Shown one piece after another: positions 1 to 38,499 of a stretch of 38,499 nucleotides of DNA (the stretch's first letter is position 1; every line of letters begins with the position of its first letter). The position numbers were made by a program, and so were the translations under genes. Below the pieces are notes generated by a model. The model saw nothing but the letters and a program-made list of their open reading frames with translations, was not told where the DNA came from and searched no databases. This stretch comes from Sedimentisphaerales bacterium (GTDB lineage Bacteria > Planctomycetota > Phycisphaerae > Sedimentisphaerales > Anaerohalosphaeraceae). The stretch is taken from positions 1 to 38,499 of the forward strand of contig JAFGPC010000214.1 of assembly GCA_016926155.1 (NCBI GenBank), in the 5' to 3' direction.

Positions 1-164
1 GGGTATGGCAGGTAATCTGCATGGGGCATCCTTTCCGTTTTTGCTACAGGATGCCATAGAATAAAAGAGGGCGCAAGTCCTAAATTGCTGGCGAGCCCAA
101 ATTTTTCCGAACGCGTATAAGACGGAAGATAAGCGGTACATGCCAGGGAAAGAGAAATAACCAT
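1..164 (-). CDS. Partial unknown CDS, runs off the left edge
   Basis: An open frame of 54 complete codons begins at ATG 164-162 and is still open at base 1. It starts 13 bases after the stop of the DUF2779 gene, so it would be the next gene of the same minus-strand operon. The translation begins MVISLSLACTAYLP and continues without a stop; I see no domain motif. A weak TAGG lies about 11 bases before the ATG. The start may lie elsewhere, and because the 3' part is missing I cannot judge family or length. Function unknown. Confidence 0.4.
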   Translation of the reverse strand, partial: MVISLSLACTAYLPSYTRSEKFGLASNLGLAPSFILWHPVAKTERMPHADYLPY

Positions 165-176
165 GGTGTCTAAAAC

Positions 177-1646
177 CTATTTGGATTGAAATTGCAAATC
201 CGTTTCCCTCACCATCCCTACCAGTTGTTCCCAGATCTTCACCATGGCGAGGGTATCCAGTTTACAGTATTTCAGCAGATGGTTTCTATATTCCCGTTCC
301 TGAATTTTATCCAATTTTCCTGTCGCCATGTCGGCGAAAACCGACATGGCGTCCCTTCCATTGCTCACCTCCATATCTTCATAACTCATGGAGGGAACCA
401 ATACGGCAAGAACATCCTTGATGGAGTAACTCCCATGAAAACCGGGATGATAGTAGTGCTGTTTCATTATGGTAGACAGGTTTATTAGTCGCTCCAACAA
501 CGCTTCCAATAAAGTACTCCGTTCAGGATAGATCTCGCTACATTCCTGAATCACCTGTTTTTCATAATCATTGAAACAGAGGATGGTTCCCTGGGTATCG
601 CAATGTCGAATCAAATGCTCTACCAGCTCTTTCCTGCAATCTCTCCTGGGATCGGCAAGGTATTCATGATGGGTGAGGATTTCCCCTTCTCCCCCCACGA
701 CATGAAGGGAATACTGAAAGGGAACTCTGGCACGAGGAGTAATATCGGGATACAGCGGAATTGCCGTGGAAACCGTTTCAAAATCCAGGAAGTACAGGGG
801 AAAGGAAATCTGCTCCAGGGCTTTTGTTAATCCATTTCTGTCAAGATACGGTCTCCCTTCCTTGATGGCTTCCCTGATTCTTTGCTGGGTATGGGTCAGG
901 ATAAAATCTTCAGGAATTTGGTCAATGGTCTGGATATCCTGCTCTCTGAAATGACAAAACTTTGTATGGTTTAACTGAGGCAGGTCGAAGATGGAATTTT
1001 CTATCCCTTGTCCCATACAGGCAGGAAAGTAGAGACAATTCTGGCATTCCCACCGTAGTTCAGGATGGGGTTTGGTTGTCCTCTGAAGGATATGGAGTAC
1101 TCTATCATACTCCAACCAAAACTCCTTAGCCTTTTGGAAGGTTTCCAGCGTAAGGCTGATTTCCTGGAAGAGGTCTTTTACAGGCAAGCCAAGTCGATAG
1201 TTCGGGGACAGCAGAAGAAGGGAACAACCGATGATTTTTAGACCCGCTTGCAGGGCAATCATGGCAGTATAGGCAAGATCGTCGAGATATTCATCCTTAT
1301 TGTTCACGGAGGATTTGATTTTATATAACCACCAACCCACTCGCTGCCGTTTAATAATATCCGCTCTGGTAATCCCCTCGTAAACCATGAAGACCGCTTC
1401 AAAAAGGACCTGGGTATTGGGATTTCGAATCAGGTGTTCGGTATGTTTTTCAGCGGAGATATCATTTCCGCCAACCAAAATTCCCTGGGGATAGAGGGCT
1501 TGGGCCTTTTTATGGACTTCCAGCTCTTGTTCCATCAGGAAGTGGTCATACCGAGACAGTTTGACAGGGGGCGTATGGGCAAGAAGCCAACCGGCGGTCG
1601 GGCAAGATAAGGTGGATAGAAATCGTTCTTTGTTTATCGTTACCAC
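177..1646 (-). CDS. DUF2779 domain protein, nuclease-like
   Basis: The protein (489 aa from the chosen start) resembles DUF2779 proteins. These combine a PD-(D/E)xK-like N-terminal half, a short cysteine motif and an RNase H/exonuclease-like C-terminal half. Seen here: the cysteine motif CQNCLYFPAC in the middle; then an exonuclease-like block YFLDFETVS with acidic residues; then a later acidic block KLDTLAMVKIW near the end, as in DEDD-type folds. The longest frame opens at ATG 1694, but GTG 1646 has GAGG eight bases upstream and removes an unlikely 16-residue N-terminus, so I prefer it. It lies 75 bases after the HEAT-like gene and is probably co-transcribed with it. The biological role of the family is not established; nuclease activity is inferred from fold. 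Confidence 0.75.
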   Translation of the reverse strand: MVTINKERFLSTLSCPTAGWLLAHTPPVKLSRYDHFLMEQELEVHKKAQALYPQGILVGGNDISAEKHTEHLIRNPNTQVLFEAVFMVYEGITRADIIKRQRVGWWLYKIKSSVNNKDEYLDDLAYTAMIALQAGLKIIGCSLLLLSPNYRLGLPVKDLFQEISLTLETFQKAKEFWLEYDRVLHILQRTTKPHPELRWECQNCLYFPACMGQGIENSIFDLPQLNHTKFCHFREQDIQTIDQIPEDFILTHTQQRIREAIKEGRPYLDRNGLTKALEQISFPLYFLDFETVSTAIPLYPDITPRARVPFQYSLHVVGGEGEILTHHEYLADPRRDCRKELVEHLIRHCDTQGTILCFNDYEKQVIQECSEIYPERSTLLEALLERLINLSTIMKQHYYHPGFHGSYSIKDVLAVLVPSMSYEDMEVSNGRDAMSVFADMATGKLDKIQEREYRNHLLKYCKLDTLAMVKIWEQLVGMVRETDLQFQSK

Positions 1647-1721
1647 GGTTTTTTCCTCTATAAGATATTTTATGGAGGAGAAAGGGAAATGCAAGAAAGA
1701 AAAGAGGGATAGACAATCAGA

Positions 1722-2186
1722 TTATCTCCTATGGGGGGAATGTTTGGGCCTGGAATGCTTACCGTCCATACCTTTATTTGACGCTTCTCTGATTCTTTGT
1801 CTTCCATATGCAGGTTTCCTTTGAGACGGTTGGACTTCAGAGATTTCCCCCTTCATCAGGGAAAGAGATTTCCCGCAAACCTCTCTGGTAGTCCGATCGC
1901 GATGTTGCAGTCCCTGCTCAAGAACTTCTAAAGCCATTTTCTTCATCCTGCCCACCATTTTCCGTAATCCATAGGCGGCTGCCTGCTTTGTCGTTTTGGG
2001 ATAGTTCCCAAGCAGGGCTTCTTTTAGTATCGTCAAACCATCCTCCTGCAACCATGAGAGATTATGAGCTGCCAATCTTGCCGTGGAAATGTCGTCTGAT
2101 AGTAATTTCTCTCTCAGGGTGCGAAGAACCTGGAGAGCGTCCTCCTCTTTCTTGAGCTCAACAGACTGCTTATTTTTAAATGCCAT
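1722..2186 (-). CDS. HEAT-like repeat protein
   Basis: A 154-residue soluble protein. Residues about 15-110 form helical pairs with a HEAT-like pattern (LAAHNLSWLQEDGLTILKEAL, then AAAYGLRKMVGRMKKMALEVL). HEAT proteins are usually protein-binding scaffolds. The last ~40 residues are strongly basic and low in structure (KPAYGRQRIREAS to RPKHSPHRR), which could bind nucleic acid; that is inference. The ATG has a good ribosome site, AAGGATGG, four bases upstream. Two possible promoters lie upstream (2279-2306 and around 2241). It is the first gene of a minus-strand set with the DUF2779 gene. No partner or substrate can be named. Confidence 0.7.
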   Translation of the reverse strand: MAFKNKQSVELKKEEDALQVLRTLREKLLSDDISTARLAAHNLSWLQEDGLTILKEALLGNYPKTTKQAAAYGLRKMVGRMKKMALEVLEQGLQHRDRTTREVCGKSLSLMKGEISEVQPSQRKPAYGRQRIREASNKGMDGKHSRPKHSPHRR

Positions 2187-2500
2187 AAAACCATCCTTGA
2201 ATGTAAAGGTAAGTGATTACACCCTGTTCCCCCATTTGGAATTATAAAAGGGCTTACTCTGAGCAAGATCCAATATCGATTCTACTTGAATTGTCCTTGC
2301 ATGCAAAGCAAAAAAAGGATAGGAACGAGAAAATGGAATAAATCTGTTTATACATCCAGTTTGATCCTAAAACAAAAGGGACGCTGGACATATTCCAGTA
2401 AGCTATTTGGATATTCGAACATGTCATTTGTCTCGATAAGGTAGGATTTCTTTCACATCCATGAACTGTCTCTTGCCAAGCCGGAGGCCGAATCCTCTAC
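2187..2500. other. Intergenic region with promoter candidates
   Basis: These 314 bases separate two minus-strand genes. No ORF of protein-like composition is visible. The right part follows the WecG-like stop and shows no convincing stem plus U-run. The left part holds two candidate minus-strand promoters for the HEAT-like gene, one listed separately and a lone TATAAT (2241-2246) without a good -35 box. Confidence 0.5.
2279..2306 (-). promoter_or_regulatory. Candidate promoter of the HEAT-like gene
   Basis: On the minus strand TTGCAT (2306-2301), 16 bases, then TAGAAT (2284-2279). This would place the start of transcription roughly 80-90 bases before the HEAT-like ATG. Both boxes are imperfect, so it is only a candidate. 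Confidence 0.3.
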
Positions 2501-3283
2501 CTAAATCCGTCCATCAGATACTTTTTCATTATGATACATTAATGCCGTTAGCCTTTGACGTAAAACGTGAAACATAAAGAGGGGGCTATCCAGATTTCGA
2601 CGCCACATGCGGCGAGGCTCCAGTAACAAACGATATGCCCATTCGAGTCCCGAAGATCGGATCCACCTGGGCGCCCAGGAAACGTTTCCTGAATGGAAGT
2701 CAAAAGCGGCTCCAACTCCAATCATAGCCGAAGAAGTAATTTTGCCCCAATGATGGAGCATCCATTTTTCCTGTTTCGGAGCCCCTAAACCCACCCAGAC
2801 AATATCCGGCTTTGTCGAATTGATTATTTCAATCGTAAGAAAATCCTCCTTCGGACTCAGTTCCCGGAACGGGGGACAGTAGGTTCCAGCAACACGTAGG
2901 CCGTCATATTTTTCCTGTAATCGATCCGCCAAAAGGCCGGCCACTCCTCTTTGGCCTCCATAGAAAAAATGCCGTAATCCATATTTCCGGCCATGATCGC
3001 AAAGATACAGCATCAGGCCCGGTCCCGTAACTCGTCTGCATCTGGGATAACCTAAAAGATATGCGGCTACAATGATACCTATTCCATCCGGAAGAGTCAG
3101 CGCAGCGTCTCGGTTTGCATTTCGCATATCTGTTTCTCGAAAAGACAAGAAAATGCTGTGCGGATTGGTTAAGGTAATGTAGTATTTTGTTTTCGACAAA
3201 CGCCATCCAAGAATTCTTTGCAGAACTTCATCGTATTCGATGAAATCAAAATTCGTGTTTATAATTTTATATCGAATGGCCAT
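2501..3283 (-). CDS. WecG/TagA/CpsF family glycosyltransferase (GT26)
   Basis: GT26 enzymes add an N-acetylhexosamine (ManNAc or a uronic derivative) to the lipid-linked first sugar made by a WecA/TagO enzyme, at the inner face of the membrane. The family blocks are clear: ITLTNPHSIFLS near the N-terminus, LTLPDGIGI, RVTGPGLM, FFYGGQRGVA, then VWVGLGAPKQEKWM, and at the end GVGAAFDFHSGNVSWAPRW with the usual RLLLEPRRMWRR tail. A longer frame opens at 3457, but its first 58 residues do not look like the family. ATG 3283 begins directly before the conserved core, with a TAGGATGG sequence about 10 bases upstream; it gives 260 aa, normal for the family. It would act directly after the WecA-like enzyme at 12174-13709. 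It lies after the NarL-type regulator, separated by about 230 bases. Confidence 0.88.
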   Translation of the reverse strand: MAIRYKIINTNFDFIEYDEVLQRILGWRLSKTKYYITLTNPHSIFLSFRETDMRNANRDAALTLPDGIGIIVAAYLLGYPRCRRVTGPGLMLYLCDHGRKYGLRHFFYGGQRGVAGLLADRLQEKYDGLRVAGTYCPPFRELSPKEDFLTIEIINSTKPDIVWVGLGAPKQEKWMLHHWGKITSSAMIGVGAAFDFHSGNVSWAPRWIRSSGLEWAYRLLLEPRRMWRRNLDSPLFMFHVLRQRLTALMYHNEKVSDGRI

Positions 3284-3516
3284 ACAATCAATCCATCCTA
3301 ATTTAAACAAACCGAAATGCCTCTTTTCTATCGTCCGGATAACAGGAACGCGTAATAAGGCAATTCCTAATTCTACAGATGGGGGAAATTCCTGAGAGAT
3401 AGGATTTTTTCCAAAAGATCGGCTCGCTTTTCCGAATGGACACAGAGATAGGCACATATAAACAAGCAGTAAAAAAAGCTTGTGAAATTTCTGAAGAAAT
3501 GAGTCCGGCTTATATC

Positions 3517-4182
3517 TTAGTAAGACGTCAAGCCTTCTCGAATCGCATATTTGGTCAAATCAGCCAGGTTTGTGATTCCCAGCTTCTCCATTGTTTTTCG
3601 TTTTCTCGCATCAATGGTTTTAGGACTTCGTGAAAAATGCAAAGCCACCTGTCCGATTGTCATTCCCTCCGTAAGCAATTGGATCATCTCCCTTTCTTCC
3701 GAAGTGAGACTATCGTCTGTATTGAGCCTGCTACATGACGTGAACGCACATTCTTCCAACATTACTTGTCGAGTATACATGCAACAATAAATGTCGCCGG
3801 AATGAACGGCTTGAACCGCCGCAATCAGTTCAGAAAACAGGGATTGCTTGGCTACCACTCCCGTAATTCCCAATTTGCGTGCTTTTACGATCGCGCCAGG
3901 ACTGATTTCTGCGCTGAGGACCAACGTCCGAACCGCCGGATTTCGTTCTCGTATGAGACGAGCGGTTTCAAAGCCATCCATGTCAGGCATTTTGAGATCC
4001 AGGACCACAACGTCCGGATTGCACTTGGGAATTTTTTCAATCGCTTCTTGCCCCGTACCAGCCTCCCCTACCAATTGAAAGGTATTATGACGATTCATAA
4101 GAACTCGAAGACCTTCACGAACTATAGCGTGATCATCCACGATAAACACACGGATCGTCTCTTGCGGTATACCCGACGCCAT
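3517..4182 (-). CDS. NarL/FixJ-type response regulator
   Basis: A two-domain transcription regulator of 221 aa. Residues 10-125 form a receiver domain: acidic pair D16/D17 (FIVDDH), phosphate-accepting D62 (VVLDLKMPDMDG), S90 and K112. Residues about 150-215 form a LuxR-type helix-turn-helix (LTSEEREMIQLLTEG, then SRSPKTIDARKRKTMEKLG). Unusually, a run of cysteines (CCMYTRQVMLEECAFTSC) sits in the linker. No histidine kinase gene is intact anywhere in the window, so it is an orphan here. It lies between the last gene of the exopolysaccharide operon and the WecG-like gene and has its own strong promoter, which suggests it regulates this locus; that is inference. The ATG follows AGGATGAGGA. Confidence 0.9.
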   Translation of the reverse strand: MASGIPQETIRVFIVDDHAIVREGLRVLMNRHNTFQLVGEAGTGQEAIEKIPKCNPDVVVLDLKMPDMDGFETARLIRERNPAVRTLVLSAEISPGAIVKARKLGITGVVAKQSLFSELIAAVQAVHSGDIYCCMYTRQVMLEECAFTSCSRLNTDDSLTSEEREMIQLLTEGMTIGQVALHFSRSPKTIDARKRKTMEKLGITNLADLTKYAIREGLTSY

Positions 4183-4371
4183 TCCTCATCCTAATAAAGA
4201 ACCAATTTTCCTAGCGTATCGGCAAATACGAAAAGCAAGCTCACAAGGAAAAACCTCGAAGGACTCGGTAGAAATCCTGATCGCTCTTTTAGAATGTATT
4301 GCTGATCTTCGCAGGCTTTCTTTGAAGAACGCCTACTTGCTGTAATCCGTATCTGATTTGCAGCCATGAAT

Positions 4372-4399
4372 AAAATACTGCCTGTGTATTCTGTGTCAA
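4372..4399 (-). promoter_or_regulatory. Sigma-70 type promoter before the NarL-type regulator
   Basis: On the minus strand a perfect TTGACA (4399-4394), 16 bases, then TATTTT (4377-4372). It lies just downstream of the end of the exopolysaccharide operon and about 190 bases before the regulator ATG (4182), giving a long leader. It suggests that the regulator, and perhaps the WecG-like gene, can be expressed independently of the operon. Confidence 0.55.
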
Positions 4400-4431
4400 T
4401 AAAAAAGAATGGAAATTAACAAATCAAATCT

Positions 4432-5667
4432 CTAACTTACGGAAGCAACCGGTATCGGTGAAGATTCAGGAACATTCTCAATATCCGGTTCTTGCCAGAC
4501 GGGGCGGGTATGCCCCATTTCATCTATCGCCTGGGCATAGACCTCCATAAGATGGGAATAATATTTTGCAGGTGAATATCGCTGCCGGGCCACCATGCTG
4601 GCTTGTTGTCCCAATTGAGAGATAAGGTCCGACCTATTCCACAGGTCATTAATTATTGAAGCAAGTTCTTCGGCATTGCCCGGCTCAAAAAGAAAACCGG
4701 TTTTTCCTTTTTCTACAATTTCGGGCAATCCGCCAATTTTTGAACAAATAACAGGCTTGCCACGGCTCATAGCCTCAAGGATCGCAGAGGGAAAACCTTC
4801 AAAACAAGTACTGCATAGAACAACAAGTCTGGCATTCGCAAAAAACGTATCAAGTCGCGGCCCTTGCAGGAAATCCATGAATTGGACATTTGTGCCTGCG
4901 AGTTGTTTGAGCCGATTCGTTTCCGGGCCCGAACCGGCTATACGGATCGGGATATCCGGCAACAAACTCGCCGCATTTATCAAGGTATCAAGCCCTTTTT
5001 CTCGGCTGATTCTTCCAACATAAGCTACATAGCTGCCTGTTTCAGAAGTGATGGGATGTTCCTCGATCATATTTGGAAGAACACGAATACGCGCGGGATC
5101 ATATCCATTTTCAACGAGACATCGTTTTTGAAACTCCGTCTGTGCGATATAAACATTTACGTTATTCCTAAACCACCCGTATTTCCGGGCCATGTAATTC
5201 CGTAAGGCATATCCTGTACTTTTCCATAAAGATTTTTCACAGTTCCTCAGCACACATTGCCATTCATGCCCCCCAGAACACTTTTGACATACCTTTCCCC
5301 GGGTCATGAACAATCCATTGGGACATATGAGACGGTAGTTGGCACAGCGCATGACAATGGGGATATGTTTAAGATGAGCTGCCACAAGAACGGACGGGGA
5401 GATCAACGGATATACATTTTGTACCTGGATCAAATCGGGTTTATACCGCGAGATGAATTCATTCATTTCAAACGCTCTTGACGGCGAATAAATGCCTGCA
5501 AAAAAGGCATGCGCCTTATGGACCAGAGATTTTCCAATCTCTTGACTGCTTCGAAAAAAATGGAACACTTCGTGTCCATAGGATTGAAGGAGTCCGGAAA
5601 TGCGTCCCAACATCATTTCTTCTCCGCTGAAAGAAGCGTAAGAGTTATGAACCAATGCAATTCTCAT
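4432..5667 (-). CDS. Family 4 glycosyltransferase
   Basis: A GT-B fold retaining transferase that would add a sugar to the lipid-linked repeat unit in the cytoplasm. The N-terminal Rossmann half starts RIALVHNSYASFSGEEMM. The C-terminal half has VAYVGRISREKGLDTLI, IAGSGPE and the nucleotide-sugar EX7E motif in EGFPSAILEAMSRGKPVICS. A cysteine cluster between residues about 120 and 150 (CPNGLF, CQKCSGG, CVLRNC) is a recurrent trait of a GT4 subgroup. I chose ATG 5667 rather than the upstream ATG 5706: it overlaps the polymerase stop as ATGA and gives a native family N-terminus (411 aa). Last gene of the overlapping operon. Donor and acceptor sugars cannot be deduced. Confidence 0.9.
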   Translation of the reverse strand: MRIALVHNSYASFSGEEMMLGRISGLLQSYGHEVFHFFRSSQEIGKSLVHKAHAFFAGIYSPSRAFEMNEFISRYKPDLIQVQNVYPLISPSVLVAAHLKHIPIVMRCANYRLICPNGLFMTRGKVCQKCSGGHEWQCVLRNCEKSLWKSTGYALRNYMARKYGWFRNNVNVYIAQTEFQKRCLVENGYDPARIRVLPNMIEEHPITSETGSYVAYVGRISREKGLDTLINAASLLPDIPIRIAGSGPETNRLKQLAGTNVQFMDFLQGPRLDTFFANARLVVLCSTCFEGFPSAILEAMSRGKPVICSKIGGLPEIVEKGKTGFLFEPGNAEELASIINDLWNRSDLISQLGQQASMVARQRYSPAKYYSHLMEVYAQAIDEMGHTRPVWQEPDIENVPESSPIPVASVS

Positions 5668-6902
5668 CGGGAAATATCTCCGGATTTTTCTATGGCAATC
5701 GCACATCCAATCGTGGCAAATACGGCGTTTCCAATGTATGCGATATACATCAGGCTGTTTCCACTAATACCCAGAAGGAGCATGACAAGAATACCATTGA
5801 GCGACACATGAAGTAGCCAACTCCTTCCTTCTTTCTTCCAGAAAGAACCTCGTATATTCAGATCTCTGATCATGAGAAGTATAGGAAAACACAGCAGCAG
5901 GCCTCCCAGGAGTCCATAGTCAAATACTATGCGAATATATTCATTATGCGGGTGAGACCACTTACCGGCACCAAATATATTCTGGCCGAACGCAACTGAA
6001 GCCGTACTCCCATCACCCAACCAAACATTCTCAATCCCACCAACATAAATCGGCCACGCATTGAGTCGTCCCGATAAATTCACTTTGTCCGGATTTAATG
6101 TAAGGACATCCTGCAAGGTTCCTTGGCCATCATGAAATATGCTTTCCTGCACCGGAGTAGAGGAGAAGAGAATGAATCCGCATAATACGATAAAGACTGC
6201 TGCAAGAAACCGTCCACGCAAAGACAAAGATCCGTATCCGATTATCCACATAAGGGGAAGAAGTATGATAGGCATTCGTGATTCCGTCACGAACATGATC
6301 ATAACGCATATTGCATATTTGACAAGTGCGGATACAGGATGAAACGGAACCTCCGCCATCGCCGCGATCCCAAGAAGAGTAAACGTCATTGCAATTCCGG
6401 CCGTACTATACCAGGGCGTCAGAGCTTGAAAGGATCCGGCATGAATTGTTGCAAGGACATACAAGAGAACGGAACCGTAAAACATAATTCGAAAACATCG
6501 AAAAATCATCCTGCATGTAACCATTGTAAAGCTGGATGTAATCCACAGGCACAGAACAGGCGTAATAAAAATAAAGAACCGTTGTGCCGCATCGGATTGG
6601 TGGAAATCTGTTTTTAATGCCATCCAGCCGATCCATGGCAGCCAGGAAAACCATTTCGTTCGTACCGGATTCATCAGGCGGTTTGGCAGCAAAAGCAAAC
6701 CGGAGACAATAAGAACAATCACCCACGACCACCCTCGAAATGCAAATCCGGCAAATCGAATTTCTCCAACGGCCGCCATGAGAGTACAAAGTGCAATAAG
6801 GTAGAGAAATACCTGTTCCATAGAAAATGCGCCACAAGTCCATCGTATACGAGGAGGTGTGCTTTCCGCTTTGTTGTGAAATCTGGAGAAGGCAAGAATC
6901 AT
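5664..6902 (-). CDS. O-antigen ligase/polymerase family membrane protein (Wzy-like)
   Basis: An integral membrane protein of 412 aa with about ten hydrophobic segments. It carries the O-antigen polymerase/ligase signature in the large periplasmic loop before the final segments: SGRLNAWPIYVGGI, then KWSHPHNEYIRIVFDYGLLGG. It would join repeat units on the outer face of the inner membrane. Given Wzx and Wzc genes in the same operon I call it the Wzy polymerase rather than a ligase. The ATG overlaps the previous stop by four bases; an alternative start is M28 (MEQVFLYLIAL), just before the first membrane segment, but it has no clear ribosome site. Its own stop overlaps the next gene. Confidence 0.85.
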   Translation of the reverse strand: MILAFSRFHNKAESTPPRIRWTCGAFSMEQVFLYLIALCTLMAAVGEIRFAGFAFRGWSWVIVLIVSGLLLLPNRLMNPVRTKWFSWLPWIGWMALKTDFHQSDAAQRFFIFITPVLCLWITSSFTMVTCRMIFRCFRIMFYGSVLLYVLATIHAGSFQALTPWYSTAGIAMTFTLLGIAAMAEVPFHPVSALVKYAICVMIMFVTESRMPIILLPLMWIIGYGSLSLRGRFLAAVFIVLCGFILFSSTPVQESIFHDGQGTLQDVLTLNPDKVNLSGRLNAWPIYVGGIENVWLGDGSTASVAFGQNIFGAGKWSHPHNEYIRIVFDYGLLGGLLLCFPILLMIRDLNIRGSFWKKEGRSWLLHVSLNGILVMLLLGISGNSLMYIAYIGNAVFATIGCAIAIEKSGDISR

Positions 6903-8209
6903 AGTGTACTCGCAGACTTTTCTAATTCCATAGAAGTAATGTCGTGTTCACCCCATTCGTTTAAAGGAGTCCCATAAGTATTAAGGTAGGCCTGTCGGAT
7001 TTTAAAGGCTGCTTTATCCCAAGTATACTGTCTTGCTTTTTGAAGTGCGCCGCGACTGAGCATTTCAATCTGCGAGGGGTGTGTCAAAAGATGCTGTATG
7101 GCCGATGACAAGTCATGCGTGATCTGCGAACAGGATGTGATTGGAATTTTGATTCCACACTGAGGATCGATGATATCCGAGAATCCGCAATGATCAAGGC
7201 ATACGATGGGTAATCCCCATGAAAGGGCCTGCATTACGGTTGTGGAAGTAGCCTCAAGAAGACTGGTAAAGACAAGCACGTCACAATTGCTGAGCAAGGT
7301 CTGGATTTCTGCTTCACAGAGCCAGCCATACCAGCGACACATATCCGCTACGCCATATTTTTCAGCGCTCTTTTTCCATCGTGTCTGACATGGCCCATCC
7401 CCGGCAATGTGCACAGTTATCTGATCCTTTCGTCCCAATCCCCCCAAGGCTCGAAGGAGAATCGGAAGGGCTTTACTGGCAACACAGCGACCCACCCAGG
7501 CAACATTCAGCTTTCGTTTTCCATCATATTGATGTACTTCAGCAGAATGCTCTTCACAAGCCTGCTCATGCACGACATCGCCGGTAATCCCCCATGCACG
7601 CCGAAAAGAGCGCCGGTCCCATTCGGTTTGTGGAATAAGAAGATTGGTATACCAAGCCGCTTGACGTATTCTCGGACTGCGATACAATTGCATACGCGTA
7701 ATGAGGTTTCGTGTCATATGACTCCACCAATCCGTCACATGCATAAAGGGGAAAAGTCGCCATGGGATTTCATTAGTTCCGCCGGTCGGTCCCCAGACAA
7801 ACGGCAAACCGAGTTTCCACAAATATCCCGGCTCACGAAACGTGTCGGCACGTAAATGGTGTACTAAATCAAATCCAACTTGAAAGTGTAATTCTTTCGC
7901 ATAATGATAAGCTTGCCTCAGCCAGGAACGATAGGCCAGCATTTCTCGGACGGGAACGGTCGGCCTCTTTCCATGTTTCCGCGACACCGCTTTTCGGGGA
8001 ATATAATGGAAATGTATTCCACTCGATAATTTGGGATGGCTCCGTACATATTGGAGAATATCCGCCGCATACTGTGTTTGTTCTGTAAGAATCCATAAGT
8101 CAAACCATTGTGAAAGACGCATCAATATCTGCCATGCCGAACCGGGAACATGAGACTTGCCCGGACTGCATTCATAAGCTTCAACCAGTACTCGTAATCG
8201 ACGAGTCAT
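6899..8209 (-). CDS. Family 4 glycosyltransferase
   Basis: A second GT-B transferase, 436 aa. It opens RRLRVLVEAYECSPGKSH, typical of a GT4 subgroup with a glycine/serine-rich donor loop. The C-terminal half shows NVAWVGRCVASKALPILL, IAGDGP and the EX7E region EATSTTVMQALSWGLPIVCL. The frame is open to ATG 8230, but ATG 8209 has GAGAGAAAAGATA directly upstream and starts next to the conserved beta strand, so it is preferred. It follows the methyltransferase after 34 bases and its stop overlaps the Wzy-like start as ATGA. Sugar specificity unknown. Confidence 0.88.
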   Translation of the reverse strand: MTRRLRVLVEAYECSPGKSHVPGSAWQILMRLSQWFDLWILTEQTQYAADILQYVRSHPKLSSGIHFHYIPRKAVSRKHGKRPTVPVREMLAYRSWLRQAYHYAKELHFQVGFDLVHHLRADTFREPGYLWKLGLPFVWGPTGGTNEIPWRLFPFMHVTDWWSHMTRNLITRMQLYRSPRIRQAAWYTNLLIPQTEWDRRSFRRAWGITGDVVHEQACEEHSAEVHQYDGKRKLNVAWVGRCVASKALPILLRALGGLGRKDQITVHIAGDGPCQTRWKKSAEKYGVADMCRWYGWLCEAEIQTLLSNCDVLVFTSLLEATSTTVMQALSWGLPIVCLDHCGFSDIIDPQCGIKIPITSCSQITHDLSSAIQHLLTHPSQIEMLSRGALQKARQYTWDKAAFKIRQAYLNTYGTPLNEWGEHDITSMELEKSASTL

Positions 8210-8243
8210 TATCTTTTCTCTCTTAACCATTCAAGTGGTCTTA

Positions 8244-9032
8244 TCAAACGCTAAGCGATACACATGATTTCTCGTAGGCATGCTCTTTGTTATCAGACAA
8301 ATGGCCGACTTTGCGACAAATATAGATGTTGTTTTGACAATGTGTTTTTCCCATCCCAAGATGATTGGCGGCTTTATCGAACATGTTATGAATCCAGAAG
8401 GGCAGGACCATGGGATGATTGTCGTACCCGGGCAGAAAGCCCAATGAATACACTTGTTCTATCCGAAACCGGGTTGATTGAGCCAGATCGTCTACTTCCT
8501 GATTTGTCATACATGGGGGTCTTTTCCCGAGTGCTCTGGCAAGACGAAACAGAATACTTGAAGCGTTACGATGGTTATTGAAAACGAGGATTCCATCTGT
8601 GGACAGATGCCACGCCAGAGCCTCTATGACCTCGACACGAAGTTCATGCTCGGCATTCGGAAAGAAGCGGAACGCCGTGATCAAGTCAAATTTGCGTCCT
8701 GCCAGAACATCATTTCTTGTGATATCCTCCTGAATGATTTCCGCATTGGGTACTTTTCTTCGACATTGCCCCAGCATACTCTCGGAAACATCCACTCCGG
8801 TACTTTCATGAACGTACTCACTCAGAAACTCCAGAATACGACCCGTACCACATGCAAAATCGAGATGCCTTATCGGACGGCCGAAACAATATTTTTGAAG
8901 GACCTCCAGTAATATCTTCTTTTCACCGTGCCATAAATAACGTCTCCATGCAAATTCTCTGAAGCGACGGTCATATTGCGCACCTTTACTGGAAGCTGTA
9001 TGTGAATTGCGATAAGTAAGACCTTCCTTCAT
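8244..9032 (-). CDS. SAM-dependent class I methyltransferase
   Basis: 262 aa. Motif I for S-adenosylmethionine binding is HLDFACGTGRILEFL (residues 57-70), followed by the acidic residue of strand 2 in GVDVSESMLGQC (D81) and a motif II/III-like region IIQEDITRNDVL. The C-terminal half is less conserved and probably sets the substrate. The ATG has AGGAG eight bases upstream and overlaps the stop of the preceding kinase gene by four bases. Its place between sugar transferases and two kinase-fold genes suggests it methylates the growing glycan, its phosphate, or a nucleotide sugar. That is inference; the sequence alone does not give the acceptor. Confidence 0.85.
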   Translation of the reverse strand: MKEGLTYRNSHTASSKGAQYDRRFREFAWRRYLWHGEKKILLEVLQKYCFGRPIRHLDFACGTGRILEFLSEYVHESTGVDVSESMLGQCRRKVPNAEIIQEDITRNDVLAGRKFDLITAFRFFPNAEHELRVEVIEALAWHLSTDGILVFNNHRNASSILFRLARALGKRPPCMTNQEVDDLAQSTRFRIEQVYSLGFLPGYDNHPMVLPFWIHNMFDKAANHLGMGKTHCQNNIYICRKVGHLSDNKEHAYEKSCVSLSV

Positions 9033-9892
9033 GTTGTAATTCTCCTGTTCTTTTCGTTTCTGCTATGTATATAGCTATAGTGCATCTGCTTTGGATCGAC
9101 ACAGAAGAGCTTCTTATGCCATTTCTTATTTATTCGACTGACAGCAAAGAGCGGCTGGACAAGACAACTCTGGATAAAGGAAATTATTTTTCGTTGTCTC
9201 CATTGTTTTTTCATGATCGCATGATTCAGAAGAACCAAGAATGTGAAGAGTTTGGTAAAATCAACTACGATTCCCGTTTGATCACAATATCCTTGCAAGA
9301 AAACATTCATTCGATCAGGATATCTTTGCATGGCTTTGATCATGCAGGACTGTTGAAGAAGGAGAGAGCGTACAAAGTGGGCCAAATCGAGATATCGGCT
9401 TGCAATACAACATTGGAAAGGCAGGGCCGGTCCATTCGACCAATCGAGGATGATGATCCTTTTATCGGTCGAACGACAGCCTATATTGGTTGTATTGAAG
9501 TCGCCATGTACAATGACCTGGTCTTCCGGCCGTCCACACCAGGGTTTGGGAGCTATCGATTTAATCTTAGAAGATGGTTTCATTTGTAAATGAATCGTTC
9601 CAAGAGCCCTTCCTACCTTCCAGAGTAACTCCAGATCTTGATGGGTATTATTGATGTAGATCGAAAGGGGAATTAATCCGTTTATCCGTTCAAGCTTGAG
9701 TAAACCCGACACCGAATCCCAATCCATGACTTCCGGCGTGTAGAACCAATTTGTCCTTCGAGACAACTGGTTTGCCTGATTGGTTAAATAAAACTCCATG
9801 GCGATCCGGGATGGATCGACATGTTTAACATAATAAGGCGACGACGCCTTGTCTGCTAGCATGTAAGATTCCTGCGGAATAACCATAATCAC
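9029..9892 (-). CDS. APH-fold phosphotransferase, second of a pair
   Basis: 287 aa, protein-kinase-like aminoglycoside phosphotransferase (APH) fold. The catalytic loop is VIVHGDFNTTNIG (catalytic D131, N136) and the metal-binding motif is IIILDWSNG (D150). Upstream features such as SPYYVKHVDP and GRALGTIHLQM match the N-lobe and hinge. It is clearly paralogous to the preceding gene: same order of motifs and a similar LDLAHFVRSLL segment. The start is GTG 9892, which overlaps the previous stop as GTGA with GGAG just upstream; ATG 9886 is the alternative. Inside an exopolysaccharide operon the likely substrate is a sugar or glycan, not an antibiotic; the exact acceptor is unknown. Confidence 0.8.
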   Translation of the reverse strand: MIMVIPQESYMLADKASSPYYVKHVDPSRIAMEFYLTNQANQLSRRTNWFYTPEVMDWDSVSGLLKLERINGLIPLSIYINNTHQDLELLWKVGRALGTIHLQMKPSSKIKSIAPKPWCGRPEDQVIVHGDFNTTNIGCRSTDKRIIILDWSNGPALPFQCCIASRYLDLAHFVRSLLLQQSCMIKAMQRYPDRMNVFLQGYCDQTGIVVDFTKLFTFLVLLNHAIMKKQWRQRKIISFIQSCLVQPLFAVSRINKKWHKKLFCVDPKQMHYSYIHSRNEKNRRITT

Positions 9893-10791
9893 GATACTCC
9901 TGCAAATCGTGACGATGGATTCGTCTTCTCATAATCTTTCTCTTGATTTTCATGAGAATGGTTTCCGGCAGGATATAAACCATGTGATCCATAAAATGAG
10001 GTGCCCTCGTGCCATTTCAGGAAGAGGATTTTACATACAAGACAGGCTGTAAAACTCATTATTGCTTTGATGTATTGTCTGCGTTTTATCTGAATTCGTA
10101 CACGTTCTTTCATCATTCGCAATAAATGGGATTGGAGAAATGAGTGATCGAGCGTCCTGCCGATTTCATATTCATATCCATAAAGGAACGCCGTCGTACG
10201 TCGATGAAAGTGAACCAAGCCATTCCAGATTGAAGGAGACTGACAAAGTAAACTACGAATGAATTTACAAATATCGAAATAACGATTTCCGGTAGTTTTT
10301 CCTCGAGCGGCCACACCCGCACTTGCCCAATCCAGAATCACAATCTGTTCGATTGATGGACGAAAAAAAACATTGTTAATATTGAAATCACCATGAAGAC
10401 ACACTAAATCCTCGGACTTGCAGGGCCAGGGTAATGAAATGGGAATAACCAGAGAGGAAGGCAATTTCATCCGTTCATGAATGGCGGCGAGAGCCCGTCC
10501 GGCCTGAAAAAGAAGTCCCAGAGAACCTTTTCCTGCAGAAAACCGTTCCCTGATAGATTCCATGTCATCGATTCGCTGGAGTTCAATGCTGCCCGTTGTT
10601 TCATCCTCGCCGAGCACCTCGGGAACAGAAAAAAGCTTGCTTTTCTCTCCGACTTTTCGCGCAATTTTTGTGACTTCCGATTCGATATGGACAAATCGTG
10701 GATCGGTATATTTAACGACAGAGTGCGGTTTATAAGAAACTTGGATCGCTCCTGAAGAGGCATATTTTCTGCGGAAAAATCGACGGATCAT
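9889..10791 (-). CDS. APH-fold phosphotransferase, first of a pair
   Basis: 300 aa. Catalytic loop LVCLHGDFNINNVFF (catalytic D135, N140) and metal-binding IVILDWASAG (D154). K27 in SVVKYTDP and E37/E39 fit the ATP-binding lysine and helix C acid, though I could not align them. All residues needed for phosphotransfer appear present. The ATG overlaps the Wzx stop as ATGA, and the stop overlaps the next kinase. Two adjacent diverged copies suggest duplication and specialisation on two substrates. The family includes aminoglycoside, choline, homoserine and sugar kinases, so no specific name is given. Confidence 0.8.
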   Translation of the reverse strand: MIRRFFRRKYASSGAIQVSYKPHSVVKYTDPRFVHIESEVTKIARKVGEKSKLFSVPEVLGEDETTGSIELQRIDDMESIRERFSAGKGSLGLLFQAGRALAAIHERMKLPSSLVIPISLPWPCKSEDLVCLHGDFNINNVFFRPSIEQIVILDWASAGVAARGKTTGNRYFDICKFIRSLLCQSPSIWNGLVHFHRRTTAFLYGYEYEIGRTLDHSFLQSHLLRMMKERVRIQIKRRQYIKAIMSFTACLVCKILFLKWHEGTSFYGSHGLYPAGNHSHENQEKDYEKTNPSSRFAGVS

Positions 10792-12170
10792 TTTTCTTCC
10801 CCTGAATACTTAAGTTTTGTTGAAATCTCCTTACACAGCAGGAATGTCAGGCCGATCGCAAAGCTGATCAGATGGTTTACAGCCACGGCAGTCGTTGCAC
10901 CGACTACTCCCCACAAGGGTACGATAAGCAGACCCAACGCTAGACAGCCTATGGATGACGTAATACCCATCACGGTCAAAGCCTTTGGTTGATGTGTAGC
11001 TGCCAGGAATGAACTGATCGGCACATTGGCGCTCTTTGCAGCCATAGCGGTAGAAAGTGTTATCATCGCCATCGTGCTGGTTTCATATTTGCCGCTATAG
11101 ACCACTTGAACAAACCAGTAACCTGCAAAACTCAAACTTACGATATAGCCTAGCCCTGCCAGCCCAAAAATGCCTACAAGCGTCAGCGTTATTCTGCGCG
11201 TGGCGTCCAGGCCTTTCCATCGCATTTGTCGAGTCAATTTGGGCGTTAAGTATCCTGAAGACGCCTGCAATGCCGGCCGCACCATACATACAATGGTTGT
11301 TAGGGCTGCTACCGTCGCTACGGTTTCACAATTCCAGTAGTGAAGTGTCAACCAGGGTAAAAATCGTATCCCGACAGCATTGGCACATGTTGCAAGCAGG
11401 ATCCAGCGCCCAAATCGCCAATTTCCCGCCCAATCTGAAAAAAAAGCCGGCCAATGAATTGCAAATGGACTCTTTCGAAGCACAAGAAATCCGTACATTA
11501 GGCAGCCCAAAGAGTGAGTTACGCAGGTTGTTAAAATCGTCAGTTGACCTATTGTATACAGGATTAGTAACGCCAGAACCAGAATAAGGCCGATCATGGA
11601 GCTGAGAATCAAATGGTCTCGATAACGCATTTGAGCCAGGAGAACACAACGCAGAATCGTACGAAAATGACTGCAGACAGCAAGGATTCCGAAGAGAAAA
11701 ACCAGGTTGCTATACGGTCTTTCCATTGCATTAAGAACAAGTGCCGAAAAAGCAGAACCGAGGAAAAATAGGATACTTATAGCCAGATGCTGCAGGAGTG
11801 TATTTCCAAGGTATTGTTGGCCATGTATATCTTCCTTTCCGGAGGAAAGCACGGTGTATGGAACCGCGATTATACTACGCTGTATAACTTCAGTTACAAA
11901 GACAAGGCTCATGCCCAAAGCATAAAAACCATATTGAACTTTCGAAATAGCTCGTGCCAACAGAATACTGGTCAACAATGTACAAAGGCTGTAGATGGCT
12001 TGTTCAAGCACTACCAATCCGCCTTCCCGCCATACGTGCAAAGATTTCTTGAGAACAAAAATGGCTTGCTGGAATGAGATCAGCCGACGAAGAAAACTTT
12101 GGATCCATGATTCGGATGTATGGATCGTCATTTCTCGAGGATCGACTTGACAGGTTCCTGTTTTTTGCAT
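10788..12170 (-). CDS. Polysaccharide flippase (Wzx-like, MOP superfamily)
   Basis: 460 aa with about twelve hydrophobic segments and short loops. The first segments include the family-like LEQAIYSLCTLLTSILLARAIS and the pattern VQYGFYALGMSLVFV. It should move undecaprenyl-linked repeat units from the cytoplasmic to the periplasmic face. The gene begins three bases after the WecA-like stop, and its own stop overlaps the first kinase gene. The N-terminus before the first membrane segment (about 45 residues) is longer than usual. Family assignment rests on pattern and context; wzx genes share little sequence. Confidence 0.8.
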   Translation of the reverse strand: MQKTGTCQVDPREMTIHTSESWIQSFLRRLISFQQAIFVLKKSLHVWREGGLVVLEQAIYSLCTLLTSILLARAISKVQYGFYALGMSLVFVTEVIQRSIIAVPYTVLSSGKEDIHGQQYLGNTLLQHLAISILFFLGSAFSALVLNAMERPYSNLVFLFGILAVCSHFRTILRCVLLAQMRYRDHLILSSMIGLILVLALLILYTIGQLTILTTCVTHSLGCLMYGFLVLRKSPFAIHWPAFFSDWAGNWRFGRWILLATCANAVGIRFLPWLTLHYWNCETVATVAALTTIVCMVRPALQASSGYLTPKLTRQMRWKGLDATRRITLTLVGIFGLAGLGYIVSLSFAGYWFVQVVYSGKYETSTMAMITLSTAMAAKSANVPISSFLAATHQPKALTVMGITSSIGCLALGLLIVPLWGVVGATTAVAVNHLISFAIGLTFLLCKEISTKLKYSGEEK

Positions 12171-12173
12171 CTT

Positions 12174-13709
12174 CTAACCTGCCAATCCCACAACACAAGG
12201 CTCATCTTGTAGTTCCGTGCGTGGATCGTACGAAGAGGAATCATGGGGTATGATTTGATTTTCTTGAATGGAGGTAAACCGATATTGTTCGATAAGTCGG
12301 GAAAATAGGGTGACGCAACGGGCGCCCTGCTCGAGTGATTCGCCTATGATAATTTTTACCGAAATCTGTAAGCTAGAAGCGGCACGGGCATCCTGGATTG
12401 GCACCATTAAAGTAATATAGGCATGGAGAGGAGTTTTCTGCTTCGGATGGATCCATGTCAGTGTCAAAGGTGTCCCATCTCGGCGTTCGGTCGTGAGAGT
12501 AAGTTCGGCAAAATTCATATATTGAGCCGCTCGACATACGGCATTCCACCAATCCTGAAAAGTACAGACGCGGCGAAAATCGAGTTCCACTTCTTCAAAA
12601 CGAGCGATTTCCTCTTTCACCTGCATTGCCCGTGCATAATTTTGCCTGAGACCGGCCAGTGTTTCACGAAGGCGAATAGCTCCGACCTTACGAAAAATGG
12701 TAACATACATGATGCCAAAAGCTACGAAGGAAAGGAGTATCCCTTCAAAGGAGACGAGGAACATGATGGCTGATATCCCAATGCCCGTTAAAGATGTCAG
12801 CCAACATAACAAAACAGCTTGACGATGATGGAATCCGATTGCCAGAAGTCGATGGTGAAAATGGCTGCGGTCGGGTGAAAATATCGATCGTCGCTCTATG
12901 AAACGTCGCAACATGCAGAAAAGCATATCAAAAAGCGGCAGTCCCAATACCGCCAAGGGTAAAATAAAGTGTGCAAATGTCCGCGCGCGGGCCATACATA
13001 GGGTCGAACCGCCGGCTAGTAAAAAACCGAGTAACAGGCTACCACAGTCACCCAGAAATATGCGAGCCGGATGAAAATTGAAGAACAAAAATCCGGTGGC
13101 TGCGCCGGTTATCGTAATCATCAGTATTGCAAGAGGTATGTTTCCGCAATAGAATGATAGAATTCCCAGAGATATTGCAGCAATACATACAAGGCCGCTT
13201 ACCAGTCCATCCAGACCGTCACTTAAATTGACAGCATTAGTGATGCCGACAATCCATAGCAAAGTGACCGGACAGGAAATCCAATACAGTTTTAGTGAAA
13301 GTTGTTCGGTAAGGGGTATTTCCGTAATCCGAACACCCATCCCGTAGATAGCGGATGCGATGATAAGCTGAAGGATAAACTTTGTCCTTGCCCGGAGACC
13401 GTTAATGTCGTCCCAGAGTCCGATCATAAATATAAGAAGGCTTCCAAGGAGTATATGATAAATATCTACTTTGGCGGATGTCCGTAAAGCATGTGAAGGA
13501 ATCTGGCATGTATGGATCATCCAGACAGATAAAATCATAATAGCCATAAATAGAGAGATGCCTCCAACGCGAGGAACAGGATTTGTGTGAATCTTGCGAT
13601 TATCCGGATCGTCGTAAAGCCTCAAACGATGAGCGATATGAATGATCAAAGGTGTAATACATAGAACCAAACCAAGGGCCAGGACATAGGCAAACAGAAA
13701 TGTGCTCAT
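12174..13709 (-). CDS. WecA/MraY-type glycosyl-1-phosphate transferase with extra C-terminal domain
   Basis: The enzyme loads the first sugar-1-phosphate (usually GlcNAc-1-P) on undecaprenyl phosphate, starting the polymer. Residues 1-340 are the membrane core: DDPDNRKIH (33-41), IGLWDDINGLR with the paired acids 100-101, NLSDGLDGL (161-169), IFLGDCGSLLLGF with D221, and DRSHFHHRL (280-288). Usual members end near residue 340-360. Here about 165 further residues follow, with a helical linker and a soluble alpha/beta region (TLTTERRDGTPLTLTWIH, then SLQISVKIIIGESLEQGA) that I cannot assign. The ATG overlaps the Wzc-like stop as ATGA. A separate WecG-like transferase (2501-3283) fits as the next enzyme. 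Confidence 0.88.
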   Translation of the reverse strand: MSTFLFAYVLALGLVLCITPLIIHIAHRLRLYDDPDNRKIHTNPVPRVGGISLFMAIMILSVWMIHTCQIPSHALRTSAKVDIYHILLGSLLIFMIGLWDDINGLRARTKFILQLIIASAIYGMGVRITEIPLTEQLSLKLYWISCPVTLLWIVGITNAVNLSDGLDGLVSGLVCIAAISLGILSFYCGNIPLAILMITITGAATGFLFFNFHPARIFLGDCGSLLLGFLLAGGSTLCMARARTFAHFILPLAVLGLPLFDMLFCMLRRFIERRSIFSPDRSHFHHRLLAIGFHHRQAVLLCWLTSLTGIGISAIMFLVSFEGILLSFVAFGIMYVTIFRKVGAIRLRETLAGLRQNYARAMQVKEEIARFEEVELDFRRVCTFQDWWNAVCRAAQYMNFAELTLTTERRDGTPLTLTWIHPKQKTPLHAYITLMVPIQDARAASSLQISVKIIIGESLEQGARCVTLFSRLIEQYRFTSIQENQIIPHDSSSYDPRTELQDEPCVVGLAG

Positions 13710-15925
13710 ACCCCAACCCCTTGTGATTCAATAGGATCCGATTGCATTTCCTCTTGTATGTCATGAGTTGGGACGGAAAACGGCAAAGCAAGACCTCGGC
13801 GCCCACTATAAGAGATTGTCTGCCCCAATCGGCCGCCTAGTTGAAATCGTTGTTTGGAATTGACTACGAGTCCGATGATCGTTGCCCCCACACTCTCCAA
13901 ATCCTTCTGAGCCTGCATTAGTGTATCGCACAGCAGAGCCTTCCCATCGACGGTTACAATAACACCGTTGGCAGCAGCGGACAGAATCATAGCGTCCGAT
14001 GACATCAAGACGGAAGGACCATCAAGGATCAGATGGTCATATTGACAGGTAAGAATTCGCAAGATGGTTAGAAAATGTCCTTCTCCCAACATGCGGGCCG
14101 AATCGACACAAGTTTGTCCTCGATCCATAAAAAAGAATCCGTCAATAACGGTGGGTGTTGTCGCCTTCGGAATGGAACAACGCTTGAAAACAACATCGGT
14201 TATACCGGGACAATTTTCCAGTCCAAGAAGAGAAGCAATGGAAGGATTACGAAAATTCATTTCGATCAAAAGGACTCGCCTGCCAAGCAGAGCCAGCGAA
14301 GCGGCTAGATTACTTGCCACGGTTGTTTTCCCCTGCCCGTCCTCGGGAGAGGTAACGAGAATGACCTGATTTTGCTCTTTGTCCATACCAAATGCCAGTG
14401 CAGCACATGCCTTTCGAAGAGAACGTGCCATAATGCCATCCGGATCGGTATAGACAGCCCATGTTTTATCGGGTCGAAAGAGTCGCTTTGGTAAGGAGGG
14501 AATGACGGCAAGCACTGGCGTCCTAAACAACACCGCCAATTCCTGAAGTGATCGAAATCGCGGATGAATGAAATCTCGCATAAAGGTTGTCAGGAAACCA
14601 AGGAAAATGCCTCCGGCAAGAGCAATCCCGGCCACCTTTTCTTTCTGCGGCGCGGCAGGTCTGAGACTTGGTCTTGCTTTTTCCAATACATGAATATCCA
14701 GCCCTCCGGCTCCGTCGGAAATATCTACTTCCTTGATACGTTCCGTAAGTAGATCACATACTTTTTTGGCTTGTTGATATTCCGCTTCCAGAAGTGTGTA
14801 TTGGGCAATTTTCTCATTTGCTTCGGAGGTCAATTTTTCCTGCTCATGATAATGATCCAGAATTTTCTGTTCTTTCTGTCGGGCAACATTCAATGATTGT
14901 TCCGCTAAAGCAATCTGAGACAGAACAAATTGTTGATCCAGTTGTTCGATTTGTCGAAAAAGAACTGTGATCTGATCTTCCAATGCTTGTACGGAGGGGT
15001 GTTCCGGTGTCATCACACGCAGAAGTCGTTCGAGCTGCAATTGAAGCTGATTGACTTTCGCCCGCAGGATGGATGCCTCATCGGCGGAAGGATTGAGTAT
15101 GATGTTTGAGCGTTGAGCATGAATATATTGACGAATCAGAGAGGGATCTTCCAGCATGGCTTTTTGGATCGCATAATGGGCTTCTGCTTCCAGAGTATCG
15201 ATTTGCGCTTGCGTCAGAACATCGCCAAAACGTGCCAATCGCTCCGAGATAGGATTACCGGCCGAGCCATCGAATATCAGATGACTATTGGCTCGTTTGA
15301 ACTCCGTTACCACTTCCATCGTATATTTCAGGTCCGAATCCCGCTGGGCCTTTTCTTCCTTGAGGATTCGCAGAAGCTCGGCCGAAGTGGCCTTTTGATG
15401 GTTGGCTTGATACGCGATATAGGCATCAATAACGGCATTAACTACGTGGGCCGACTCTTCAGGATTGGTCGCCATGAAAGATAAACGAATGATTTCATCC
15501 TGTTTTCCTACCTTTGCAGTAAGGTTTTTCAGGAGATATTCCAGAGCGTCCGTTCTTTGTACAACGTGATGCAAAGAGGATGTATCCTCTTCCAGGCGAG
15601 CGCGTTGTATGATCGGTTCCAGAACCGTTCTAGATCGAAGAATTTCTGCCTGCGTGTAAAGATAATTCTTGGATCGTTTTTCCGTACTGTTCTCACCAAG
15701 AACCGACGGAACCTCCTGTTTCACAAAAATACATGCCGTACTGCAATACCGAGGTACAGCCATGTGAAGATAAACGGCACAAGCCAGAATAGAGAATGTA
15801 ATAAAAAAAAGAAACCACCATCGTCCTTCCCAAAGAGTCTGAATCAGCAATTGTCCCGTTGTGTGTACGGCATCGATTTCAGAGGGGTATGTCACTTGCG
15901 AATTGGACGAATTTGCCGTTGCCAT
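13706..15925 (-). CDS. Wzc-like chain-length regulator with BY-kinase-type domain
   Basis: 739 aa. An N-terminal Wzz region has a first membrane segment at about 36-55, a long periplasmic coiled-coil stretch and a second membrane segment at about 430-450. A C-terminal P-loop domain follows: Walker A SPEDGQGKTT (about 523-532) and Walker B LILDGP (about 632). The Walker A' motif, normally LLIDxDxR, reads LLIEMNFRNP, so both aspartates are replaced. The C-terminus has a single tyrosine (YSGRRG) instead of a tyrosine cluster. It may bind ATP but autophosphorylate poorly or not at all. With Wza it would control polymer length and export through the envelope. The start is ATG 15925, 29 bases after the Wza-like stop, with no strong ribosome site. 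Confidence 0.9.
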   Translation of the reverse strand: MATANSSNSQVTYPSEIDAVHTTGQLLIQTLWEGRWWFLFFITFSILACAVYLHMAVPRYCSTACIFVKQEVPSVLGENSTEKRSKNYLYTQAEILRSRTVLEPIIQRARLEEDTSSLHHVVQRTDALEYLLKNLTAKVGKQDEIIRLSFMATNPEESAHVVNAVIDAYIAYQANHQKATSAELLRILKEEKAQRDSDLKYTMEVVTEFKRANSHLIFDGSAGNPISERLARFGDVLTQAQIDTLEAEAHYAIQKAMLEDPSLIRQYIHAQRSNIILNPSADEASILRAKVNQLQLQLERLLRVMTPEHPSVQALEDQITVLFRQIEQLDQQFVLSQIALAEQSLNVARQKEQKILDHYHEQEKLTSEANEKIAQYTLLEAEYQQAKKVCDLLTERIKEVDISDGAGGLDIHVLEKARPSLRPAAPQKEKVAGIALAGGIFLGFLTTFMRDFIHPRFRSLQELAVLFRTPVLAVIPSLPKRLFRPDKTWAVYTDPDGIMARSLRKACAALAFGMDKEQNQVILVTSPEDGQGKTTVASNLAASLALLGRRVLLIEMNFRNPSIASLLGLENCPGITDVVFKRCSIPKATTPTVIDGFFFMDRGQTCVDSARMLGEGHFLTILRILTCQYDHLILDGPSVLMSSDAMILSAAANGVIVTVDGKALLCDTLMQAQKDLESVGATIIGLVVNSKQRFQLGGRLGQTISYSGRRGLALPFSVPTHDIQEEMQSDPIESQGVGV

Positions 15926-15954
15926 TGTTTACAAGATTCGTTTTCTCTGCATAG

Positions 15955-17109
15955 TTATTGTTGATACTGCAGGGCCACGCCGGCCCGTAAACTGAGAATA
16001 TCGGACAACAGGAGATTTCTTCGCGTACGGTCCGTATGTTCCACGGCAAGTACATCACCGGGTTTTATAAAAATATTCATCGCCGAAAGGAAATCCTGCC
16101 CGGCTTTTATGCTGAATACGGCATCGACAACATCCCCTGCGGGAGTCGGACGATATACATGAACGTATTGGGGGTCCGCCGTATCATTCACGCCTCCTGC
16201 AACGGCCAGAGCCACCGGCAAATTATAGTTGGCTTCCGGAGGATAGGAGAATGTTCCCGGTTTTTTCACCAATCCGATCACAGTAAAAACCTGTTCTCCG
16301 ATCCGTTCTACTTCGATCACATCTCCTTCCTTGAGTTGGATATCCGCGAAAGGAATGTTTAATCCTTTTACAGGGAGCACAAGCGACTTGAAAACAGAAT
16401 GTGAACCGACTCCCACAATGCTTGTCAATTCGCCCATACTTCGAGACGTTTCTACTTGGCCCACAGATTCGGAATGGTTATTTCGAACCGAGTCTTTACG
16501 AATGACATGAATCACAGTTGCCCCGTCGTCCACAATCCCTCCCGCTTGCATAAGAATCGAGACGAGTGTCATTTGATCTTTTGGAAGCATATAATGCCCG
16601 GGCTTGTTTATGGCGCCGGTTATGGTTACCCGTTCTGTTTTGTATTGAGCAATCCGGCTGATCACCGGAGGCGGTAAAAATACATACTGGGGGCAATACG
16701 CATCCTGTATAACATGCTCGATCTGGGGCAGAGTCAATCCCACCACCGACACATCCCCTGCAATAGGGAGACGAATCGTACCGTCGTCCTGAACACGGCA
16801 CAACAGGATTCGCATTTCTTCAATCTGTGCCGGATCGCTGAATTCCCCTGAAGACATGTGCAGCATGGATGGCATTTGCAATTCGAGTACATCTCCCGGT
16901 ACAACATGATACTCGCCTTTGGGGCAAGCCGCCTGGAACAATAATTCAGAATCCAGCTTCAACGAGGGAGAGCCCGCCTGAATGAATGCGGCAAGAGATT
17001 GTTCGGATACGGCTTTGGGAACGGCAGAACAACCGGCCCAAAATACCGCAACGGCAAAGTAGGACACCCATACCAATGCCGTTAGTCCTTGTTTTGTTTT
17101 TTCTTTCAT
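15955..17109 (-). CDS. Wza-like polysaccharide export lipoprotein
   Basis: 384 aa. The signal peptide ends in a lipobox-like FWAGC, which would lipidate C27. A Poly_export domain (about 65-150) begins EYHVVPGDVLELQMP. Two SLBB domains follow: VTITGAINKPGHYMLP (161-205) and FTVIGLVKKPGTFSYPP (about 275-320). The family forms the outer-membrane channel for exported polysaccharide and works with the Wzc-like protein encoded next. It lies 72 bases after the CheY-like gene. No good ribosome site precedes the ATG. The length matches the family. Confidence 0.9.
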   Translation of the reverse strand: MKEKTKQGLTALVWVSYFAVAVFWAGCSAVPKAVSEQSLAAFIQAGSPSLKLDSELLFQAACPKGEYHVVPGDVLELQMPSMLHMSSGEFSDPAQIEEMRILLCRVQDDGTIRLPIAGDVSVVGLTLPQIEHVIQDAYCPQYVFLPPPVISRIAQYKTERVTITGAINKPGHYMLPKDQMTLVSILMQAGGIVDDGATVIHVIRKDSVRNNHSESVGQVETSRSMGELTSIVGVGSHSVFKSLVLPVKGLNIPFADIQLKEGDVIEVERIGEQVFTVIGLVKKPGTFSYPPEANYNLPVALAVAGGVNDTADPQYVHVYRPTPAGDVVDAVFSIKAGQDFLSAMNIFIKPGDVLAVEHTDRTRRNLLLSDILSLRAGVALQYQQ

Positions 17110-17181
17110 TTTTGCGACAATGCTCTTTTGTTGTAGATCCTGTATTCGAAGGATGGCAAAACATAGATACGGGTAAGCGCT

Positions 17182-17562
17182 CTACTGCGACAATAATCCG
17201 GCAAGCTTGCCTGCTATTATCTTTGGCGTAAACGGCTTCGTTACATATTCGTCGGCCCCGTTTGCAATTGCGTTTTTGATAATGTCATCCGAACTTTCTG
17301 TGGACACCAAAACGATTTTCATATGGTTCCATTCCGGATTTGCTCGAGCCTGTTCAAGGAATTCCAAACCGTTCATTTCGGGCATATTGATGTCGCACAA
17401 TATGATATCAACAGGACTTTGTTGCAACTTAACTAGCGCCTCTTGCCCGTTTCCCGCCTCCTCCATGTCTTCACTGATAGGCAAGTCGGCCTGACGAATT
17501 GTTTTCATTATAATTTTTCGCATCGTTGCCGAATCATCCACTACCATAATTGTATATGCCAT
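17182..17562 (-). CDS. CheY-like single-domain response regulator
   Basis: 126 aa, one receiver domain and nothing else. The key residues sit at the classic CheY positions: D9/D10 (VVDDSATMRK), phospho-acceptor D57 (IILCDINMPEMNG), T88 with S87 (VLVSTES) and K109 (YVTKPF). It should signal by binding another protein rather than DNA. A longer frame starts at TTG 17574, but ATG 17562 has GGAG six bases upstream and is preferred. It is the first gene reading into wza-wzc, so it may report on or control polymer export. Its cognate kinase is not in the window, apart from a kinase remnant at 17991-18116 on the other strand. Confidence 0.9.
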   Translation of the reverse strand: MAYTIMVVDDSATMRKIIMKTIRQADLPISEDMEEAGNGQEALVKLQQSPVDIILCDINMPEMNGLEFLEQARANPEWNHMKIVLVSTESSDDIIKNAIANGADEYVTKPFTPKIIAGKLAGLLSQ

Positions 17563-17810
17563 GTCCTGCTCCAATATCTTTTTTGTCTAAACCGACCAAG
17601 GGAGAGATTACATTCGGCCACAGGGCACATTTATACACAAAGAATTTCTTGTTTAATGACATTCCTTCTGAAGTACCCGACCACTCGAAAATACTCGACC
17701 AAGAATGGTTCGATCTTGACGAGGAAGAACCTTGCCCCTTGTGGAAAATCTTCCCTATGTCCAACCAAGGATAATCCTATTTTAAGCCTGTTCCCCAAAA
17801 ATTGGTCCAG

Positions 17811-17982
17811 TTAGGTCCGCAAATCCATGGATCTGGACCTGAATTCGCTGCCGTTGTCGACCTGTATCCTGACCGGTGTGCCGCGATGAACAACAATCCC
17901 ATTGAGGACATCAACCGCATCGACTATTCTGTGCAGCATACAATCCCAGGTTCTCACGGGTAAAGTTATCAACTATCTGGCG
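17811..17982 (-). pseudogene. IS3-family transposase (OrfB) fragment, frameshifted
   Basis: On the minus strand one frame reads IVDNFTRENLGLYAAQ, the block around the first catalytic aspartate of IS3-type DDE transposases. After a frameshift near 17935 a second frame reads VDVLNGIVVHRGTPVRIQVDNGSEFRSRSMD, the block with the second catalytic aspartate. A stop follows at once (17811), and the glutamate-containing C-terminal part is absent. The following bases, TGGACCAATTTTTGGGGAACAG, could be an IS end but I have no second end to match. A dead remnant. Confidence 0.75.
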
Positions 17983-17990
17983 ACTCTGTG

Positions 17991-18116
17991 AAGATGGAAC
18001 CGACTAAACAGATCCTGAACATTTATAACGGAACTATTGAAGTTGATAGTAAGCTGGGACAGGGAAATGCTTTTCATGTTCGGTTTCCTATCGAAAAATA
18101 CTACAATATGATATAA
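17991..18116 (+). pseudogene. C-terminal remnant of a sensor histidine kinase
   Basis: In the frame ending at the stop 18114-18116 the translation includes TKQILNIYNGTIEV and then DSKLGQGNAFHVRFPIEK. This matches the G2 region and final strands of the histidine-kinase ATPase domain (usual pattern GGxIxVxSxxGxGTxFxxxLP). Everything upstream (HisKA domain, N box, G1 box) is missing; the IS3 fragment abuts it. It has no start and is not expected to be functional. It could be what is left of the kinase that once partnered one of the orphan regulators, which is speculation. Confidence 0.7.
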
Positions 18117-18308
18117 GCTGTACTCTCGCTGTGTTTTCTAAATTTTGGTACTTGGGAAATAATAAGGATGGAACCATATGGTCGGCTTACCTATAATTTC
18201 AGTAATGATAAAATTTGGATTCTTTATGGAAAATACATCCTCATGCGTGAGAGTGTGGGGATGGAATGGGTTTACTGAGAATAAAATGGTGACCTTCTGG
18301 AACTTATA

Positions 18309-19202
18309 ATGTTCAATTTACCGCTTGCAGAACAAATCTTATTTGTCGCGGTAATGGGGACATTTAGCTTGGCTTCCGTGGTAACCGCCTATGCCCTTTT
18401 CCGCAGCGAAGAAAAACAGCACATGATGGTTTCTCTGGTTGCCTTGGGGATTTCTCTGGACTCGGCTGTCATGGTGTTTCGTGCTGTGGAAATCAAGGGT
18501 GTTCCCTTGACCGGTCTGTTTGAGTCCCTGCTCTTAATGACGTTTTTCTTTGGATTGGCCTATTTATTATTAAGTATGGTTATCGCACAGGTCTGGTTTC
18601 ATGCGGTGGCCTCCTGGAGCCTTCTGGGGCTTACTCTTCTGGCGGCCGTTGTGACTCAGCCGGCCTCGCAAATCGACCCGGCGGCCAAAACCCCCTGGGC
18701 AATCGCTCATGCTTTGTTGATGGTTCTGGGTGGGGTTGCGGTGGTCCTTTCCATGGCGACGGCGATCCTTTACCTGCTTTGCGATAAACGACTCAAACAG
18801 AAACAACTGAAGAAAGTGCTTGGGCGCATGCCTACCTTGGGACGGTTGGAACATATTAATATATGGGGACTCCAGGTAGGATATGTTCTGATCGGCCTTG
18901 GATTATTAAGTGGTTTTGGATTGGCTTCGGTGCGAGCCGCCATGCTGGAAATGACCCTGACGGAATGGATTACCGATCCAAAGACAATTCAGGTACTGCT
19001 GGGATGGCTTTTATTAGGATTGGTACTTGTTCTTCGCCATGTTGTGCGTTTGAAAGGAAAAGCGATTGCCTATGCGACGCTACTGGCGGTCTTTTTCATC
19101 CTTTTTGCCATGGTGGGATCTCGGGTTTTTTGTGGCACAAAACATGATTTTTCCACGGCGGATGCAACCCCGAATTATCCTTCATTGCGGGGGTGCGTAT
19201 GA
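18309..19202 (+). CDS. CcsA/HemX-like cytochrome c assembly membrane protein
   Basis: 297 aa with about eight hydrophobic segments. It has the family core: a histidine-containing segment WAIAHALLMVLGGVAVVLSMA, the charged loop CDKRLKQKQLKKVLGRMP typical of HemX/CcsA proteins, and a final histidine segment LVLRHVVRLKG. Proteins of this family either bind haem during cytochrome c maturation (CcsA) or adjust HemA levels (HemX). Direct coupling to hemA, whose ATG overlaps this stop, favours the HemX designation, but the two are not separable by sequence here. The tryptophan-rich WWD haem-handling motif is not obvious. The ribosome site is weak. Confidence 0.8.
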   Translation: MFNLPLAEQILFVAVMGTFSLASVVTAYALFRSEEKQHMMVSLVALGISLDSAVMVFRAVEIKGVPLTGLFESLLLMTFFFGLAYLLLSMVIAQVWFHAVASWSLLGLTLLAAVVTQPASQIDPAAKTPWAIAHALLMVLGGVAVVLSMATAILYLLCDKRLKQKQLKKVLGRMPTLGRLEHINIWGLQVGYVLIGLGLLSGFGLASVRAAMLEMTLTEWITDPKTIQVLLGWLLLGLVLVLRHVVRLKGKAIAYATLLAVFFILFAMVGSRVFCGTKHDFSTADATPNYPSLRGCV

Positions 19203-20491
19203 GAATCGCAGTACTGGGTCTGAACCATAAAAGTGCGTCGGTTGCTGTCCGAGAACGACTGGCGTTTGGAAATGATGAGATTATCACTGTGCTGGAGCAT
19301 TTCAGGAAGACCAATCCCCGTATCGAATTCGCGCTTCTTTCCACATGCAATCGGGTGGAATTATATATTGCCGGCACAAAAGAGGAGGCCTTTGAAACGG
19401 AGGTCTTGGCTCGTCAACTGGCGGAATCCCGACATGTTCCATTCGAGGAGATTTCTCCCTATTTGTATGTTCGTTTTGATGCCGAGGCCGTAACCCACTT
19501 ACTGACGGTCAGTTCCAGTCTGGACAGTATGGTTGTCGGAGAATCTCAGATCATCGCTCAGGTCAAGGAATGTTACGCTGCGGCCTGTGCGGCCAAAAGT
19601 ACAGGGAAAATACTGAATCGGTTATTTCACCATGCCTTTTCAACCAGCAAGGAAATCTATTCCAGCACAACGATTACAAATCGGCGCGTGAGCGTGGCTG
19701 GTGTAGCGGTGGATCTGGCCGGACAATTATTCCAGGACATGGCGAATGCCAAAGTGCTTGTCATCGGTGCTGGTGAAATGGGAGGCTTACTGGTTAAACA
19801 TTTTCGGCATGTGGGAGCCAGTCAGGTGATCGTTGTCAATCGTTCCTATCAGCGAGCAATCCATCTGGCAGAGGAATACGGAGCTTCTGCGGCATCCTGG
19901 GATCAAATGGAATCGCTGGTTCTTGAAAGCGATATTGTCGTAGCTTCGGCGGCGGTCCAGGGGCCCTTGTTTGGAAAAGAGAACTTCAAGCCTATTCTGA
20001 AAAGCCGACGTAAGGGAGCCTTGCTGGTTATAGACATTGCTGTTCCTCGCAATTTTGAATCCGCAGTAAACGATTTGGAAGGCGTATATCTCTATAGTGT
20101 GGACGACCTGGCGGAAGTCGCCCAACAGAATGTGCATCTCCGTGAAGAGGAAGTTGATCGAGCGATAGAAATAATATGCGATAAAGTGGCTGAATTCATG
20201 GAATGGCTGGATACGATGCAACTGGGGCCGTTGGTAGGGCAGCTAAGGAGTGCCTTTTCGCAAATTCGCCAAAATGAGATGGAGCGTTTTTTTGTGGGAC
20301 CTCGAGCAGAGGCTTCCTGTCGAGAGACCATGGAAGCGATGGTCGGACGTGTCGTGAACCGATTACTCCATTGCGTGATTGCCAACCTGGCTACTGTGGC
20401 CAGGGAGCAGGGGCCGGAACAGGCTGCAAAACTGGCCGAGGATATTGTTCGTCAGACAGAACAGATTCGTGAAGGTTCACAGAAATCATGA
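19199..20491 (+). CDS. hemA: Glutamyl-tRNA reductase
   Basis: NADPH-dependent reduction of glutamyl-tRNA to glutamate-1-semialdehyde, the first committed step of tetrapyrrole synthesis. From ATG 19199 the protein has 430 aa. It shows the catalytic cysteine C50 in STCNRVELY, H99, the conserved VVGESQI (112-118), and an NADPH-binding segment VLVIGAGEMGGLL (186-198). A C-terminal dimerisation helix bundle follows. A GTG six bases further upstream is in frame, but the ATG overlaps the previous stop (ATGA) and follows a GGGGGTG sequence. The stop overlaps the ahbC start by four bases, so the three genes are translationally coupled. Confidence 0.95.
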   Translation: MRIAVLGLNHKSASVAVRERLAFGNDEIITVLEHFRKTNPRIEFALLSTCNRVELYIAGTKEEAFETEVLARQLAESRHVPFEEISPYLYVRFDAEAVTHLLTVSSSLDSMVVGESQIIAQVKECYAAACAAKSTGKILNRLFHHAFSTSKEIYSSTTITNRRVSVAGVAVDLAGQLFQDMANAKVLVIGAGEMGGLLVKHFRHVGASQVIVVNRSYQRAIHLAEEYGASAASWDQMESLVLESDIVVASAAVQGPLFGKENFKPILKSRRKGALLVIDIAVPRNFESAVNDLEGVYLYSVDDLAEVAQQNVHLREEEVDRAIEIICDKVAEFMEWLDTMQLGPLVGQLRSAFSQIRQNEMERFFVGPRAEASCRETMEAMVGRVVNRLLHCVIANLATVAREQGPEQAAKLAEDIVRQTEQIREGSQKS

Positions 20492-21738
20492 TAAATATCA
20501 GTAAACTCTATTGTGGTCAGGTTACACCGGGCGACTGGATTCGGTATGGTATGAAAGGTTCAAAACAGCGTGAAACGGATATCGTACCTGCGAAAGCATC
20601 CGAACGACGTCCTATCGTAGTCTGGAATATCACCCGTGCCTGCAATCTTCAATGTGTTCATTGTTATAACGACAGTGGAACTGGCAAAGCGGTTCATGAG
20701 GCGACGACTGAACAGGCTAAGGTCGTCCTAGATGATCTGTCGAGTTTTGGAGTTCCTTCTGTGTTGTTTTCTGGCGGGGAGCCTCTGATGCGACAGGACC
20801 TGTTTGAGTTAATCGAGTATGCAGTCGGCAGGGGGTTGCGGACCGTTATTTCGACCAACGGCACCCTGATCACGGAGGACAAGGCCAGAACCATCAAGGA
20901 TCTCGGTGTATCCTATGTAGGGATCAGTCTGGACGGGATCGGCCCGATCAATGACAAGTTTCGCGGTGTGGCCGGCGCTTTTGACTGGGCGGTACGGGGG
21001 ATTCGCAATTGTCAGCAGGCCGGTGTACGAGTAGGTCTGCGATTGACTCTGACCAAGCAAAACACACAGGATGTAGAGGCATTGTTCGATTTCTTTGAAG
21101 CGGAGGGGATTGAGCGGGCGTGTTTTTATCACCTTGTCCCGAGTGGCCGAGGTGGACAAATCGCCACCGAAGATTTGACCCATGCTCAGAGCCGACAGGT
21201 GATTGAAACGATCCTGACAAAGACTCGTCGATTGAAAGAAATGGGACGACTGACGGATATCCTGACTGTCGATAACCATGTGGATGGCATCTATTTATAT
21301 AGGAAGCTGCTTAAGGAAGATCCATCCAAGGCAGAGGCTGTATGGAAGCTCTTAACATGGAACGGAGGAGGAATGAATAGCAGCGGCGTGGGTATCGGCT
21401 GTATCGATTTTCATGGGAATGTCCATGCTAATCAGTTCTGGGGGCATTATACGATCGGGAATGTTCATAATCGTTCGTTCAGCGAGATATGGATGGACGA
21501 AAGCGATCCTTTGTTAAAGGGACTTCGCCGTCGCCGGGACTACGTGAAAGGCCGTTGCCGTTTATGTAAGTATTTCGATGCCTGTGGGGGGAGTTTGCGA
21601 GTGCGCGCGGATCTCCATTTTGGAGATCCCTGGGCCCCGGATCCTGCTTGTTATCTGACGGATGAGGAAATCGGTCTGGAGGATGAGAAACAAAACCAAC
21701 TTGTGGAGTGGGGGGAATGGTTTGAAATGCCTCAGTAG
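20488..21738 (+). CDS. ahbC: Radical SAM protein, probable 12,18-didecarboxysiroheme deacetylase
   Basis: 416 aa. The N-terminus MINISKLYCG is characteristic of the AhbC/NirJ group. The radical SAM cluster is CNLQCVHC (C52, C56, C59), with GGEP at 96-99. A C-terminal cysteine set CRLCKYFDACGG, followed by DPACYLTD, binds a second iron-sulfur cluster. AhbC removes acetate side chains of didecarboxysiroheme to give Fe-coproporphyrin III in the siroheme-dependent haem pathway of archaea and sulfate reducers. NirJ of haem d1 synthesis and AhbD are the close alternatives. The N-terminal motif and coupling to hemA favour AhbC. The ATG overlaps the hemA stop. The other Ahb enzymes are not in this window. 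Confidence 0.8.
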   Translation: MINISKLYCGQVTPGDWIRYGMKGSKQRETDIVPAKASERRPIVVWNITRACNLQCVHCYNDSGTGKAVHEATTEQAKVVLDDLSSFGVPSVLFSGGEPLMRQDLFELIEYAVGRGLRTVISTNGTLITEDKARTIKDLGVSYVGISLDGIGPINDKFRGVAGAFDWAVRGIRNCQQAGVRVGLRLTLTKQNTQDVEALFDFFEAEGIERACFYHLVPSGRGGQIATEDLTHAQSRQVIETILTKTRRLKEMGRLTDILTVDNHVDGIYLYRKLLKEDPSKAEAVWKLLTWNGGGMNSSGVGIGCIDFHGNVHANQFWGHYTIGNVHNRSFSEIWMDESDPLLKGLRRRRDYVKGRCRLCKYFDACGGSLRVRADLHFGDPWAPDPACYLTDEEIGLEDEKQNQLVEWGEWFEMPQ

Positions 21739-21754
21739 GCCGGGTGGTTCAGAA

Positions 21755-22408
21755 ATGTCGGATCAGGGAGCAGGTGTCTTTGTTGGTGGAATTACTTTTG
21801 TTCGAAACAGCATCTGCCGGGGTAACAGTCCTGATGAATTGGACATTCTTACTTCCACCACTTATTTGGATATCAGTTCCTGTGAAATAGAAGGCGGCTG
21901 GACGAGCGCTGGTTCAAATAATTTCAATGCCGATCCTGATTTTATGAGCCCTATCAACCTCCGTCTATCGCTTGGTTCTCCATGTATTGATACTGCATCC
22001 AATGGGTGCTGTGCCGACGAAGACCTTGAGCGGGAGTTTATCATTAACTTCACCCAACGTGGGGTATTCCAGATCGCAGAAGATTCTCAGGATCAGAAAA
22101 TCATCGGTTTTCAGGTTCTGGAACCTTTCGCTACCTATACTCATGCATTTGATCATGTGGCAATGATCGCCACATTTGTCGATCTCGATTATCGTAGACG
22201 AGGGATTGGAATGTGTCTTTCCGAGGTGACATTCGAAATCGCTCGAGGCAAAGGATATGAGAAGATATTCACATTTGTGAGAGCTGACAATCCGGCGGCT
22301 TTGCAATTTTATCTCGACCTTGGTTTCCGGATTGTCGGAACCGCGCAGAAACAGGCGAAAATCGGCGATAAATATATAGACGAGATCGTCATTGAGAAGT
22401 TCTTATAG
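21755..22408 (+). pseudogene. Chimeric ORF: beta-helix tail joined to a truncated GNAT domain
   Basis: One uninterrupted frame joins two unrelated pieces. Up to about base 22010 it reads like the last coil of a secreted right-handed beta-helix protein: NNFNADPDFMSP, then LRLSLGSPCIDTASNG. From about 22030 to the end it is a GNAT acetyltransferase: IIGFQVLEPFATY, the acetyl-CoA loop DYRRRGIGMCLSE (R/QxxGxG/A motif), NPAALQFYLDLGFRIVG, and YIDEIVIEKFL. The GNAT lacks its first strand and helices, about 50 residues, and the beta-helix part lacks its signal peptide and body. No strong ribosome site precedes ATG 21755; the frame is open further upstream inside ahbC. Most likely a product of deletion between two genes. 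The GNAT part might still be expressed but is probably inactive. Confidence 0.65.
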
Positions 22409-22479
22409 ACAATAGAAAGATGCGGGTATGAATCGAACATGATAGGAAAGGCCCTTCTGGAAATAGGAAAGGAATCACT

Positions 22480-22851
22480 GTGAAAGGAATGCGTATCATA
22501 TTGTTTATATTGGGTGTTGCTCTTACTCTGTTCGGGACGTTCTTACTGGTTGAAGGGGGTATTACAGGGTGTATTTCTCCGCTGGCTCTTGGATCGTCTC
22601 TTGTTTTAATGTGTCACTTTCGAACACGGGGGACTATTCTCATTTTTGGTCACACCTGTATTATTGTCGGTTGTTATCTTGTTACATTGGGTGTCTATTT
22701 AATTCCACAATGTCAACCCATGTTTCGAGACATTGTACGGATGCCGCTGTTCTGGGGATTATTCTCTATCTTCGGGGGTATCTGTGCGAACTTCCATGGA
22801 TTTTGCCGCTGTGTCCAGCGCATGGATCCGCATTCCCAAGAGGACAGTTAG
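22480..22851 (+). CDS. Small membrane protein of unknown function
   Basis: 123 aa starting at GTG 22480 with AAAGGA about six bases upstream. Three to four hydrophobic segments are visible: IILFILGVALTLFGTFLLV (6-24), a short one around 32-47, GTILIFGHTCIIVGCYLVTLG (51-71) and LFWGLFSIFGGICANF (90-105). The C-terminus is short and cysteine-containing (FCRCVQRM). I recognise no family. It stands alone between the chimeric ORF and the PQQ-like gene, and the next 200 bases hold regulatory-looking sequence. Confidence 0.6.
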   Translation: MKGMRIILFILGVALTLFGTFLLVEGGITGCISPLALGSSLVLMCHFRTRGTILIFGHTCIIVGCYLVTLGVYLIPQCQPMFRDIVRMPLFWGLFSIFGGICANFHGFCRCVQRMDPHSQEDS

Positions 22852-22877
22852 GCCGAAAAAATATCGATTCACTCTAT

Positions 22878-22892
22878 CCTGCCGTCGGCAGG
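22878..22892 (+). repeat. Short perfect hairpin
   Basis: CCTGCC, three bases, GGCAGG: a perfect six-pair stem just after the small membrane protein gene. No U-run follows, so it is not a standard intrinsic terminator; it may act as an RNA 3' end stabiliser or be incidental. Confidence 0.35.
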
Positions 22893-22956
22893 TAGAACAG
22901 GTTGTTTGCTTTGAGGCGGGGGGCTGTTGATTTTGGATAAGTGACCTATTCGGATG

Positions 22957-22998
22957 TTGAAACAGAAACGGATTCTCAAGTACAATGAATTGAGAACC
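22957..22998 (+). promoter_or_regulatory. Candidate promoter with an inverted repeat around the -10 box
   Basis: TTGAAA (22957-22962), 18 bases, then TACAAT (22981-22986), about 65 bases before the PQQ-like start. A perfect 7-base inverted repeat, TTCTCAA (22973-22979) and TTGAGAA (22990-22996), brackets the -10 box; adding GG and CC outside it gives a longer stem with one bulged A. The layout is what an operator for a dimeric repressor would look like. Confidence 0.45.
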
Positions 22999-23053
22999 GG
23001 TTAAGATTTTTAAAGTCCAATACGAAATGTGCGAAAACACGAAAGGAATAAGA

Positions 23054-24301
23054 ATGTGGATCCGGAAAGATTGTTGTCTTCTGCTTGGTATTTTCCTTCT
23101 TGTGTCTCCATGGGGATTAGCGGCTGACTGGCCACAGTTTCGAGGGCCGGGCGGACAGGGTATTTCCCAGGAAAAGAACTTGCCTATTACATGGAGCGAT
23201 ACAGAGAATCTGGCATGGAAAACACTCCTTCCCGGCTACGGCTCTTCCAGTCCGATTGCACTGAATAACAGACTCTATGTTACCTGCTACAGTGGATACG
23301 CCACCGAGGGAGCCCGCGGCCGTATGGAGAATTTGACGCTTCATGTAGTCAGTGTGGATGTGGAGTCAGGAATGATCCTCTGGGATAAAAAGATCAAGCC
23401 GGTCCTGCCAGAATCATCGAGTGTACGCGATCATGGATATGCGGCTCAAACACCCGTCACAGACGGTGAGTATCTCTATGTTTTCTTCGGTAAAACGGGA
23501 CTATTGAAATTTGATCTGCAAGGCAATCAAATTTGGCAAACCAGTGTCGGTACAAAGACGCACGGCTGGGGCAGCGGTACGTCTCCAATATTATATGAAA
23601 ATCTGGTAATCGTTAATGCCAGCGTGGAGAGCGATTCTCTTGTTGCGATAAACAAGAATACCGGTAAGGAAGTGTGGCGTGCTGAAGGGATGGAGGATTC
23701 CTGGAATACACCTCATTTGGTCAAAACCGATAAAGGCACACAGGAATTGGCAGTTAGTGTAAAGGGTTGGATTTTGGCATTTGATCCGGTGATGGGCGAG
23801 GAACTCTGGCGATGCGAAGGGATTCCTGGATATGTTTGTCCCAGCATTGTATCGCATGAAGGGATTATATATTCCCTGGGAGGACGTTCTTCGAAGGCCA
23901 TTGCCGTGCGAAGCGGAGGTCGTGGGGATGTTACACAAACTCACAAACTATGGCAGGCCGATGTCGGGGCTAATGTATCCTCACCGGTCGTCCATGCAGG
24001 CCACCTGTATTGGATCAGCGACCGTAATCAGGTTGCCTATTGTCTGAGCCTGGCCGATGGATCTGTACAGTATGCACAAGAGGTGGGACAGCAGCCCTAT
24101 GCATCCGCTCTTCTGGCCGATGAAAAAGTGTATATCGTGACCCGTTATGGAGGCGCACTGGTACTTGCTGCCAAACCGAAATTTGAGCTTCTGGCTCACA
24201 ACAGGCTGGAAGATCGAAGTACATTCAATGCCAGTCCGATCCCCTGTAACGGCAGCCTGATCTTGCGAAGCGACCGGAATCTGTATTGCTTTAAAAAATG
24301 A
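23054..24301 (+). CDS. Secreted PQQ-like beta-propeller repeat protein
   Basis: 415 aa from ATG 23054. I chose this start because AAAGGA sits seven bases before it and a typical signal peptide follows at once (CCLLLGIFLLVSPWGLA, cut before ADWPQFRG). The mature protein begins with the motif WPQFRGPGGQGIS found in many planctomycete secreted propellers. It then shows repeated blades with the TGKEVWR / GEELWRCEG style ending (for example NKNTGKEVWRAEG, VMGEELWRCEG). These proteins look like the propeller of quinoprotein dehydrogenases or of BamB but lack an obvious catalytic set. The role is unknown, probably periplasmic binding. A second copy-like gene lies at 31406-32701. Confidence 0.85.
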   Translation: MWIRKDCCLLLGIFLLVSPWGLAADWPQFRGPGGQGISQEKNLPITWSDTENLAWKTLLPGYGSSSPIALNNRLYVTCYSGYATEGARGRMENLTLHVVSVDVESGMILWDKKIKPVLPESSSVRDHGYAAQTPVTDGEYLYVFFGKTGLLKFDLQGNQIWQTSVGTKTHGWGSGTSPILYENLVIVNASVESDSLVAINKNTGKEVWRAEGMEDSWNTPHLVKTDKGTQELAVSVKGWILAFDPVMGEELWRCEGIPGYVCPSIVSHEGIIYSLGGRSSKAIAVRSGGRGDVTQTHKLWQADVGANVSSPVVHAGHLYWISDRNQVAYCLSLADGSVQYAQEVGQQPYASALLADEKVYIVTRYGGALVLAAKPKFELLAHNRLEDRSTFNASPIPCNGSLILRSDRNLYCFKK

Positions 24302-24433
24302 ATGGAAGCCCGTAAACCGATCGAATCTTTGCAAACACGCAGAGGATGAGGATTCTCTATACATCCGGATACGGCTTGTCTGTGTTTTCTGATTTATTGC
24401 AACGTTTTCAACGACCAGGCGTTTATAATTACG

Positions 24434-25033
24434 ATGACAGCCAAGGCCGGGAAAAAATGGACCATGAGGCGCGTTGATTTGGCCAAGTGCGAAACAAACT
24501 GGGATCTCCTGGTGCAGAATGCAGGCAGTGACAGCACTGCTTTTGCCCGGCTGTATCAAATGCACTATGAGATGGTGTTTCGTTATTGCTCGCGAAGGTT
24601 GTTCCACCGGCATGCCGCAGAAGAAGTAACGTCGACGGTTTTTTTCAAAGTGATGAAAAACATATCTTCGTTTGAAGGCGATTCTAATGATTTTCGCAAC
24701 TGGCTGTATCGGATTGCGATCAATGCGGTGAACGATTATTTGAGAACGGCGAGAAAACGGGCGACAATGCTGCAGGAAATTGCACGGGAACATACCCGGG
24801 ATCGTAGGCCCGATTCTGCTTCGGATGATAAATGTCACAGGGATCGTGCGGTAAAAGAAGCCCTGTTACATCTCAAACCGAAGTACCAGACTGTCATCAC
24901 ATTACGTTTTTTTGAAAACATGAAATTGGTCGAAATTGCCGAGGTTCTGAAGAAAAATCCGATTACGATCCGCAGTCAGCTTTCACGAGCGCTTCGTATG
25001 CTGCGAAATAAGGTAAACATTGCGGCTCGTTGA
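24434..25033 (+). CDS. ECF-type RNA polymerase sigma factor
   Basis: 199 aa. Region 2 runs from AFARLYQMHYEMVFRYCSRR through AAEEVTSTVFFKVMKN to FRNWLYRIAINAVNDYLR. Region 4 has LKPKYQTVITLRFFENMKLVEIAEV and the recognition helix NPITIRSQLSRALRMLR. Region 3 is absent, as in ECF sigma factors. The first ~30 residues (MTAKAGKKWTMRRVDL) are a variable extension; M11 is an alternative start. It is 18 bases upstream of a membrane-anchored partner gene, the usual arrangement of a sigma and its regulator. No self-promoter could be identified with confidence upstream. Confidence 0.92.
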   Translation: MTAKAGKKWTMRRVDLAKCETNWDLLVQNAGSDSTAFARLYQMHYEMVFRYCSRRLFHRHAAEEVTSTVFFKVMKNISSFEGDSNDFRNWLYRIAINAVNDYLRTARKRATMLQEIAREHTRDRRPDSASDDKCHRDRAVKEALLHLKPKYQTVITLRFFENMKLVEIAEVLKKNPITIRSQLSRALRMLRNKVNIAAR

Positions 25034-25051
25034 GGATGGTGAGATGAGACG

Positions 25052-26314
25052 ATGAACGAGAACAGGAAAACTATAGAGCAGTTGTTAGAAGACATTGCAT
25101 TTGATGATACACCGGACTATGCACATCGAGACCTGCTCGAACAGAAACTTCTCCTTCACTTCAATGCGACTCGAACTCGGCAAGATTCCAGATGGAGAAC
25201 GATTATGAACAGGAACATAACTAAACTCGCCGCCGCAGCGGTGATTCTGATCGGTGTGTTTGCAGGGTATACGATGTTCAAGGGAACAGGCGGTGTAAGC
25301 TGGGCGCAAGTCCGTGAGCAAGTCGCTGCTGTTAAAGCTGTTATATACAAGGCGAAAATAAATGCTACAGAGAATGGTCAACCATTCCAGTTGCAAATAG
25401 AGGCCACAATGGCCGACGGACACGGCACGCGGATGGATGCCTATATGGGCGAACAGTTGCTAGAGCGATCATTTACGCTGGAAGATAAGAAGACTCATAT
25501 AATTATCTTTCCCTCAAAAAAGAAGTACATCGTAGTGGAGCTTACTGAGGAAGATCGCATAGAGAATGGTGATCCAAAACTTATCGTCGAAACCTTCCTT
25601 AAGGGTGGCTATAAAGAGCTGGGCCGTCGTGAAATCAATGGTGTTACACTCGAAGGAATCCAATCCCATGACGTATCCCCCACAGCCGGTTTCCCCGGTG
25701 GTGCAGGGCTGATAGAAGGACTAGAAGGGCTCCCTGCTAAAGTCATCGCCAGCTTGTGGGTTGATGTTGCAACAGGTTGGCCTTTCGAAGTAACTCTTGA
25801 CATCACTGACGAAAATGGTGGTGAGCAGGTGACTATCGTTGTCAGTGATTTCCAGTGGGAGGCCCAAGTTGATCCGACAACATTCGCCTCCGTCATCCCC
25901 GAAGGTTATGAGCTTATGTATAAAGTAAATGCAGAAAATCTCGAAGAAGGTAACCAACTTATTGAGGGCTTGAAATACTTTGCGCAAATAAACGATGGAA
26001 AGTATCCCGCTACACTGTCAGCAAGAGAGGTAGTCGGTGAGATTGGAAACATCTATCAAGCCAAGTCAGGCGATCCATCCTTCCAGATCGATGACGCCAA
26101 GGTCTCAACACTCAAGTATGGTGCTCTGTTTTTTGGCACACTTCAGACAGAAGGCAAAGAAGCCGTCTATTACGGCCGAACAGTCACCGCCGACGATGCA
26201 AACAAGGTATTGCTCAGATGGAAGCTGGATGATGGTAAATTCCGTGTGATCTTTGGCGATCTGCGAATAGAAGATATCAGTTCGACTCGACTGGCGGAGC
26301 TGGAAATGAAATAG
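25052..26314 (+). CDS. Membrane-anchored partner of the ECF sigma factor
   Basis: 420 aa. A cytoplasmic N-terminus of about 55 residues carries FDDTPDYAHRDLLEQKLL, a pattern I associate with planctomycete genes paired to ECF sigma factors. One membrane segment follows (LAAAAVILIGVFAGYTMF, 59-76), then a large external region. The first external part has strand-rich sequence with a DPTTFASVIPEGYE close, reminiscent of outer-membrane lipoprotein-sorting (LolA/LolB-like) folds. The last ~100 residues (GLKYFAQINDGKYPATLSA onward) form a second small domain. Likely an anti-sigma or signal input protein; no zinc-binding HxxxCxxC is present. The ATG follows a GGTGAGATGAG purine stretch. An intrinsic terminator follows the stop. 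Confidence 0.7.
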   Translation: MNENRKTIEQLLEDIAFDDTPDYAHRDLLEQKLLLHFNATRTRQDSRWRTIMNRNITKLAAAAVILIGVFAGYTMFKGTGGVSWAQVREQVAAVKAVIYKAKINATENGQPFQLQIEATMADGHGTRMDAYMGEQLLERSFTLEDKKTHIIIFPSKKKYIVVELTEEDRIENGDPKLIVETFLKGGYKELGRREINGVTLEGIQSHDVSPTAGFPGGAGLIEGLEGLPAKVIASLWVDVATGWPFEVTLDITDENGGEQVTIVVSDFQWEAQVDPTTFASVIPEGYELMYKVNAENLEEGNQLIEGLKYFAQINDGKYPATLSAREVVGEIGNIYQAKSGDPSFQIDDAKVSTLKYGALFFGTLQTEGKEAVYYGRTVTADDANKVLLRWKLDDGKFRVIFGDLRIEDISSTRLAELEMK

Positions 26315-26344
26315 TTCGCAACAGTAAATATCAAAGTCGATCTC

Positions 26345-26379
26345 AAGACCGATCCTGGATGCGGGATCGGTCTTTTTTT
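26345..26379 (+). terminator. Intrinsic terminator after the sigma/partner operon
   Basis: An 11-pair perfect stem AAGACCGATCC / GGATCGGTCTT with an 8-base loop, running directly into a T-run (TTTTTTT). It lies 30 bases after the partner gene stop, so it closes the sigma operon and separates it from fkp. Confidence 0.92.
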
Positions 26380-26507
26380 GTATTTCAGACAAAAGGATCC
26401 GTTGCAGATTTTGACATCCGGGATTATGTCCTGTAAGATATTTTCGCGGGCGGGGCCCCGGAAACAGTGTCGGCGTGGAAAAACAGGACAGGGCGAGGTC
26501 AGCGTCT

Positions 26508-29500
26508 ATGGAAGTGTGGGATTATTTAATAGTTACGGCATCGAATGAGCAACAGGCCGACAGTTATCGCGGTCAATTGAATCTGCGGCTAAAGCTGGGT
26601 TTTTTATCGCAGGCCCGACATGTCATGGTGATTGCCGACCCTGAAGGAAGACGAATCGGCAGTGGTGGCAGCACTCTCTATTGCCTTCTCCAGATTCTTA
26701 AAGCACATGGCTTTAAAAGCAATCCGATAGATCGGGAGCAGTGGAGCCAAATCCTGCGGAGGCTTCGAATCCTCATCATTCATGCCGGAGGCGATTCCAA
26801 ACGTCTGCCGGCATACGGACCATGCGGCAAGCTTTTTCTTCCTGTTCCTGGTCAGGGAGATGGATGCCTTCCAACGTCGCTGTTTGACCGTCAGTTGCCG
26901 ACCTATCTGGCCCTTCCCCCGCTGGAACAAGGACAAGGGCAGATTGTGGTGACGACCGGGGATGTCCTGCTTCGTTTCAATCCGGAAGAGGTCCACTTTC
27001 GGGAAGGTGGGATTACGGGATTGGGCTGCTTGTCCGATCCGATTCAGGCGAGCCATCATGGTGTCTTTGTTCCCTCGGAGAATGGATATGTGCATCGCTT
27101 TTTGCAAAAGCCCTCAAAGCAGGAGCAGAAAAAGTGGGAGGCCATGAATGCCTTCGGTCAATCTACGCTGGATTTGGGCGTATTGTGTTTTGATGCCAAT
27201 GTAATCATCCGATTGCTGGATTTATTTACAGAACAGACACGAAAAGGAGACAGCCCGTCTTTTGTGGGAGAACTGGGCCGGGCGGTGATGGAATATGGGC
27301 TGGATATCTACCGCGAACTGTGTTGTGCACTGGGCACCCGAACGACCTTGCAGGAGTATATCAAGGCGGTTCACTCCAGCGGCAGCCGATGGGAGCCGAT
27401 TCTGTTGGAGGCGATTTTTCGAGCTTGTCGATCCATTCCATTTCATGTGAATACCCTCTCACGTTGCGATTTTCTGCATTTTGGAACCAGCCAGGAAGTC
27501 GTTGGAAGTGGCTATTCTTTGTTGCGTTTTGACACCGGCCCTTTAGGATATGACACCTGTCTTGAAATTAACAATGAAATTTCATCAGCGGCAACGATCG
27601 GGGGGCATTACAGTTGGGTTGAGGGCTGCCGAATCAACTCGGATCTGGTTCTGGAAGGACAAAACCTTGTCGTCGGTGCTACCATCGACCGACCAGTTAC
27701 TCTTCCCAAAGGGGCGTGTCTGGATTGTATCGCAGGTGTCAACCGGCAGGGCGAAAAAGTCCATTTTGTGCGAGTCTACGGCATAACGGATCAGTTTAAG
27801 GATACCCTGCAGGAAGGAGCGACATTTTGTAATCTTCCTCTATCTGAGTGGATTGAAAAAGCAGGTGTGGATCCTGGGCAGATATGGGATAATGCCAACT
27901 GCCTGGACAAGCGTACGCTCTGGGATGCGATGTTGTTTCCCGTTGTCTATCGAGCAGTAGAATGCGCGGATTGGCTTTGGATGTTTTCTCCTGATCGGGC
28001 GGATGCTGAGCAGCTCTCTACTTGGAAAAATGCAGATCGATATTCGATGGAAGAAATGGCATTACTTGTGCGGCATGAGGATTTTTACCGCCGGCGATAC
28101 ATCTGTCGGGCATCGAGGATGCAGAGCTCGCTGCGTACCTTATTCCACCGCCACAGTCGTTTTTCTGCGAAGGAACTGGAACATGTGCTGTGGACCGTTT
28201 CCGATCCGTTGGCCTGGATCGTGTCCCTGATCTCCGAGATGCGGTGGTTTTTCGATTCCGGATCATCCGGAATTGATTCACTGGTTTTTCCTCGGGTGAT
28301 TCACACGCTGGCCGGAGCGATGGAAGGGCGATTTAGAGATGGGGAAGCGGAGGGACAGGGGATTTTAAAAAAATTGTATGAACGCCTTGGAGAAAGGGAC
28401 CAGCAATGGCTTACATCCATAAAACTTGCCATGGACAATGGGGATTTGCAGGATTGGTGTGATCGGGCTAGGATGATCTCGTTTCGTTCATTTGAGCGGA
28501 CGATTATCCAGAGCCGGCAGGATAGAGGTCCGCATCCCACCAGCGTCCTGCGATGCGACGAGATCGTCTGGGCCCGGGCACCGGCGCGTTTCGATACCGG
28601 CGGCGGTTGGACCGATACACCGCCGTACAGCTTGGAACGTGGCGGTCAGGTCGTTAATGTCGCCGTAAATCTGAACGGTCAACCGCCAATCCAGGCCTAC
28701 GGACGTGTCATTCGCGAACCGGTGATTCGCATCACCTCTATCGATCTGGGAACGCGGATCGAGGTGGATACCTTGGATGGGTTGATGGACTATCGGCATC
28801 CGGAAAGCGAGTTTGCCCTGGCCAAGGCAGCGATTGCCTTGTCGGGCTTTTCTTTGGAAGTCGCCGATTGGAGCGGAGCTAATACGCTATCAGAGATTCT
28901 GGATCGGTTTGGCGGTGGAATCGAACTGACAACCCTGGCAGCAATTCCCAAGGGAAGCGGCCTGGGTACATCAAGCATTATGGGAGCCGTACTTGTGGCT
29001 CTCCTGCAGCGGATGATGGGCCGTCAGTTGACCCAGCGCGAGCTGTTTCATGCCGTCCTCCGGCTGGAGCAGGCCTTGACCACTGGTGGCGGCTGGCAGG
29101 ACCAGATCGGCGGCGTCGTCGCCGGATGTAAAATCAGCAGCACCCAGCCCGGCCTGACGCCCGATCCGATGATCCATTTTTTGCCCGCCGATGTGATCGA
29201 TCCGGCCCGTAACGGCGGACGGACGCTCTTGTATTACACCGGCATCACCCGGCTGGCCAAGAATATCCTGGCCCAAGTCGTCGGGCGCTATCTGGATCGG
29301 GATCGCCATGCCCTGTTTACCCTCTCGCAGATTCAATCGACCGCTGTCGAAGTGGCCAACGCCATTTCGAAAAAGGACCACGAGCGGTTCGGGCGACTGA
29401 TCGATACCGTCTGGCGATACAATATCGAGCTGGACCCAAATTCGACCAATCCGCAGATCGATGCCATCCTGCAGCGGATCCATTCGCACATCTGGGGGGC

Positions 29501-29666
29501 CAAGCTACTCGGCGCCGGAGGTGGCGGTTTTCTACTGATGGTCTGTAGGAGTCCCGGAGATGTGCTAAAGGTGCGGAATATACTATTGGCTGAGCCCCCG
29601 AACGAACGCGCCCGATTTTTTGATTACGATATCAATACCGAGGGCTTGGTCGTCACGGTCTGTTAA
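26508..29666 (+). CDS. fkp: Bifunctional fucokinase / fucose-1-phosphate guanylyltransferase
   Basis: About 1052 aa from ATG 26508 (GAGG nine bases upstream); a GTG at 26475 would add 11 residues. The N-terminal pyrophosphorylase half has IGSGGSTLYCLLQ (50-62), HAGGDSKRLP (92-101) and CGKLFLPV, then beta-helix-like sequence. The C-terminal half (about 690-1052) is a GHMP kinase: ARAPARFDTGGGWTDTPPY, the ATP loop PKGSGLGTSSIMG (about 813-825), TTGGGWQDQIGG, and LLGAGGGGFLL near the end. It phosphorylates L-fucose and forms GDP-fucose, as the Bacteroides Fkp does. It may feed fucose to the polysaccharide of this window. The length is about 100 residues above the Bacteroides enzyme. The 3' third is visibly richer in G+C than the 5' part. 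Confidence 0.9.
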   Translation: MEVWDYLIVTASNEQQADSYRGQLNLRLKLGFLSQARHVMVIADPEGRRIGSGGSTLYCLLQILKAHGFKSNPIDREQWSQILRRLRILIIHAGGDSKRLPAYGPCGKLFLPVPGQGDGCLPTSLFDRQLPTYLALPPLEQGQGQIVVTTGDVLLRFNPEEVHFREGGITGLGCLSDPIQASHHGVFVPSENGYVHRFLQKPSKQEQKKWEAMNAFGQSTLDLGVLCFDANVIIRLLDLFTEQTRKGDSPSFVGELGRAVMEYGLDIYRELCCALGTRTTLQEYIKAVHSSGSRWEPILLEAIFRACRSIPFHVNTLSRCDFLHFGTSQEVVGSGYSLLRFDTGPLGYDTCLEINNEISSAATIGGHYSWVEGCRINSDLVLEGQNLVVGATIDRPVTLPKGACLDCIAGVNRQGEKVHFVRVYGITDQFKDTLQEGATFCNLPLSEWIEKAGVDPGQIWDNANCLDKRTLWDAMLFPVVYRAVECADWLWMFSPDRADAEQLSTWKNADRYSMEEMALLVRHEDFYRRRYICRASRMQSSLRTLFHRHSRFSAKELEHVLWTVSDPLAWIVSLISEMRWFFDSGSSGIDSLVFPRVIHTLAGAMEGRFRDGEAEGQGILKKLYERLGERDQQWLTSIKLAMDNGDLQDWCDRARMISFRSFERTIIQSRQDRGPHPTSVLRCDEIVWARAPARFDTGGGWTDTPPYSLERGGQVVNVAVNLNGQPPIQAYGRVIREPVIRITSIDLGTRIEVDTLDGLMDYRHPESEFALAKAAIALSGFSLEVADWSGANTLSEILDRFGGGIELTTLAAIPKGSGLGTSSIMGAVLVALLQRMMGRQLTQRELFHAVLRLEQALTTGGGWQDQIGGVVAGCKISSTQPGLTPDPMIHFLPADVIDPARNGGRTLLYYTGITRLAKNILAQVVGRYLDRDRHALFTLSQIQSTAVEVANAISKKDHERFGRLIDTVWRYNIELDPNSTNPQIDAILQRIHSHIWGAKLLGAGGGGFLLMVCRSPGDVLKVRNILLAEPPNERARFFDYDINTEGLVVTVC

Positions 29667-29742
29667 ATTATACATTAATTCCGCTTTCCCGACTCTGCAG
29701 AAAGTACAGGATGAGTTCAGCATCGGTAACGGCATTGGGGTA

Positions 29743-31230
29743 TTATTTCAGGACCACTTCGCGGAGAACCAGCCAGCGCACCTGGTCTTCCGTGCAGCGG
29801 ATTTGGATGGCCTTGACCACCTTGTTATTCAATTGGGCCTCAGCGACTCCGTTTTCAAAGGTTGCCACCTCTTCAAACGTCGTTCCGTTGCCGGACACTT
29901 CCAGTACGCCCTTATACAAATGATCCTGCGGCAGTTCAGCCACGCCGGTATAGACCCAGATCGATTGATACGGCTTGGCCTCGTCCAGTGTGATCGTAAA
30001 CGTATCCCCGGTCTTGGGCCCACCCGCCGACCAGAAATAGGTCGTGTTCGTATCGCCGTCAAAAGCCCTCTCGGGAAGATAATTCTGGTACGTCTTCATC
30101 GTCGTTGTCACCTTGGCGGGGATGGCCAGAGCGGGAGGCGGGGGAAAGTTCACCTGTAGGGTACGCTGAATCATAGGCGCCATCTCACTGTCGGGCGCGG
30201 CGGCCAAGGCCGCTTCCAGGGCCTTGCGTTCCTCGTCAAGGCGCTGCAGATAATGCAGGGCATGGGCCCGGGCAAAATTCAACTCCTGGGCTTGTTGACC
30301 GGTGGGCTTAAACGTCGAAAGCATTGCGTCGATCGTACTCAGCGCCTTTGCAAAATCCTGTTTTTCCAGGGCCGCTTCCACTTCGCCGAATTGTTTCATG
30401 AACAGATACTTATCCTTGAGCCCGGCTTTGTTCTCCGGATCGAGCGATATAATCTGGTCGACCATCTCTGAATAATATTGACTTAAAAATGAAGAAGGCA
30501 GCAACTGCATCGCCTGATCCAGCAGCTTCACTTTTTCCAGATTGTCGGTTGCCTTTTCGGCCTGCACCAGAAGCTCCTCGATCTTGTCTCCCGTCGCCTT
30601 AAGCTCCTTGAGATGCTGCAAATAAGCTTCCGCACCGCCTTCCTGATATCCTGTCTGGGCATACGGCCTGCCCTTGGCGTCGGTCAGAAATACCGTCGGA
30701 AAACCAGGGATCGGATATACATCCCGTAACGCGGCATTCTGTTTTTGTACCTCTTCGCTGAGCTTGGATTTGTCATTCGGATAATCCAATGTGACCATGA
30801 CAAAGCTCTTTCCCGCTTCGCGCTTAAAGGCGTCCTTGCTGAAGACCTCTCCATCCAGCCGAATGCACCAGCCGCACCAGTCCGAACCGGAAAAGTTTAT
30901 CAAGAGATCCTTTTTTTCCGCGGTGGCTTTAAGTTTGGCGGCGGCAAAATTCATTGTCCATTCATTATCCGCAATCTGTACGGGTTTGGCCGGGATTGGA
31001 GGGGCTGGCTTCACCGGTTTGTCAACAGGTTGTCGGGTTGCAGATGGTTCCGTTGACTCATTTTGTTTGGATGTCGTTTCATCGGACGTATCCGGGGTCT
31101 TGGATTCCTTTGTGCTCTCATCAGGTTTCTGGGGCGTCGTCTCCGTGCCCTTGTCCTTACGGCAGGATGAACAAGTCAAAACAATACAGGCCAGCAGTAG
31201 CAGGATACGGAATGTTCGTGTAATCTTCAT
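29743..31230 (-). CDS. Thioredoxin-fold lipoprotein with C-terminal discoidin-like domain
   Basis: 495 aa. The signal peptide ends in a lipobox-like TCSSC (C23), then a Lys/Thr/Pro/Glu-rich spacer to about residue 85. A thioredoxin-like domain follows (about 88-210) with the motif SDWCGWCIRLDGEVF (C119 and C122) and the cis-proline segment PGFPTVFLTD. A helical middle part (about 215-365) looks TPR-like. The last ~125 residues resemble an F5/8 type C (discoidin) carbohydrate-binding domain: ERAFDGDTNTTYFWSAG, then IWVYTG, LEVSGNGTTFEEV and IQIRCTE. It is probably exposed in the periplasm and may act on or near a glycan-bound substrate. GGAGAAACCC precedes the ATG. It is convergent with fkp. 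Confidence 0.82.
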   Translation of the reverse strand: MKITRTFRILLLLACIVLTCSSCRKDKGTETTPQKPDESTKESKTPDTSDETTSKQNESTEPSATRQPVDKPVKPAPPIPAKPVQIADNEWTMNFAAAKLKATAEKKDLLINFSGSDWCGWCIRLDGEVFSKDAFKREAGKSFVMVTLDYPNDKSKLSEEVQKQNAALRDVYPIPGFPTVFLTDAKGRPYAQTGYQEGGAEAYLQHLKELKATGDKIEELLVQAEKATDNLEKVKLLDQAMQLLPSSFLSQYYSEMVDQIISLDPENKAGLKDKYLFMKQFGEVEAALEKQDFAKALSTIDAMLSTFKPTGQQAQELNFARAHALHYLQRLDEERKALEAALAAAPDSEMAPMIQRTLQVNFPPPPALAIPAKVTTTMKTYQNYLPERAFDGDTNTTYFWSAGGPKTGDTFTITLDEAKPYQSIWVYTGVAELPQDHLYKGVLEVSGNGTTFEEVATFENGVAEAQLNNKVVKAIQIRCTEDQVRWLVLREVVLK

Positions 31231-31405
31231 GGGTTTCTCCAGTCGAGTTATCAGTAACGATTTTACTCAGCATCGGTCGGAACAGCAGTTGGAACCTCAA
31301 CACGACTGCAGGAATCCACTTCTGTGGTCTGCAATACATGCACCCCATTCACCCCCGCATCCGGTTCCATCCGATTCTGTTTTCCATCCGACGTATTATA
31401 CGGAT

Positions 31406-32701
31406 TTACCGGCCAATGCAATATAGTTTTTTCCCCGTCCGGATAAAGAGTCGGTCGTACGCTACGGCAATCGATGAAATCGAAGGCTTTTCTCCGAAAT
31501 CATACTGCCCCAATATCTTGAATTCCTCGCCGCCCGCTTGGAAACAGTAAAATTCCCCATTTTCACTGATGGTGTAAAGCTTGTCATCGGCTCCTGTAAT
31601 GGATGCATAAAACGGCGACCGCGTATCCACCCGGCCCTGCCATTTCTGCTGTCCGGTCTTTGCATCCAGACAGGTAAACTCCCGCCGGCCGCTGGGTACA
31701 TAAAGCAGACCTTTATCATACAGCGGTGTCGGGCTGTCCGGTGTGGGCCCGTCAAATGTCCATGCCGTACTGTCTTTCAGTAATCCCCGGCCCTGCGGCC
31801 GTATGGCGAAAAGACCTGAGCCCCGGCTGCGTACTCCGAAAATAAGCCCTTCACCGCACACCACGGAAGGGATATGGCGCCAGCGGACGCTTTTTTTCGT
31901 GGCGTAATCGTACCGCCACAATTCCCGACCCGTCAGCGGATCATGGCTGGTGACGTAATCGGCGCCGATCACGAGGATTTCCTTCCGCCCGGCATTATCG
32001 AACGGGATCGGAGTACTGTATGCATCCTGCGATTCTTCCAGAGCGTCGGTCGGACGCAATTGTTTGAAGATATTCTTCCCTGTAGCGGCTTCCACGCACA
32101 ATAGAAACGAGTCGTTCGGCGTCTTGTTCATCGGCGCCCGATAGGCATCGTAGCGGCGCAGGACCGGGATATACAGCCTGCCCTCATACAGCAAAGGGCT
32201 GGAACTATAACCGTATTTAAGACTCAGGATATCATACTCCTCTTCCAGATTTCGCTTCCAGAGCGGATTACCCGCGATATCCATCGCTGTCAGGTCCCCG
32301 TTGCCGAACAAAAACCATACGCTTTTCCCATCGGTTACCGGCGAGGGTGTCGCCATCAGATTTCGCGGGACCATCCGCTTGTCGCTTCCGATCGCTTTTT
32401 GCCACAGGATCTTTCCCGTTTCGGTGTCGATACACAGCGCCAGGTATTCATTGCTGCCGGTATCCTGTGAGGTCAGGAAAACTCGCTGATTGACAATCAC
32501 AGGTGTGGAAAAGCCCGGTCCGGGCAGGGGAGCCGACCAGAGGATGTTTTTCTCCGGTTCAATCGTCGCAGGCAGGTTCTTCGCCGTGGTCGAACCGTTC
32601 AGATTCGGCCCGCGCCACTGAGGCCATTCGGCGGCCTGTACTGATAAACTCACACATAAAAAAATACCTGATGCTGAAAGTACCTGATTCAATCTGCTCA
32701 T
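31406..32701 (-). CDS. Secreted PQQ-like beta-propeller repeat protein
   Basis: 431 aa. Signal peptide MSRLNQVLSASGIFLCVSLSVQA, mature N-terminus AEWPQWRGPNLNGS, the same opening motif as the protein at 23054-24301. Blade endings include DTETGKILWQKAIG, PLTGRELWRYDY and DAKTGQQKWQGRV. Ribosome site GGAGAGGCAA just before the ATG. It lies about 175 bases upstream of the thioredoxin-discoidin gene on the same strand and may be co-expressed with it. Catalytic quinoprotein residues are not evident. Function unknown, likely periplasmic. Confidence 0.85.
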   Translation of the reverse strand: MSRLNQVLSASGIFLCVSLSVQAAEWPQWRGPNLNGSTTAKNLPATIEPEKNILWSAPLPGPGFSTPVIVNQRVFLTSQDTGSNEYLALCIDTETGKILWQKAIGSDKRMVPRNLMATPSPVTDGKSVWFLFGNGDLTAMDIAGNPLWKRNLEEEYDILSLKYGYSSSPLLYEGRLYIPVLRRYDAYRAPMNKTPNDSFLLCVEAATGKNIFKQLRPTDALEESQDAYSTPIPFDNAGRKEILVIGADYVTSHDPLTGRELWRYDYATKKSVRWRHIPSVVCGEGLIFGVRSRGSGLFAIRPQGRGLLKDSTAWTFDGPTPDSPTPLYDKGLLYVPSGRREFTCLDAKTGQQKWQGRVDTRSPFYASITGADDKLYTISENGEFYCFQAGGEEFKILGQYDFGEKPSISSIAVAYDRLFIRTGKKLYCIGR

Positions 32702-32775
32702 TTGCCTCTCCGATTTTCTTTGATTTATAGTTCACACTCCTGCCATAGACGGTTCAAATGAAGGATGGATTGCCG

Positions 32776-33360
32776 TTAATCCGGTTTTTGCCAGATTTGG
32801 ACCAGCGGGCCGTTCTCGCCATAGACCGGATCGGTTGCAGGAAGGCCAACCACTGCGATCCGCTCATCCACCGCCGGCCGATCCCCGCTCCGGCCGTAGC
32901 ACATATCCGGCCGCTGCCGGTTCGGATATCCGCCCACTACGCCGAAATCCCGCGACGATCCCAGGTTCTTATGGGCCACACCCGCCGGGATCACGACCAC
33001 ATCGCCGGCGTGCACTTCCGTTACGAACCCGTTGGGCCCACCGAGCTGGACCTGCGCCGAGCCCGAAAAAACCCCCAGTACCTCATGGGCCCGGCTGTGA
33101 TAGTGATGAAAATCATAGATCCCGTTGACCCAGTTGCCGTCCCAGCCGTTGCCGATAAAAAGCGACTCGAACAATCCGGCCACATTATCCCCATACGGCC
33201 GGACCACTGCCGGATACACCAGAAGCGGCAGGATGGAATTGTTTGGAAACGTCCCGTCATCGGCAAGCCTGTACCGCTGCACCTCCACACGGTTGAGATA
33301 TTCGGGCAATTCCGCCCCCAATCCGGATTGTGTTTTATCCTTGTCCATCATATGTTTCAT
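32776..33360 (-). CDS. Cupin-domain protein, YjlB-like
   Basis: 194 aa. The cupin motif 1 region is FHHYHSRAHEVLGVFSGSAQVQLGG and motif 2 is GDVVVIPAGVAHKN. The histidines and glutamate of the metal site are all present (HxH with the following E, and the final H). The conserved start LPLLVYPAVV and the end ERIAVVGLPATDPVYGENGPL match the YjlB group, whose reaction is unknown. The start could also be M4 or M5. It is divergent from the SGNH/MBOAT pair and about 75 bases before the PQQ-like gene on its own strand. Confidence 0.82.
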   Translation of the reverse strand: MKHMMDKDKTQSGLGAELPEYLNRVEVQRYRLADDGTFPNNSILPLLVYPAVVRPYGDNVAGLFESLFIGNGWDGNWVNGIYDFHHYHSRAHEVLGVFSGSAQVQLGGPNGFVTEVHAGDVVVIPAGVAHKNLGSSRDFGVVGGYPNRQRPDMCYGRSGDRPAVDERIAVVGLPATDPVYGENGPLVQIWQKPD

Positions 33361-33457
33361 TATACTCTATGGATATCCCCCCGAAAATGTTCACCAACAT
33401 TGATAAATACAGGCGGAGGAGATTGGAGTGCAGGGAATACAGACGCGATTATATAGG

Positions 33458-33486
33458 TTGCATCGGGAAGGGTAATTTCATATCAT
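33458..33486 (+). promoter_or_regulatory. Candidate promoter of the SGNH/MBOAT genes
   Basis: TTGCAT (33458-33463), 17 bases, then TATCAT (33481-33486), about 95 bases before the SGNH-like ATG at 33582. Spacing is ideal and the boxes are one to two bases off consensus. Confidence 0.4.
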
Positions 33487-33581
33487 CTCATAACTGGTAA
33501 TTCGGTTTTATAGCCGACTGACCGTGTAAGGCAACCGGAGAGGGATTTATATGGTGCAATATTGCTGAGCAGGAAGCCTGG

Positions 33582-34553
33582 ATGAAAAATATTCCCGATT
33601 CAGACGTTAAACGCTTGTGGATTTCAGGCGTTAAAATGGTTTTACTGCTGGGTTTGCTTTGGATTTTGTTCTACTTTGTTCATATTCAATTGCCTTATAT
33701 AAGGGCGGGACATGAGGTTATTTACTCATCGAAGATCGAAACATTGTGCCCTTCGATACGATTCAGTGAAAACACCAGGTACAAGGTTGTGGTGTTTGGA
33801 AACAGTATGATCCTTTCGGGATTTGTTCCCTCGTTGTTTGATGCGGAAAATGACCATGTCCGCTCTTATAATCTAGCTCTGCCGCAGGAAGAACAATTTC
33901 TGTTTGCATTGGATTTTCTTGTTGAAAACAATCAGATTCCCACGCATGTTTTGTTGACGTCCGGTTGGTCGGACCGACTCGATGAACCTGCGGATCATGG
34001 ACCAAGCAAAGACGGCAGGATAATAGAGGAGTTGTTCCCTTTTCGACACCTGCCCAGGAACCTGACACTGTTTTTATTACGGTCCCGGTCCCGAGGGGGA
34101 GTTGCTGAATATTACCGTCACGGAAAAGAGAGTGTGGAACGTATGCTGGCGGCGCGTGGTTATTATTTCATCGAAGGACAGAGTCATTTTCCCGATGACC
34201 GTCTTCCGGATGGATTCAGGCTTCAGGGGGACAACCCCGATCTTGTTTATCGCAGATCCTTTGATACAAAAAGTTATGTTTTTAAAAAACTAAACGAGTT
34301 CCATAAAAAGTATAATATGAAATTCTACATTATTCCGACATATCTCAGGGAGGGTTCCTACGCGAAATGTCAGGGTGAGAATCCCAATGCCGAATTGTTT
34401 ACAGCGCATCCATGGATTAAGGTGCTTGGGCCCGAATATTATATATTAGCCAATCCGTATTTCTCGGATCCAATCCATGCCAATCCGGAAGGGGCAAGAC
34501 TTTATACGCAAAAGATCAGCGCCCTTTGTAAAGAGGTTATCTTTTCAGAATGA
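33582..34553 (+). CDS. SGNH-like membrane-anchored protein paired with the MBOAT
   Basis: 323 aa. One N-terminal membrane segment (about 17-36, MVLLLGLLWILFYFVHIQL), then an external domain. Block I of the SGNH hydrolase fold is VVVFGNSMILSGF, giving S75. Block V is YFSDPIHANPEGARLY, giving the D296xxH299 pair. These three residues form the usual triad. Proteins of this kind (DltD, AlgX/AlgJ, PatB2-like) work with an MBOAT to move acetyl groups to a polysaccharide outside the inner membrane. The MBOAT gene begins 57 bases downstream. AGGA lies eight bases before the ATG. The exact substrate is unknown. Confidence 0.75.
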   Translation: MKNIPDSDVKRLWISGVKMVLLLGLLWILFYFVHIQLPYIRAGHEVIYSSKIETLCPSIRFSENTRYKVVVFGNSMILSGFVPSLFDAENDHVRSYNLALPQEEQFLFALDFLVENNQIPTHVLLTSGWSDRLDEPADHGPSKDGRIIEELFPFRHLPRNLTLFLLRSRSRGGVAEYYRHGKESVERMLAARGYYFIEGQSHFPDDRLPDGFRLQGDNPDLVYRRSFDTKSYVFKKLNEFHKKYNMKFYIIPTYLREGSYAKCQGENPNAELFTAHPWIKVLGPEYYILANPYFSDPIHANPEGARLYTQKISALCKEVIFSE

Positions 34554-34610
34554 CTATTTGTTGGCAACAGGCAGTCTCTACAAAGGGCGTGAAAAACAAA
34601 GAGGTTGTGA

Positions 34611-36059
34611 ATGTTATTTAACTCGTTTGAGTTTTTATTTTTCTTTATCATCGTTGTTACGCTCTATTTTTTACTGCCGGATCGCTTCCGATGGATTTTA
34701 CTTCTTGGCTCCAGTTATTACTTTTATATGTGCTGGAAGGCCGAATACCTGGTGCTGATTCTTGTTTCGACCCTGATCGCATACGGCACCGGTATTTTGA
34801 TGGGACGAACAGACAATAATGTTTCCCGAAAAATATACCTTTGCATCAGTCTCTGTTCGAATCTGGGAATTCTGTTTTTTTTCAAGTATGCCAATTTCTT
34901 CGGAGCGAATATTCAGTTTTTCCTGGACCAGTTTGATGTATCCGCGACCATCCCCCATTTGAATATTCTCCTGCCTGTTGGAATTTCGTTTTATACATTC
35001 CAGGTCCTCAGCTATACCATCGATGTATACCGCCGTAAAACCCTTCCGGAAAAGCACCTTGGTCTCTTTGCCGTGTATGTTGCGTTTTTTCCTCAACTGG
35101 TCGCCGGTCCCATAGAACGCTCTCACAGGCTGTTGCCTCAGTTCAGGGAACAAAAGAGATTCGAATATTCCAATATAAGGCAGGGGGCAGAATTGGCGAT
35201 GTGGGGGCTTTTCAAAAAAATGGTCGTCGCAGACCTGATTTCCATTGTGGTGGACTCGGTATACGGCTCGCCTCAATCATATTCCGGCATGATATTAATA
35301 CTGGCAACGTTTTTTTTTACGATTCAGATCTATTGTGATTTTTCCGGATATTCGGACATCGCCATAGGCATTGCGAAGATTCTTGGGTATGACCTGATGA
35401 TTAATTTTCGCCAGCCGTATTTCTCCCGCACGATTTCGGAATTCTGGCAACGCTGGCATATCTCCCTGTCAACGTGGTTCCGGGATTATCTTTATATTCC
35501 CCTGGGGGGCAGTCGTGTCTCAAAACGCAGGTGGTACTGTAATATTCTGGTGGTCTTTGCGGTGAGCGGTTTATGGCACGGTGCAAATTGGACGTTTGTG
35601 GTGTGGGGGCTTTTGCATGGCGTATACCTGCTTCTTGGCAGTGCCACCCAATCATGGCGAAAGCGACTGTCCGGGATATTGCGGCTTGATCAGATTCCTC
35701 GACTTCATGAGGTTTGGAAAATCCTGTTTGTGTTCGTACTGGTTGCCGTGGGATGGATCTTTTTCAGAGCTCGGTCTCTGTCGGATGCGTTTTATATTGT
35801 CGGGCATTTGTTCGATTTTGGCGGTTTCAGAGTGGCCGATCTCTGGACCCTTGGCCTGCCGCGTTTTGAAATGATGGTCGCACTGGGATCGATAGGGGTC
35901 CTGTTTTGTGTGGATTGTATCGCATCCGAAGGCCTGCTTAGTAAGGAATATGTCCGCGAAAGTACCGTTTTGCGATATATATGTTATGCCGTGTGTTTTT
36001 ATGCCATCGTATTTTTCGGAGTTTTCGATAAGATCGAGTTTGTCTATTTCCAGTTTTAG
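34611..36059 (+). CDS. MBOAT family O-acyltransferase (AlgI-like)
   Basis: 482 aa with about eleven membrane segments. The family signature is complete: YCDFSGYSDIAIGIA, then FWQRWHISLSTWFRDYLYIPLGGSR, and the catalytic histidine region SGLWHGANWTFVVWGLLHG (H about 323). AlgI-type enzymes pass acyl groups across the membrane for O-acetylation of alginate and other exopolysaccharides. The upstream SGNH protein is the expected extracytoplasmic partner. AGAGG lies six bases before the ATG. The target polymer may be the one made by the 4432-17109 locus; this is inference, as the genes are far apart. Confidence 0.92.
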   Translation: MLFNSFEFLFFFIIVVTLYFLLPDRFRWILLLGSSYYFYMCWKAEYLVLILVSTLIAYGTGILMGRTDNNVSRKIYLCISLCSNLGILFFFKYANFFGANIQFFLDQFDVSATIPHLNILLPVGISFYTFQVLSYTIDVYRRKTLPEKHLGLFAVYVAFFPQLVAGPIERSHRLLPQFREQKRFEYSNIRQGAELAMWGLFKKMVVADLISIVVDSVYGSPQSYSGMILILATFFFTIQIYCDFSGYSDIAIGIAKILGYDLMINFRQPYFSRTISEFWQRWHISLSTWFRDYLYIPLGGSRVSKRRWYCNILVVFAVSGLWHGANWTFVVWGLLHGVYLLLGSATQSWRKRLSGILRLDQIPRLHEVWKILFVFVLVAVGWIFFRARSLSDAFYIVGHLFDFGGFRVADLWTLGLPRFEMMVALGSIGVLFCVDCIASEGLLSKEYVRESTVLRYICYAVCFYAIVFFGVFDKIEFVYFQF

Positions 36060-36213
36060 ACCGCCATGGTATCCCTTTCCCGGGAAAACAATAATGATTG
36101 GTTTTCAATTGAACCACAGATCCCGGTTTTTCATTATTATTCCTATTTTTCGTTTGGTATAACAAACAGGATATACATAGATGGTCGAACATCTTCAATG
36201 AGAGGATATAATA

Positions 36214-36777
36214 ATGGATTGGTTTGAAATAGCTGAGGAGTTAACACCAAAAATAGTCAATGGGGACATTGAAACAGTTATCTCTCGCGTTTCTGGAATT
36301 TTACGGTCTCTTCCAGAAAGCCCATTTCACCTGATTCTAGGCCTCGAATTTACTAATCGGCCTGTGGACGTGGCTGAATATTTTGACAATTTTCTAAAAG
36401 CACAGAAAGCCAAGTTCAAGATTGGTGCGGTGTACACGGAGACTAACGGCTTCGATATCAATCCAGACAGATGGTATTTTGAGTTGTTCGCATATAGTGA
36501 ATACGGGGGGCACGAAGATTACGATTGGTTGTCGGATTGGGATTCGGAACATTACCCATGTATGACTTTGACCGGATTAAAGTCATTGCAGGAAGTTTAT
36601 GATTCAGACGCATTTCACGACGAAGCACATGAAGAAGCGTGCCAATTTTGCTCTCTGCTTGTAGTATGTAAGTTTCAGGATCTCATCAGGCGCAGCGTCC
36701 CCTTGATGCGAGAATTGTATGTTCCACTGTTGGCTACTTCTCATGACTACGATTTCATCGCAGAATTTCGAAAGTGA
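36214..36777 (+). CDS. Acidic protein of unknown function
   Basis: 187 aa, rich in acidic and aromatic residues, with no signal peptide or membrane segment. Notable segments are LGLEFTNRPVDVAEYFDNFL, YTETNGFDINPDRWYFELFAYSEYGG and DYDWLSDWDSEHYP. The size, acidity and solitary position in AT-richer DNA recall immunity or antitoxin-like orphans, but I recognise no family. A good ribosome site, AGAGGATATAATA, precedes the ATG. It is convergent with the HEPN gene. Confidence 0.6.
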   Translation: MDWFEIAEELTPKIVNGDIETVISRVSGILRSLPESPFHLILGLEFTNRPVDVAEYFDNFLKAQKAKFKIGAVYTETNGFDINPDRWYFELFAYSEYGGHEDYDWLSDWDSEHYPCMTLTGLKSLQEVYDSDAFHDEAHEEACQFCSLLVVCKFQDLIRRSVPLMRELYVPLLATSHDYDFIAEFRK

Positions 36778-36846
36778 AAGTAGAACGATACGTATGTACG
36801 CACTTGTTAGTCTGTCTATTTCCTTGATACTTCTACCTCTTTATCG

Positions 36847-36869
36847 AAGAAGGACTTGTATCCCTTCTT
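36847..36869. terminator. Weak hairpin between convergent genes
   Basis: AAGAAGG and CCTTCTT pair across a 9-base loop in the 134-base gap between the acidic protein and the HEPN gene. The run of U is poor on both strands, so it is only a possible bidirectional terminator. Confidence 0.25.
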
Positions 36870-36911
36870 TGTTACCTAAAACGGGTCTATATCCATTTGA
36901 CTCTTCTTGTT

Positions 36912-38270
36912 TTATGCCCACGGTACATTTTCGATTTGTCCTATGTGTCGCCGTTTAAGCCTGTTGCCATATGTACCGGAGTAACCACAAATAGCCAGAA
37001 TTCCCATCTCAAGAAACCATAATCCTAGGTTCCATGCTTCATAATAAGCAGTGCTGAATTGGTCACGTTTCTTATGCTCAGGGTGAATCAGAGAGTTTCT
37101 TATTTCCGTAAGAGCATGGGGGGCATCAAGCCAATTCATTTTACTTTTACATGCTAAAAGTTCTGGTGTCTCAGAAGGTATGTCCAAAGGAATATTCAAA
37201 GAGGAAAATAATAAACGGAATTTGTCCGACGCCCAAAGATTCTTATTTTTAAAACCATCCATTGAAATGAGTTGCTTATCCTTTACTGAAAATTCATAGG
37301 AAAGCCTTTCGATTGCTGCTTGGGTTAAAATAATCCCTGTATCTGCATATGTTATCCCTCGTGAGTAATTTGCGTTCATATACCAGTAAATGATTTCGCA
37401 CAGAGCTTCACGCCAGTCCTCATTTGCCCATTTTTTCATAAAGCCAGGAAACAATGTAACCAACTGAGAAGCGTTATGGGGATCAAACCATGATAAAGGT
37501 TTAAACCAAGGATCTCTTGGTGAAGACCATGATTCCCAAACACGATTGCCTGATGCATCAAATCCTACGGCACATACTGGGTCACACCAACTACCTTTGG
37601 CAAAGGATAAGAAAAAACGTATCGCTCCCAGATATTCGTTTGCGTCATTGCCGGAAAACGAAGTGCCGTCTTCCTTTTCAATGCATCCGATATGCGTTAG
37701 GTGGTATCCGCCTTCAGCTTTCAGCAATTTGAAATTCTCTCGTGTTGATATCAACGACTTTAATTCAACCTTCCATTTATCACAATCCAAATCCACATGT
37801 TCGATGGCATGAGATGATGTGCCATTTTGTTCGCTAGAACGATTAGTCCCGAATAGGTCAACGAAATTGAACAAGTGAAATACGACTCGAGATATTTGTG
37901 TTGATTCGTCTCCAAGTCCGTTGATTGGTTCAGAATTCGGGCTCCATATGATACTCCATGTTTGCGGATCATTACTGACACAAAGTGTGCTGTTAACCAT
38001 GAATCCTTCAATCTGGCGACCATTAAGTGTAAATGTGGGGACCACTTCTTTATTTAAATCAACCTTTATCGGGTCTTGGGCAGATACATCATGAAATGTT
38101 CCATAAATACGGATATTAGCTCTTGGTAAAAGGTCTAAACGAATATCTCCTTCGCCAGTATAATTATTTCCATCAATGCATATTTCTACTTGGTCTTGGC
38201 GGAGCAGTACACTTGATTTATTCGTAATAAAATCATATGCGGGTTCTAATCTATATTCGTTTGTGCCCAT
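36912..38270 (-). CDS. Large protein with C-terminal HEPN-like RNase domain
   Basis: 452 aa. The N-terminal ~250 residues are strand-rich and resemble the substrate- or sensor-type regions of ApeA-like proteins (for example IEGFMVNSTLCVSNDPQTWSI). The C-terminal ~180 residues are helical. They contain a HEPN motif EIRNSLIHP (R391-x4-H396), preceded by TQAAIERLSYEF and followed by AYYEAWNLGLWFLEMGILAICGYSG, a tail common to this group. HEPN RNases of this type often act in abortive anti-phage defence or toxin systems. AAGGAATCATAA precedes the ATG. It stands about 160 bases from a tRNA gene in AT-richer DNA, which fits a mobile defence gene. The function is inferred from fold and motif only. 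Confidence 0.65.
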   Translation of the reverse strand: MGTNEYRLEPAYDFITNKSSVLLRQDQVEICIDGNNYTGEGDIRLDLLPRANIRIYGTFHDVSAQDPIKVDLNKEVVPTFTLNGRQIEGFMVNSTLCVSNDPQTWSIIWSPNSEPINGLGDESTQISRVVFHLFNFVDLFGTNRSSEQNGTSSHAIEHVDLDCDKWKVELKSLISTRENFKLLKAEGGYHLTHIGCIEKEDGTSFSGNDANEYLGAIRFFLSFAKGSWCDPVCAVGFDASGNRVWESWSSPRDPWFKPLSWFDPHNASQLVTLFPGFMKKWANEDWREALCEIIYWYMNANYSRGITYADTGIILTQAAIERLSYEFSVKDKQLISMDGFKNKNLWASDKFRLLFSSLNIPLDIPSETPELLACKSKMNWLDAPHALTEIRNSLIHPEHKKRDQFSTAYYEAWNLGLWFLEMGILAICGYSGTYGNRLKRRHIGQIENVPWA

Positions 38271-38393
38271 TTATGATTCCTTGATCCCCATTGTCTTAAA
38301 TCCCAAGAGTATCCTCCGTTCGTTATGGTTTTATTACAGATAAAAAATCGCTGAAAGTAAAGCGGTCCTTCCAAAAATTGGGCAAAAAAGGCT

Positions 38394-38421
38394 TTGCAGG
38401 AGGGCGTCGATTGGCTACAAT
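38394..38421 (+). promoter_or_regulatory. Promoter of the tRNA-Gly gene
   Basis: TTGCAG (38394-38399), 16 bases, then TACAAT (38416-38421), ending ten bases before the mature tRNA 5' end. Position and boxes fit a normal tRNA promoter. Confidence 0.6.
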
Positions 38422-38431
38422 ACGCCTGTTC

Positions 38432-38499
38432 GCGGGTGTAGCTCAGTGGTAGAGCGTCACGTTGCCAACGTGAATGTCGTGGGTTCAAGTCCCATCACC
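38432..38499 (+). tRNA. tRNA-Gly(GCC), 3' end cut by the window
   Basis: The acceptor 5' strand GCGGGTG is followed by a D arm GCTCAGTGGTAGAGC. The anticodon arm TCACG-TTGCCAA-CGTGA has a 7-base loop with anticodon GCC (glycine). The T arm has loop TTCAAGT. The last four bases, CACC, pair with the start of the acceptor stem; about three more paired bases and the discriminator lie outside the window. Confidence 0.95.

Follow-up and report, generated by a model that had tools for sequence, protein, structure and literature searches.

The closest described counterparts of the locus reported here are enzymes that join a kinase and a methyltransferase (MT) in glycan assembly. WbdD, known from Escherichia coli O9a and Klebsiella pneumoniae O3, phosphorylates and then methylates the non-reducing end, which both halts polymerisation and provides the mark that the exporter recognises (PMC3482155); it is a single fused MT-kinase, with a tyrosine-kinase-like kinase and a coiled-coil ruler, and belongs to an ABC-transporter pathway. 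ORF6 of K. pneumoniae O7 is a second methylphosphate terminator, for which methylphosphate was observed in vitro and whose N-terminal part combines an MT with an APH-like kinase best matched, remotely (DALI Z 7.4), by the APH-fold AmiN (PMC11231755); this MT-kinase is fused to a coiled coil and to glycosyltransferase (GT) modules, and is ABC dependent. WbdD is thus not the one known precedent that a preliminary description of our locus had taken it to be.

The locus lies in a 38,499-nt stretch of DNA from a Sedimentisphaerales bacterium (contig JAFGPC010000214.1), which we refer to as the window. As in WbdD, a kinase and a class I MT are encoded together, but the module differs from WbdD in that its parts are separate or, in some relatives, fused kinase-MT proteins, it has no ruler, and it occurs in Wzx/Wzy rather than Wzm/Wzt loci; its kinase is APH-like, judging by the best fold matches. 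In the window, kinase 1 (k1, 9889..10791, 300 aa), kinase 2 (k2, 9029..9892, 287 aa, GTG start) and the MT (8244..9032, 262 aa) are encoded on the minus strand, placed between a Wzx-like flippase and GT and Wzy genes. The start/stop junctions Wzx/k1, k1/k2 and k2/MT each overlap by 4 bases, and a gap of 13 bases separates the MT from the GT4 gene downstream. As paralogues, the two kinases share 32% identity over 243 aa (E 2e-38), and both carry HGDFNxxN (HGDFNINN in k1, HGDFNTTN in k2), ILDW, the beta-3 Lys and the later Asp, so that the preliminary description was right to see two adjacent, catalytically complete APH-like kinases overlapping each other and a SAM methyltransferase by four bases.

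The kinases show the hallmarks of the APH superfamily (the Lys/Glu pair, the HxD....N and D metal-site motifs, and the APH fold), and thus have the fold and catalytic residues common to the APH/Bud32/LxmK superfamily, their own context being glycan assembly. Their Pfam APH matches, at 22.9 and 19.1 bits, fall just under the gathering score of 23.2; no dedicated model for the kinase was found in Pfam or NCBIfam, profile matches to APH(3') and Bud32 were weak, and searches of PDB sequences with the kinase and the MT returned generic kinases and methyltransferases only. Because the catalytic Asp, the metal-site Asn and two further Asp are kept in 50 of 50 kinase homologues, with the Lys and Glu in about 90%, both window kinases are probably active. 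The MT matches Pfam Methyltransf_25 at 1.2e-13, has the Rossmann MT fold and glycine-rich motif I of class I SAM methyltransferases, and contains the conserved stretches LDFACGTGRI, ITAFRFFxNA and VFNNH.

The surrounding operon reads, in order, Wza, Wzc, a WecA-like polyprenyl-phosphate sugar-1-P transferase (PGT), flippase, k1, k2, MT, GT4, Wzy_C, GT4, a LuxR-type regulator and WecG. Specifically, on the minus strand we found a Wza-like outer-membrane export protein (15955..17109), a Wzc-like co-polymerase (13706..15925), the WecA-like transferase predicted to initiate the repeat unit (12174..13709), the Wzx-like flippase (10788..12170), a GT4 glycosyltransferase directly 3′ of the MT (6899..8230), a Wzy-type polymerase with Wzy_C and 10 predicted TM segments (5664..6902), a second GT4 glycosyltransferase (4432..5706) and a WecG/TagA-type glycosyltransferase (2501..3457). 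Pfam does not match the window flippase, whose assignment comes from a local profile built on Pfam-positive flippases, together with synteny; with this assignment, PGT, flippase, Wzy, Wzc and Wza all occur together, as expected of a Wzx/Wzy-dependent operon and as the preliminary description had placed the cassette. The defective Wzc kinase motif it pointed out is also real: Walker A (GQGKTT) is intact, whereas Walker A′ is degenerate, reading LLIEMNFR without its Asp residues, and the protein has lost its C-terminal Tyr cluster. In the WecA-like transferase (511 aa) the Pfam transferase domain stops at about residue 234; the extended C-terminal part beyond it recurs in a relative (L009, 509 aa). 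Response regulators, one of LuxR type, are encoded within the operon (3517-4182) and at its start (17182-17574), and a DUF2779 protein lies downstream of it (177-1694).

The AF2 model of k1 (pLDDT 87.1, pTM 0.85) matched the folds of LxmK (Z 19.0), maltokinase (18.3), AmiN (17.8) and NahK (17.1), with homoserine kinase and glucosamine kinase also near, which places its fold close to sugar and small-molecule kinases. These best matches are APH-type; WbdD is not among the matches listed, an absence that does not speak for a different fold. With a VIA Z of 17.8 to AmiN, k1 stands apart from the ORF6-O7 kinase, which resembles AmiN only remotely, a contrast drawn from fold scores. The AF2 model of the MT (pLDDT 91.8, pTM 0.88) matched CmoM (Z 24.4), DhpI (20.4) and TylM1 (19.9), with phosphoethanolamine MTase, TM1389 and the sugar N-methyltransferase CalS10 also near. 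DhpI methylates a phosphonate oxygen (PMC6278250), and among the MT matches its chemistry would be the nearest to forming a phosphate methyl ester. It shares the class I MT fold with our MT (VIA Z 20.4, 186 residues, rmsd 2.5), but its substrate is a small-molecule phosphonate and many other MTs score similarly, making the likeness only suggestive.

Profiles were needed to find relatives of the kinases: a single-kinase sequence search returned nothing beyond the window in 39 genomes of the family and 392 of the phylum, whereas a two-kinase profile search in the class gave four more genomes. One of them, a Sedimentisphaerales MAG of a different family (L009/L013), keeps the gene order of the window all the way from PGT to WecG, with k1-k2-MT and the GT4 gene next to the MT, so that the triplet does recur in another planctomycete polysaccharide locus, a check that the preliminary description had proposed; its refuting condition, a triplet not kept together in relatives, does not hold. 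In this MAG the flippase orthologue and k1 form a single 764-aa ORF (L009:9022-11316), a flippase-APH-like kinase fusion for which we found no earlier description in the literature and which was seen in this single MAG only. In the kinase tree, k1 of the window pairs with k1 of L013 (support 100/99) and k2 with k2 (89/65); because each copy groups with its counterpart, the kinases must have duplicated before the two families diverged. The other three class genomes encode a single kinase beside the MT; in one of them (L016) the two are fused in frame until a frameshift interrupts the MT. Complete triplets are rare, the majority of homologous loci encoding one kinase only. The syntenic relative retains an intact Wzc (LVFDCDLR, IIIDSPP and a Tyr-rich tail) alongside the same cassette, and we therefore rejected the idea that the cassette compensates for or replaces a defective Wzc.

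Scanning contigs with the two-kinase alignment gave no relatives, whereas the MT alignment did. An MT profile scan of about 85,000 species returned 184 relatives, and we worked with the best 80; the scan relied on exact MT peptides and is therefore biased toward close relatives. Across the window and these best 80 of 184 relatives, a kinase of the family adjoins the MT in 48 loci, which span about a dozen phyla: the order is kinase-MT in 22 and MT-kinase in 22, while the two are fused in 2 (L027, 519 aa; L087, 475 aa) and on opposite strands in 2. The unfused same-strand pairs are tightly spaced, with 37 of the 41 measured overlapping or lying within 60 nt. Long kinase ORFs in L052 and L030 have an upstream open frame and were not taken as fusions. 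The relatives come, almost all as MAGs, from taxa that include Planctomycetota, Lentisphaerota, Pseudomonadota, Balneolota, Bacteroidota, Thermodesulfobacteriota, Myxococcota, Armatimonadota, Chloroflexota, Omnitrophota, Krumholzibacteriota, Raymondiibacteriota, Patescibacteria and a Pacearchaeota archaeon. A converse search by kinase in 387 class genomes found whole-domain matches in 7, two of them with strongly diverged kinases, and the MT was adjacent in all 7. Together with the fusions and the operon in another family, the 48 adjacent loci support the view of kinase and MT as a conserved functional unit in Wzx/Wzy-type glycan loci.

The pairing is not universal. About 12 further MT loci, among the 81 that comprise the window and the best 80 of 184 relatives, carry a more remote APH-like kinase no more than two genes away, and about 21 of the 81 lack any kinase in that range, so that the MT can act without the kinase. 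In three Planctomycetaceae loci that lack the kinase (L034:2095-4029, L038:8052-9905 and L043:7882-9846), the MT follows a conserved protein of 617-654 aa with C-terminal TPRs. Near one kinase-MT pair we observed an STT3/PglB-type oligosaccharyltransferase (L060:672-2750), a neighbour suggesting that the module can also serve protein glycosylation.

Of 45 loci, 31 have a flippase as direct neighbour of the pair, where random placement among the same genes would give 7.7 ± 2.3. After one planctomycete clade was collapsed to a single representative, the flippase was adjacent in 22 of 36 loci against 5.3 ± 2.0 expected, and none of 20,000 random runs reached 22 of 36, in a test whose gene calls were simple ORF picks and whose loci are not fully independent. 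Pfam independently bears out these assignments, with Polysacc_synt_3 in 18, Polysacc_synt in 17 and Wzy_C in 14 of the 46 polytopic neighbours, and Wzx and Wzy are named in the genome of an isolate, Ornatilinea apprima (L032). No ABC ATPase motif was detected in the 48 loci with adjacent kinase and MT, from the window and the best 80 of 184 relatives.

The genes with their intact catalytic residues, the conserved pairing, the fusions and the flippase adjacency are direct observations, and the reading we prefer, to which we give an even chance, is that of a cytoplasmic module tied to the flippase step, which would phosphorylate and then probably O-methylate the lipid-linked repeat unit before it is flipped. 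Going beyond the gene content, we infer the substrate, the order of the reactions and the methylation of phosphate rather than sugar, as follows. The kinase would use ATP to phosphorylate a hydroxyl of the undecaprenyl-PP-linked repeat unit, and the MT would then most likely O-methylate that phosphate to give a methyl phosphodiester, after which the adjacent Wzx would flip the modified unit and Wzy would polymerise it. In the window and its syntenic relative, the duplicated active kinases would each phosphorylate a different position or a different sugar. If the analogy with the WbdD mark, which its exporter needs, extends this far, the modification may also license the unit for flipping. A broader form of this idea, in which the (methyl)phosphate mark of the phylum-spanning module would be an export licence read by the partner Wzx, and thereby a Wzx/Wzy counterpart of the WbdD mark, rests on the same analogy, and we offer it as speculation that is unlikely to hold. 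Against the preferred reading, the closest fold matches of the MT, CmoM and TM1389, are not known to methylate phosphate, and DhpI (20.4) has no clear lead over TylM1 (19.9); the flippase adjacency could also reflect operon layout rather than a shared substrate, and the MT loci that have no kinase nearby and the single MAG behind the flippase-kinase fusion weigh against it as well.

The nearness of the MT model to the sugar N-methyltransferases TylM1 and CalS10, and the MT loci that have no kinase, would also fit two independent decorations of the same lipid-linked unit, with the kinase phosphorylating one position and the MT O- or N-methylating another sugar. We regard this as unlikely, as the pair is kept over about a dozen phyla, in both orders and as fusions, which suggests sequential chemistry at one site.

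The preliminary description had proposed a phosphorylated and/or methylated repeat unit or a chain cap, and the modified glycan remains in our preferred reading while the cap and its part in length control are weakened. A cap in the manner of WbdD or ORF6-O7, with methylphosphate on the terminal sugar setting chain length or marking the distal end, is suggested by the same two activities in those enzymes and by the degenerate Wzc of the window, but we consider it improbable on four counts. With Wzy, chains are extended from the reducing terminus (PMC12004945), and therefore a cap at the non-reducing end would concern the first unit only and cannot stop growth as it does with WbdD; no coiled-coil ruler fits, judging by protein lengths, as the kinases and the MT are compact single domains of 240-300 aa; no ABC transporter was found in the 48 loci from the window and the best 80 of 184 relatives; and the relative with an intact Wzc retains the cassette.

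Synthesis of precursors is a further alternative, in which the kinase would make a sugar-1-phosphate, as NahK and maltokinase do, and the MT would methylate a nucleotide sugar ahead of glycosyl transfer. The nearest kinase folds do include NahK, glucosamine kinase and maltokinase, and TylM1 is near the MT, but the neighbour test points to the flippase, which is also found fused to a kinase, so that we hold this reading to be quite doubtful. That these are antibiotic or metabolite resistance kinases, or protein kinases, placed by chance in exopolysaccharide loci, as the weak APH(3') and Bud32 matches might suggest, is highly improbable given an association with MT, flippase and polymerase that is conserved across phyla.

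We found no description of a kinase-MT module of this kind in the literature, as covered by open-licence papers, and the preferred reading of a flippase-linked module would make it probably an undescribed route by which polysaccharide building blocks receive phosphate and methyl groups ahead of export. In the literature we found, all documented cases of methylphosphate marks on bacterial glycans belong to ABC-transporter pathways. With the pair conserved beside flippases across about a dozen phyla, many uncharacterised extracellular polymers would carry phosphate or methylphosphate, and the pair would offer a direct experimental handle on how Wzx recognises a finished repeat unit.
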